This document shows, in pieces, positions 1 through 64,000 of a stretch of 64,000 nt of DNA. The DNA comes from Toxorhynchites rutilus septentrionalis (lineage: Eukaryota; Arthropoda; Insecta; Diptera; Culicidae): contig NC_073746.1 in NCBI RefSeq assembly GCF_029784135.1, positions 293,842,089 to 293,906,088 on the forward strand, written 5' to 3'. The position numbers and the translations under genes are program-made. Numbering within the stretch: position 1 is the stretch's first letter; each line of letters starts with the position of its first letter. The notes under the pieces were generated by a model. The model was not told the origin of the DNA. It did no database searches and saw only the letters and a program-made list of their open reading frames with translations.

Positions 1-116
1 ATAGGTAATGATGTTTGTTGTTGTAATGTTATATGTGTATTTATTATATATGTATGTACATATTTTGTATGTTCTTTACGCTTTCAATTAATGGAAGTTC
101 TTCAGAAAGTATGAAA

Positions 117-505
117 AAAACTTTTAGAGGATTTCACTCGTTTACCTTCTAAGGTTTCCAAAGATGACTTTCCGCTCTCACGATTGGATTTCTATAAAGC
201 GTACATGCAATGAACAGCATAATTTATATCCGGATCGATTAATTTTAAAGGAGTTCTCTCGGTTACCTTCTCAGGTTTCCTAAACATGACTCTCCGGCGT
301 AGCAATTGGAGTTTCATAAAGAAAATGCGCAACGATAAACAATTTACATTTCTTGTTAGATTGATTTTATAAGATTTCTCTTGGTTACCTTCTTAGGTTT
401 CCCACAGTTTACTCTCCACCGTCCCGATTGCGAGTATGTGCGATAAATAATATAATATATAGCCGGTCCGATAAGCTTCACAGGTTTTCCTTCTCAGGAT
501 ACCTA
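117..505. repeat. Diverged tandem repeat, ~120 bp period
   Basis: Three full units and one partial unit are visible. Units start near 121, 244, 365 and 477 and each carries a motif like GGTTACCTTCTCAGGTTTCC followed by a short CTCTCC segment. Units are roughly 70-80% alike by eye. No coding potential or transposon ends were recognised. The first 116 bases of the window hold nothing identifiable. Confidence 0.6.
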
Positions 506-554
506 AAGATAATCTTTGCCACGTATTTTGACACATAAGATTTCCGAAGTTCGG

Positions 555-1310
555 CTTCGTAAAATGATCGATAATTTGCGTTTACATAATCACATCACTT
601 ACCAAAGTGAATCCTGATTCTTACCTCTTCCCACTAACAACTATCCCTCCCATGGTTTTCGCTAGGGAACCACGCTATAGAGGCGACCCTTCTGGCTTTC
701 GGGCGGCGAATATCATACTAACATTCCTTCCCTTCCCTTGGTGACTGTAAGGACGTGGCCGGCGTCGTTATTGACCATTTAAAGCTCGGATCACCGGAAA
801 TTGCACAACGAGAATGATTTGCTAGTCCCAAGCGTCATTCTGTGTGTTCTTTGTGCAATTTGGTTGGTTCAGGTCAATCACGGAGAGCAACTACGAATTG
901 TACAGTCTACCCAAGCTCAAGCTCAAGCTCAAGCTCCAGTATCACCGCCGCCTTAGCTGTCCTTTGGTGCTGGTGCTGATTTAGGTCCTGGATTGAAATT
1001 TTAATCCCGTTGGATTGCGCTCGCGACCTACGTTTTGCATAGCAAACGCTTACAAACATTTGTTTACAAATGGCGTTAGGTCTTTTTATATTGTTGCTTC
1101 ATAATTGAACTGTTCATTTATAGTGGCTTTTAACCTTTTCTTACCATAAAAACAGCACACAAAATATTTGTTTTTCTTTCTTTATAAAAGAGATTTTCAG
1201 CCAAAAGCTGGTTCATCTCTAACAGCACATAAAATAGTTAAAACAACTACAAAAGCTGAAAAAATTACGATGCTTATTTTTTACGGAATTTGCTAACGCA
1301 AACATTTTAT
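555..1310 (+). repeat. Dispersed repeat R-A, copy 1
   Basis: This segment matches 33336-33831 in inverted orientation over about 380 bp, and its right part (835-1310) matches 4984-5535. A shared landmark is GAGCAACTACGAATTGTACA followed by CAAGCT hexamer repeats near 885-940. The second shared part ends with an A-rich tract near 1240-1300. The layout could be a solo LTR or a non-autonomous element, but no LTR ends or polymerase sequence were proven. No protein-coding signal is seen. Confidence 0.6.
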
Positions 1311-2983
1311 CAATGGTGGTAATTTTTTTTCGATACCATTAAATAATGTTAAAATGGACCCAAAACCAGAAAGATTATCAGGATTTTTACTATTCAATTA
1401 TTTAGAACACTAACGTTTAGTAAATTTACTTTTAAAAATGAAGTGCTCGGAATTTGAGACAAAACGGTAATCGGCGGAAATCCCGTGAGTAATTTTTTAA
1501 GCTGTCACTATTGTTCTCCGTTGATATTTTAAGCTCTGTGGTAATTCAGAAAGTATGTCACAGTTAGTTCATTAAAATTGCTTCTTTTCGCCGAGCCTTC
1601 AACGGCTTTTGTTCATTTATCGTTGTGATAATTGATTTTAGCAACCGTTGAATGTGAATGTCATGAGAACAGTTCTTCCCTACGGTTCATTGATGTTCAT
1701 AAGTATATACGAAGCACAATCTCTATGTGAGAGGTAACATGGTTTGACCCTTCTCCATCTTGATATGTGAGATGTGGCGATATTTCACTCTCGAGTACAA
1801 ATCGAATCCTCTACAAAAAAAACTCTGCAAACAACGAAGTGATTGAGAACGAATACACCCGTTAGTCAAATCGTCAAACAACTGCCAATAGAGAAAAATG
1901 AAACATCAAAAATACTTTTCGAGCGCAACAGTTTTCGACGTCTTTCTTCGCCTTTATAAATGAACAATCGCTCTTGTTAAAGATGTTACGTTTGATCCCG
2001 TCCCCGAGCGAATGCTGCACATTCCTGTTGTGATGGTACGGCACAACGGTGCAGAGGTTTACAAAGAGCGAAGCCAAGATTTCCCCTGGTTTTGAAAGCA
2101 ATCGCTTTTTCCAACTTCCGTGGCGGTTTTTCGCAGCGGAAAATCAAACTTAACGGTAAAGAAGAAGGAAAACACTTCGTCTCGCTTCAGAGCTGCTCGG
2201 CTGTTGTTTAGTTTTTTTACTCTCCATTTTCCAGTTCCGGTACAGTTGAAGGCTTTCTCTTCCACGCGTGTGCACTGGCTGAATACATCACCCTTTAAGA
2301 AGCCTTTTTTTGTGTTCCCTTTTTCAGCTAGATAGAAACAAGAATCAGGATGACAGGTGAAACGTTCCAGTGGGGATAAAGGATGGAAATCTCGGTTCGG
2401 GGGCTATTTATAGCTTATTTGTCTTTATTCAATCATGTATGGAATCGACCAGGAAATCTGAAGTGGGTGATAAGACGGTGGTTGTAGGGACGACATACAC
2501 ACACACAGTGAGAGAGACTGCATGGAAGATGCGCTGGAGGTACTTATCGATTCTCATGGCAAGCATACCTGAAAAGATGAGAAAGACATAATCCTTTAGC
2601 AATGTGACATGAATGTTGATCGGTGTATTTGCTATATGTACTATAGTTAAGAATTTGAACTTTAAGTTTGTTTCAGTCAGTTTAAAATTGGGCACAAGTA
2701 TGACGGATATGGAGCTCGTTATAGTTTTGTTGTTAATTTCAACAATTACCTGCAAAGTATTATCATTCAAAAGGGAGCCAACTATTATAAAAGTCAGTGC
2801 TCATAAATAAATTCATCTTTGAAAATCACTTTGATTTGGTTCAGTTGGATTCAGGTTATCTTGGGTCATTTATTCAGTCGATTAGTATTTAGTTCATTCA
2901 TACTGTGTATTCTATGTATTCGGAGAGGCTGACAAAAAAAATACACTATAATCATCTTAACCGTGAGCATTTAAGTAAGCTTA
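1311..2983. other. Unassigned AT-rich sequence
   Basis: Only short overlapping frames on both strands occur here; none resembles a known protein. A short CA run lies near 2500-2510. No transposon ends were recognised. Confidence 0.5.
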
Positions 2984-3770
2984 GATACAAGATCTTTGAG
3001 AGTCATACCATAGAAAGCTTTGTCCAGTGCCCTGCAGTGGTCCGCCAAATCCTCAGACTGCTTACTCGTAAATATCTATCTGAATCTGAAGCCTTAGGTG
3101 CTCACTGACACTTCCCGGCAGAAGTAGAAATGTCTATAAAAGAATATTCAAATCATAAATCACTTTCTGATATGAGCCTCTTCCTCAGAACTGATTCTGA
3201 AATACCGAGTTCTGCCGCAATCCGACGCTTCGAGACTCCCTCCCGAAGCCTGTGTCGGCCATTTGAGCATTTCTGGAGTGCTTTTCTTCAAATCAGCTTT
3301 CTTCTTGTGGGTCCCGTTAAAAATTTTGTTGAAAACATTTTATAAATTTTTTTCAGAGCAAAACGCTAGTGCGAACTTTTACCCCACAGCCACTGCGCAC
3401 CTTTGCCCCACAAGCAATTTTTGAACTAATCGAATTTTTAAAACAGCTCTTGAACTTTTCCACAAAAACAAATACGCACTATCATCTACTATAGAATGAA
3501 GATTTCCTTGACAGTGTAGTTTCGAACTTCCCAGTTATTTTAGGTTATTAAATCATCATCTCCAAAACTGAAAAAAAATAGATCAAAACATCGTAAAACT
3601 CTTTTTACCTCATAACTTTTTGCCAGTTTCATGAAATGTATCGTGTTTTTATGTGTGAGCTGCTAATAATGTATCAAACGAATACACTGTTGTAGAATTT
3701 TTATGCTCGTTTGATTCAAAAAGGCCAATGCGCACTTTTGCCCCGTGCGCACCTTTGCCCCGCACTACTC
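2984..3770 (-). pseudogene. pogo-like transposase fragment, copy A
   Basis: Read on the minus strand, the fragment encodes a broken N-terminal DNA-binding region with pieces such as RIAAELGISESVLRKRL, a helix-turn-helix of the CENP-B/pogo type. It also carries relics of a segment related to copy B (SEDLANHCRALDK in that copy). Stops and frame changes interrupt it. Its outer end at 3770 carries a GAGTAGTGCGGGGC terminal motif preceded by TA on the minus strand, and repeated GCCCCG/GCGCAC blocks. The same sequence recurs inverted at 19527-20345. The DDE catalytic part and the other terminus are absent, so it cannot move by itself. Assignment to the pogo branch of Tc1/mariner is from motif memory. 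Confidence 0.65.
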
Positions 3771-4966
3771 TATTGTTTTATTTCCCTCACAGAATCATTG
3801 TCTATTTTCAAAGCTGACATAAAACAGAGTTCACCAACCAGTGCGGGTAAAACCGTGAGGAATAACACCGTGAGGAATAACACCGACCCCCTAAATTTGT
3901 CAATAAATATACCTGACACCAGTTAAACCAGTTTGAATGTGGCAACCGCCAAATGGGAGGTATTCTAATTCCAGATGACACTATCGAATATGGTTCAAAT
4001 CCCTCAACAGATTCCGGAGATATGATCGGAACAAGCTCCGGTGAACATGGAATATGGAAAAGAAAAGAATTTGATATTAGCCAAATCTATCATGCGGCAC
4101 CTCAAACCACACCACAATTCAATTACTAGTTCAATGAAATCTAGTTTCAAGCTTACCACCTTTCGCGAAGCGTGATCCTGTAATGTAGACCTGGGGATTC
4201 CAGAGTCTTGGAAGCACGTTTGACAGAAACTCCACCAACGAAAGTCTCTTTTGCGAGGGTGAGGTTCTCCTGGGACCCACTCTCACAATTTGATTTCCTT
4301 GAGAGCTGTGAGGCATGTGAAATAGAGGTAAAATATGTCCCAATAGCCTTCAACTAACTGGAAATCATGCCGGGTTCACTCCACTCAAAGGGTGACGGTC
4401 TTACCCCAACAGCATACATTTTTTAAGGAGACTATTTCTATTAATTTATTGCTTTAACTTAACTCAACTCGAATCCCAGTGATAGTTAACAATAGATTTA
4501 TTGATCAGAACAACTAAAACAACGGAAGATGTAACTGGTCTTATAGAAACTTGACACCTGAAAAATACAAAAACATTCGTTTACGCTCAGCGCTTGCACA
4601 CACACATATGAAAATAATGCAATGTATGGTTGTCACCAATACACTACACACTAGAATATAAATAGAAGCATTATTTGTTTACAATGACACAACGCAGCAA
4701 GACCTGGTCTTATAGAAGCTGGACAGAGTGTAGAATGCTCCAGAGTTCATCCATTCACTATGAGTTCAGCCAACTCCATTTGCACACAGAATTTGCCGTT
4801 CGCTTCGGGATGGTAGGATGTCGTGGTTACCTAGATTTTTAGCGTACTGGATATAAAATATCTCTTCACAGATTAGATGATCTGGATCTGGCGGCGATGT
4901 CTTCTAGGCAGCTCACGATCTCTTTGCTCTTCAGTGGATGGCAAAACAGTGGGTTTTTCGACAGCA
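3771..4966. other. Unassigned sequence
   Basis: No gene, terminal repeat or tandem array was recognised. The stretch around 4140-4360 is less AT-rich and open in two minus-strand frames (about 70 residues), but no motif supports coding. Confidence 0.45.
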
Positions 4967-5535
4967 TCTCTGCAGTTGACTGAGTTGGTTCAGGTCAATC
5001 ACGGAGAGCAACTACGAATTGTACAGTCTACCCAAGCTCAAGCTCAAGCATCTCTGCAGTTGATGGAGTTTTCCCTACCATACAGGATAGTTACAGGAAT
5101 GATACACATCCTTTTTGCAGTTCGGAGACCGTTTGTTCGTTCGACCTTTTCCACAGATTTACCTCCGGAATCCGGTTTTTTTATTGTTGTTCAAAATGAA
5201 TGAAAACCTGATTTAAAAATCAATTTTTTCTTCTCGTTGGTTTGGGTTGGTTGGTATTTATTTAAAAATAGTGTAAGGTCCTTTTCTAATGTTGTTCCGG
5301 CCATTTCTGTTTTTACCAGTGTATTATAATAGTGTTTTTTAACACTACTTTAATATAAATCAGTATCAAAGAAGATTCCTTAATTTAATTCCTTCATCCA
5401 TTTACAATAGATTGTTACCTTTTCTAGCGCTTAGCATGAAAACAGCAAACCAAATAGTGAAAACAACTACAAAATCTTAAAAACTAACGATGCTTGTTTT
5501 TTACGGGATCTGCTAATAAAAACATTTACTACTGG
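4967..5535 (+). repeat. Dispersed repeat R-A, copy 2 (rearranged)
   Basis: A ~66 bp piece of R-A (4984-5049) with the GAGCAACTACGAATTGTACA landmark sits between two direct copies of GCATCTCTGCAGTTGA (4967 and about 5048). The sequence to 5535 then matches 1080-1310 of copy 1, including the AAAACAACTACAAAA tract and ACGATGCTT motif. It looks like an internally deleted or re-inserted copy. Confidence 0.5.
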
Positions 5536-7412
5536 TTTTGACTGTGACTTTTCCCAGATATGTATTATGATAAGTTGTTTTCTGTATCGAAAAATGTCCA
5601 GGTCAAATATTTATATCAATTAAGAACAGTACAGTTGAACCAAGTTCGAAGCAAAATTCACAATAGCTAATGGAGAATGTTCATTCACGATGGTAATGAC
5701 TCTTTAATACCGTTTCCATTGTCCAACATTGTAGCTTATATTCAAATGATTCCCAAAATCAGCACGCTTTATAATACCCGAATCTGAAGCATGACCGGAC
5801 CATCATACCCTGATTCTTGTTCCACTTTCAGCAATGAATAATTTGATGCTGGTATTTGCTCCTTCACATGGTTTCACCTTCCAACAGGCAGACGAGCAAA
5901 AGAAGATAGCACCAGATAGCACTTCTGGCAAGAGTGCACTTTTGGTCAGCACTCACTTGGACAGAAAAATATCTTTTGTTGTTTCTGAATACAAAATATT
6001 TTGAAGTGCTCCAGATAACTTGAGCAGCGAAGTTAGGCTGCACATAGAAACAGGAGAGATGATTATGATTTTTTTGTGATTTGGATAAAGACTGAATCCA
6101 AGGCTATATACTGTGTTACTGTTACTGTTACTATTCTTAGAAGGTACTGCCATCCCGTAGACGAGTTCGCGCCAAATCCTTCGTATCCGGAAATAATTTC
6201 AAGATTTCAATCAACAGCAAAATATATTGTTTATGAGTTGGTTATCCTCGTGCATTTCACTTAAGAGTTCCATAATTATGGAAACTTTAAGCTGCTTTCT
6301 TGAGCAGCAAATCAGAAATAATTAAGACCGCAGAATGAAAACGAGAAAACCTTTTATTCAAACTGCGGCACTATTGAAACCTAGAAAATCGAAACATATG
6401 CAACAGTCGTATTTATTATTTCATACAATCCTTCCAAAGTTATTCTTACGTATCTTAGGAATAGAATTTCCTGTAAGAAAGTTGAAACAACTCGGATAAT
6501 AGCGCAAAGCACACAAAGTATACAACACTCCCTTTTTTTTGTTTGGCAGAAGAAAAACGCATAAATCAACACCGTTTCAGATGAATACATTCACTCTGTT
6601 GATGTTTTTCCTCGTTCGCGTCCTCGTTGAGCGCTCAACGAAAAAAAAAACGACGCCGTAGTTTTTCTTCTCGTTTTGTCCGACACCAAACTATTTTCAT
6701 CAACTTTTTCTTCGCTGACTCTCGCTGACGAGTCAAACTTGGGCTCAAGCCGACTAGAAGCATCGAAACCGCTGACGCTATCAACAAACCAACTCTCTCT
6801 AGCGGGTCGTTGGGTCATCATTACGCACACATCAAGAGACCAATTCACGTGTTGCTTCCGCTTTTTTGAGCCTCCAGATTCCTTTGTTGTGCATCGGAGC
6901 ATCGTTTTTGCATTTGCAAACAACCTTTGAGCAGAGAGTGGCGGAATTGTTTTTCTTCTCCGTCCACCGTCGAACAGTTCGGTGGGCGACGAAAAGAAAA
7001 AAGAACAAGGTTAGATCGCAAAAACCAGTACCTGGTTTTTTTTTGTTTGTTTTTGCATCCACCTGGTTACCTGATGAATTTCTAAGCGTCCGGATCTTGT
7101 TTCAGTCATAGGAAAAGCGGAAGGATCGTTGTTTAACTTGAGCGTTATTGGTTGTTACACTATGTTCACAGTGTCTCTCTCTGTGACTCTTATTTTTGTT
7201 ATCAAAACCAAAAACTTTCAATTTATCATGGAATCACTTTGATCAGAATATAAATAAAATAAAATCCAAAAGCAGTTTCTTACAGTTCAATATACTGGTT
7301 TTCGAAATAACTGGCCAAATGTTTTATAAAAATGTGTTTTTCCATGTTTTTACTGAAATTAAAACAAGCCGAAAAGTACAACATTTTTATCGGTGCGGGT
7401 ATAACGGACATG
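5536..7412. other. Low-repeat sequence; possible exon-like GC island 6600-7100
   Basis: No transposon features were recognised. Between about 6600 and 7100 the base composition shifts to richer GC with frames open on both strands. A possible splice donor AAG/GTTAGA lies near 7010. This is compatible with a 5' untranslated exon, but no start codon context or protein similarity supports a gene. Confidence 0.25.
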
Positions 7413-10400
7413 TAGGGGTCTGTCCACATACCACGTGGACAGCTTTAGGGGGGTAGGGGATAAGAAAATGTCCACTCTTGTCCATGGAGAGGGGGGAGGG
7501 GGTATAGACTGAGTCCACGTGGACAGGAAGAATTTTCTCTCCGTATTTATCAATAAACGGATTGAGAAGCCTGAGAGTGCTGCCCAGTCAAACGTTCATA
7601 CATTTTCTCTCATATCATGATTCTTCTTCAGTGAAATCTGTATTATAAAAATATCTCACGTAAATTGTGAATGACAAACTATTTCCTATGATCGAACTTT
7701 TATAGTTACGGGGTATTCATAGCCCTCATAGCCAAAACTTTAAAAATTAAACGATTCCATAATGGTTGAGATTCCATGATATGCGTAAATGATTTTTATC
7801 AAATATAATTTTCTATACGTTTTGTTATATCTCGAGAACAATATATGATAATAACGTCTGTATAGTTTTTCATACAGAATTGCGTGTAAAATCATGTTTC
7901 CAAAGTATTTTCATTTCATTAATTTCTAGGAATAAATATTTACATTTGCAGGAGATTGTCTATGCATCAATAGTCGTCAACTTAAAACAATTGAGCCAGT
8001 GTTCTGATAAATTATAAAATATTTCAGGAGGTGATAGAGGATCATATTTGATGAAAAAATCCTACGCATGTAGTCAATTCTCAACTAGGACATTGTTGAA
8101 TTTTTGTTAAGTCTAATTTTATGTCTTGAACTGACTCTAATTTAGAAAGTACGCTCCTTAGAATAATTATACCGTTCATTTGAAAGATAAGAAAATTTTG
8201 CATAGAATGCAATTGTAAAACTTTCAAATTAATAGAACCCAGGATCAACTTTTAAATGTAAGGAACCAACTTAAAATTTTGTGTTTTTAATTAATTTTCC
8301 AAAAATGCATGATAAACTGGATTGTTTCTATCAGCCAAATTGAAGCTCTCCAACCACTCTACAGTTCTTTCCTTGACACCAAACTATTATCCTTCTTTTT
8401 ATCTTCCACTAATTTAAATGTGTTCACAACATAATTTTATGCAAATTTTCCTCAAATGACAGCATCGTGCGCACTTTTTGAATTTTCAGTTTAGTCATTT
8501 TAAGGCAAAAACCCGGTCTCAAGGAAAAGTTCAATAATTCTTTAGTAGTTAAGATTTGATCATCAGCGTGGAAGATTTTTTATGATCCCCTATCTCTTAA
8601 AATTGTTCGGATCAGCCACCTAATAACCTATATATAATAATATTATTTTAAACAGATATAATAGTTTTCGATATTTTATTCAATTTATGAGAAAGTTTTC
8701 TCAATAGTTTGAACATTTATAAAAAAAAATAGAAGGTTAATAAATTTCTCAAAAAAAATGTTTCAATCGGGCAACAGGATTCAGGGCCATTTTTGGAAAA
8801 AATGAACAAAATTTCAATAAAATGGGGAGGATCGGGGCAGCGGAGGATTAATTTGGCGTTGAATTGCTCTCTGGTAAACTGTGACGTTTTGATAAGGATT
8901 TAAGTGGAGGAAAACTAAAGAGCAATACAAATAACTTATCGTGCAAGATTAGTAAAAAAAGATTGAGTTGTGAGTTTTCTGATGTTTTTTCCCCACGGGC
9001 ATTTTGGAAGCTATTTAGACACTCAATGCAGGATGGTCAATAAGCAGTTGAAAAATTTTTAAAAAAATATAGATATTGAAAATACTTTTAATATGGTATT
9101 AGTACCCTTTGAAACTATTGCGGAAAAGGTTTCTATTGCGCTGATGACTAAATGTAAATTGATCGTGTGAATGAACAGACATTTCCTGTGGCGAAATGTC
9201 GAAAATGTTTTGAGTGATCTTTGAAACGCTGTAACTCTTTTATAAAATAATGCATTCGTCAAAGCATCAACTGGACCATGTATTAAATATTTCCAAGATT
9301 GCGATGAGTAGATTTGACCATCGATTTGCTGTGCGTTCATTATTTCATGAAATATTCTTAATTCGAAATCAAAGGATAATTTTTCATTCGATAGAAAATA
9401 CCTCTGTAGTAAATAGTTCAACTGAAACTCTCTATGAATCAAATGGACGCGAAATAATCATGTTGATTGGATTGCTTTTAAGCATATATTCTCAAAATCT
9501 AGAGAAACTTTGAAAACAAACTATAAACGCTTTATCTTTTCTTGCAAAGTATTTTATCTACAACACATACACACATCTCACACTAGAAATTTGTAGCTAT
9601 ATTTTTTATCTTAATGTCATCGTTTATATCGAAGATACAGGTGTTCAGAAATCTCTTGAAAATTTCGACCTTTTACTCCTCATCCTTTGTCAAGTGAGGA
9701 TCTATAGATATCAGTACATGCTTACTTTATCTTTTCTTTTTTTGAAAATCTTTTTAAATGATAGAAAAAGAGTCTATGTATATAAAATCGTTCTGTTCGT
9801 TTTTGTGCGCTTCAAAACTCGAGCTCTGATGGAGCTCATATTATAACACAACATACGAGCCACTTCAAAAATTGTTGTTGCTACTGCCAACGCCTCAAGA
9901 AGCTTCAGGATTTCCAGATGAAATGAGCACACTTCTGAAATAAATATGTGAAAGTAAATTAACTTTCTAGTATTGAATATGTATTCTATGTGACAGCAAA
10001 ACAATTCTTTGCATGTGTTCAAAAATCGTGAGCTTAAATTGTATCTGATAGTGATTTTAAATCTATTTAATTTTATTCGATTGGCTCTGCTCAAAATCAA
10101 TCCTTGGAATTTTGTAATTTATATTCGGATGCGGATTGTTCAACTGGATATTGCGCGTTTCCGCGTTGACAAACCAGCTAGCCTTTATATATTCGAAGAT
10201 AATAGAAAAGTATTACAAGTATTTAAATTAGAGGCGAATGAACTGCAAAGTTTAAAGCCTTTTAAAAACAAAGAACAAAGAACATACAAGTATTTCAAAG
10301 TTAAACTCATATGGAATATTTGCTTTGTTTTACTACTCATTTTTCTGTCATAAAACACCAATGAGCCCCGGCAAACGTGTTCACGGGTTCAGCAAGTAAA

Positions 10401-10607
10401 ATTTGAAACAAAATAAACTTAAATGGAATTAAAATTTAATTCATGCGCAATTAAGTTATTTCCTGAATTATTCTAATAAAATCAAGAGAAATGTCCACGT
10501 GGACAACAGGGGGAGGGGTATGAAAATGTCCACGCTTGTCCACGGAGGGGGAGGGGGGAGTTTAAAATCGTGCTTTTTCTGTCCACGTGGTATGTGGACA
10601 GCCCCTA
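7413..10607. mobile_element. 3.2 kb segment bounded by inverted terminal repeats
   Basis: The left end (7413-~7530) and right end (~10493-10607) are inverted copies about 115 bp long. Both outer ends read TAGGGG(T)CTGTCCACAT then ACCACGTGGACAG when viewed inward, followed by G/C-run-rich sequence and an inner ACGTGGAC motif. The interior is very AT-rich with no transposase recognised. This fits a non-autonomous DNA transposon or two terminal MITE copies in inverted orientation. Terminal motifs of the GGGGCTGTCCA type occur in several insect DNA transposon groups; I cannot name the superfamily. Flanking bases show no clear target duplication. Confidence 0.6.
8090..8480 (+). repeat. Dispersed repeat R-B, copy 1
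   Basis: Matches 24890-25240 in the same orientation. Shared blocks include AAAGATAAGAAAAT, GTGAAACTTTCAAATTA (or AAAACTTTCAAATTA), and AGCTCTC(C/T)AACC(A/G)CTCTACA. Similarity is patchy, about 70% by eye. It lies inside the inverted-repeat-bounded segment, so either that element or an older repeat within it is dispersed. Confidence 0.5.
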
Positions 10608-13529
10608 GTGGGGGGGAGGATATGGACAGGTTCATAATATACGAAGCGTAGAGATTTATCGCTCACGAGAGGAATAATTTCACCCTCTCCCAGTGTTTGT
10701 GCGTCCAGTAACTGAAATAGAACAAAAAGAGAAGGCAATATAAAAAAGAGTTCAATATTCTTCCCTTCACTGCTTTAGAGACGAATGAACACTCAGAGTT
10801 TAAAGTCTCTCTAATTCAATACCTTCCTTCCTTCCCTCCACTTTCCATCATGCATTGGATGTGATTATGGATGTGACTGTCCATTTCACCCCCCAGTACA
10901 ATTATTTCAAAAATTTAAATTTACCACTTACGAATGAATTTACTTTCCCGTACATATCTAATATCGCTTCTCTGTAAACTCACAAACCGAAATATAATCA
11001 TCAGCGAATTCAATTTTGTAATTAAACCACTCAAAATGCTCAATATCGAAGCCGCAAAAGTTACATCCACACGCGGAATCATGTTCGAATTTCGGTTTTT
11101 GTTTCTCTATTCCACTTTTGATCAGTATTCATTGTCATAGGATGGTTTAAATATTATAGAATAGCATGTAGCAGGGTTTCTCATCAACAGAAATTTGAAA
11201 TTCATAATGCAACTATACAAATCAACCACCTCTCCATTATACCCCCACTGTCCGTCTTACCCGCGGCTCCCCTACAAGTGTTTTTTTCACTCGGTGTGAT
11301 TTCATAGAGTTTTTTTCTATTCGCCTAGTCGTCTCAGTCGGATGTTAAGTTTACGCGTTTCATCCAGTGTCAATAGGATCCGTTTCCGCTTAAGTGACGC
11401 GCATACAATTGTACATTTCCGATTAAATTTAGTAGAGGTTGAGGTAGCAATTCATTTTTACGTTAACTAAAAAGTTACCATAATATTTTTTCTCGACCAC
11501 AGACGGAGATTGCTTTTCCAACAACCCGAATAAATAAAGAAGATTACATCGAAATGATTCAGTATTATTTACTGTCGACCTAATGAATCGATATGGTTGG
11601 GTTTGCCGGTTAGGCATCACCTCATGAAATTCGGACGACCATGACATTTTATATATTGAACAAGAAAATCTAAATACTGAAATGGTCAGTTTATTCTCAA
11701 GCGAAATTGGATAGAGATCCGGTTGATGAAGTGAAGCAGCTTTGCAACGATTCAGATGTCAATAAGAAAGTTGATTCTCAAATTTTGGTTTCATTCTAAA
11801 ATATTATCCAAAGTGATAAAGAAGCTTTATTTATCACCTAAATATAAATTCTAAAGCCTTCTAAAGCAATAGACCCATTCCATGAGGTTATGCAATCTAG
11901 TTTTAGAAGAAAATTGAAAACATTATTTGAATAAGCACTAGTTATACCATAAATTCTTTGAAACAAATTTGATTTTTATGCACCAAGCTTCGAGAGAGGC
12001 GAATTTAAAAAACTACATAATTATATTTAAAATATTTTTGATTTTCATTAGTTTTATGTTTCATGAGATATCTCCGCATTTGCTTAAGCAAACTTTAATG
12101 TCTATATACCATTGGATGGATAATAAAATACTTGTTTGAAGAGCCGTTGGTAGACCTAGGTTTCATTTTGTAATTTGTGAGAAACAAGATTTGAAAAACA
12201 TGTCTTTTGAAGCGTTGTCACGTCACCAAAATAGAGTATTTTTTTAGTTTATCAGATGAACCTAAGTTCAAACATCTTTATTCTGAGGTTTCTCTGAGCA
12301 AACATTGAGGGTCAACGACCCTCAAAATTTGGTTAAGATCGGGCCACAAATAGAAGTTGTTGTCACGTCACACAAAGTATACGATCCATTCCAGCGTGAT
12401 ATGACAACATTTTGACTCACTACAAACACTTTTTTTACGTTTCATGTATGATTCACACAAATGAAACAATGTTATAGGAAAATTGAGAAACTTTTCACAA
12501 GAATCATCAGTTGGAGAATATTTTATAGTTAGATTGGCTGACAACAAGATGGCATGAAATCTCACAATACGATCGAGAATGGTAAAAGTTTGATAGTCAG
12601 CAGATAGGATTTAAGGAAGAGGGAAATAATATTTGAGTAGTAGGAACTTAGTCTTAGAGAGACCCTTGTGGAATTAGACAAAGAAAGTATCAAAAAGTAT
12701 CATCTGATAATCAGATGCGTTCCCCCAGTAGTGAGCGCCACTCGGTTAGCCAGGCGTGTGCGAGTCATTGACGGCAAGCGCCAGAGAGAACGTGTAAACG
12801 ATCACGGTGTAAAAACTGGGGGTCGGTTCAAGACCAGCCCGACTTTTCTCAAATAACGGCATGCCGTTTACTACAGGTAATAGGTAGATTCAATTTATAT
12901 AGCCTATTTTGATGAACATACCATAAGCAGTTAAAATTGCCTTATTTTGTAATGGTTCGCAATTTAAAAGAACCTTGAACTTATTTTTTTATACAGGTTG
13001 TGACAAAAATATTTCTTCTCTGTTTTTGAAACAATGAAAACGCAAAATGGCGCTAAAACGCTAGAATTAGGAGAGCCAGGAAAAAATCACCATATAATCA
13101 AATTGTCAGCGTTGTGACACATTTCATTTGACATTACTGAAAATTCGTTAAGTAGCATCGTTCCTGAGATACAAAGGGGGTAGGTTCAGGACCACTGGTT
13201 GCGTTAGGACCACCTTCCCCTATAGGATGGACTTTTGGAAGGGGAAGGGGAGAACTCAGAGGAAAGTGAGAAGTATTCAGAGTGATAAAAACACAAAAAA
13301 ATAGTATATAGCTTGCCACAAAATGATGAAATACTTATTCAATACATCTTATTGATTGTGTGACGTGACAACGCCTCGTGGAGACTGTTTTTTCACATAA
13401 AGGGCGTTTTTTCTGTTTTTTCACGTCACAAAATGCATGCCGATTTTTTCAAAGTTCTTGTGAGTTTTTTGAAGAACTGAATAGACAGGAATCCACGTTC
13501 ATCTTTTGTTGAAAAATCATCTGACTTCA
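10608..13529. other. Unassigned sequence
   Basis: No gene or complete element was recognised. A G-run (GGGGGGG) follows 10610. A short perfect hairpin TGAGGGTC-AAC-GACCCTCA lies near 12306-12324, and CACGTCAC motifs recur near 12220, 12365 and 13425. The latter suggest an old repeat but no boundaries can be drawn. Confidence 0.4.
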
Positions 13530-14150
13530 TTCGCCGCGCGGAATAAAAGGAAATGTAACCATTTGGGTGTCAATGAAAATGGTCATCTTGAATTCCAAAA
13601 AGTTACCCAATAAAAATGTTCACCACCTCGAAAAAACACCCTATGCTAAATATCAGCCCAATCGGATTTAAGGGAGGTTGGCGGTCAAAGTCTGAGTTTT
13701 CTGAAAATCGAAAAATCACTCAAGGGGTTAGCAAAGGAAATCGGGGTTTAAAAGAAAATTGATACCAAATGTCTTGAAATTGCATGAAACGTCTAGATCT
13801 ATTGTCATCTCGAAAATTTATTCATTCACACAGGTTTTTTTTCTAAATTCGAGGCAAAACTTATGTTTTAGGGTGCCAATAAAAAAAGTTATCTCGATTT
13901 TCGGCAAACTTGCTCTGAAATGTTGGTTTGCACGATAATATACCCAATACAAAATATTAGCTCAATCGGACTTTATTTTTTAGTGTCGCAGGCGTTAAAA
14001 TTTGAAAATCAGCGGAAATCGGGGTTTTCAAAAAAATATTTTTTTATGCCAAATGTCTTACAATTGCACATCGACGCTTCGTTACTTCGTTACTGTTATC
14101 TCGAAAAAAAAACCCAATTTTCGGTGATTTTTCGGTTTTCTCTATTATAG
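13530..14150 (+). repeat. Long-period diverged direct repeat (~300 bp)
   Basis: Two related units are seen. Motifs such as CAAATGTCTTRMAATTGCA (near 13768 and 14049), ATAT(C/T)AGC(C/T)CAATCGGA (near 13650 and 13957) and GGAAATCGGGGTTT recur in the same order. No coding sequence is supported. Similar ancient repeats occur in many insects; no family name is given. Confidence 0.45.
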
Positions 14151-14959
14151 TGACTTTCACAACACATTTTGGCTGGTTCGTCACTCTTACTTCCATTTTT
14201 GGAAGAATGTCGGGAGTGAGAATTGAACTCGTGATCTCTGCGTGAGAGGTATGGATGTTACCTTTTTTTTCGGTTTTCAAAAAAATCAATTTTTTTAAGG
14301 GTACACTTTTTCCAGAACCACAAAATTATAATCTATAACTTTGCCTAGGACACTATTTCGATCAAACAACCTGCTTTGGCGTTATAGTTTATATCCTGAA
14401 ATGATACATTTTCTGCATAAGTTCGTTTCAAAAACTAGTCATGATATTCGAAAAACTAATACCGTAAAATGACATCGTACCAAGTGCCGGACAAATTGGT
14501 AAAGTTTCAGCTAAATAAAAAATATGAAATTAAAAAATACTTCGGAAATTCGTGTTGATTGCCGGATATAACATCATTTACGATCTAATGTGATGCATAC
14601 ATTAGATGTCGAATTACAGCTTCATCTGGCGTAATGGATAAAATCGGGTTTTTCGTATTCTACCCGATTTTGGATTTTTTTTTTTACGCTTCAATATGAA
14701 TTGAAGTCCATTTGACGGGAAAGAATGAAATGAGATGGTCGAGTCGTACAGTGAGATAGCAACTAAACGCCCGAATGAATGACTGCTGAGTCATGTTGAC
14801 GGAGAAACTGCTAGAAGAAGCCAAAACTCATTTCCAATTGAATACGAAGGTGAATTTATTCATAGTCCGCTGACTATCCTCAATTGAATATGATTTTGCC
14901 GAACTCTGGTTCGCATTAAAAAAAAACACTATTAGAATACAGTAGTACTCACAGCTTTA
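14151..14959. other. Unassigned sequence
   Basis: AT-rich sequence with homopolymer runs, no coding frame or repeat boundary recognised. Confidence 0.4.
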
Positions 14960-15170
14960 ATGTATACATATCAAACATATCAAACAAATCATAAAGAATT
15001 TCCAATTCTATTGGTATGCAAATCTCTAAAATTTGTTAGTAACGAAAATAGTTATTTATAAACCATCAAGTGTAGAAAACACGGGTTATTTCGTGACAGA
15101 CGGAACGCGAAACACGAGACATCTCGTCAGCGGTCCGCAATGTGCTAACGAAGGACGTAGTCCTACGTCA
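14960..15170 (-). mobile_element. TGACGTAG-family fragment (M1)
   Basis: The right end reads GACGTAGTCCTACGTCA, the characteristic terminus of the family, and the 200 bp to its left align with the terminal part of 18299-18938 (shared ATATCAAACAAATC, ATTGGTATGC and AATAGTTATT blocks). The other end is missing. It is a short, 5'-truncated member and has no coding content. Confidence 0.6.
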
Positions 15171-15899
15171 AAGAATCTTTCAGAAACTGGCCACTGTTCA
15201 TGTTCCTCTCTTATGCGTTGACAGTTATTCTTTTTTAAGCTGATACTTTATTATGGTATTTTTTAATTTATTATGAGAAGCACATTTTTGTGTGTGGAAG
15301 AAACATATTCGAAGTTACATAGGATTATACAGCCAATCCATGCCAAACCGATATAAGGGTTCTCAGATATGAATGAATCTATTTTTCGGACCACCCAAAA
15401 ATGGAAATGGGCATCCTAATGAAAATAATAAAAAATACGGGTCTAATCATTTGGATTATAAATTTAATACAGATTTTCTGGAAGAAAACCTAAGATGAAT
15501 TAGGCGAAAAACATAGATTTCATTATGGCAACCCTGCATTCACTTATCCTTCTATATCGAAACCGCCAAATTACAATCAAATTACCGCAATGACATTGAT
15601 ATTTATGTTACACTATGCTATTTCTATCATAAAAATTATTTCTATTTAAAACATCAAATTATTTCTATTCAAACCATAACATATCTTTGAAACATAAACC
15701 TGATGAATGAAAATTCGCATTCGTCGCTAATTCGTCGCATCCTTCGTATGAATAAAGTAAAATGAAACCGTCAACATATTGGTTGGCAATAATATCATTC
15801 TTTACTGCACTCTAAGTGCGGTGTTTATTTTTTATTCCATGTAAAAAAAGAAATGTATTCAAATATTCCAATCAATGCGAGAGAGCAAAAAAATATTGC
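15171..15899. other. Unassigned AT-rich sequence
   Basis: No gene recognised. The part near 15385-15410 shares TTTTTCGGACCACCCAAAAATGG-like sequence with 28575-28600, so an old dispersed repeat is probable. Confidence 0.4.
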
Positions 15900-17100
15900 T
15901 GATATGATAATGCCAACTACAGTGCAATATCTCCAGTTTCCCTGAAGAGGAAAATTGTGTCAGAAAAAACACGATATCTCACCGTTTCACCGAAGGATGA
16001 ATGTTTTCTATCGATTCCGAGCAATAATGATGAGCACGCAGCGAACACCAAGCATTTCTTATCAAACTTCTCCGTAGTCGAGAGTACGTCAACCTTGTGG
16101 GGGCGGTGGCGATGAAAACGTGTATATAAATAGAGAGGCAAGGAAAAACAATGTTCAGTGGAGCCCGAGAGGGCGGTAGACGATTCAGAAACGTACAACA
16201 AGAAAACGCTTTTTCAAATCTATTTTGCGAAGGTTTATGTTTTTACACCGCCTGCAAACAATACCGAACAGAAAAGACCAAGTTTGCTCTCATACGCTTC
16301 AATTGAGATGCAGGAGCAAAAAAAAAAGATTCCAGTTGGTGGAAGAAGTGGGACGATGGCATTGTTCTCGCTGTGTTGTATTAAAATGTTTCAGTACATA
16401 TTTTTGTTGGCGTTTTGTGGGAACCGGAGCTGTAAATTTACTATGCGCAGAAACGAAAGGCATATTCCAAGCGGAGGCAACGAAAGTCGGCACCACAAAA
16501 CAAAAGTTAATACGAAGCTTTCAAATTATCGCTCCCCAGCTCTCCCCTCTAATCTGCTATCGCCGTCCCAAAGCACAATAACTGTTTAATCCATTTCAGG
16601 ATAAAAGCATCCTCACTTCTTCGGTACTCCCAAAAATCAATTTTCGTCCGGGGTAAGATCATCAGCACCATAAGGAAGCATTAAGTTAATGACTCCCTAA
16701 GCCGTTATCGGACGAATTTCCCACCGGGAGAGGAAGATAAATTTAAAAACTTCCCCTTTCCCATCCGAGATAGCAAAACAACAAAATGTTAATACCTCAC
16801 AATCCTCGAATGAAACCGAATCTCTCATTTCGTTCGGTACGGCAAAATGAAGCCGTAGAGAACTGGATAGCATTTCTGAGTTTCCGAGTGGTCGAAATTG
16901 GAGCTATACCTGCATAATTTAGAGCTCACCGCCCGTCCAGCGAAAAGTGCGACCACCAACGATATCGATAGTACGCAAGCTGCTCCTGCTAGCCGACATT
17001 CTCATCTTTCCCAGGATCCCAGCTTATAACGGTAAAAGGTACTCACCGTTGGAAACTTTCCGAGGTATGTAATCCGTTCTCTCGTGCACGAAAACAAGCT
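15900..17100. other. Low-repeat region around a candidate promoter
   Basis: This stretch is richer in GC than its neighbours and shows no match to the repeats elsewhere in the window. Frames downstream of the TATA site are open for up to 143 codons in one frame but start from GTG and show no motif. A GGGGTAAGAT splice-donor-like site lies near 16651. On the minus strand AACGGTGAGTACC near 17050 is another donor-like site. It may be part of a host gene's 5' region; nothing proves it. Confidence 0.3.
16123..16159 (+). promoter_or_regulatory. Candidate core promoter (TATA plus initiator)
   Basis: TATATAAA at 16123-16130 is followed by the arthropod initiator pentamer TCAGT at 16155-16159, so the TATA box would start at -34, slightly far from the usual -31. 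A GC-rich stretch lies just upstream. No expression evidence can be read from sequence. Confidence 0.4.
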
Positions 17101-17119
17101 CAAGCACCATTGTTGAATC

Positions 17120-18298
17120 AAAGTTGATAATGCTTGGTGTTAAAATAAACCTGAATGATGAAGTTTCGACTTTTGATATCCTGTTTCATCCACCGCAATA
17201 ATCTCGATTCTACATATCGGGTTCTGATGTTATTTCTCAGCATAGGATAGGAAAACTCTATTGGTGTCACAGACCGAAAGTTGAACTTCTCTGTAGTATT
17301 GCTGTTGTGATTTTTCAAGGCTTTATTGGTACTTAGCGAGTTTTTTCAATAAGAGCGCTACGAAAGTTTTTTTTTAATAAAATAAAAACGGTTCATCAAT
17401 CGTCGCTGGTTTATTAGCATAGACCATAGACTATAGACCATAGACGTAGCCTCACAGGAAATAGTCTAACGCCGTCAAATCGCATGACCGAGGCGGTCAA
17501 TTGACTGGGCCATTTCGTGAGATGACACGCTCACTAAACTTGGTTTTCAATAAATCGATTGTCAAATTCGCTGTGTGACTTGTGGTGTCGTCCTGTTGAA
17601 ACCACATATTGTCCAAGTCCATATCATCCAATTCGGGCCAAAATTATTCGGTTATCATTAGGGGTAGCGATTCCCCTTCACAGTAACGTGCCGGTCTTGA
17701 TCATCATGGAAGACCCAATGACGCCGCTGGACCATAAACCGCACCAAACCGTAATTTTTTCGGGATGCAATGGTGACTCATGGAGTACGTGTGGATGGCT
17801 TCCTGACCAATAACGCATATTTTGCTTGTTGACGAAGCCATTTAGTCAGAAATGAGCCTCATCACTGAAAATGATTTTTCGATGAAAATCCGGATCATTT
17901 TCAAGTTGTTGCTCAGCCCAATTCGCGAACATACGAATCGCTTCTGGTGGTCAAGAGGCTTCAGTTCTTTCATCAATTTGATTTTGTTAGGATGTAGGCC
18001 AAGATCTTTTCGCAAAATTCGTCACAACGACGTCACGGAGATGCCCAACGCTTAAGAACGACGTGTGAGAGACTGATTTGGGTCTTCCTCAATTGATGCG
18101 ATATTCCCGACATTACGGGCACTTCTTCGTCTCACTGGCACGGGAAAAGTTTGTACTATGCCTATGGATTAAAATTTTTCCACTAGACGCTCAATTGTTG
18201 ATCTGGCAGGACGATTATGACGGTCATAAATTGGACGTATTGACTCCGAATTTCGGTAGTAAATTTCAATAATCTCGACTCGTTGTTGGATCGTAAAG
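17120..18298 (-). pseudogene. Mariner-like transposase pseudogene
   Basis: Minus-strand translation gives fragments in transposase order: an N-terminal ALGISVTSLRRILRKDLGLHP helix-turn-helix piece near 18000, then a degenerate first catalytic block (FSVMRLIS near 17860), then LDDMDLDNMWFQQDDTTSHT around 17560-17630 with the second catalytic Asp in the QQD block, then a PPRSCDLT.LDYF block near 17470. Many stops and frameshifts separate these. The sequence near 17415-17455 contains a local CTATGGTCTATAG duplication within the C-terminal part. It abuts a TGACGTAG-family member at 18299. Family: Tc1/mariner superfamily, insect type with WFQQDGAT.HTA motif. Not functional. Confidence 0.75.
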
Positions 18299-18938
18299 TT
18301 CATTCACCTCTAGTATCTGAAATGACGATTTTCCTAGGCAGTTTAAAAGCGCGTTTTATGGAAACATATTCCGGTCTGCACAACGGCAAGCGAGTACGGC
18401 AAGTTTTGAAGAAAAATACCCCCAGCTGGCATGTATATTTGCCAAGCGAATTTCCATAGGTACAACGATTTAGAAGTCTGTGTTGGGGAAACCGTAAATC
18501 GGGCCAATCAAAACTTGGAAGTTAGGGTGTTTAGATAACGATTAACATTCTACAGTTATTCGATTGTTTATCTCAAGAAAAATAACATTTTATTAATTTT
18601 GATAGACGCGTAGAAATATTTCCTATCAATTGATGCAAACATCTATTAAGAAATGGACGAGTTATGAGCATTCGAAATACGGCTAGGGATAACACACAAA
18701 TCGGCAGAACAAATGTATGGGAAAAAGGAAATTCTTCCAGTTTTCATGAATGCAAACCGTTTAGATATCAGCGAATTGTAATGTATATCATATCAAACAA
18801 ATCTTAGAGTATTTCCGATTTGATTGGTATGCGAATCATAGTGACAGTGACAATAGTTATTAACGATAACTTTATTTCATAAAAACGTGACCTGTTTTCT
18901 GATTTGGCACCCTTCCAGAAAAACGTAGTTCTACGTCA
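18299..18938 (-). mobile_element. TGACGTAG-family member (M2), inverted, one end missing
   Basis: Aligns in reverse to 37342-38105 over nearly its whole length: shared CATTCACCTCTAGTA, ATATTCCGGTCTGCA, TAACATTTTATTAATT and ATTCTTCCAGTTTTCATGA blocks. Its right end is ACGTAGTTCTACGTCA at 18923-18938. The left side stops abruptly at the mariner pseudogene, implying truncation or insertion of one into the other. No coding potential. Confidence 0.7.
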
Positions 18939-19171
18939 AAATATGGCGTCGTTCGCTGTCCCTATCGGTCTACTTTCGTAGGGTCCCTATCGAAATACCC
19001 GTTATTTGAAGATGAAGGTATAATTGAATGAAAAACTCAAGAAAAAAATGTTTTCTTCGTCTTCATTTTGTTTTGGTAGGAATCTGATGGCGTAATTTTT
19101 GATACTCCAACATTCCAATTCCAAGATTCGAGTTTTTTCCTGTTATTAATTGATAGTAAACAACTGAATAT

Positions 19172-19445
19172 GGTGCACCCGTGGCCGAGTGGTTAGCGTC
19201 TCACATTATCATGCCGGGTGTTCGGGTTCGATTCCCGTTCTGACCGGGGGATTTTTTCGTCAAAGAAATTTCCTTCGACTTGCACTGTGATCACGCGTAT
19301 TCTAGAGCTTGCCCCTCGGAATACATTCAAGGCGTGTTATTTGGCTTAGAAAATCTCAACTAAGTATTAATAAATGACGCTAGTTAATGCATACGTTGAG
19401 ACGGCAAAAGTTCCACAGGGAACGTTAACGCCATTCAAGAAGAAG
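19172..19445 (+). mobile_element. tRNA-derived SINE with 14 bp target duplication
   Basis: An internal Pol III promoter is clear: A box TGGCCGAGTGG at 19182-19192 and B box GGTTCGATTCC at 19225-19235. A tRNA-unrelated body of about 200 bp follows and the element ends in a short AAGAAGAA tail. Perfect 14 bp direct repeats AAACAACTGAATAT flank it (19158-19171 and 19446-19459), the hallmark of LINE-driven retroposition. It resembles mosquito tRNA-SINEs such as Feilai, but the exact family was not checked. The intact duplication suggests a relatively young insertion. Confidence 0.85.
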
Positions 19446-19526
19446 AAACAACTGAATATAATTCATGAACATAAACCATTAATGAACGGCTCCATTTCCT
19501 ACCCACTGTGAACTAAAACATCGATA

Positions 19527-20345
19527 GAGTAGTGCGGGGCAAAGGTGCACACGGGGCAAAAGTGTGCATTGGCCTTTTTGAAGCAAACGAGCATAAAAAA
19601 TCGACAACAGTGCACCACTGCTGGAGTAAACACACAAATAAACATGATACAATTCATGAAAGTGGCAAGAAGTTATGAGGTAAAAAGAGTTTTGCGATGT
19701 TTTGATCTATTTTTTTCAATTTTGGGGATGACGATTTACTTACCTAAAATAACTGGAACGTTCGAAGCTACACTGTCAAGGAAACCTCATTCTATAGTAG
19801 ATGATAGTGCGTATTCGTTTTTGTGAAAAAGTTCACGAGGTTTTTTTTAAAAAAAATCGATTGGTTCAAAAATTGCTTGTGCGCTGTGGCTGTGGGCCAA
19901 AAGTTCGCCAAAACTATATAAAATGTTTTCAACCAAATTTTTAACGGGACCCACAAACAGAAAACTGGTTTGTAGAAATGCACTCCAGAAATGCTGAAAT
20001 GGCCAGACAGGGGCTTCGTGAGGGAGTCTCGAAGCGTTGGATTGCGGCAGACCTCGGTATTTCTGAATCAGATCTGAGGATAAGGCTCATATCAGTTAGT
20101 GATTTACGATTTGAATTTTCTTCTATGGTCTTTTATTGCCAGCGAGCACCTAGGGCTGTTCAGACAAGTTCTTACGAGTAAGCAGTCTGAGGATCTGGCG
20201 AACCACTGCAGAGCACTGGACAAATCTTTCTTTGGTATAACTCTCAATGAATTACGGCGCCTGGCGTTTGATTTTGCGGAAGTCAACAACCTCCAGCACG
20301 AATTCAACCAATTTGCAAAACTGGCAGGAAGAGATTGGGCTTCTC
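19527..20345 (+). pseudogene. pogo-like transposase fragment, copy B
   Basis: Starts with GAGTAGTGCGGGGC preceded by TA and repeated GGGGCAAA blocks, matching copy A inverted. Coding relics follow: a helix-turn-helix RWIAADLGISESDLRIRL near 20035-20090, then QVLTSKQSEDLANHCRALDK, ELRRLAFDFAEVNNL and KLAGRDWA near 20165-20340, typical of the N-terminal half of CENP-B/pogo-like transposases. The two blocks are separated by about 55 bp starting GTTAGT and ending TTGCCAG, which could be a short intron, though the frame does not rejoin perfectly. The DDE domain is missing; the sequence departs at about 20345. Confidence 0.7.
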
Positions 20346-21489
20346 GTTCATGAGGAACCATCGTCTGTCTATTCGAACCCCACAACAGCGCAACGAAGCA
20401 ACAGTGCTTAAGGTGGGACCAGCATGCCGCGCTATGCGTCGCGTTGCGACAATTGTGCTTTGACACTTCATTTTAAATATGTGTGTTTCCATTTAGTCGA
20501 ACACAATAATGCGTTGCGTCATTAGCATCGTTGTACTAAACGCTAACATTTGTTCTAAACTGCTTGTGCCGAATTCGTGATGACAGTGGCATGGTGTCGT
20601 CGTCTGGTGGCAACTTCAAATTAGGGTGATAATTTGGGTCCCAAACTCGTTAGTGTAGTCTCTATCAGTTTAGAAGACACGACAGCGAAGGTTTTTAAAT
20701 TCTAAAATTTGAATGAAAATTTTCACATCATGTTTTTTGATTACTTGTAACACGTGTTTTTGACTTTCATTCAATCATATGGCTAAACAATTCCAACATT
20801 GTTGCTGAATTTTTTCATCATAATATAGAGTTGTCTTCATAAACAATTTTCGTATGAGACTTTTTCACCACCTGCAACCAAAAATGTTTTTCAATTAAAT
20901 AGTATACCAGTTTGATATGGAAAAAGCTAATTTTCATTCAAAATTTTAATTTTGAAAACGTGTTCATTCCGACTGAAAATCAGCTATTCTTTCACGCTCC
21001 CCTAAACTAGTAAGCGGAGCTCAATGCCGCCAGCGCGGATATGTCAATATGTTGTTTTTAAAAGCATTCAACTGATCCGTGGGCACAACAAGAACAAGAT
21101 TTTCATACGAATTTTATTTTGTTGTTGTTTACATGAAAAGTGGTGATGCGAATGCTAGATTGTGACCGCAAACCAACAGACTGCGTCGGGCGAATGTTTT
21201 AGTACAAAACGCAAGCAATGACAGCTGATGAGAAGCAACGCACAACGCGGCACCTTTAAAGGCAATGCGTCGGAATCCTCAGAACCGAAATCCAAGATGA
21301 GGAAGAAAAATGAACAATTGCTTGAAAATAATTCAAAATGAATTTCAAATGATTTTTTTTTTATTTTCACATTCAATTCAATCACGGTTATGTTTCGTTT
21401 ATATTTATGTTTATGTTTACACAATTAACTTCAAATAACTATTGTTTCTCTATCAACAATGAGTTTCAAATAAGTCAAGTAAAGGTAAC
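20346..21489. other. Unassigned; possible decayed DNA-transposon ends
   Basis: Near 20405 the sequence CTTAAGGTGGGACCAGCATG with GCGTCGCGTTGCG is loosely mirrored on the opposite strand near 21235-21265 (CTTTAAAGGTGCCGCGTTG with GTGCGTTGC). These could be degenerate termini of one element of about 0.85 kb. The interior is AT-rich without coding signal. Confidence 0.3.
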
Positions 21490-22900
21490 TATGTATTTAT
21501 AAACTTGATCTATATAAATAAAAATGATTTGGTGTCCGTTCTTCACGATTTAACTCAAGAACGTAGCAACGGATTTAAACAGTCAGTATCAGGATTGATG
21601 CGTCTTAGTATGATGCATCAGGTTTATATGTCAAAAAAAAATCATATACCGCGAGTATAGATTACATAAATAAAAATATGTTCTGTGGAAACTTGTATGT
21701 TCGAAATGATTTATAACAATACTAGCTGACCCGGCAAACTTCGTCCCGCCCAAAATTTGTTTTTTGACATCCGGCAATCCTTTTTTTGGTATAGAGGGCA
21801 AAAGATAAAGGAGTGCGTTTCATCAGATTAAAATCCATTTCCAGTTTCGAACAAAGATCAATTTCGCTAGCGCAAACATCAAACAGCACTAACAGCACTT
21901 GTCACTATGTAATTGTAGAACATATGGGAATATATTTTTCCGAATTTTCCCTTTTTCCTTCAGAGTTTTCCGAAAATTTTCAATTGTCATGTTTGGAGGG
22001 GTGTCATACCATCATAGAAACATTTCTCATACTCAAAAACCCTCACATCCCAAATTGTGCTTGATTAGTTCTCGAATAATGCAGAAGTTTGTGTTTCGTT
22101 TGTATGACAGCCCACCCTTAGAGAGCGGGTAAGGTGTCTCACCACAGTAAAAACATTTATTGCACCCTAAAACCTCCACATGCCAAATTTGGTTTCATTT
22201 GCTTCATTAATTCTCGAGTAATGCAGAAATTTGAGTTTCATTTGTATGGCAGCCCCTACTAACACAAAGCCCCTCCCCCCAACTCCCCAGAGAGGGGGTG
22301 GAGAGAATAACCACCATAGAAAAATTTATAGCACCCTAAAACCTCCATATGCCTTATTTGGTTTCATTTGCTTGATTAATTCTCGAATAATGCAGAAACT
22401 TGTGTTTCATTTGTATGGCAAACCCCCCTTGGAGAGTCTAACCACCACAAAAACATTTATTGCACCTTTATACCTCTACATGCTCAATTTGGATTCATTT
22501 GCTTGAATAATTCTCGAGTAATGCAGAAATTTGTGCTTCATTTGTATGGCAGTCCCCCTAAGAGAGGGGGGAGGGGTATCTAACTACCATAAAAACATTT
22601 ATTGCACTCTAATACCTCAATATGCTGAATTTGGTTTCATTTGCTTGAATAATTCTCGAGTAATGCAGAAATTTGTGTTTCATTTGTATAGCAGCCCCCC
22701 CTTAGAGAGGGAGAGGGGTCTCAAACTATCACGAAAACCTTCCCCGGTCCCAAAAACCCCTACATACCAATTTTCATGTCGATCGGTTCAGTAGTTTTCG
22801 AGTCCATAAGAATCAGACAGAAATCCATTTTTATATAATATCTATAGAAGATAGAAGATATCAATTGTGGGTGGGACGAAGTTGACCGGGACAGCTAGTT
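21490..22900 (-). mobile_element. Helitron-like non-autonomous repeat
   Basis: The left edge (from about 21722) reads ACTAGCTGACCCGGCAAACT, which on the minus strand is a GCCGGGTCAGCTAGT 3' end, as expected for Helitrons (terminal CTAG next to T with a preceding GC-rich palindrome). The right part near 22760-22845 is, on the minus strand, ATATAAAAATGGATTTCTGT, the usual 5' start of this repeat type. A second, forward-facing 3' end (GACGAAGTTGACCGGGACAG then CTAGT) lies at 22876-22900. A 5'-like ATCTATATAAATAAAAATG also occurs at about 21508-21526, so more than one copy is probably superposed. No Rep/helicase sequence is present. Confidence 0.6.
22050..22745 (-). repeat. Tandem array inside the Helitron-like repeat
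   Basis: Five units of about 130-165 bp, marked by TCTCGARTAATGCAGAA at about 22070, 22212, 22377, 22510 and 22655, each followed by TTTCATTTGTATGGCAGCCC and a G-run. Short frames across the units translate into repeated peptides, but this follows from the DNA repeat and is not evidence of a gene. Confidence 0.75.
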
Positions 22901-24660
22901 AGTTAATAAAAAAAGTATTCTGTTTTAAATGTTGGACACCTTCAGATGTTTTATATTGTCAGTCTCCTCCCTTCCAAAAATTTCCACGTGGTACATTCGA
23001 CCATAACATCCACCCATCTCCACCCATAATCATCATACAACACCCCCTCCTCCTCACTTGATGGTGCTTCACACACTAGTAATAATGCTTCTTCCACTGG
23101 TAATGATTAAGCATTTATTTTTGTTACAAGTTATCTCAGAAGTACAATCCAATAAGTTGTCATTTTGTATTAGAATAGGTTTTTGTCCAACTACAAACAA
23201 AACTCGAGAAATTCTTGTACTACGTTGCGATGGTAATATATATAGTTACAATTTGGTCAGCAAACTTTATTTCATTTGCTTTCATTTCAAGAGTTATTGG
23301 ACGACAACAGTTGGGCACTACTCTACAGGCGTACATGATACATGAGAGAGAGAAACGAATACAGTATTGGAGGAGTCACTTCTATATGCCGTGAAGTTCA
23401 TTCGACGGTGAAGTATAAAATGAGCAATTGAATGCAAAGGCCGATCGCTTCATATTCCTTTGACTGCCCTCATTTGAACATGACTTTAACGAGCCCTACT
23501 ATACTATACATACTATTTTAAGAATGGGTTAAAAAAATGGACAAGTATCAAGGCATTTTTTTATCCCATTTAGCATAATATGTACGAGTATCCACCCGCG
23601 TGACTCCTTTACCCCCACACTAAAGGATGTTCGATATTACGGCTTTTTTCCTTATGATGAAATATGTATTATCTGCAATTTTTATAGTAAAACCCGTTTG
23701 CTATCTTCAACAACAATAAGTTTAACTACAATATTCTTAAAAAATGGTGATCCCTTAGTGTGACCACTTTGCACCCACTTCTCCTACATCCTACCGAGCG
23801 AAGACAAAGAAAAATCTCAAACACCACTAAGCGTTTCGACTCCCGAAATCGTGTATAAAGCATAATAAATAATTACAGAATATATCAGAAGTTCTCATAA
23901 AGAAACGTAAGGTCACTAATATTCGTCAAATGGCTCTTTTTCATCAGCCTGAAAATAAATTAAACGAGCTTTCAGTCAACCTATAAGTAAACTGGATGAA
24001 ATTGCCAGAATAAGTGATTGAACTATGAATCTTGAACAGAAATCTAGAGGTTGAATCTAGCAGAAAAAAACCATTCGACAACAGGCCATGTCCGTGCACT
24101 GCAAAAAGACGAAATGCTTTCCTATGAAATCATTTCCAATTATCCTATTCTCAGATCAGAGACCATTTATTCGCCGTGGATCCGGTGTCAGACTCACACA
24201 CAGCGGGGTGTATAAACCCTAGAGCTACCAGTGATATTACGGATGAACGGAGCAGTATTTTTTCTAGTGAAACATCCATCAAATGTGATGACGTTTAGCT
24301 TGGCAGCTTCGGATGAAAGAAACATTATCCAGTGTTAACTACGGTTGCCTACCTCCTCAGTGATCTTAATTACAGGATAATAACCGTGGGGCATCTTTTT
24401 TCTTGAATTGAATTTCTCTGGAAATTTTGAGTACAACGCGGGTTCGAGCAGTATCTGTCAATTGTATTAAATTTTGCACTTGAATTGAGTCTTAGAATAT
24501 CGGTTTACGCACTCTTTTTCGTAGTTATGGTTGTGCAAATTATACGCAGTATTTTAGAGTCGTATTGTCTCCCCAGACTCCCGATTCGTATTTCAAAATT
24601 TGGCTCAAATGGAAAATAACGATTAGTAGAAATATCATAATAATTATGAATACAGCGCGG
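22901..24660. other. Unassigned sequence
   Basis: No gene or element ends recognised. Around 22970-23060 the sequence is rich in C runs. A 95-codon frame at 23058-23345 lacks any recognisable motif and is probably chance. Confidence 0.4.
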
Positions 24661-24727
24661 ACTCGATTGTATACAGTCTTCGATTTCTGTTCAAATATAT
24701 ATAATCTAATCCTGTATATAATCGAGT
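24661..24727. repeat. Hairpin MITE-like repeat
   Basis: ACTCGATTGTATACAG at 24661-24676 pairs with CTGTATATAATCGAGT at 24712-24727 (15 of 16 positions). The related TTATATACAG...CTGTATATAATCAAG motif is present at about 28702-28742. Size and structure suit a tiny foldback element. Confidence 0.5.
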
Positions 24728-24889
24728 AAAAAAATATTTTTTTATTTGTTTTTTATACACATATTTTTCGTTTTTTGAGTATAAAAGAAGAATTTAATAT
24801 TTGATTCATCCCCTTAAAGTCATAAAATACCTTTCTCAGATAAAAATTCCTATTTATATTTGATGATAAAAATACTTCTACACATATGT

Positions 24890-25240
24890 TCGAATTCCAC
24901 AATGACAGAGTTATTGAACTTCTTCTCTGTTTCGGGCCCTGTTAGCCTAAACTGGCTCTAATTAAAACATACGCTACGTAGGACAATTCTGTTGCTCCTA
25001 TTTCAAAGATAAGAAAATGTTATATAAGATACAGTTGTGAAACTTTCAAATTAGTGGATTTAAGTAACATATTGAAGTCAAAAACTTCAATATTTGTGGT
25101 TTTTAAAGTGTTATTCTTAATTTTATCCCAAAGCTCCAAAGCTCTCTAACCGCTCTACAATTAGTTCTTTGAAACTCAACATCTATCTTTTTTTAATTTC
25201 GCTACAATATCATTTTAAACAATTCCTGGTGAATCTTCAA
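24890..25240 (+). repeat. Dispersed repeat R-B, copy 2
   Basis: Direct-orientation partner of 8090-8480. Shared blocks include AAGATAAGAAAAT, GTGAAACTTTCAAATTA and AGCTCTCTAACCGCTCTACA. No inverted terminal repeats like those at 7413 and 10607 are found near this copy. Confidence 0.5.
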
Positions 25241-25338
25241 CTAAAATCTACCAAAATCACGATTTTCATTTCACTGTACTCGTAATACCCAATAAAACTT
25301 TCACTTTAACATTAACTTTCTTTTGAAATAAGTCATAT

Positions 25339-25790
25339 AGGGTTGGGAAAAAAAGAAATGTCGTATTTCTGATCGAAATTTGACGCTCTATTTAAGATAC
25401 CTAAAATTATCCAATTCAAGTCAAATATGCGCCGGTTTGTTCGCAAACTTGTTGCCATTTAGAAGTCAACTTCATTATACCATTATACCATTATACCCGA
25501 AGCTTCTGGTGGATCATCAAAGATGTGTGAGGCCGAGCGTTGTCCTGGTGGCAAACAACACCATTCCTATTGATCCTTTTCGGCCGCTTCTGGTCAATCG
25601 CCTTCTTCAAACGCTCAAGCTGCTCACAGTAGAGAACCGAGTTGAGGGTCTGGCCATAGTTGAGCAGCTCATTGTGGATGATTCCCTTCCAATCCCACCA
25701 AACACACAGCAAAACCTTCCTGGCCGTCAATCCGGGCTTGGCGATGGTTTGGGCCGGCTCACCGCGCATCGACCACGTCAACACCTATAT
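25339..25790 (-). pseudogene. Mariner transposase core fragment
   Basis: Minus-strand translation of 25784-25491 is open for 97 codons and reads through GEPAQTIAKPGLTARKVLLC, WWDWKGIIHNELL, YGQTLNS, LKKAIDQKRP and HQDNARPHT, the middle of a mariner (DD34D) transposase including the second catalytic Asp in HQDNARPH. The part before it, with the first Asp, and most of the part after it are missing. A mariner-like terminal motif AGGGTTGGGAAAAAAAGAAA lies at about 25339-25358, so the 3' terminus of the element survives. Internally deleted and inactive. Confidence 0.8.
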
Positions 25791-26069
25791 GATACACTAT
25801 GACATTGTACTTCAATGGAACTTGCACCCTGCAAGTTTCACTGTACAAGCATTTCCAAACAACAGAACAATAAGTCCAGAATACGAACGCTTTGTTACCT
25901 CGTTGATTTTCCGTAATGAGGTGATACCGACTCCCATGACCTGGCTCTTGTTTCTCGGGTAGAAGTTTATCAGCCGCTTGGTGGTTTCTCAAAAACTTAT
26001 CAACCGTTTTATTTTTGTAAACAACGGCTACTGAGCGACAAATGTAATCTCATCGTTATCGCCAAATTA

Positions 26070-26450
26070 TCATCCCATCTGACTTTTCTCGATCCTGGCA
26101 GCATATCCTTCAGAAATCAAACACTCTTGACGCTCCACGGTAATATGTATCCTTTCAAATTCCTTTTCAATTTGTTTCTGATTTATAAACAACATCCTAC
26201 TGTTCAGCAAAACTACTGAAACACCTGAAAATTCGTCGCTTTCAGCCTCATCCTCTACGTCGTTGGCGATTGTAAATGGTAGATACATGTCTTTGACTGC
26301 TGCATTATCTGTCGGTTCTTGGAGCTTATTGACCACTTCGTGATTGTGAGAGCCATAATAATGATACTTCAATCTGAATTTAGTATAAGCATGAACGCCC
26401 GTTGAGCTTTTGTTGTTGATCATTTGACATTTCCAAAAACATTTCCACAC
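26070..26450 (-). pseudogene. Unidentified 126-codon frame
   Basis: An open frame on the minus strand with charged composition and an RLKYHYYGSHNHE segment that loosely recalls zinc-chelating DNA-binding domains of the FLYWCH/BED kind. No full domain can be assigned. It lies just downstream, in the same direction, of the coiled-coil gag-like fragment at 26573-27034, so it may belong to the same retroelement remnant or be a chance frame. Confidence 0.25.
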
Positions 26451-26572
26451 ATTTTAAAATGAAGTTCACAGTGTTTGATGTTTGGGTAAACCAATGTTTT
26501 GCCCTTCTTTTTCTTAGTCATTAATACTAGACTGTTTGCATTTGCCATCTGTGATACTGTATCCATATCACC

Positions 26573-27034
26573 TTAAGTAATACCATTTTCATTGAGTTCA
26601 TCATATGTGGCGCTTATGTCGATGGAATTTAACTCAACAATCTCTGCAGTTTCACGATTTATTGTATTTGCTTCTTTGTGTATCTCTGAAGACATTGTTT
26701 GAAGCAAACTATCTTCAGCATCTTCACTAATGGAATTACATTGGAGTTCAGGGAGGAGCGTGCTCTTACGACTGCCCTTGTCCTTGGCATCTCGAGTTTG
26801 CATCATCAGATTATATCTTGCTTTCAAAAAGATCTCCTCTGCTTCCATCTACCTCCGTTGGAGTTTGTGCTGCTCTTCTAGCAGTAATAGGCTCAGTTGC
26901 AACCTTCGCGATGCTCTGCTTTTCCTCATATTACTTGTTATTGATGTTTTTCTGCTTTTACTAACAGACAAATCAAGGGAACGTTCTGCTGACTTCACAG
27001 AATTTTCCAAGTCGATCATACTTCGATCGCACAT
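26573..27034 (-). pseudogene. BEL/Pao-like gag N-terminal remnant
   Basis: Two frames on the minus strand join end to end (61 codons then 91 codons). The joined region reads through SRASRRLQLSLLLLEEQHKL, WMEAEEIFLKARYNLM and acidic downstream sequence. The pattern SRRLQL...EEQ.KL..R.ME.EE.FL...Y.L is like the coiled-coil start of BEL/Pao retrotransposon gag proteins. It ends after about 150 codons and no zinc knuckles, protease or polymerase follow in the window. The family call is by pattern only. Confidence 0.4.
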
Positions 27035-28836
27035 TCACCGAAGGTCCAGTTATGTGATGGATCCTGTAACCAGTGCCACAAATTATCAAAATTTATTCAC
27101 GAATGAAAGAATTAGATTTTTCCCAGTATCGGATGAATTCTCTTCTGTTGAAACTCAACACCATATCTGTCATAATGAGTATAACACAAGAGTCAAGACG
27201 CGTGAACTTTGTCTGGTATATTGATCGAAAACAGCATGAACGAATTTCGAAATGCCTGCATTCAGGCACTTTCATTACTGTCAATAATTTCAGGTGATTA
27301 TCACGAACGTTAAATTGATCTTCATCGCTTGCAGTGAATTTTTATTGAAAACGTGTCACCCATTTCACATATAAATGGTGGTGTATGCCATTTCCGGGCA
27401 ATCGTGAGTAGATTCATAAAACGTAGCAAGTTATTCTATGCATTCCATTGCCGAAGTCGCCAAGAACAAGACTTTTGTGCGATGAATTGCCATCCTTTAC
27501 CATTAATCGATTTCACCCTCAATTGGTGAACGCTGAATTTTATGCTGAATTTTCACTAACACGCAATGATCTTCATTTTCGACCTTACGAATACCATGAC
27601 GAAAAGGAAGATGCAAATGAAAAAAGAACTTCATGGCAAGCTGATGTTGATGTTCATTCCACTGGGGTTCATCGATAGTGTTGTTTCATATTTATCGACT
27701 CTCGCTTGAGCAGTAGGTTATCAATACAACGAAGGCAGAAATTCGCCGAATTTGAATGTCGTGAACGTGAATATTTTCAGCACTGCCTGTAACTTCCGTC
27801 CACTGGACGTGTTTGTAGAAGATACAAACCACACACGGTTTCGTCAATTGCATCATCGGTTTAACAATTACTGCAGTTCCTGTTACTTCCAGGAGCTGCA
27901 ATCAGAAATCTTCAACCAACTGGCAGTTGTTTGCAAGAGCTCTACAGTGAAAACGGCGCTGTCAAACATTTAGCAGTTCCTGTTACTACCAGGAATTCTT
28001 ACTCCTACAGGGAGTTGTTGGTCAGTCGGCGATTCCGCTGGAAGCCAAGTGAGAGCTCTTCACAGCGACTTCAATCCAACTTCGGATTAAATATCTTTAT
28101 AGTTTGTTACCGCGACCCAGGGTAATGAAACACGTTCTTTCAGTTGCTTAGCCGCAGCTATAAAGCTGTAAATGTAATATATAACAATGTTAATTCTACA
28201 GGTAAGTGATAACAACGTGAACTTACATATTTAGTGTTTTCTATAAAGGTATCACGGCAAATTTTCTCATCATTTCTATTTTAAGATGGATCGAAAAATT
28301 TAAACTGCAGTTTTGCGCAATGTAGTGCAATAGTTCAAAAGTCATAAATTAAAAAAAAATATTTTTGGGAAAAAGGGGAAAATGCTCTTTTGGATCATCA
28401 GTTAACTTTGAAAAATAATAACTCAAAACCAAAAAAGCGCCTCTCTGATTTCTGGATATGATATGCGTAGAACCCCAGTTTTCAAACAAAAATAACTTTT
28501 TGGCTTCAATTTAATATGTCTATTATCTGAATGAGTACAGTCAATTTTGTCAATTTTTGGAAAAATATTGATTTTTCGGACTACCCTAAAATGGAAGTGA
28601 AAATCATTTTGTGATAAGGAACAAAACTACAATTTTTCTCGAAAATCTGAGAATCACTATATCGGTTCGACATGGAACTGCCGTGTATGAACAATTTTAT
28701 TATATACAGTGATCAAAATTTAGAGACTGTATATAATCAAGTCTGCCTTGTGTTACATAATGAATATATAACGTTAAAAGGGAACAATTTTCACTGGTGT
28801 GTTATCCGCAGTTCGACCAAAAGATGGTATTATACA
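27035..28836. other. Unassigned; possible LTR-like stretch near 27870-28200
   Basis: GCAGTTCCTGTTACTWCCAGGA occurs twice, at about 27872 and 27970. A splice-donor-like ACAGGTAAGT lies near 28199. The sequence from about 27970 to 28200 has features that could belong to an LTR upstream of the gag-like remnant on the minus strand, but paired LTRs and primer binding site were not found. The rest is AT-rich and anonymous. Confidence 0.25.
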
Positions 28837-28838
28837 TA

Positions 28839-30123
28839 AAAGGTGTGTCACATCAAATTGCATCACGGAAAAAACGCTGTAGAAATTCGCCCAGTAGACC
28901 GATCCTTTTGAAAATTTTAGACAGTAAAATAAAAACTATTAAACAACTTTTGACATTTTCTTTTTATTCATACTTCGAGCCCAAGCCCGTATGCTCGCAC
29001 CTTCCTCTTTACCCCGTCCATAAGGTTCTGTACAACGTCAGGTTGTAGTTTTTTTTGAACAGAAATCCATTTTCTCTTGAAGTCCGTCTTGGATTTGACA
29101 ACTTTTGGGTTCTTCCGGAGGGCCTGCTTCATAATCGCCCAATATTTCTCTATTGGGCGAAGCTCCGGCGCGTTGGGCGGGTTCATTTCCTTTGGCACGA
29201 AGGTGACCCCGTTGGCTTCGTACCACTCCAACACGTCCTTTGAATAGTGGCACGAAGCGAGATCCGGCCAGAAGATGGTCGGGCCCTCGTGCTGCTTCAA
29301 TAGTGGTAGTAAGCGCTTCTGTAGGCACTCCTTAAGGTAAACCTGCCCGTTTACCGTGCCGGTCATCATGAAGGGGGCGCTCCGCTTTCCGCAAGAGCAG
29401 ATCGCTTGCCACACCATGTACTTTTTGGCAAACTTGGATAGTTTCTGCTTGCGAATCTCCTCCGGAACGCTGAATTTGTCCTCTGCGTAGAAGAACAACA
29501 GGCCCGGCAGCTGACGAAAGTCCGCTTTGACGTAGGTTTCGTCGTCCATTACCAGGCAATGCGGCTTCGTCAGCACTTCGGTGTACAGCTTCCGGGCTCG
29601 TGTCTTCCCCACCATGTTTTGCCTTTCGTCGCGGTTAGGAGCCTTCTGAACCTTGTATGTACGCAGGTCCTCCCGCTGCTTGGTCCGCTGGACGAATGAA
29701 CTTGACAAATTCAGCTTATTGGCGACATCCCGGACCGAACTTCTCGGATCACGTCTAAACTGCTTAACTACGCGCTTGTGATCTTTTTCACTGACGGAGT
29801 ATCCATTTTTGCCGTTCTTCACCTTCCGATCGATGGTTAGGTTCTCGAAGTATCTCTGCTGACCGTGGATTGGACGATTCCCATCTTACCGATGTCCCGA
29901 TGTGACAACTCCGGATTCTAGAAATGAGTGCGCAGGATTAATTCACGACGCTCTTTTTCGTTCGACGACATTTTTCCAAATTTACGAAAAATTGACAGTG
30001 AAGCATGGCCAACGTGATCTATACACTCTTATCTGATTACAAGCGAAAGCTGAAGATATAATTCCTAAAAATTAAATTTCTACAGCGTTTTTTCCGTGAT
30101 GCAATTTGATGTGACACACCCTT
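28839..30123 (-). mobile_element. ITmD37E-type DNA transposon, full length
   Basis: The ends are inverted repeats of about 49 bp, differing at one internal position: GGTGTGTCACATCAAATTGC inward from both sides, continuing through CATCACGGAAAAAACGCTG. TA dinucleotides flank it at 28837-28838 and 30124-30125, the expected target duplication. Length 1285 bp fits the Tc1/mariner-related DD37E group described from mosquitoes (ITmD37E). The near-identity of the ends suggests fairly recent insertion, though the transposase is broken. Confidence 0.9.
28968..29971 (-). pseudogene. DD37E transposase with N-terminal stop and frameshift
   Basis: The main frame covers 284 codons to the TGA at 28968-28970. 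It has a paired helix-turn-helix part (RDVANKLNLSSSFVQR), a VMDDETYVKAD block (first Asp), FWPDLASCHYSKDVLEW (second Asp) and LRPIEKYWA (Glu); exactly 37 residues lie between the second Asp and the Glu. The true start is probably at 29971, where ATG opens SSNEKERRELILRTHF, but an in-frame TAG follows that peptide. Then NPELSHRDIGKMGIVQSTVS reads on in the same frame before a frameshift near 29850, after which QRYFENLTIDRKV leads into the long frame. The product cannot be made in one piece. The catalytic triad itself is intact. Confidence 0.9.
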
Positions 30124-30125
30124 TA

Positions 30126-33100
30126 TGCTCATACTCATACTCGTGAACGGTAGTAACGTATCGCGTTACGAAGTGTTCAGATGAAAACGCCCACATCACA
30201 TTGAGTAGGGAAATTAATTGTGGCCTTTCACGTTATTCAGTTGCTTGACTTTTTAATAAGTACTTGGAATAACATCGGAGCGTTTAATACTTCAAGATCA
30301 AAAGGCTGAAGCAATAAAAGGTTGACAAACCACCCTTCTAATATTCGGCTCGAGGCAACTTCGTGTCGGTTTTGTTTTGGTTTAATTTCCCAGAGCATGT
30401 TTTTACGGATCTTAACTAACATTTTCCACCGAAATGTTCATCCACTCAGGGAACGGAAACGGTATTAAATTATGCAGCCTGGGTTTGTTTGTATATAGGT
30501 GGGAGCAAGCACGAGCGGTCTCAAAAATGGGGGACAAAAAAGAGAAAATAAAAGCTCTTCCCCACTAAAGCCGTCTCCTTATTTGGCAGGATTTTAGATC
30601 TACTTACGATGTGACGCAAGCTAGATCCTCTTTTGCGAGCGATGGATGATGAGGTGTTCCGTAGAGCCCCGCTTCCTAGAAGGTATTTGTACTAATCGCA
30701 GGCAAAGTACAACGGCACAACACGAAGGAAAATATTTTCGCATGAATCATAAATGATGCTTCCCCGGTTTTCCCCCTGCCTTCGAAGGATGAACAGCGTA
30801 AGCTGGGATAAATCCATTTCGTCGTATCGCTTTTAGGATCGCCGCGTGGTCTCGGATGCCTCGCCTCGCCTTGCGTGGAGAAACCTGTTGGATGAATGTT
30901 CGAAACTAGCCACATTGTTGAGGGTGTAGTCGAGTTGGCTAAGCAATGTTCAATGCCTACCGAAATATGCAAATTTAAATAAATCAGTGGCAAATTATGC
31001 TAGTTATGTAGGAATAACCGACCGGAGATTCTTTCAATACGCAGATTCTCATCATGGTATTCAAACGGATCGTTGGCAAGTTCCAATCGGATTTTTATTA
31101 CACATACAGATGAAACATACGTAACTGTCGGTAATCTGAGCGAGTTTATTGCAATCTTCCTCGGACGGTAAATTTGAAAAGTCCATCTGTATTTTGTGCA
31201 CGCTCTGAGTGGAACAAACGCGAATTCGCACATGCCTTTTCCCCGCATGGCGAACGTTATATGATGAATCACTCGCAAAGGCTTCCTCTTCCCATTTCGG
31301 TGAATGAGGCACGGGAAAAAATCAATTTCCGTCCTACCTTTGCAGGTTATCTTTCCAATAAAGCCATAAATAAAAACCAGCGGCGAGACAGTTTGACCGC
31401 TGCACAATTGCTGTATCACTGCGCCCGGGAGCAAGATAAGATAAATACGAGTCAACAGAGCCGTAGTCAACGATGACGCTGATGATGATGAAGGTGGAAA
31501 TGGTTATGACTTGCTAAAGCATCACCTGCGAGAACGCGATTCACGAGCGAGGAGACACTGTCTAAATTTATCGGTCGACATCGCACAGGATCGACGGATA
31601 CTTCCTTCCGGCACAATCTGTTGATTTCCGCTCGCAGCGTTCGTTGCCGATTTTGCGCCGGATGTAAATAATGGTTTTCGTGATGTGTTGTATGCTCTTC
31701 GAAGCCGTCGTGACACGGGAGTGACTCATCAAACTCAACCTTAAAAGTGTGATTAATTATCGGGCCTCGTTCGTGAGCGGGTGAAAATTTGAGAAGCACA
31801 TCTGCTGGAGAAATACACTACACAGCCTCGTAACCGAAACAGCTTATTCATGGGAGGATGATAATAATGGTGATTAGGTATCATGTCATTATGACTTCCT
31901 TCAAAGTAACAGATGCTCCCCAGGGGAGCATCTGCTGCGCAGTACAAAAGTCGAGAAAAGAATAATATTTTTTCCGAAGCATATAACAAGAACAATGCGT
32001 TGGTAGAATAATTGGGTTGGAAAATAAATGAATATTTTCCTGGGAAGCCGCCACCATAATTTCTGGAAGATATATCCCACGATTATTTCGGAGCTATTGT
32101 CAGATTTCGGATGCAAATCACGGCATCATCAGAATCCTAGTCTAGCCAATAATAGAGTTTCCGAAAAGGAACACAGCAGCTATCGGCAATACACAAGACA
32201 AATAGTCCGTTCTAGTAAGTGGTTGTTAGAGGGGGGAAAGCTGACCAAGTCAGTTGAGAATTCGGTCAGTGATTCGCTCCCACCGCTCAGCCCTCAGAAT
32301 ATATAATGTCCTCTCAGTTGGACCAAAGTGCCGATGGGCAGAATTGAGTAATATAATTTTTCGCAAAACACATCAAAAAGCTCCTACGATCCAAGTTCAT
32401 CGGGCTAAATTCCATATAACTCGGACGTCTTCAGGCAAATAGAATTAAAATTATGACAGCAGATCGTTCGCTGATGATGATGACGGGACACGCTCGAAGG
32501 ATGTGTCGGATGCAAGGCTGGGCCTGCGGTGAAACCAAGTTTAGATGGGTGAGCGGAAGGTGTAGATATGAATATGCTTGTGTAGGAATGAGCAACAGAG
32601 GGTTGGAATTTATTAATTTCATTAGCCTCGTTGCTGCCTTTCTTCATTCGCTTGGGTTTATTTTCGGAGATCCACACCATGCGAAGGGGAAGCTCCAAGC
32701 TTGGCGTTGGTTGGAATGTCCCTGACTAAATGAGGTGGGAAAGGGTGAAGAAATTCTTGACTACAGCGAACGCTCCAGTAGCATCCTGCAAACAGAATGC
32801 AAGGTTTGGGGTTTCATTGTTCCGGAAAATCTGGGCCATTATGTTTGTTCATAGAAGAGAAAACATCTTATGGTTCGTTCGCCTGCTACAGAGGATTGGT
32901 GATAAAATGTGTAATTAGGAATCTTGCCTTGAAGAATGTTTGAAATATTCGGTAGACAATGGACCCTGTTATAGAAATCGAGGCGATAAGAATTTTGCTC
33001 GTTAGCCCTATTTTACTATTATAGATACCGAGCAATTCGATAGCATCGAGCGAGTTGTTTGGTTTTCTTGTCGCATACCTTCAGAGAATTATTTTGTCTA

Positions 33101-33335
33101 GGTTTGCGTCTCTGATATTTTCCTTTAGAAAACATTTCAGAAACGCTTAAATATATGCAATCACAACACATGAAATTCGAGCTCGGTACGAGATTATCTC
33201 GATTTTACAAAATACCAGATTTTGCTCGTTGTGATAATGATACTGATTGTATCGAATCCTCGATTCGATTTGTATTTTGGGCCCAATGTAGAAACCAACG
33301 GGCGTAATTGAATGATTTGAAGTGAAGGGCTTCCA
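30126..33335. other. Low-repeat sequence, no gene recognised
   Basis: This 3.2 kb stretch matches none of the repeats seen elsewhere in the window and is less AT-rich than average, especially 30650-32720. Frames of up to 156 codons (31000-31470, minus) exist, that one opening with a hydrophobic start, but none shows a domain. It may be host intronic or intergenic DNA. Confidence 0.4.
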
Positions 33336-33831
33336 GTATCGTTTTCAAGTGTAAGCTTGAGCTTGAGCTTGGGTAGACTGTACACTTCGTAGTTGCTCCC
33401 CGTAATTGAACTGACCAGCGAAATTGCACAAAGAATACACCGAATGACGCTTTGGAGAAGCAAATCATTCTCATTGTGAAAGCTTCGGTGATTCGAACTT
33501 TAAATAGTCAATAACGACACCGGCCACGTCCTTACAGTCACCAGGGAAAGAGAAGGAATGTTAGTATGATAATCACCGTCCGAAGGCCAGAAGGATCGCC
33601 TCTCTAACGTGGTTCCCTAGCGATTATCATGGAAGGGATAGTTGTTAGTGGGTAGAGATAAGAATCAGGATTTACTGAGGTAGGTGATGTGATTATGTGA
33701 ACACGAACTATCTGTCACTCGACGAAACCAAGATACAAAAAAATCATATGGCACAACACGCGAAAGATATTATCTTTAAGTAACGTAGTTTTCCTCGAAA
33801 TCCAATCGCGACTCCAGTATCGTTTTCAAGT
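33336..33831 (-). repeat. Dispersed repeat R-A, copy 3, inverted
   Basis: Matches 555-940 in reverse orientation (AGCTTGAGCTTGAGCTTGGG at 33353, GGCCACGTCCTTACAGTCAC near 33523, GATAGTTGTTAGTGGG near 33638). The motif CCAGTATCGTTTTCAAGT occurs on both sides, at about 33336 and 33813, and may be a long target duplication or a terminal direct repeat. Confidence 0.55.
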
Positions 33832-34744
33832 ATGAGGTATTAATTTATCGTCTACAATTAAAGATAGGGTGCGTTTCATTTATTGATTTGTTTTTACTCA
33901 TTACATTTTAAAACTAAAGCCTGAATAGCTTATAACAACGCAATTAAAGGCATACATTTTCAACTTCGTTGCCTCGTCAATTTAATTTATGTCAGAACAT
34001 TGCCTGTGATGCTCCCTTGCGAAGAAATTGAAATTCATCTCCGAACAAGAATGCATCGAAAAAATACTACTATGACCGGAAACCGTTCTCTAGATTTTTG
34101 TGTGACTAATTTAGAAAAAAAATCCATCTTAACTCATGATGGATTGAAACTACAATTTGATAATGGAATGCTCTAATTGCTAAATGAGTCCTCGTCAATC
34201 AGAGCATTCTATTAACAAATTGTGATTTCAATTTTACTTAGCATGTGAAAATTTGAAATTTGAAAAATAAATGGATCTTTTCAAATGTTTTATCGTGCAA
34301 CTTTTTCGCAAATAAAGATGCTCATTCATTGTCGTTTGCATGTGGAATAGTACGACAAACAAACTCTATAAAATACACAGCGTGAGGATGATTTTACGAG
34401 ATTCAAACCGGATCATTAGATCCAAAAATTGTGTCAAACGTGAAGAAAGCTTGTAGAATTTTTAGAATTGCTTCAAATGCCTGAAAATATTTCAGTACAT
34501 CCTTGAGCATGAAACTAACGTTGAACTGGAATTTTGCATGTAAAACTATCACGAGAGAGAGAGTTCTATAGACAGTATTGTTTGGTTCATTTGAAGCACA
34601 TATTGACCGAAACAAAACAAAAATATGTGGCCAACACGAAGCTGTCATATTCCATCATGGCCACACTCGCGGTCATGTTGGTATACCGAGTAGGATTGGA
34701 TCGATTTTCAGAAGATCAATCTTTTCCATTTTGATTTTCGATTT
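33832..34744. other. Unassigned sequence containing a foldback repeat
   Basis: Apart from the hairpin at 34143-34232, no element or gene is recognised. Confidence 0.4.
34143..34232. repeat. Foldback repeat with ~37 bp arms
   Basis: Left arm 34143-34179 begins ATTGAAACTACAATTTGATA and pairs with the right arm 34196-34232 ending CACAATTTG in reverse complement terms, with about 5 mismatches and a 16 nt loop. The arms also share GAATGCTCT(A/G)ATTG. It is probably a miniature inverted-repeat element. Confidence 0.6.
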
Positions 34745-34983
34745 TGACGTAGGACTACGTCTTTCATTTCTATACCGGGGTGTAAAATCAAAGTTTCGAA
34801 AACGAAAGCGTTACGCCGGAGACCGAGATTTTGAGCGTTAATAGCTCCTAAACAACTGAACGAAATGGTATGATAAACACTTCATTCGAAAGATAAAATG
34901 TCTACGCGTTGTATACTTGTTACTTTTTGATCCAAAAACTTGTTTCAATAGTCTTAAAATTGCTTTCAAAACAGGCTATTGAA

Positions 34984-35030
34984 ATCACCAATCGGTATAT
35001 AAGCGAGCGCCGCTCGGAAATCCACTCAGT
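34984..35030 (+). promoter_or_regulatory. Core promoter: CCAAT, TATA and initiator
   Basis: CACCAATCGG (34986-34995) touches TATATAAG at 34996-35003, and the initiator TCAGT is at 35026-35030, placing the TATA box at -32. The same order (TATAAAAA to TCAGT, spacing within 1 bp) is kept at 61904-61869 on the minus strand in a related copy, although the bases between differ. Short frames follow the start site but no protein was recognised. Confidence 0.6.
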
Positions 35031-35211
35031 TCTATTTGAACAGCGATTGGAGCATGTTGTCGCTGTTGTGGTGAAGCTCTTCGTTTATCATGAAAGCGCT
35101 GATGAACGGTGTCACCAAGAGCCTGTTTGTGCACCTTAGGCCAGACATGAATCCATCAGGAGGAGAGTGATGCCACAAACGGTTCCCCGGGAAGATCTCG
35201 AAGCAGCCGCT

Positions 35212-35238
35212 ACACACACACACACACACACATACACG
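35212..35238. repeat. CA microsatellite
   Basis: About ten CA units ending in a TACACGCGCG variant. Confidence 0.9.
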
Positions 35239-35686
35239 CGCGGAATTCTTTCCGTTTGGATGCCATTCAGCATCGAGAAAGATCCGGAAAATAATCTGCC
35301 AGTTTCTCTGGGAATTTAAAAATACATTCATGTGAAAGAGTTTATTTTAATGTTTTCTATCCATGTAACACTGTGACCAAATACATTTGGTTTTGTGATT
35401 TTTCAATCAATCGCAATTAACAGGATAGCTTCTGAAGATTATTCTTCCCCATCAGTAGGATATTTCCGTATCCAATATTGGATGCATGGTTTTATGCATC
35501 CATGTTTATGCATGTTGTACCTCCAACGTAACGCTCTCATTTTCGAAGTCCCCCAAATATTCATTTATTCATTCATTCAGAATGGATTCAACAACAGATC
35601 AACAGATTCAACTTCAAACAAAGGATCACTGAATCAACGATAGTCCTACGTCACCATTGTGGTTATACCATAGATATAACCCACTT

Positions 35687-37341
35687 TCTGTGTTTTGAAT
35701 CGATTCATTGTACCCGAGAAAATCGTGAAGATCGATCTTTTTCCTTCGATTTTATCGATCGTAATGTTTTTTTTAGTGTACGTTACATAGATTTAAATCT
35801 CACCACCTGGCAAATTTTATAAACATAATGTCAACATTTGGATAGTTTTCGAGGATGTCAAATTAGTGTTAGTGAAAAGGATTGAGCGATATTTCGAGGT
35901 TGTCAAATTAGTGATCGTGAACATAGGTGAGGCAGTTTTGTAAGTTTGGTCATTACAAAACAAGTGGTCACAAGTTATATTTACCATCACATTTGTTAGG
36001 CTGACAATGAAAATTGTGACGAGAAGGATGGTGACATCAGGTCCAGCTAAAGCGTCCTTTTCTAGAACTGGGCCTGGAACTGGATTTCGACTGAATTCCA
36101 GACTATGACACGGTTGGATTCAACGTGATTACTGTCAGCGTAGCTCTGGATGAAAATCAGTTGTTGAATTTCTAATCATTTTCAATTAATGTATGTTGTT
36201 AAATAATTCCATGACGGCTCAAGATGAATGTCCTAGAAACTAAATTTTTTCTGGGCTTTCAATTTTTTTTGGGAAAATCCTAAGAATCAATATGATATGC
36301 CTTTGACGTTTGAATAGAAATGTGTAATGTATAGACCATGTTTAAAGTAAAGACAACACTTATATAGAACAAATAAATAAATTGGAAAAAAGTCATTCGA
36401 ATTTCCACAGATCGATTCTTTGGTACCGATTAAATCAGTGAATCGATCCCTACGCCGTTTAGAAAATAAATCCATCAAGATCGATCTTTTTCTTAAGATC
36501 GCCCACTCCTAATACCGAGTCAACACTATTTGAGAAACAGTGGATCGGAATATTTGCCTCTCTTAATAGGTTTGATTGATTCTCGCAGGATATCCATAAA
36601 TTATCTGAAAATCGAGAGAAAACAGTGTTTTTCCAATGATTTTCCTTTAAGAAACATTGACTTCCACTCGAAAGACCAGCGTGTTTTTGGGAAATCAATA
36701 TTTTTACAAAACAAAACTTCACTTTTTTGTTCTAATTTTATTTCCTTAAAATGTAGGCGTTAACTTACATTCATTTAAGTTATTGAAGTGCATCAAAATT
36801 AAAATGCATCATTTATCCTCTTATTTTTACAAATATCTGATCAATCGGGAAGTAAAAATGTTAGAACATATCGAATTCACAGGGTTCTGGAAGATACATC
36901 AGACTGATAAAATATCTGAACATTTCTAAATGAAAACGACAAACGATAAAACAATAGTATTTTTAATTCGATTGAAAGATTGTATTCCGTTTGGGTTGGA
37001 GAAAATATGAGTTTTCCACGTCAATTGGGAATCTTTTGACTCAAGTGTGACTTTTGAAAAAGGCGTATCGATTTTAGTAAGAGAAATCTTTTAAAATTTA
37101 ATTCTCAAAAACTATGAGTCGTACCGAAATAGTGTCTTAGAAAGAGTTATAGAGTATTGATGTATCAAATTTTTATGAATTTTTGAAACTTCGAACTTCT
37201 GTATGTTAAGCCATTTTTTTCATTTTTAGCCACAAATTATGAATCCTGATGTGATTTAAAACAAAAAAGTTAATTATTAATCTCCATTTAAATGCAGCCG
37301 TTTTCGAGATATTAAAAAAAAAATTCTAATTCATTGTATTT
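35687..37341. other. Unassigned AT-rich sequence
   Basis: No coding frame or element ends were recognised. Two GATCGATCTTTTTC-like motifs occur near 35730 and 36480. Confidence 0.4.
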
Positions 37342-38467
37342 TGACGTAGAACTACGTCTTTCAGGAAGGTTGCCAAACCAGAAAAAAGGTCACGTTTTTA
37401 TGAACGTTATATATATAAAGTTATCGTTAATAACTATTTTCATTGTGAACGAATTCTCATGATTTGCATATCAATCAAATCGGAAATTCTCTAAGATTTG
37501 TTTGATATGCTATACATTACAATTCGCTAATCTCTAAACGGTTTAAAATCATGAAAACTGGAAGAGTTTCCTTTTTCCCATATATTTGTTCTGCCGATTT
37601 GTTTGCTAACCCTACACGTATTTCAAATGCTTATATCTCGAATATTTCTTAATAGATCGGAAAGATGTTTGCATCAATTGACAGGGAATATCTCTCCGCG
37701 TCTATCATAATTAATAAAATATTATTTTTCATGAGATGAACAATTGAATAATTGTAAAATGTCAAGCGTTATCTAAACGCCCGAACTGCCAAGTTTTGAT
37801 TGGATCGATTTACCGTTTTTCGCAACACAGACTTCAAAATCGATTTGCCTGTGGAAATCCGCTTTGCAAATAGACATGCAGGTTGGGGGTATTTTTGTTC
37901 CCACTGAGCTGTGTTTCCCTAAAACGGACATCAAAATTAATGTGCCTAGGGGAATCCGCTTTGAAGATACATGCAAGTCGGAGGTATTTTTTGGTGTTGA
38001 GTACTTTTGTACTCACTTGTCGTTATGCAGACCGGAATATGTTTCCCTTAAACGTATTTTTACAAAGAGTAGCCTGTGAAAATCGTCATTTCAGTTACTA
38101 GAGGTGAATGGACTTGCGCGGTTCGAAAGCTACGTAAACATGAGATGTGCAATAATTTCAGAGGGAGATGTAAATTACAATGATCGTTTGGCAATTCTTC
38201 CGTTCACATATTTTGGTAGTCCTAGGCATCATATCAAACGTAAATATCAAAGGATCATCAAATGGTCGGTGTTAAGTCAGAGGGGACCAAGTCGCAAAAT
38301 TTAAAATTTTGAGTTATTGATTACATTTGGTTAATTATCTTACATTACATTGGTGAGTTTTTTTTTCTTTATTTCATCCTTACATAACACAGGAGGCATC
38401 TCGTCTAGTCGTCGCCACAGAGGGCGGTTTTCATCATTTCTCATTCCACCTCGGCATCTTTTATCTG

Positions 38468-38540
38468 ATACGCATCACCCTACGACTGTTTACCAAACTT
38501 CTGTCATCATCACTCGGTAAACACTGGTGGAGTGAACAAA
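38468..38540. repeat. 73 bp direct repeat, left copy
   Basis: Nearly identical to 42231-42303 (3 differences by eye), starting ATACGCATCACCCTACGACT and ending GTGGAGTGAACAAA. The two copies immediately flank the H2A-bearing element. Too long for a normal target duplication. Confidence 0.8.
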
Positions 38541-38719
38541 AAGACGGGTGGGTAATGTCGGGGACATAACCGGAGTGACGTAGGACTATACAAAGGGGAC
38601 AGCTTTTGTTAAATATATATTTTAAATATATTGTTTTATTTTCTTCTCCTACGTGAATACCTACCTATCTACCTGAAAAATGGATTAGTTTACTGTTTAC
38701 TCTTTATGAATATGTTGTT

Positions 38720-38735
38720 GGTTCTAAAAAGAACC
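38720..38735 (-). terminator. Histone-type 3' stem-loop, copy 1
   Basis: GGTTCTTTTTAGAACC on the minus strand: six-pair stem with TTTT loop, one base from the histone consensus loop TTTC. An AAAGAG purine motif follows within 20 bases, like a histone downstream element. Confidence 0.65.
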
Positions 38736-39177
38736 TTTGGTGTTGTGTTTTTGTTATCACTCGATATTCCCACCTTGTTCGGTTAAACCTTCCTGTTTAG
38801 CTATTGCGTTTGCCACTCGCCACAGCTTTCACAGTTGGAAAATTTCTTCCCATCCAGCTTGTGACATGTTGTTCAGTGAATTACATTTAATGCGACGTGC
38901 CGGAGAAACACTTTGCCACTCACTGAAACTAAGCTGCTCTGTTCTTGATGCGGGTTTTCTGATTGTCGTGAGCAGCTATGTAAGTCAACTCAAGCACTCC
39001 GACGGCCGAAACTCTATAATCGCTGTTAGGTATACTAGTGCTCCGGCACCAATCCGTTCGGCCTAGTTACCCTTGCGGTGCAATCAGTGAATGCGACCAA
39101 CAGGGAACTGGAGACCTGCACGGTTCGAGTGAGACTTTGCCTTTCCCTTAACTTGTCCTCCTTTGTTACGTCCACGA
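38736..39177 (-). pseudogene. Histone H2A pseudogene, copy 1
   Basis: Minus-strand translation from 39177 gives [20 protein letters not shown] then [10 protein letters not shown], a stop, LHRKGN, a stop, and AERIGAGALVYLTAIIEF, which follows canonical H2A from residue 2 to about 58 with few changes. After a frameshift VLELTYIAAHDNQKTRI matches the H2A alpha-3 region. Beyond this the C-terminal part is scrambled by an inserted ~150 bp, and a TEQGG relic of the IAQGG tail precedes a stem-loop at 38720-38735. The start codon is lost: the expected ATG lies within CATCG near 39177. H2A packages DNA as part of the nucleosome core; this copy cannot encode it. A TATA box stands about 70 bp upstream. 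Confidence 0.85.
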
Positions 39178-39246
39178 TGCCGATGACGTACAACCACACG
39201 GGTATACGGTTTGAAAGAAAATAAGATATTTTTTTGGGGTCCGCGT

Positions 39247-39256
39247 GTTTTATACT
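39247..39256 (-). promoter_or_regulatory. TATA box of H2A pseudogene copy 1
   Basis: AGTATAAAAC on the minus strand, about 70 bp upstream of the H2A-like coding start. The same box with identical neighbours (CCGCTAGAGTATAAAACACG) stands before copies 2 and 4, so it was copied with them. Confidence 0.6.
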
Positions 39257-39418
39257 CTAGCGGTACACATTCACAGGATAGAGACAGACAAATCGGCAGA
39301 CTCAGCCAGAGGGGCGAGTCCAACGAGACGAACGAATGAGCGTTAAAAGGGAGCGATGGCAAAAAAATACATTCATTACGATTTGTTCGCTCGTTGGATT
39401 CACATGCAGGCTAAAAAG

Positions 39419-39434
39419 GGTCCTTTTCAGGATC
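39419..39434 (+). terminator. Histone-type 3' stem-loop on the plus strand
   Basis: GGTCCTTTTCAGGATC, followed by ACAAAATT and CTAAAGAG. It matches the GGYYCTTTTCAGRRCC consensus with one G.T pair. No histone coding sequence reads into it from the left; only the H2A promoter of copy 1 lies there, suggesting that a divergent partner gene was deleted. Confidence 0.65.
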
Positions 39435-40008
39435 ACAAAATTATCTTCAATCTAAAGAGTTTATTGTTTTGTTATCACTCGATATCCCAATCTTGTTCGG
39501 CTAAACCTTTCTGTTTAGCGATTGCGTTTGCCACTCGCCACAGATTTCACAGTTGGGAAATTTCTTCCTATCCAGCTTGTGACATATTGTACAGTAAATT
39601 ACATTCAATGGCACGTCGCATTACCACCACTCAGTGTCGGATTGGAGGTAATTTTAACCTGTAATTGAACATTTGCGATGACAGTGATACAGTGTCAACT
39701 TTCAATGTGGGGTCATAATTTGGACCCCGAACTCTATGTTTACAAAAATTTCCAACTAAATATGTCGCATTACAGGTCCGTCCAATTAGCTAAATGTCGA
39801 GATAAGTGTAAATTACTGTACTTTCAATCTAGAAGCAATTTAAGAATTGGTGAAAATCAATAAGCTCAGAACAACTGCCAAATTCACATATTCATCATAT
39901 CCTGGCAAACAAATTATGAAAAAATCAATTTGTGTTTTATTATTATTTTGGATATGTTTTAGAAAGCATTGAACTGCATTTCCTAAACTCTTTTTTGGAA
40001 GGTTTATT

Positions 40009-40024
40009 GGCCCTGAAAAGCGCC
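40009..40024 (-). terminator. Histone-type 3' stem-loop, copy 2
   Basis: GGCGCTTTTCAGGGCC on the minus strand; the loop TTTC is exact and the stem has one mismatch. Followed by CAATAAACC and a purine-rich AAAAAAGAG. Confidence 0.7.
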
Positions 40025-40400
40025 TTGTTTTATGGAATGGTTCCAATTTAGAAAACTTAGTACTCGTGGTTTTGAAAAAAACCATTTCGAACGCCCTCGA
40101 TGCCGCAGAACAAGGCGGCATCGAGGGCGTTCGAAATGGCCACTCGCCACTCGCTGCAACTGCCTGTTGTCTTGATGTCCACCAAACCGAATGTGTTCTG
40201 TTCCGAATGCGGGTTTTCTTATCGTCGCGAGCAGCTTTACCAGCCAACTCGATCACTTCGGCGGCCGAAACTATATAACGCCGGCTAGGTGGACTGGTGC
40301 ACTGGTACTAACGCGCTCGGCCTATCTACCCTTGCTGAGCAATTGGCGGATACACCTACGGAACCTTTCCCTTAACTTGTCCTCCTTTGTTACGTCCACG
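40025..40400 (-). pseudogene. Histone H2A pseudogene, copy 2
   Basis: From 40400 the minus strand reads [12 protein letters not shown], then an internal deletion, then ARTSAPVHLAGVI and IELAGKAARDDKKTRI, matching the H2A region AERVGAGAPVYLAAV...ELAGNAARDNKKTRI. The C-terminal half is replaced by unrelated sequence and by a perfect palindrome at 40082-40139. A TATA box lies at 40471-40480 and a stem-loop at 40009-40024. Closest to copies 3 and 5 in its core and to copy 1 in its promoter, so it may be a recombinant between the two types. Confidence 0.8.
40082..40139. repeat. Perfect 25 bp inverted repeat, 8 nt loop
   Basis: Arms 40082-40106 and 40115-40139 are exact reverse complements (left arm starts CCATTTCGAACGCCCTCGAT), with the loop AGAACAAG. 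Sister copies at 41321 and 57541 have only the left arm, running on into CTTGTTCTGGATTTGCC. The right arm and loop are therefore a local fold-back copy that replaced about 80 bp. Confidence 0.9.
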
Positions 40401-40470
40401 ATGCCGATGCCGTACAACCACACGGGTTTACGGTTTGAAAGAAAATAAGATATTTTTTTAGGGTCCGCGT

Positions 40471-40480
40471 GTTTTATACT
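40471..40480 (-). promoter_or_regulatory. TATA box of H2A pseudogene copy 2
   Basis: AGTATAAAAC on the minus strand, same spacing and neighbours as in copy 1. Confidence 0.6.
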
Positions 40481-40638
40481 CTAGCGGTACACACTCACAG
40501 GATAGAGACAAATCGGCAGACTCAGCCAGAGGGGCGAGTCCAACGAGACGAACGAATGAGCGTTAAAAGGGAGCGATGGCAAAAAAATACATTCATTACG
40601 ATTTGTTCGCTCGTTGCATTCACATGCAGGCTAAAAAG

Positions 40639-40654
40639 GGTCCTTTTCAGGATC
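40639..40654 (+). terminator. Histone-type 3' stem-loop on the plus strand
   Basis: GGTCCTTTTCAGGATC followed by ACAAAATT, identical to 39419-39434 in its sequence and setting just upstream of an H2A promoter. Confidence 0.65.
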
Positions 40655-41248
40655 ACAAAATTATCTTCAATCTAAAGAGTTTATTGTTTTGTTGTCACTC
40701 GATATCCCCATCTTGTTCGGCTAAACCTTCCTGTTTAGCGATTTGTTGCCACTCGCCACAGCTTTCACAGTTGGAAAATTTCTTCCCATCCAGCTTTGTG
40801 ACATGTTGTACAGTAAATTACATTCAATGCGACGTGCCGAAGCGCCACTCAGTGTCGCATTGGAGGCGATTTTAACCTATAATTGAACATTTGCGATGAC
40901 AGTGGTACAGTGTCGACTTTCAATGTGGGGTCATAATTTGGATCTCTATGTTTACAAAAATATCCAACTAAATAAGTCGCATTACATGCCCGTCCAATTA
41001 GCTAAATGTCGAACTAATTGTAAATTACTGTACTTTCAATCTGGAAACAATTTAAGAATTGGTGAAAATTGAATAATCAGGAAAGTCCCCAACTATCAAT
41101 AAGCTCAGAACAACTGCCAAATTCACATACTCATCAGATCCTGGCAAACAAATTATGAAAAAATCAATTTGTGTTTTATTATTATTTTGGATAATGTTTT
41201 AGAAAGCATTGAACTGTATTTCCTAAACTCTTTTTTGGAAGGTTTAAT

Positions 41249-41264
41249 GGCCCTGAAAAGCGCC
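41249..41264 (-). terminator. Histone-type 3' stem-loop, copy 3
   Basis: GGCGCTTTTCAGGGCC on the minus strand, identical to the loop of copy 2. Confidence 0.7.
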
Positions 41265-41707
41265 TTGTTTTATGGAATGGTTCCAATTTAGAAAACTTAG
41301 TACTCGTGGTTTTGAAAAAAACCATTTCGAACGCCCTCGATCCCGCCTTGTTCTGGATTTGCCACCAATAGAGTTTGTATAAAGAACAAACTTTTTTCTT
41401 CTGCTACCTGATGCCATTTTGCGATTGCGTTTGCCACTCGCCACTCGCTGCAACTGCCTGTTGTCTTGATGTCCACCGAACCGAATGTGTTCGGTTCCGA
41501 ATGCGGGTTTTCTTATCGTCGCGAGCAGCTTTGCCAGCTAACTCGATCACTTCGGCGGCCGAAACTATATAACGCCGGCTAGGTGGACTGGTGCACTGGT
41601 ACTAACGCGCTCGGCCTAGCTACCCTTGCGGGGAACTCCAGATCAACACGGTTCGAGCGGGATTTTGCCTTTCCCTCCACTTTTCCTCCTTTACCATGTC
41701 CAGACAT
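41265..41707 (-). pseudogene. Histone H2A pseudogene, copy 3, start codon kept
   Basis: ATG at 41707-41705 opens MSGHGKGGKVEGKAKSRSNR, an almost exact H2A N-terminus with Arg4 replaced by His. About 30 bp encoding VGRIHRLL are then deleted and the frame shifts; RKG, AERVSTSAPVHLAGVI and IELAGKAARDDKKTRI follow in other frames with stops. A degenerate EQGG tail relic lies just upstream of the stem-loop at 41249-41264. The 5' flank (AACCAACCCAAACAGCT before the ATG) differs from copies 1, 2 and 4 and is shared with copy 5, so two H2A promoter types are present. Confidence 0.85.
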
Positions 41708-42230
41708 AGCTGTTTGGGTTGGTTTGTTGATGTGTTGTGATGCGAACCGATGTGGTGTATGGTTTGAATGAGAATGATCGTAACGGCAGCGGAGCGGGGA
41801 TTTTTAAGCTGACTGGCTGGCTCGAGAATTACGCATGTGTGAGACTGCGACCAATGTTTCGTTCATTTTTTTTCTTTTTCCTTTCCAATCGTGCATCATT
41901 CTATTTCGCTGCTGCTCTGGTTGCCCGTTTTGGTCGGTACGATTTGAGGAGCACATAATGGACCAATTAAAAATGGGCACATAGTGCATTTTGACAATGC
42001 TTGATATTTCACAATTATTCAATTATTTATCTCAAGAAAAATTAAATGTTATTCGTTATGATAGATGCGTAGATATATTTCCTATCAATTGATGCAAAAA
42101 CCTTTACGATCTATTGAGAAATGCTCGAGTTATAAGCGTTCCAAATCTTGCATTTTTTCCTACTTGTTCAGTGCCTAGATTTCCATTTCATCCCCTATAT
42201 CTTCCGGTTAGACGTAGTCCTACGTCAATA

Positions 42231-42303
42231 ATACGCATCACCCTACGACTGTTTACCATACTTCTGTCATCATCACTCGGTAAATACTGGTGGAGTGAAC
42301 AAA
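42231..42303. repeat. 73 bp direct repeat, right copy
   Basis: Partner of 38468-38540. It is followed within 25 bases by a histone-type stem-loop on the plus strand (42328-42343), so it may be the degenerate 3' end of a histone gene; its GGTAAATACTGG stretch is at most weakly like the end of H2B. Confidence 0.75.
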
Positions 42304-42327
42304 CAATACCCTACAACCAAACAAAAC

Positions 42328-42343
42328 GTTCCTTTTCAGGGCC
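42328..42343 (+). terminator. Histone-type 3' stem-loop on the plus strand, outside block I
   Basis: GTTCCTTTTCAGGGCC, with exact TTTC loop and one mismatch plus one G.T pair in the stem, followed by ATCAAAG. It belongs to the 4.37 kb outer transposon and not the inner H2A element, implying that the outer element also held histone sequence. Confidence 0.5.
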
Positions 42344-42811
42344 ATCAAAGCGTTATCATAGAGTTTCACGAATTTTTCAAACATATCCAAAATCAACAGA
42401 TAGCCTAACAGAATCCTGCGTCAACTATGCAGTCGTGTCTCGGACACAACTCTCCTGTGCCTTTTTTTACAATTATCATACGTCAAAGTTTGCCAGAGAG
42501 TAGTTAACGTTTCTGAGAACAATATTGAACGAAAAAATTAAATGCTTTGTAAATTGCAGAGCACTGAACTTCATGTTCGTTTTTCTCAAAATCATAAAAA
42601 TGTCACATAGTCCGGTCTGACTTAACACCGACCAAATTTACATGTAACAAAGAATATGTTAATTTTCAAAAAATTCGATGCTTTCTAAAATAATATTCGA
42701 AGTGGCAAACAAGTGGATTGCATAATATAATTGCGTAGTTCTACGTTGAAAATATGCGATCGTGTCCACGATTGTGTCCAGATACCACCCCTTACAATTT
42801 TTGTAGAAAAC

Positions 42812-43011
42812 TAACTGACCCTACAATCTTCGTCTCGCCCAAAATGATTCATTGTTATAAATACTTTCAAACATTCACGTTTTCTTACTAAGCGAACGTC
42901 CATGGGTTCAATCGCAGAACTGTTCATTGATTAATGTTGACCCTTTACAAATTCCTTTTACCATAAATTCCCTAGTACTTCTACCAAAACTCGTCATTAT
43001 AATATCAAATC
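42812..43011 (-). mobile_element. Helitron-like repeat, left piece
   Basis: Matches 63745-63957: AACTGACCCTACAATCTTCG (CTGACCCGGCAAACTTCG in other copies), ATAAATACTTTC, CCATGGGTTCAATCG and AAAACTCGTCATTATAATAT. Interrupted at 43011 by the element 43016-44217; the continuation is at 44222. Confidence 0.6.
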
Positions 43012-43015
43012 TTTT

Positions 43016-44217
43016 TGACGTGGGGCTACGTCAACCGGAGTATATGGGGGGTAAAATGGAAACCTAAACACAGAACATGCAGGAAAAAATGAAAGATTCC
43101 AAATGCTTATAACTCGAACATTTCTTACTGGATCGGAAAGATGTTTGCATCAATTGATACGGAATATTTCTACGCTTCTATCGCAATCAATAAAATGTTA
43201 TTTTTCATTAGATAAACAATTAAATAACTGTGAAATGTCAACCGTCAACCAATCTAAACGCCCTAACTGCCTCGTTTTGATTGGCACGATTTAGGGTTTC
43301 CCAAACACAGACTTCAAAATCAATGTACATGTGGGAATCCGCTTAGCAAATATACATGCAAGTAGGGGTATTTTTGTTCCAACGGAACTTTCCCTAACAC
43401 GGACTTCAAAATCAATGTGCCTGGGGGAATCCACTTTGCAAATAAATGAAAGTCGGGAGTATTTTTGTTCCGACTGAAATTTGTTTCCCTAACACAGACT
43501 TCAAATCCATGGAGCGTGCGGAAATTGGCATTGCAAATACATGCAAGCCGGGTGCATTTTTATTCCGATAAAAATGTGTTTCCCTAACACAGACTTCGAA
43601 TCCATGAGGCGTGGGGAAATTGGTATTGCAAATACATGCAAGTCGGCAGCATTTTTGTTCCGACTGAAATGTGTTTCCCCAACACAAACTTCAGAACCAA
43701 GGTGTCTGGGAAAATTGGCATTGCAAATTCATTGCGACTGAAATGTGTTTCTCTAACACAGACTCCAAATCCAAGGAGCGTGGGGAAATTGACATTGCAA
43801 ATACATGCAATTTGATGGCATTTTTATTCCGGTTGAAATGTGTTTACCTATTACAGACTTCTAAACGAAGGTGTCTGGGGAACTCGGAATTGCAAATACA
43901 TGCAAATCGGAGGCATTTTTGTTCCGACTGAAATGTGTTCGTCTAACAAAGACTTCAAAACAAAGATGTCATCATACCAAAAGTAAATGGACTGTCAATC
44001 AATTTACTTGTAACGAAGAACATAATCTATCCAAATGCATGAATTGACCTCACATGGCATTATACAACTTTTTACTCACAAAGCAAATATATTGAATTCA
44101 ATTGAATTCGGAAATTGTTTCATTCAATCAAAAATTAAATCAATACAAACAAATGATTGCTAAGCTAAGTTAGTCCCACGTCAACCTTGCGGTTATATCA
44201 TAGATATAACCCACCCA
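43016..44217 (+). mobile_element. TGACGTAG-family member with both ends and TTTT duplication
   Basis: Begins TGACGTGGGGCTACGTC and ends with GTCCCACGTCAACC, the hairpin GGTTATATC-ATA-GATATAACC and CACCCA. TTTT flanks both sides (43012-43015 and 44218-44221). Removing it makes 42812-43011 and 44222 onward collinear with the uninterrupted Helitron-like repeat at 63745-64000. This defines the family's true boundaries: 1202 bp here. The middle is a ~94 bp tandem array. No open frame longer than about 90 codons. Confidence 0.75.
43288..43965 (+). repeat. Tandem array, ~94 bp period, eight units
   Basis: Units start with TTTCCCTAACACAGACTTC at about 43288, 43388, 43485, 43579, 43674, 43748, 43843 and 43940. 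Each continues with GGGGAAATTGGCATTGCAAA, TACATGCAAGTCGG and TTTTTGTTCCGACTGAAATG. One unit is short (74 bp). Two to three units occur in 37342, 49930 and 59309 members and in the flanks at 54820, 58495 and 61710, so the array expands within the family. Confidence 0.85.
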
Positions 44218-44221
44218 TTTT

Positions 44222-44560
44222 AATACCCTATTTTCGTTCAAGATTGTTCAATCATTTGCAAATAACATGTTTCTCCGTTACATGGATTACATAATAAAAT
44301 GATGACATCTGAAATCGGACGATTTCTTTCTCGAGTTTTACCCTCTCCCCTTTGCTTGATTAGTTATCGAGTAATGCAGAAATTTGTGTTTCATTTTTTA
44401 TGGCAGCCCCCCTTAAAGAGGGGGAGGAAAATCGTATCAAAATTAAAACATTTCCGGACCCCTAGAACCTCAGCATGCCAAACTTGATTCCTTTCGCTTG
44501 TTTAGTTCTCGAGTTGTGCAGAAATTTGTGTTTCATTTGTATGATTAATGCCCTGATGAT
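44222..44560 (-). mobile_element. Helitron-like repeat, right piece
   Basis: Continues the repeat broken at 43011 (TTCGTTCAAGATTGTTCAAT as at 63968) and runs into the GAGTAATGCAGAAATTTGTG and ATGGCAGCCCC units also seen at 22050-22745. The copy fades after about 44560. Confidence 0.55.
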
Positions 44561-44739
44561 ATAACTAAAGGGTTACTCTAAACTTTAGAGTCTAAAGAAT
44601 CAATTGTGATATTAATTTTATAGCTATATCAAAGTGTCCGAAATATAAAGCTGTCCGAAATATGATTCAGAACGGTTCTACTGTCAGCGTCATTAAGAAC
44701 ATTTTTTTTTTGCTCGGGATTTTTGATATGGATAATTCT

Positions 44740-45075
44740 CTTGGTTAAAGATAATGGGTGAAATTTTGTGGTGTAAACAAAATTTCCTGTGCCACACGGT
44801 TGAAAATGCTGCAGAATACATTTGGTGACTCAACTGTGTCGAAAATACGGATGTATGAAAGGTATAAGGCACTCAGAGACGATCGACAAAAGATGAACGA
44901 TTTGCGAAGTCAAGAACGACCATCACCCTCTTCAACTGATGATAACATCGACAAAATAAAAGGAAATCGTCATTGAAGTTTGAAAGTAAATTAAATATCT
45001 CTCACGAGATCGTTCGTCTTACTTTGGTTGATGTTTTGGGCATGAGAAAAGTCGCAAAAAAAATTTTTTTTCAAA
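44740..45075 (+). pseudogene. Mariner transposase N-terminal fragment
   Basis: The plus-strand frame from 44758 reads KMLQNTFGDSTVSKIRMYER, YKALRDDRQKMND and ERPSPSSTDDNIDKIK, the N-terminal helix-turn-helix region of mariner (SETMAR-like) transposases, where ML...FG...MS..RVYEWYK..K.GR is usual. A stop and frameshift follow; EIVIE and VLGMRKVAKK relics continue to about 45060. The catalytic part is absent. Confidence 0.7.
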
Positions 45076-46085
45076 AACATTTATCGCTTTCATGTGGTTG
45101 AAGACATGCTTGAACGATCAAATCGGACAATCCAAAGCATAGTGATGTAACCCGAGACGATCGGGTCTGAAGGAATGGGGGAGTGTTTAGTGAACGGCTT
45201 AAGCGCCACTCCCGGAGGAAACCGTTCACCACGGTTTCTGTGCCCAGCTTGAGACTCTGCCAAAGGGCAGGTTTTATCTTTGTACCCCCAAACACCGAGA
45301 AGTTCCAGGTTTGACCGTCCCAGGCACGTTGGGAAACCAAAAATTGCTGTGGTAATTGTTGCTCGCAACAATCGACCTCAGATCGATAAAGTAGGACCCA
45401 CTTTTGCCTGTGTTATCATCACAGGTAAAATCTCAAACAATGCACGGTTTTCCCATCACGTTTGGGAAACCAGAACCAACAAAAATCTCCAAAAAAGACC
45501 AATGGGGGAAACAAGGCTCGAAAATCGTGATGCCTTCACAAACCAGTTCCAGGAACAATAAATCTCCCACAGAACAACAAAGAACTTCAACTAAATTTCC
45601 AGCTTCTAAAACAAAAATGCATATATTTGGAAGTAATTCAACATTTCATATTTACAATTCTCTATTTCCTATTTTATCAATCAACTTCTTCATTTCCCTT
45701 TTTCTCCATTTATCCCCTCTTTCCCTAAACTTCACTACACTATCCTTCGATTGGCTCTTAATCCTTTCTAAACTTCTCTATTAATTCATCATCTCTCAAG
45801 TAATTTCACCTAATCAATCGTGCTTTTGTCCCGTGCTCATTTCCATCTATTTTCTCTTTCACCCAACAGTATTCGTCTCACTCCACACACTTTCATTCAT
45901 TTGTGTTATTGGGGTGGGTGGTTGTTATTTGTGTGCGTATCATAAACCATTTAATATTCATGCAGATGAAACATAACATCGCTGCCGACCTAGGATTTCG
46001 GTATCTCACTTCAATTCAATTCAACACGTACGTGGTAGGTAAATTCACTCGTTGTATTTGATCATATATAATTTCGTCAAATTTG
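45076..46085. other. Unassigned sequence
   Basis: A GC-richer part (45140-45320) holds AACGGCTTAAGCGCCACTCC and GAAACCGTTCACCACGG, suggesting a decayed retroelement, but no domain is recognisable. The plus frame 45404-45784 (126 codons) is low-complexity and hydrophobic at its end and is not supported as a gene. Confidence 0.35.
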
Positions 46086-46165
46086 GGATTCGAACCGGGT
46101 AACCTTATCATCATGGGGGCCAATGATCCCGGTCGATCAACTCACTCGGCTACGATCGCTACTCT
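46086..46165 (-). ncRNA. tRNA-like Pol III promoter (probable SINE head)
   Basis: On the minus strand TAGCCGAGTGAG near 46154-46143 matches an A box and GGTTCGAATCC at 46096-46086 matches a B box at normal spacing. The rest does not fold into a good cloverleaf by eye (no matching acceptor stem), so a tRNA-derived SINE is likelier than a tRNA gene. Its tail and target duplication were not found. Confidence 0.5.
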
Positions 46166-46261
46166 TATGTTTTTACGACCGTACCGGCACCAATATCGTC
46201 ATGCGCTCGGAATAGTTTTTGGTTTTGTTACTCACGACCTTTTGAGTGCGCTGTTCAATAT

Positions 46262-46395
46262 ACTTTCTCTGCTGTTTGGATTAGCGGAGTTTCTTCCGCT
46301 GTCGTCGATATCGCTGTCGCTCTGCTTAGCGGAGTTTCTTCCGCTGCCGTGGACGTTGCTGATGCTTGGATCAGCGGGGTTTCCTCCCGCTTAAG
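46262..46395. repeat. Three copies of a short palindromic module
   Basis: AGCGGAGTTTCTTCCGCT occurs near 46283 and 46326, and AGCGGGGTTTCCTCCCGCT near 46373. Each is a hairpin with a six- to seven-pair stem. The third copy shows paired changes (GGA/TCC to GGG/CCC) that keep the stem. Spacing is about 43-47 bp with (T/C)CGT(C/G)G(A/T) between. Confidence 0.7.
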
Positions 46396-47177
46396 CCGGT
46401 CGTCGTCGTTGCTGTTACTGTTCCCTGCCAGCGCTTCGCGCTCTTCAGGCTATGGTTTCCTGGCACCTTATCGCAGCGCCGTGGGGTCTGTAGCGGCTCT
46501 AACTGAATACGGTGTGTCGGGAATTTGCAGCTGTTGGACAGAATAGATATATGTTCCCACCCACGTGGAAAGTCAGCGCACAAATCATAACGGAACAAAA
46601 GCAAGCACATGTTACCTGAGAGTTTCACCACGATGAGCACGATTTCACTCCCTATTTCTCCTTATAGAGCCACTAGCTTAGCCACTACTTCAAAGTTTCT
46701 ACGTGGGGAAATAAACCTTTAAATTAACAAAAAATCCTAGGACTGGCTTGTTCAGAATAAGCCGCGACTCACTGACCTACGCTAACACACCGAGGCTCTT
46801 GGCGATGTCCGCCGGGTCCAGTCTCTTCCACGATCCAGGATAAAGTGACCGCTTGGAGTTTTAAAATCCTCAGATCAGTCAGGCGCGAGATCAATTTTGT
46901 TGTAGTTATGTAATTGCCACAAAAGTGTTCAAGTACATAACGTTTCTAAAGCCAATTATCGCGCGCAACAATTGCCTCAATCATTAAGGCCATCCACCTT
47001 TAATCCCAAGAGCCTGATTTTGCCGGACCTTCCGTCCAACCCATATTTGGGCACAAAGCACCTGCTCTTTTGCAGAGTTTCAAACCTGAAACAGGAACAG
47101 CTCTTTCACTCCCCCTTTGGGTGAGGATGCAGCTCAACGTTCCCACAAAAGACATGTTCCAAAACAAAGAAGAAAAT
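46396..47177. other. Unassigned sequence
   Basis: Low repetition; no domain, ends or tandem structure recognised. Confidence 0.4.
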
Positions 47178-47247
47178 ACTGAGTGCCGCGTCGCTAGAAT
47201 GGAATGATTTTTGTCATCCCAGTTCTATCGACGTCTGAGCACTCAGT
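47178..47247. ncRNA. 70 nt hairpin candidate
   Basis: ACTGAGTGC at 47178 pairs with GCACTCAGT at 47239-47247. Inside, GTCGCTAGAA pairs with TTCTATCGAC (one mismatch) and TGGAATGA pairs with TCATCCCA (one mismatch), around a TTTTTG loop, with one asymmetric bulge. About 25 base pairs in all. Compatible with a pre-miRNA-like fold, a foldback element or chance; strand cannot be decided. Confidence 0.35.
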
Positions 47248-47384
47248 GGAACCCTACAAATGCCTCTTGTGGAAAGTTGCCCAAAAGAAGCAGTTCCAAA
47301 GCTTTGCAGAATCAAGGGGCCGGCATATCTGAATTTGTGTACCATGCTACAGTGAAGAAGAATTTTGAATTTCACGCAAAATAA

Positions 47385-47420
47385 TGGATTACTTTTTCCC
47401 CAACCTAATATATTTGACAG
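47385..47420 (-). repeat. Isolated mariner-like terminal repeat
   Basis: On the minus strand ATTAGGTTGGGGAAAAAGTA, close to the terminal motif at 25339 and to known mosquito mariner ends. No transposase lies next to it on either side. Confidence 0.5.
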
Positions 47421-49929
47421 AATGTATTCTCAGAAAAAAATGAAATAGAAATCATGCGATATTTTTTTGGAATTTGAATGTTAATTTTTATTTTTGAATT
47501 TCAAATATAACAAATCAGTATAGGATTCCAATGGGTTCTTTGCATTTTGAGCAATATTCAATCCCGTGAAAGCATCGAGAAACAGGGCAGAATTCATCTT
47601 CAATAAAAGAACCACAGAAGAAGATTCCTAGCGCTGTTTCAAACAATGACTAATTATCTTCGTCCACAATTATATTACTAGAATCCGCCAACACTAAAAT
47701 CTACTTATTCTGAAAGTAAATTTTCCAAATTGGTCCCATGTGACACAATACTTTTACCATCGATAGCGATTGCAGCTGGTGCCACCCGTTGCAATGAAAC
47801 GATATCGTGCCGGTGATATATCATTTCGTGATCGGATTTCCGACAACGCAAACCTTTCTCCATTCAATGTATCAAAAATATTTCATTTTCTCGTTTCCTG
47901 AACGCTCAAAATAGATCCTTCCCCAGGTTTCCTAATTTCCCGCTCCACCAAGACCCGGAAACCCTGAAAGATCAGCCATTCTTCTATTCAACTCGGATCG
48001 AAACACGAACCAAAAGGCATCCCCGACGAAATGGGATAATGATGGGATTCTGGGTGCTCGATTTTCGCCTTTCCTTTGGATCGTTAATTCGATTTCCCAT
48101 CATTACGGGTTACCAATATTTGACGGAAAGGTAGAAAATCAAGACCGATTGGATGGGGGTTGCCACGCGAGGTGCAGTGAGGCTATCAGTTGGGACTAAT
48201 CGCTCAAATAATGTCGGCGAAGGAAGAGGCTTTCAGATAACGCATAGATAATGGGGACGCCAGTATTCACCGCGATCAATCATTCAAAATTGAATTGATC
48301 CAAACTCGCAACTGTTGATGTGTTCGCTCGCTCAGTCATCGCTCATCGTCATGCAACATTCGGCAGGACTACGGCTCCCAAACGCGTTATGCTCCAACGA
48401 AGTAATGTAATAATAATCATTTATCACTTCTGGGAGACGAACGCGCTCTTTGTGCGCTTTGGGCCCAGACAGACTATATGGTGATACAACAGAGGCAGAC
48501 GAGAGGCATGGGACCACGAGGTACAACTTCATCCCGCTGGGAAAACATATTAAGTATGAATGGTGCAAAAGTTACAACCATTTTCGAAACTAACCTGGGA
48601 CCAGTTGATGGCGTTCGGGGTGAACTAGCTTGAATGGTGCGGTCACAACTGAATAAATTCGCTCCCCCCGAGATACTGGCTGGAAGTGCCACCGGAAACG
48701 GTGCGAAAATTTATGGAGCAGATGTTTCCCAACACATATTAGTTAGGATTTCGAGTTACTTTGTGGCATCGGACAGGATGCGGTTAGACAGAATACAATG
48801 TGGAGGCATCACGTTCCTACGGGAATTGTAAATGACGGTGTTCAAATTGTAAAGGACGGTGTTCAATTCCCGTTCGATATTTAATAAAACGTTCGAACAA
48901 AAAGTCACAACATTAAATTGCCTAATTAGGATGGATTCATCCTCAAGGCTGCTTAATCAGGGCACCCGGTGACGGCAGGTGTATTAATAGAATACAAAAA
49001 TAAAAACATTTTCCCAATCACTGCCAGTCGTGGAAATTGCCAGTGCGAACAGCAGGAGATCCACAGTTGGGGGGGTAAATCGAATTTGGCCGTAATTGAA
49101 TGAACTGACTTTCCGCCCGCTCACGAAACGTGCTCAACTTCACGGTAATGGCGATGAGATAGGCACTTCGCCGGCACTGCTGCCAAAAAAAAATACTTAT
49201 TTTGGATTACACCGTACCAATTCCGGGAGACTTGGAGGTTCAAAAAAAACTTTTTATCGTCTGCAAATTGGATGGCAATAGACCAACAATCAACTCTCAA
49301 ACGAAACGGCGATTTGATTCAATCCGACTCGAAGAATAATTTTCGTTTTTATTTTACACAGGTACTCGCCTGTTTCACTTGTTCTTCTATTAAAATAATT
49401 CACCGAAAAACTTGAGCCACCATGCAAATGAACATGGGTATACCTGTACTGCGCAAAAATTAAAAAATATAATTTTGTTCTATACTATATTTTCTCTCTT
49501 TCTCGTGGAAAGCAAAGCTTCTCCAAAGATGCGTTTGTTCGTCTTGTTTAGCGAAGAAAGCCGCAGTTAATCCCTCGCAAGATGTATCCTTTTCAGACGA
49601 CTGAAAATACAACCTGTCTCTGTACAAATATCAGATTTTCGGCAGAAATAAAAAATGTTTTACGCTTCGTCAATGTTGTTTTTCGGAAACAGTACGCAGA
49701 ACTACCATTTATGCGCGTGTTGAACAGCGATCCCAGGTGTGAACTCGATTAGTTGAATCTACATTCTGTCAAATTTATACCGAGAATTTTCAATTTTAAA
49801 TCTTCCCGTTGAGCATTTTTTTAAATATTTTTTTAATTGATGCTACTATCAGTGGTCCTAATGTCAATTTTGAGCACGATATATTCTTTAGTGTGTTTAC
49901 AGCGTCATATAAAACAAGTTAACTTTTTT
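47421..49929. other. Low-repeat sequence, no gene recognised
   Basis: GC content is higher and no window repeat is found. A 20 bp local duplication, GTAAAKGACGGTGTTCAA, lies at about 48830-48868. Frames of up to 78 codons on both strands have no motif. Confidence 0.4.
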
Positions 49930-51029
49930 TTGCTCGATGATTACTACGTCTTCCAGGAAGGGTGCCAAATCAGAAAAAAGTCACGTTTTTGTGAAATAAA
50001 ATTAATGTTAATAACTATTTTCACTGTTAACGAATTCTCATGATTTGCATACCAATCGAATCGGAAATTCTCTAAGATTTGTTTGATATGCTATACATTA
50101 CAATTCGCTCATCTCTGAACGGTTTAAATTCATGAAAACTGGAAGAACTTCCTTTTTTTCCACACGTTTGTTCTGCCGATTTGTGTGCTAACCCTACCCG
50201 TATTTCGAATGCTTATAACTCGAACTTTTATTAACAGATCGGATAGATGCTTGCATCAGTTGATAAGAAATATTTCTACGCGTCTATCACAATTCATAAA
50301 ATATTATTTTTCATGAGATGAACAATCGAATAACTGTAAGATGTCAAGCATTATCTAAACGCAAGTTTTGATTGGCCCGATTTACGGCTTCCCCAACACA
50401 GACTTCAAAATCGATGTGCCGGTGGAAATCCGCTCCGCAAATATACATGCAAGTTTAGGGTATTTTTGTTCCCACCGAGCTGTGTTTCCCTAACATGGAC
50501 ATCAAAATCAATGTTCTTGGGGGAATCCACTATGTCAAAACATACAAGTCGGTGGTATTTTTGCCCATTGAGCTGTGTTTCCCTAACACGGACTTCAAAA
50601 TTAATGTGCCTGGGGGAATCCGCTTTGCAAATACATGCAACTCGGGGGTATTTTTTGGTGTTTAGTACTTTTGTACTCGCACCAGCGCGATGTGTATACT
50701 TTTCGGCGCAGTGCTCCGTACAGCGGTAGCACTCCGGCGGAGCACACTGCCGTATTGGAAGGGTTAACAGGAGATGTGCAATAATTTCAGAGGGAAATGT
50801 AAAACACAATGATCGTTTGACAATTCTTCCGTTCACATATTTTGGTAGTCCTAGGCATCATATCAAACGTAAAAGGACGTTCATCAAATTTATTTGTAAC
50901 GAAGAACATAATCTTTTACAAAAACTTCGATGCATTCTAAAATAATATTCGAAGGGGTTAATAAGTGGAATATAATTGCGTAGTTCTACGTCAAAAATAT
51001 GCGGTCGTTTCCTAGATACAACCCCTTAC
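49930..51029 (+). mobile_element. TGACGTAG-family member (M5), uninterrupted
   Basis: Collinear with M4 (37342-38263 plus 42634-42795) but without the nested elements. The left end is worn (ATTACTACGTCTTCC); the right end has GCGTAGTTCTACGTCA and GATACAACCCCTTAC. Three units of the ~94 bp module are present between about 50390 and 50660. At 50886-50889 a single AAAT marks the site filled in M4. Confidence 0.7.
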
Positions 51030-51330
51030 AAATTTTTTTATCCCATTTATTTATTTATTAGGCTCATTAGCATTTTATCTGTAATAGAGCCGGGTTTTTA
51101 TCGTGTACATGTACATATGTTTATGTTTCTATAAATTGTAAATTACACAGTTGTAGTAGTAGCCATTTAGTCGTTAGGTTTTTCTGTTCCATTACATTAT
51201 AGTAAATTACACTGTAGTAGCCATTTAGGCGTAAGGGTATTCTATTTGTTCTTCCGTTGTTCAGCAGACCGGACAGCGGAGACAGTTGTTATTGATCATT
51301 GTTGGGTTATTTATAGAACAGCAGCAAAAT
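51030..51330 (+). repeat. Dispersed repeat R-C, copy 1
   Basis: Shares AGGCTCATTAGCATTTTA, CTGTAAYAGARCCG, GTAGCCATTTAGGCGTAA and GACCGGACAGCGGAGACAGT with 51830-52130. Direct orientation, about 800 bp apart. Family unknown. Confidence 0.7.
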
Positions 51331-51829
51331 GAACGATACGTGACATTCGTGAGAAACGGTGGTAAAACGAGGGGTTAAACACTTCCATTCAAATACTTTA
51401 TTTTCTCCTGGGTGAATTGATTCAATCCTGCCACGTGGCCAAGCAACCAGAATTTCATTTTCTGCCGTTCTACGCATAGTTGTCCCATGTTCCAAAATCA
51501 GAAAAACACAATCAAAGTTTTCTGCCATATTTATCTAGCAGAAGTTTTAAGCATTTCAGTTTAGCAATACACCGGGTTTTTTATAAGCACTAAACTATTG
51601 TTTTATGAAATGTGACAAGATCCCTTCATTTGATTAAATCCAGCTTGATTACGGGCTTAAACTTCATTATGGGACAGTTATGCCTAGAATATCGACATGG
51701 GACAATTGAACTTTTCTGAAATACTGGGAGCAAACAATAAGCTTTTTGTGTTTTTTCCGAAAGATTATGCATAAAAACTTCGTTTTATGAAGAAGTGAGT
51801 GATCTGCAACACCTTTGCAGAATATAATC
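51331..51829. other. Unassigned spacer between R-C copies
   Basis: AT-rich; no features recognised. Confidence 0.4.
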
Positions 51830-52130
51830 TCATTTTTTTACCCCATTTGTTTATTTCAGGCTCATTAGCATTTTAGCTGTAACAGAACCGAATTTTAATC
51901 GTGTACCTTTCACATGTTTATCACATCTATAAATAGCGCATTACACAGTTGCCATTTTTCGGCGTAAAAGTATTCCTTCTATACCATTGCATATGATACA
52001 TTTACACAGTAGCCATTTTAGGCGTAAGAGTATTCCTTCTGTTCTTCCATTATCCAGATAGACCGGACAGCGGAGACAGTTGATATGATCATTGTTGAGT
52101 TATTAATAGAACAATAGCCCGATGTATCTT
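51830..52130 (+). repeat. Dispersed repeat R-C, copy 2
   Basis: Direct partner of 51030-51330, same order of blocks, itself holding an inner duplication of GCCATTTTWGGCGTAARAGTATTCCTTCT near 51952 and 52012. Confidence 0.7.
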
Positions 52131-53104
52131 GCAGAGCAGTTGTATGGAGAAATCGATCTTACTTCGACCGTGGATCGATCTCCATCGCTGATGATTGTTG
52201 CGTGGACGTAGTTATTCTGTAACAACACAAAGATGGTCAATACGGGCCCTGATTTTTGAGCTCACGAATACAGTGTTTTGTTAAACTTTTACTATTTGTT
52301 TGAGAATTTTTTCGTTCTACCAAACCAGAAATGAGTACATTAGCCCTGCTGAAAGCGTGACATAAAATTCTTGTGCTTCAACCGATGCATTGAAGTTTGT
52401 GTTTCAATCAAGAAATGGCTCGGAAAAAAGCTCAAAAAATCGCACTCTCCGCAATTTTCAGACAATGGTGTAAGTGAACAGGGATTAATATTTGCTTCGA
52501 TTTGTCGAGAAAACCTCAAAAGATAATTGTGTCGTGCCTTTTGTTTTTGTGAGTGAAGTTTTTGCATGTATTAGTCCTGCTTCCCACAAATCCCTAAATT
52601 GGGCGTTACATGGTGGCATGAAGTTTCATATGACTCCTAAGTTACTCCTTTCATTTGTGGTGTAACTCTGTGCCTTTTGTCGTTTATCGTGTTGTAGAGT
52701 AAAGGTAGTCCCATTGTCTTAATGAATTTTCATGAGCAACTCACGACAGGCAATAAAGGGATAGACTGCGGCTATAAACGCTCCTGTTTTTAGATCATGA
52801 ACTAGTTCCAAAAACCAGTGTTTTTGAAGTAAAGGAGAAGTAAACAAATAGGGGAAATGCAGGTACAATGAACGGGTGTGGTAAAATGAACCAGTGCCTT
52901 AATTTCAATAATTTAACTAAAAATCAATTGATTACTCTTGACCACCCTATTATTAGAACATGTGAGCTGTTCGAGACACCCTGTTATGCATGAATTTGTC
53001 GAATGTTGAAAATAATATACAAAAACAGAAATTGCAGAAAATGCTCTCGCTAGCCATTAGGATGTAAATTTGCCCGCATCGTATTTAAGAAATTTCCTTT
53101 GGAA
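52131..53104. other. Unassigned sequence
   Basis: No frames, ends or tandem repeats recognised. Confidence 0.4.
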
Positions 53105-53515
53105 TTTATTTTATCCGACCTGATATCCACGACAAATCATCAATTTGAACGACTGTTACAAAAGAAACAAAATTTTCTGCATAACTTCTATGGTGATTCG
53201 ACACTCCTCCCGCCTCTCTGAAGGGAGACTGGCATACAAATGAAAAATTTTTTTTTGCATATTTCAATAAGATACAATCAAGCAAATAGAGCCAAATTTG
53301 GTATGTGGAGGTTTCAGGAGGACGAAATGTGTCTATGGTGGTTTGGCACTCCTCCCTTCTCTCTACGCTCTTATCCGACCTGACATCTTCGACAATCATT
53401 AGTTTGAACGACTGTTACAAAAGTAACAAAAATTGTTGCAAAACTCGAGAATTAATCAAGCAAATGGAACCAAATTTGACATGTAGAGATTCTAGGGGGC
53501 AGAAATTTTTTTTAT
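53105..53515 (+). repeat. Two diverged units of the Helitron-type array
   Basis: CGACCTGAYATCYWCGAC and TTTGAACGACTGTTACAAAAG occur near 53115 and 53378. The units also hold ACTCCTCCC, CATACAAATGAAAA and CCAAATTTGGTATGTGGAGG, the reverse strand equivalents of the array at 22050-22745. Confidence 0.55.
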
Positions 53516-53579
53516 GAATACAAGAAATAGAAAAAGAAAAAATACAAGAAATAATACTTCATAATACTTAGCCTCATCG

Positions 53580-54085
53580 CCCGGTGGTGTCAGTATCGCA
53601 AGAGAGATTACTTATCGTGTAGTACATTCTCGTAAACGGCTACTGTCAAAATTTCAGACGAATCGGACTCGTAGTTTTGTTTTGACCGTTTGTGGAAGCG
53701 GGTGTGTCCGCGGTATTTAGAAAAATTTTAAAAAAAAATTCCGCCGTCGGCACCGCCAAATTGGTTGAATTGCACTACGAACTACTATCCCATCCACCGT
53801 ATTCTCCAGATTTGGCCCCGTGCGACTTTTTTTCTGTTTCCAAACTTGAAAAACTCACACGCCGGGCTAAAATTTGAGTCGAATGATGAAGTCATCGCCG
53901 CCATGGAGGCCTACTTTGCGGACCTCGAGAAAACGTATTTTTCAGATGGATTAAAGAAGTTGGAGCATCGCTAGGTCAAGTGTATCGAGCTAAAATGAGA
54001 CTATGTTGAGACATAAATCGCCACTTTTCCAAAATTTCGTTTTTTTTTTTGTAGGCTAAGTACTTATCGGACTGCCCTCGTAAAT
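53580..54085 (+). pseudogene. Mariner transposase C-terminal fragment
   Basis: Plus-strand frames read KLVELHYELLSHPPYSPDLA, PCDFF, a frameshift, then LKFESNDEVIAAMEAYFADL and EKTYFSDGLKKLEHR, the last third of a mariner transposase with the HPPYSPDLAP.D third catalytic position. The 3' terminus TTTGTAGGCTAAGTACTTAT with GGACTGCCC follows at about 54050-54080. The 5' half is missing. Confidence 0.8.
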
Positions 54086-54339
54086 CTTCTGGAAGGAGAA
54101 GGAGGGTCCCATAAAAATATTACACATATTCCAACCAGACATATTAGCAATTGAAAATTTTCGAAAAACTTTGAAGGAAAATATGTAAATTCGGAAAATT
54201 AAATTCTTAAATGTTCTTCAATTACATCTTGATAAGCGTTGTTAGTCCATTTGATGTACTTGTACGTGTACGAGCGCGATCTTTGTTTGAAAGTGGAAAT
54301 TGATTTTCTGGTGAAAAAACGCACTCCTATATCTTCTAA

Positions 54340-54717
54340 CTATATAAATAAAAATGAATCGCCAAATGTGTTAGTGAGCGCGAAACTCGAGAAAGGAATT
54401 GTTTTTATTTTATTATTTTTTCTGTATCAATCATGTATTCCATATAACAGAGAAACATGTTATTTGCAAGCAATTGAATAATCTTGAACGATAATTGTGC
54501 CTGAAAATAATTTGATATATATAAAAGTTATATAATATATATATATATATATAAAAGTACCAGAAAGTTTATAGTGAAAGGAAATTGTAAAGGATCAATC
54601 AATGAATAGTTCTGCGACTGGACCCATAAACGTTCGCTTAGTAAGAAAACTTTAATGTTAGAAAGTATTGGTAACGAAAAATCCATTTTGGGCGAGATGA
54701 AGTTTGCCGGGTCAGCT
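54340..54717 (+). mobile_element. Helitron-like short element
   Basis: Starts with CTATATAAATAAAAATGAAT and ends with GAAGTTTGCCGGGTCAGCTA. The part 54590-54717 is the reverse complement of 63745-63880. A TA microsatellite lies inside (54530-54553). Non-autonomous, no coding content. Confidence 0.6.
54530..54555. repeat. TA microsatellite
   Basis: About eleven TA units flanked by ATATAAAAGT on both sides. Confidence 0.9.
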
Positions 54718-56242
54718 ATTTATCTATAAGAAAAATCGTTCAGCTCAAACCTTTGGCGGGGTATGAGATGGGGCATCATCAAAATCATCAATAACCAGGC
54801 CAAAATCTTGTGTTCATACCCGCTTTTGTAGTCCGTATTAGGAAAACATATTCCCGAGTGTAAAATGCTTGTGGGCAGGGTTGCCAATAATAATTTTCAA
54901 AAAACTGGAAGATCGCTATTTAGAAAACTGGAAGAAAACTGGATCCTGTAAAACCGTTTTATTTTAAAAAGATTGCATTTGCAACCCATTCCAAGGATTG
55001 AGAAATATCATCTTCTTTGAAGCTTCGTGTCGTATTCATATGCAGTTCATAAAACTACGAAATAAAAAATTAATTAATCATATAAGTCGAGGAGATCAAA
55101 ATGATGATAGGGACACGGAATTTAACACAAATCCTGTTCTTTTTCTGCACTAATGTATGCAGTGATCTATGTATAAAAATTCTAGAATATTTTTTCATTG
55201 GGTTTCATAATATTATTTCAATTCTAAAAAGAGCACATTCAATACCAAATTATTCTTTAATATTTTACCTTTATATCAGACTTGTCCAAACTAAATTTGG
55301 GTATCAAGATCAAAATGAGATATCCTTAAGTATTTCCTCCTGCTCGAGAATATACTTTTGGAAAAATATCCGTAGTATACATACTTGCTAAATAAACACT
55401 ATAGTGCTTATGTATTTTATGCAAAGCCTGCATTTTTTTTCGAAAAATACATCAAATCGGAGAGTTTAGATCATGCGTAATATTAATGCTATTTAGAATT
55501 AAAAATCCTTTGAGAGACCATTAAAAACTAATATCCCATTGATGTAAATGGGGACAAGATTACTTGGGTTTTATTTTCATATCAATCAAAGTCAATGGAA
55601 CTCATTGACACTAAGGTCTTCTGAAATTTAAAATGATTTGGAGGGCCTATAACATTTGATGATTATATAAACTCAAAGCCAGCATTGCACACGGGCTCTA
55701 TGGACCTATTTGGGTAAGACTATGAACATTGCTAGTTGAAATTGTAGTTCAATTAGTCTCAACTAGGAGGATCTAGAAATTCGGAAGTGTAAACAAGAAA
55801 ACAATAATACTGAGTTGAGTGTAAAATAAAAGAAAGATCAATCCAAGGTAAACGCAAATTGCATCGAACGAACGATAAATGTAAAAAAAAAACTAAGTTG
55901 GGTGAGTGGGTGAGTGAGCGATATTGTTTATACATTTTGAATTGATTTTACATAAAATGGGTAAGACTGAAGCACACCTATAAAAAACTGGATAAAACTG
56001 GATAATATTTGGAAAAAACTGGAAGATTTTAGGGTTTAACTGTTTGACTGGATCGAGTAAAAAAAGACGGGTGGGTAATGTCGGGGACATAACCGGAGTG
56101 ACGTAGGACTATGCAAAGGGGACAGCTTTTGTTAAATATATATTTTAAATAATTTGTTTTATTTTCTTCTCCTACGTGAATACCTACCTATCTACCTGAA
56201 AAATGGATTAGTTTACTGTTTACTCTTTATGAACATGTTGAT

Positions 56243-56258
56243 GGTTCTGAAAAGAACC
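56243..56258 (-). terminator. Histone-type 3' stem-loop, copy 4
   Basis: GGTTCTTTTCAGAACC on the minus strand: perfect six-pair stem, exact TTTC loop, fully within the GGYYCTTTTCAGRRCC consensus. AAAGAG follows about 17 bases later, like a histone downstream element. Confidence 0.75.
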
Positions 56259-56600
56259 TTTGGTGTTGTGTTTTTGTTATCACTCGATATTCCTATCTTG
56301 TTCGGTTAAACCTTCCTGTTTAGCTATTGCGTTTGCCACTCGCCACAGCTTTCACAGTTGGAAATTTTTTCCCATCCAGCTTGTGACATGTTGTTCAGTA
56401 AATTAAATTTAATGCGACGTGACGGAGAAACACTTTGCCACTTACTAAAAAGTTGCCTTGATGAGCGCCGAACCAAAGCTGCTCTGTTCTTGATGCAGGT
56501 TTTCTGATTGTCGTGAGCAGCTTTGCAAGCCAAATCGAGCACTCCGACGGCCGAAACTCTATAATCGCTGTTAGGTATACTGGTGCTCCGGCACGGCACC
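56259..56600 (-). pseudogene. Histone H2A pseudogene, copy 4, N-terminus deleted
   Basis: The promoter side (TATA at 56652-56661) is joined directly to the middle of H2A: GAPVYLTAIIEF then, after a frameshift, VLDLACKAAHDNQKT, matching AGAPVYLAAVLEY...LELAGNAARDNKKT. The N-terminal 40 residues are missing. The C-terminal part resembles copy 1 with its inserted segment, and the stem-loop at 56243-56258 is the best preserved of all. Confidence 0.75.
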
Positions 56601-56651
56601 ACGCGGGTTTACGGTTTGAAAGAAAATAAGATATTTTTTTGGGGTCCGCGT

Positions 56652-56661
56652 GTTTTATACT
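56652..56661 (-). promoter_or_regulatory. TATA box of H2A pseudogene copy 4
   Basis: AGTATAAAAC on the minus strand in the same setting as copies 1 and 2. Confidence 0.55.
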
Positions 56662-56785
56662 CTAGCGGTACACACTCACAGGATGGAGACAAATCGGCAG
56701 ACTCAGCCAGAGGGGCGAGTCCAATGAGACGAACGAATGAGCGTTAAAAGGGAGCGATGGCAAAGTTTGAAGCCTTTTAAAAACA

Positions 56786-56804
56786 AAGAAAGAAAGAAAG
56801 AAAA
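56786..56804. repeat. GAAA microsatellite
   Basis: Four AAAG units inserted in the H2A upstream region next to TTTAAAAACAAAG, absent from block I. Confidence 0.85.
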
Positions 56805-56856
56805 ATACATTCATTACGATTTGTTCGCTCGTTGGATTCACATGCAGGCTAAAAAG

Positions 56857-56872
56857 GGTCCTTTTTAGGATC
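56857..56872 (+). terminator. Histone-type 3' stem-loop on the plus strand
   Basis: GGTCCTTTTTAGGATC followed by ACAAAATT; equivalent of 39419-39434 and 40639-40654 with one loop change. Confidence 0.6.
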
Positions 56873-57466
56873 ACAAAATTATCTTCAATCTAAAGAGTTT
56901 ATTGTTTTGTTATCACTCGATCTCCCCATCTTGTTCGGCTAAACCTTCCTGTTTAGCAATTTGTTGCCACTCGCCACAGCTTTCACAGTTGGAAAATTTC
57001 TTCCCATCCAGCTTTGTGACATGTTGTACAGTAAATTACATTCAATGCGACGTGCCGAAGCGCCACTCAGTGTCGCATTGGAAGCGATTTTAACCTGTAA
57101 TTGAACATTTGCGATGACAGTGGTACAGTGTCGACTTTCAATGTGGGGTCATAATTTGGATCTCTATGTTTACAAAAATGTCCAACTAAATATGTCGCGT
57201 TACATGTCCGTCCAATTAGCCAAATGTCGAACTAATAGTAAATTACTGTACTTTCAATCTGGAAACAATTTAATAATTCGTGAAAATGGAATAATCAGGA
57301 AAGTCCCCAACTATCAATAAGCTCAGAACAACTGCCAAATTCACATACTCATCAGATCCTGGCAAACAAATTATGAAAAAATCAATTTGTGTTTTATTAT
57401 TATTTTGGATATTATTTTAGAAAGCATTGAACTGTATTTCGTAAACTCTTTTTTGAAAGGTTTAAT

Positions 57467-57482
57467 GGCCCTGATAAGCGCC
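57467..57482 (-). terminator. Histone-type 3' stem-loop, copy 5 (worn)
   Basis: GGCGCTTATCAGGGCC on the minus strand: one loop base differs from copies 2 and 3. Confidence 0.55.
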
Positions 57483-57924
57483 GTGTTTTATGGAATGGTT
57501 CCAATTTAGAAAACTTAGTACTCGTGGTTTTGAAAAAAAACCATTTCGAACGCCCTCGATGCCGCCTTGTTCTGGATTTGCCACCAAAGCAGTTTGTATA
57601 AAGAACAAACTTTTTTCTTCTGCTACCTGATGCCGTTTTGCGATTGCGTTTGCCACTCGCCACTCGCTGCAACTGCCTGTTGTCTTGATGTCCACCGAAC
57701 CGAATGTGTTCTGTTCCGAATGCGGGTTTTTTTATCGTCGCGAGCAGCGAGCAGCTAACTCGATCACTTCGGCGGCCGAAACTATATAACGTCGGCTAGG
57801 TGGACTGGTGCACTGGTACTAACGCGCTTGGCCTAGCTACCCTTGCGGGGAACTTCAGATCAACACGGTTCGAGCGGGATTTTGTCTTTCCCTTCACTTT
57901 TCCTCCTTTACCATGTCCAGACAT
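57483..57924 (-). pseudogene. Histone H2A pseudogene, copy 5, start codon kept
   Basis: ATG at 57924-57922 opens MSGHGKGGKVKGKTKSRSNR. The following VDLKFPAR shows the same deletion as copy 3, so both descend from one already broken copy. AERVSTSAPVHLAGVI-like and KAARDDKKTRI relics follow out of frame. The EQGGIEGV tail relic lies near 57565 and the stem-loop at 57467-57482 (loop ATCA on the plus strand, one change). Not functional. Confidence 0.85.
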
Positions 57925-59204
57925 GGCTGCTTGGGTTGGTTTGTTGATGTGTTGTGATGCGAACCGATGTGGTGTACGGTTTGAATGAGAATGATCGTTA
58001 CAGCAGCGGAGCGGGGATTTTTAAGCTGACTGGCTGGCTCGAGAATTACGCATGTGTGAGACTGCGACCAATGTTTCGTTATTTTTTTTTCTTTTTCCTT
58101 TCCAATCGCGCTTCATTCTATTTCGCTGCTGCTCTGGTTGCCCGTTTTGGTCGGTACGATTTGAGGAGCACAAAATGGACCAATCAAAAATGGGCACATA
58201 GTGCATTTTGACAATGCTTGATATTTCACAATTATTCAATTATTTATCTCAAGAAAAACGAAATGTTATTTGTTATGATAGATGCGTAGATATATTTCCT
58301 ATCAATTGATGCAAAAACCTTTGCGATCTATTGAGAAATGCTCGAGTTATAAGCGTTCCAAATCTTGCATTTTTTCCTACTTGTTCAGTGCCTAGATTTG
58401 CATTTCACCCCCTATATCTTCCGGTTAGACGTAGTCCTACGTCAAAACTGGAAGAATCCAGTTTAAACTGGAACATTGGCAACGCTGCTTGTGGGTATAA
58501 AAGAATCACCGGTTGCATGTCTTGCAATGTCGATTTCCCAAGACTCTTTGGTTTAAAAGTCTGTGTTAGGGAAACACATTCCGATCTCCCCAAATGCACA
58601 CGAGTACAAAAGTATCCACATCTTTCGCGCGCAGCCTCCTTGGTTTTGAAGTCCGTGTTATGGAAACTTATTTCGGTCTGCATATAGAGTGATGCTTCTG
58701 AATCCAGACACTTTTTAATCCGGACACTTTTTCATTACATTCAAAACCATGTTATAGTTACTATTGTGTCAATTTAGTTTAGTGTCAAACATAGTACCTA
58801 TCTGTTAACAAAAAACATGTAAGAATTCAAAACTCAATGTGAATTTCACAAACCCATGTCCGGAATATAAAGCACATTCAGAAAATGATTTTAAATCCGG
58901 ACGGTCAAAAGTTGACGAATCAATTTCTCATTGAAGGAGTTGCATGAGGGTATGTTAGAAGCCTTAGTATGGAGTATGGAGTGTGGAGCAAAGATTTTCG
59001 ATACGGGAAACTGGAAAACTCTTCGATATACAGGACAGGGTCGATTATATGACCCGTTTGTATGTACGTGGGTAACTTTGTAACTTTGTCTGTAGCGCTG
59101 TCCCACATTAATAGAAATTTAACCTCCTTCGTGTTGACCGATTGATCTGAAATTTGCAACACACCTTTATCTCTGCAGTCATTATGAAACTGCCTATTTC
59201 ATGA

Positions 59205-59308
59205 TCTTGAAAATTCAAAATGGCGGCCGCTATAAAATGCCGGATTTCATATTTACTCTAAACGCCATCATTATGGGTATCAAACGAAAGGGCTTGACTA
59301 GAAAAAAA
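59205..59308 (+). repeat. ~120 bp tandem unit, forward copy interrupted by M7
   Basis: AAAATTCAAAATGGCGGCCG, ATTATGGGTATCAAACGAAA and GGGCTTGACTAGAA mark one unit; the next continues after the insertion at 59976. Confidence 0.65.
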
Positions 59309-59975
59309 TGGTTGGGTTATATCTATGATATAACCGCATGGTTGACGTGGAACTACCTTAGTTTAGCAATCATTTATTTGTATTGATTAAATTTTTGGTG
59401 GAATGAAACAATTTCCGAATTCAATTGAATTCAATATATTTGCTTTGTGAGTAACAAAAATGCCAATTTCCCCACGCTACATGGATTTGAAGTTTGTGTT
59501 AGGGAAACACATTTCAGTCTGAACAAAAATGCCCCCGACATACATGTATTTGGAATGCCAATTTCCCCACGCTCCTTGGATTTAAAATCTTCGTTAGGGA
59601 AACACATTTCAGTCGGAACAAAAATACCTCCGACATTCATGTATTTGCAATGCCGTTTTCCCGAAGGTTGCTTGGTTTTGATGGCTGTGTTGGGGAAACC
59701 GTAGATCAGACCAATCGAAATAAGTCAGTTATGGCGTTTAGATAACGCTTAACATATTACAGTTATTCAATTGTTTATCTAATGAAAAATAACATTTTAT
59801 TAATTGCGGTAGAAGCGTAGAAATATTCCCTATCTATTGATGCAAACATCTTTCCGATCCATTAAGAAATGTTCGATTTATAAGCATTCGGAATCTTTCA
59901 TTTTTTCCTGCATGTTCTGTGCTTAGGTTTTCATTTTACCCCCCATATACTCCGGTTAGACGTAGTCCCACGTCA
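59309..59975 (-). mobile_element. TGACGTAG-family member (M7), complete, AAAA duplication
   Basis: Left end TGGTTGGGTTATATC with the hairpin GGTTATATC-TAT-GATATAACC; right end GACGTAGTCCCACGTCA. AAAA on both sides (59305-59308 and 59976-59979). Removal restores the ~120 bp unit (TTGACTAGAA / CAGTTAATTATG as in intact units near 60095 and 60210). It holds about two and a half of the ~94 bp modules, length 667 bp. Confidence 0.75.
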
Positions 59976-60260
59976 AAAACAGTTAATTATGAAAAATTCA
60001 AATCCAAAATGACCGCCAGCACAAAATGGCGTCATATTTAATATATATTTTTTTCCAAACCTTATCAATATGTTTATCAGATGAAAGGGCTTGACTAGTA
60101 GAATACAATTATTGATGAAAAATGGGAATCCGAGATAACGGCCGCTACAAAATAGTGGAATACATATTTTCTCAGAACCCCATCAATATGGGTATCAAAT
60201 GAAAGGACTTGACTAGAAGAATACAGTTATTTATGAAAAATGCTAATCCAAAATGGGTCA
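59976..60260 (+). repeat. ~120 bp tandem array, forward
   Basis: Units at about 60000, 60122 and 60239, each with AATCCAAAATG(G/A)C, GCTACAAAATGG-like, TCAATATGGGTATCAAATGA and TTGACTAGAAGAATACAGTT. Confidence 0.75.
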
Positions 60261-61074
60261 CGTCAGATTTCCATTATCTACAGTTAGTTGTTTCATTACA
60301 TGCCCATGATTTATTTTTAGTCTCATCAATGCCCTAGTTTAATGAGGATAGGGGTGTGATAACTACTAACTGCTACTAATTATTTTCTAGCTTTTAGTAC
60401 ATGATCTGTACAGTAAAACCTATGTTTGTGCGGTTTTCTGTTCTTGTGCGGTTTTTTGTGCGATTTTTTTGTACGGTGTATGAAAAGAAGCATATTCGAC
60501 GAAGTTATCGTCCATTTATTCTTTTATATGCATTTCAGTGCGAAAAAAGCATATTTGCGTCTCGATTATCCACTTCTGAAATCTTTCCCCTCCTTTCATC
60601 AAATGCTCTAAGCTTTTCTAAGTTTTTACATGACATGAATTCTAACAGCAACACGATTCGACATGCAACTTAAAACACAAAACAGCCACGCGCATCCGAA
60701 AAGGCAAAGTGTCCCATCGCAAAGCAGGGAAAAAAAGGAAATTGAACGGTGAATGGCGTGGATTTGAGTTATTTTCTTGGGGGAAACTTTTTTTATGCGA
60801 TCCCTATTTACCGCACAAAAAAAGTTTTTTTCGAAAATGTGTACCGAACACGATTTTTTAAAGCTGCTGGTGAAGTATTGCACGATTTTTTATGCGACTT
60901 TTTTGTGCGTAACATTATTTTTAATAATAATGAAACCGTTGAACTTAAAAAGTGTTTTTTACTTATTTTATTTTTTAATTTTAAGTACATTATCTGTATC
61001 ATTAGTATATTAGTATTCTCTACAATAAAACCATTCAACAATTTCTTTAAAATTTTGGATTTGCATTTTAAATA
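60261..61074. other. Spacer of the inverted arrays
   Basis: Recurring TTGTGCGGTTTTTTGTGCGA-like motifs at 60430-60475 and ATGCGACTTTTTTGTGCG at 60890-60910, otherwise AT-rich. Short frames only. Confidence 0.45.
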
Positions 61075-61305
61075 AATAAATAACTGTGTTCTACTAGTCA
61101 ATCTCTTTCGTTTGATACCCATATTGATGGGGCTTTTAGAAAATATGTAATCCGCCATTTTGTAGTGGCCGCTATCTTGGATCATCATCGATAACTGTAT
61201 TCTACTAATCAAGACCTTTCATTTGATACCCATATTGATAGGATTTTCAAAATATATATATATGGCGCCATCTTGAAGTGGTCATCTTGTGAAAATACAA
61301 TAAAT
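61075..61305 (-). repeat. ~120 bp tandem array, inverted
   Basis: Two units in reverse orientation (ATAACTGTRTTCTACTARTC at 61080 and 61191). With the forward array it makes a large imperfect inverted repeat around 60260-61075. Confidence 0.75.
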
Positions 61306-61707
61306 AATTGAATTTATAAAAACTTTTGTACCAAACGTGTTACCATTTAGTCCCGCTACTTATGACGCACCCGTTAATAAGTTCTACAATAATTAATAAA
61401 TAATTTCTCTTGAAGAATTGCAAAGAATACACGTGTCCGGATGTAAAAGCAAAAGTGTCCGGTTTTCAAAGCATGATTAAAAAAGTGTCCGGATTTAAAA
61501 TCACGACACGATGAAAGAAATTTCAAATTTTGAACAAATTTTGAAATATGACATGATTTTGTGGAATTCTGTGATTCATAACTTAGATGAAGGCCTTCTA
61601 ATTCTATAGGAACGCTAATTTTTCATGCTATGATATGTCAATATTTTTTAGTAGTTGAAGTTATATTCGTAAGCGTTTAAGCGTCCGGTTTTCGATGCAT
61701 TACTATA

Positions 61708-62135
61708 TGCATATGGGAACAAAAATGCCCCCGACATGAATCCGCAATGACGATTTCCTCAGGCTCCTCGATTTTGTAGTTCGTGTTAAGTAAACACATC
61801 CCGGTCTACAAAAATGCATGAAGATGAAAACGTACCATGCATTGAACATCAATCGTTGCACGATCATAACTGAGTGGAGCTCTGAGCTGGTACTAGTTTT
61901 TATACAGATTCGTGATTTCAACAGTTTGCCTTGAAAGCACTTTTTGAACTACTGAAACAAGTTTTTGGATAAATATCTCTTAGATTTTTTTTTCGAATGA
62001 AGTAATTATCATACCACTCGGTCCAGTCGGCCAAGATGTATTAACGCTCGAAACCTTGCACTCCAAACCTAACGCTCTCGTTTTCGAAATTTTCATTTTA
62101 CATCCCAGTACAGAAATGAAAGATGCAGTCCTAGT
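61708..62135 (-). mobile_element. TGACGTAG-family terminal part, promoter-bearing
   Basis: 61715-61805 is a ~94 bp module; 61865-62130 is the reverse complement of 34745-35030 (shared CTCGTTTTCGAAA, GTAATTATCATACC-like and AAACAAGTTTTTGGAT blocks). The end is worn (GATGCAGTCCTAG in place of GACGTAGTCCTACG). With 54820-54867 and 58496-58680 it forms one old element split by the hAT-like and the ~3.0 kb insertions. Confidence 0.5.
61869..61904 (-). promoter_or_regulatory. Core promoter (TATA plus initiator), minus strand
   Basis: TATAAAAA from 61904 to 61897 and TCAGT from 61873 to 61869; TATA at -33. Homologous in position to 34984-35030, where the intervening bases differ but both elements are kept. 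Confidence 0.5.
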
Positions 62136-63739
62136 ATATTAATGGCCACAAAAGACGAACAATTCTTCTCACGAGGAATCCATGTGCAGCCAGAAAGATT
62201 GGCAATAGTAGATCATAATAAATAAAGCATTAAGACGATTTATTGATTGCTCTTTCAATATTCTAAAAACTGATTTAACAAATTTCAAGCAGCTACCGTA
62301 CCGTCTCCATTACTAGTATAATTACAACCTGGAAGGCTCATCTGGGGCATAATAACAGCAGTTTACCAAGCACACCTGTTGGATGTAAATATAATGCCCG
62401 GGCCAACACGCACCCTAGTGGTCGAACCATTATTCGGTTGGGCATGGCTGATTTTGAGGATCCACAAATTAGTTAAACATTCCCGTCACGCAGTATTCCA
62501 CATCGCCCTATGAAATCGCTCCGGCTGTGGAGAACCTTCTTTAGTCGCTTCAGACTGAAGGCTGTTATTTTTCACTCAACGTTCATCTGACCCTTTTAGA
62601 TCATATTTTTGGAGCTCCGAGAAGCTGTGAAAGCTTTCCCATCGTTTCAGCTTTGGCCATTTATACGGCTCTGTAGCATTTTACGAGGCGATAAACACGC
62701 TACAGCTGCGGGACTTTATATGTTGTTGATGATATTTATCGTACGCTCATCAAGCACCCAAATGGTGCCCCGGATGAATTTTGTATTTCAGATTTTCCAA
62801 CAAAACACGCGCCTGTGTTCGTACCTATTTCGCCGAAGGCGCTGATCGGAATTGTTTGAACATGTTGGTGATGTATTCCATTAGAAAGATCAACAGGCCC
62901 ATTATCGGGAACACAAATCAGGTCATCGACAGAAACGCAGCGAGTCCAAGCTCTGGCTTTTTTTTAGAAAAAAGTAAAATGTGTACTTGTTACCCGCGAA
63001 CATCGCGATTTCAGCTCCTAAATGACATCCAATCCAGCCGAGGTTTGCAAACGGGAAAACATTCTCGTGATTGGAATATTTTATTATTATGTTTTCTTTA
63101 CTGAGTGTTTTCCGTTCAATCCTCCTTCCCTTCACTGTGCTGTCACCATTTCGTAGACATCCATGTATTGACTCAAATACCCAAATATGTATATATCGAG
63201 CCACAAAATCAGATCATGGTATTGATTTTTCCTCTGGGAGCTGACAACGTTCGCGTTTCGCTTTGCTCGTTATCAACAGTTGGTTGCCCCGCTCGTGCCG
63301 AGCGAGGGGATGTGGCAGAAGCATAAACTTCTGCCTGACTTGCTCCACAGATTCCACACCCATCGGGTATGTTTCCAAGTGGATGGAAATCTAGGAAAAT
63401 AGGTACAATGAAATTTCAATAATTTCGACACAAAATTTCCTCCTGAAAATTGATTGACACAGGATAATTTGAGCTTCGGAAAACTGGAATTTAATTCGCG
63501 GATGGTTTACTAACAACGGCTAATCATGTTAGTTTGTAACAACTGGAGCCAAACAACTATTTTATCATATCGATTTCAAGGCATAATTACCAAAATTCGA
63601 ATTTAGGGCTTATTGTAACCAATTTCCGCGCACCGAAATACTACCATGGAACCCTTCCACGCGCTTTATCAGTAGGGAATTTCGCGTATATGGGATGAGC
63701 AGCACCCTCTCAGAATTGATTGAAATTTTGTGATATATA
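62136..63739. other. Low-repeat sequence, no gene recognised
   Basis: GC is moderately higher and no window repeat is found. Frames of up to 107 codons lack motifs. It may be unique host DNA. Confidence 0.4.
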
Positions 63740-64000
63740 CAGTACTAGCTGATCCGGCAAATTTCGTTCCGCCCAAAATTTGTTTTTTGTTATCAATATC
63801 TTAAAACAATCATGTTTTCTTACTATAAGCAAGTTCATGGGCCCAATCGGAAAACTGTTCATTGAATGATCTTCTATTCGACCCCGTTGAATTTACCTTT
63901 TACTATAAAATTCCTAGTATTACTAACAAAACTCATCATTATAATATCAGATTATTTTCAGACACAATTCTCGTTCAAGATTTTTCAATCACTTGCAAAT
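63740..64000 (-). mobile_element. Helitron-like repeat, runs off the window
   Basis: Starts with TACTAGCTGATCCGGCAAAT, the 3' end of the Helitron-like family on the minus strand, and matches 42812-43011 and 44222-44250 without interruption. It gives the uninterrupted site for the element at 43016-44217 (near 63951-63966). Confidence 0.65.

Follow-up and report, generated by a model that had tools for sequence, protein, structure and literature searches.

The window analysed here, a stretch of 64,000 nt from Toxorhynchites rutilus septentrionalis (contig NC_073746.1), harbours two copies of one mobile element, namely the 3.7 kb block and a second one spanning 56066–58444, as well as two related elements in which no histone cargo was found.

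38543 to 42227, minus strand: element 1, a non-autonomous Helentron (HINE) with three H2A units, defined by its ends and flanks
56066 to 58444, minus strand: element 2, of the same family, with two H2A units and flanks unlike those of element 1
38539 to 38753, minus strand: Helentron 3′ end, comprising stem–loop, histone downstream element (HDE), subTIR and 3′ palindrome, 97.7 % identical over 215 bp to the autonomous Helentron L063
42211 to 42228, minus strand: 5′ palindromic subTIR TTGACGTAGGACTACGTC of element 1, placed by sequence, the subTIR being defined on copy L008
42286 to 42466, plus strand: remnant of an L066-type Helentron 3′ UTR adjoining the element 1 insertion (81.8 % over 192 bp)
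43011 to 44214, plus strand: related HINE, no histone cargo found, central tandem repeats of ~95 bp
59313 to 59980, minus strand: related HINE, no histone cargo found, central tandem repeats of ~95 bp

Both histone-bearing elements open on the left with (A)nGACGGGTGGG and close on the right with GTAGTCCTACGTCAA, and lie in differing surroundings, in keeping with the sequence-only reading of this DNA, which had described a second element of identical termini, two H2A units and different flanks. That reading had also held the termini to be common to repeats lacking histone sequence, and the right-hand ~240 bp are indeed about 80 % identical in the histone-free relatives, with matches at 59709–59975 (plus strand) and 43016–43284 (minus strand). 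A Pfam scan of seven long open reading frames in the window returned one match above the cut-off, DDE_3.

Helentrons, also named Helitron2, are rolling-circle transposons. Element 1 is oriented with its Helentron 5′ end at the right and its 3′ end at 38543, beside a T-run at 38538–38542. Helentrons and HINEs are recognised by palindromic subTIRs of at least 11–15 bp, located near the 5′ end and ~38–60 bp from the 3′ end, and these are present; within copy L008 the 13 bp subTIR TGACGTAGGACTA occurs at both ends, with the 5′ example being palindromic and adjoining the terminal TT. The palindrome typical of the class, 8–35 bp from the 3′ terminus, is likewise found, and corresponds in L008 to the hairpin fold GTTATGTCCCCGACATTAC. 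Also as in this class, the target is T-rich, no target-site duplication was found and the number of terminal Ts varies, ranging across 22 copies from 4 to 13 at the 3′ end and from 2 to 16 at the 5′ end.

The cargo of the two elements consists of the following parts, for which the tblastn query was an H2A protein sequence.

38946 to 39179, minus strand: H2A unit C of element 1, pseudogene of codons 1–78 (tblastn 39173–38991, 74 % over 61 aa, E = 8e-25)
40207 to 40403, minus strand: H2A unit B of element 1 (tblastn 40397–40206, E = 3e-7)
41501 to 41707, minus strand: H2A unit A of element 1, pseudogene within codons 1–78 with an internal deletion (tblastn 41707–41500 in three pieces, E = 4e-16)
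57720 to 57924, minus strand: H2A unit A of element 2 (tblastn 57924–57719, E = 6e-12)
56491 to 56594, minus strand: remnant of H2A unit C in element 2 (tblastn 56592–56492, E = 8e-4)
39175 to 39404, unstranded: captured divergent H2A–H2B promoter, copy 1 (within positions 404–862 of element 1; from the L008 alignment)
40399 to 40624, unstranded: captured divergent H2A–H2B promoter, copy 2 (within positions 1665–2082 of element 1, 72 % to histone locus L041)
39414 to 39515, plus strand: captured H2B 3′ end, copy 1, with stem–loop and HDE (positions 872–973 of element 1, 87 % over 102 bp to L042)
40634 to 40735, plus strand: captured H2B 3′ end with stem–loop, copy 2 (88 % over 102 bp to L042)

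The three H2A pseudogene units claimed for 38543–42227 were recovered as degraded 5′ halves, as were the two of element 2; all fall within codons 1–78 and contain stops and a frameshift. As no histone domain emerged when all six frames of element 1 were scanned whole against Pfam (stops as X), the evidence for H2A comes from tblastn and from the DNA level. Unit B looks like a recombinant, with a C-like 5′ part and an A-like 3′ part. The description of the cargo as H2A copies accounts for these five halves, but falls short in that what was captured is a degraded H2A–H2B pair, comprising H2A codons 1–78, the shared promoter and the H2B 3′ end, with the H2B open reading frame gone. Positions 404–862 of element 1, spanning H2A and the promoter to just short of H2B, are 77 % identical to L041, and the HDE of the first captured H2B 3′ end is spaced at 19 nt, as in the L042 H2B gene. 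A TATA-like sequence, CTATATAACG, was rejected as a promoter, being antisense H2A coding sequence.

The cargo has been duplicated within the element. It matches the histone cluster at C3:233.5 Mb most closely, with 11 H2A units from five copies showing 81–85 % identity to the C3-type gene and 71–74 % to the C2-type. All 11 share a TAG in place of the gene's TAT codon and a one-base deletion, and therefore derive from one capture. Such a capture would have occurred when a Helentron or HINE residing inside a histone cluster read through its end or switched template.

An Rfam Histone3 (RF00032) scan of 38300–58700, with E-values up to 5, gave 10 matches, all within the two elements, of which two exceed the gathering score of 34 and eight lie below it.

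38696 to 38740, minus strand: Helentron-type histone 3′ stem–loop of element 1 (RF00032, 37.4 bits), with AAAGAG 14 nt downstream
56219 to 56263, minus strand: Helentron-type histone 3′ stem–loop of element 2 (RF00032, 38.7 bits), with the same spacing

These two best matches are part of the 3′ end of the Helentron itself and not of the histone cargo, whilst the plus-strand stem–loops at 39414, 40634 and 56852 (16.9–18 bits) are H2B 3′ ends. The 3′ stem–loops that had been attributed to the H2A units are real, but the strongest are those of the carrier and the plus-strand examples are those of H2B.

With regard to mobility, a sample of 24 places was examined; the 5673 first-look candidates are unscored and do not represent a total copy number. 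In 22 of the 24, both ends are present in unrelated flanks, on the chromosome-size contigs C1, C2 and C3, bearing out the proposal that a mobile element took up the histone segment and was then copied; the converse arrangement, in which every copy would belong to one histone cluster with no independent sites, is not what these 22 sites display. Copies L004, L005 and L006, whose three sites are spread over two contigs, show a difference of 0.0 % (rounded) across 2405 bp, and the difference between L048 and L050, again at separate sites, is likewise 0.0 %. Movement has therefore been recent. A pre-insertion site can be read because one copy, L044, inserted into an older copy; it is intact except for an ambiguity of 0–2 bp, and no target-site duplication was found at this one clean nested site beyond the 0–2 bp that it permits. 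A second nested site, that of L054, is blurred by an A/T-run. Element 1 is itself flanked by direct repeats of 73 bp (97 %), and in no other of the 22 copies does such a repeat abut the element; L050 has a 52 bp direct repeat (86.5 %) on both sides at a distance of ~130–150 bp, and shorter repeats occur in a few copies. In our reading, the 73 bp repeat is a duplication that an older Helentron remnant already contained before the insertion, although it could instead be a long target-site duplication at that single site.

The proteins that move the HINE likely come from the autonomous Helentron L063. It has one open reading frame with Rep, PIF1 helicase and Exo_endo_phos endonuclease domains, contains the Helentron-type motif EFQHRGSPHAH (RGSPH), and is 97.6 % identical to HINE copy L008 over the final 211 bp, where a partner was defined as a Rep, helicase and endonuclease element with at least 80 % identity over the last 60 bp. 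Its 5′ end was not found in the stretches examined of L063 and its twin, L068. The block is thus very probably a minus-strand HINE in which a single degraded H2A–H2B capture was duplicated internally and recently spread to many sites.

The stem–loop extends beyond this family. Within the T. rutilus septentrionalis genome, three Helentron lineages possess a histone-type stem–loop between the stop codon of the open reading frame and the 3′ end, one of them below the Rfam cut-off. Histone3 scores surpass the gathering score in L063 (40.5 bits), L066 and L079 (38.1 each), L070 (44.3) and L072 (43.9), whereas in the L062 lineage L062 and L064 reach 22.9 bits; L067, with one broken stem pair, has no Histone3 match listed. 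AAAGAG follows at 14 nt in L062, L063, L064 and L066, and by alignment in L067 and L079, with AAAGAA and GAAGAT occupying its place in L070 and L072. Among the genome's histone genes, 12 of 16 stem–loops show a purine-rich HDE pattern at 14–19 nt. A further candidate 3′ end, L065, was set aside, having no Histone3 match and seeming to be part of another transposon.

These features suggest that Helentron messages may be processed like those of histones, and on sequence grounds we lean slightly towards Helentrons relying on host SLBP and U7 snRNP for 3′-end formation of the Rep/helicase/endonuclease message. The HINE would inherit this 3′ end, in which stem–loop and HDE would end the transposase message in the manner of a replication-dependent histone mRNA. 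It is possible, if rather doubtful, that both signals are instead roleless leftovers of histone capture, shared through descent from one carrier. Histone DNA has been picked up by Helentrons here and, according to the published account, in Culex (PMC4067079); the L066-type stem–loop region resembles the 3′ end of an H3 gene (84 % over 50 bp) and the L062-type that of an H4 gene (74 % over 65 bp); and two stem pairs show a double change, no more than in shuffles, 246 of 500 of which reach this count. Yet the L062 and L063 open reading frames share only 67 % protein identity, and the 3′ UTRs of L062, L063 and L066 can be aligned solely at the stem–loop/HDE block and the subTIR/palindrome block, with the HDE spacing of 14 nt kept in all three lineages. 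Moreover, pairing is retained in 98.7 % of cells, with nine double-change cells, values that none of 500 shuffles attains, in an alignment of 14 rows, seven of which come from histone genes or from the elements of the window itself.

That the stem–loop serves rolling-circle replication or termination in cis, rather than acting as an mRNA signal, appears improbable: it does sit near the 3′ end, where rolling-circle termination takes place, but the 3′ palindrome is distinct from it, a termination hairpin would leave an HDE at fixed distance unexplained, and the identical copies L004–L006, three of the 22, transposed despite lacking it. As to the carrier, the 13 bp inverted repeat within the ends might recall an ordinary TIR transposon (MITE) that had taken up histone DNA; this is very improbable given repeats that are subterminal and asymmetric, terminal T-runs that vary, a sole readable target duplication of 0–2 bp and a Rep/helicase partner with the same end. 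The reading that a single degenerate histone cluster was spread by segmental duplication, to which the element ends inside the histone clusters L031 and L042 might lend some credence, is refuted by the 22 copies, which have sharp boundaries and unrelated flanks and occupy three contigs, and it retains hardly any probability.

The cargo itself is a modest finding, since histone capture by a Culex Helentron has already been published; the surprise is that, in three Helentron lineages, the transposase gene appears to end in a 3′ signal of histone type. If borne out, transposase production would be tied to S phase, a rolling-circle transposon would be a non-histone user of the stem–loop signal, and the histone-carrying HINE would pair a histone promoter with a histone-type 3′ end. 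There would then be a directly testable explanation of how the activity of rolling-circle transposons might be timed to DNA replication. Dispersed Rfam Histone3 matches in such a genome would also be explained as transposon ends. The Helentron stem–loops bear, too, on the claim that the signal is confined to histone messages; a Drosophila SLBP paper describes the stem–loop as unique to the mRNAs of histones and states that it found no evidence of SLBP binding to non-histone RNAs (PMC2781718). A literature search found no publication tying Helitrons to stem–loop binding protein, and for transposable elements with a histone downstream element and U7 snRNA gave unrelated titles only.

Amongst known systems, Helentron-Cq-32A of Culex quinquefasciatus is described as carrying histone gene fragments with stops and frameshifts, 83–84 % identical to their parents, from H4 and linker-histone (H15) genes, with eight copies reported (Thomas et al. 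2014, PMC4067079). The present elements resemble it in possessing several copies of similarly disrupted fragments, but differ in that the cargo is an H2A–H2B pair with its promoter and the carrier is non-autonomous. The terms mRNA, UTR, polyadenylation, cell cycle and S phase do not occur in the main text of that paper, and all 10 of its references to a stem loop denote the terminal palindrome. Relative to HINE/DINE-1 elements as characterised there (PMC4067079), the likeness extends to palindromic subTIRs, the 3′ palindrome, insertion at T-rich sites with no duplication found, a varying number of Ts at the termini, an autonomous Rep/helicase/endonuclease partner and, in the cargo-free relatives, central tandem repeats; the histone cargo and the histone-type stem–loop near the 3′ end set the present elements apart. 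Finally, the Helentron signal shares with replication-dependent histone mRNA 3′ ends (RF00032) a six-pair stem, a four-base loop, A/C on the flanks and a purine-rich element downstream, which in the Helentrons lies at 14 nt, but unlike those ends it resides on the transposase gene of a transposon.

Element 1 (38543–42227) and element 2 (56066–58444) have the same ends in different flanks, as the sequence-only reading had claimed, and most of their length is shared as well. The genome search with this 3.7 kb block that the same reading proposed was made in the 902 Mb genome harbouring the window (G000, window on contig C3), with the best 40 of 5673 first-look candidates scored. Of the 24 places looked at (L002–L008, L044–L058 and the two copies in the window), 22 have both ends within unrelated flanks; the left end of L002 and L052 was not found in the sequence stretch searched at each locus. 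Pairwise differences among 20 aligned two-unit copies, a table omitting the three-unit element 1 and L003, range from 0.0 to 4.0 %. Copies L004, L005 and L006 (on C2, C2 and C3) show 0.0 % difference (rounded) across 2405 bp, and L048 and L050, at two sites on C3, likewise show 0.0 % (rounded). Family members free of histone sequence had also been described, and two such relatives in the window stand, with tandem repeats that match a habit of some HINEs:

59313–59980, relative in which no histone sequence was found, tandem repeats of ~95 bp
43011–44214, relative in which no histone sequence was found, tandem repeats of ~95 bp

The element begins at its 5′ start (minus strand) with TTGACGTAGGACTACGTC, a palindromic subterminal repeat, an inverted copy of which (TAGTCCTACGTCA) lies near the other end, followed by the palindrome GTTATGTCCCCGACATTAC and a T-run of length 4–13 (22 copies). 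Such features mark Helentrons and HINEs in the account of Thomas et al. 2014 (PMC4067079). Copy L044 has inserted into an older member of its own family, and the uninterrupted site, CCAAAATAATAATAAAACAC, leaves a duplication of 0–2 bp; L054 is likewise nested, its exact join masked by an A/T-run. Element 1 is flanked by 73-bp direct repeats (97 %; 38468–38540 and 42231–42305), and its flanks match the 3′ UTR of Helentrons of the L066 type. A direct repeat of this kind abutting the element is absent from every other copy of the 22; L050 has a 52-bp repeat (86.5 %) farther out, and shorter repeats occur at a few copies. Within element 1, a 58-bp palindrome-like inverted repeat (86 %) lies at a unit junction (40082–40139).

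Comparison with five histone-cluster stretches shows that the cargo, previously described as H2A units with a promoter and 3′ stem–loop on some or all, does contain H2A units and their promoter, a divergent one, but also the H2B 3′ end. The matching sequence extends from H2A codon 78 to the H2A start, on through the divergent H2A–H2B promoter to shortly before the H2B start, then skips the H2B ORF and resumes at the H2B 3′ end, including its stem–loop. Among 11 H2A units drawn from five copies, identity is 81–85 % to the C3-type gene and 71–74 % to the C2-type gene. All 11 share a TAG at the gene's TAT codon and a deletion of one base; unit B appears to be recombinant. The simplest reading of these sequences is a single capture with internal duplication afterwards. 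The promoter is kept in copy L008 at 51/58 and 51/60 bases in two TATA-side blocks. Some histone clusters also contain ends of the element or of Helentrons (L031, L042, units of C113/C375), which would have provided the opportunity for capture from such a cluster. One unit of the C3 histone cluster carries ~6.5 kb of extra DNA between H2B and H2A (L042:1781–8286), and a ~34-bp insertion (GTTTGAAGCC...AAAGAAAG) within the A-run of the captured promoter in element 2 (56766–56800) resembles one end of that insert.

A Helitron_like_N domain search of the genome (150 of 1313 candidates scored, 132 matches among those scored) supplied two long-ORF loci, L062 and L063. In L063 a frame of 1674 aa encodes Rep, PIF1 and endonuclease domains; the locus matches histone-HINE copy L008 at 97.6 % over its final 211 bp, and its 3′ end matches element 1 at 97.7 % across 215 bp. 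The 1564-aa frame of L062 encodes a protein 67 % identical to that of L063, and L062 has a distinct 3′ end (77.8 % over 45 bp). For a third type, L066, the C-terminal 42 residues share, over the aligned part, 68 % identity with L062 and 63 % with L063. Thomas et al. define a family by 11 bp or more of identical subTIR and a subfamily by 80 % across the final 60 bp (PMC4067079); on that rule L062 and L063 would fall into separate subfamilies within a single family, and L066 into another family. The three types were treated as three lineages. By reading, the L064 and L066 copies both end within a histone-HINE copy, at its T-runs, and thus Helentron lineages nest in one another. In the window, L062-type 3′ ends are matched at 35558–35694, 44144–44214 and 59313–59382 (78–86 %), and a frame of 305 aa at 28971–29885 (minus strand) encodes a DDE_3 domain of the Tc1/mariner type (E 6e-10).

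Stem–loops had been assigned to the 3′ ends of some or all H2A units. All 10 Rfam Histone3 matches in 38300–58700 (E up to 5) do fall within the two elements, but the only two exceeding the cut-off, both on the minus strand, sit close to the Helentron 3′ end. The same stem–loop (40.5 bits) lies between ORF stop and 3′ end in L063, a locus without DNA matches to histone loci L009–L043 from base 1241 onward to the 3′ end (E up to 1e-3) and without matches to the four histone proteins anywhere along its length (E up to 0.1). In the expected 3′ regions of seven loci (L063; L062, L064 and L067 of one lineage; L066 and L079 of another; L065), Rfam lists the stem–loop in five: L062 and L064 at 22.9, L063 at 40.5, and L066 and L079 at 38.1 bits. 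The gathering score is exceeded in two of the three lineages, that of L062 lying below. L067 has a visible stem–loop with one pair broken, not listed by Rfam; L065 has no Histone3 match, and no Helentron 3′ end was seen in that stretch. AAAGAG follows exactly 14 nt past the stem in L062, L063, L064 and L066, and the pattern occurs at 14–19 nt in 12 of 16 stem–loops of histone genes from the same genome.

The L066 3′ UTR aligns with those of L062 and L063 only at the stem–loop/AAAGAG block and the subTIR/palindrome block, and L062 with L063 only at the latter (E up to 0.1 throughout). Dinucleotide shuffling, with 20,000 shuffles for each of L062, L063 and L066, never produced a perfect stem that had AAAGAG within reach. 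Across 13 distinct stem–loops (Helentron, window and histone rows), pairing holds in 98.7 % of cells with double changes in nine, values reached by 0 of 500 shuffles; double changes fall in two of six pairs, which 246 of 500 shuffles reach. The single control, Helitron-like locus L060/L080 (RGMPH instead of the Helentron RGSPH, endonuclease region outside view), has no Histone3 match within ~460 nt after the stop, as placed from frame length, and contains AATAAA there.

Genome-wide, the best 75 of 199,592 first-look RF00032 candidates were scored, which makes the search no census. Eleven of these 75 lie in histone clusters (41.3 bits) and 64 outside, the latter including all of the 36 best (41.8–44.5 bits). 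Ten of those outside were inspected, picked before reading so that each of ten score classes supplied one: by reading, eight are histone-HINE 3′ ends and one a related Helentron 3′ end (L070), and the tenth, L072, has the same stem–loop context with no 3′ end within the stretch. L070 fails the perfect-stem and AAAGAG pattern because its element is AAAGAA.

The stem–loop and downstream element may be proposed to end the Helentron message in the manner of histone mRNA. Histone genes generally lack introns, unlike L062, which by reading seems to have them, one in its 3′ UTR. Also against this proposal, L063 has an AATAAA ~110 nt upstream of the stem–loop and another downstream, the downstream elements of L070 and L072 are altered, and the L062 lineage scores under the Rfam cut-off. 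In its favour, L004–L006 are without the stem–loop yet have spread, so that transposition does not require it in cis, which is what a role in the partner's message would predict.

Histone cargo in a Helentron is of a kind already known: H4 and H15 fragments are described in a Culex Helentron of eight copies (PMC4067079), to which the present H2A–H2B cargo adds another member. Nowhere does the main text of that paper use the terms UTR, polyadenylation, S phase, cell cycle or mRNA, and searches of open-access literature found no report of a histone 3′ signal on Helitrons or other transposons. The histone-type 3′ end on Helentrons would be a new variant with a putative function. In a Drosophila SLBP paper the stem–loop is called unique to histone mRNAs, and evidence that SLBP binds other RNAs is said to be absent (PMC2781718).
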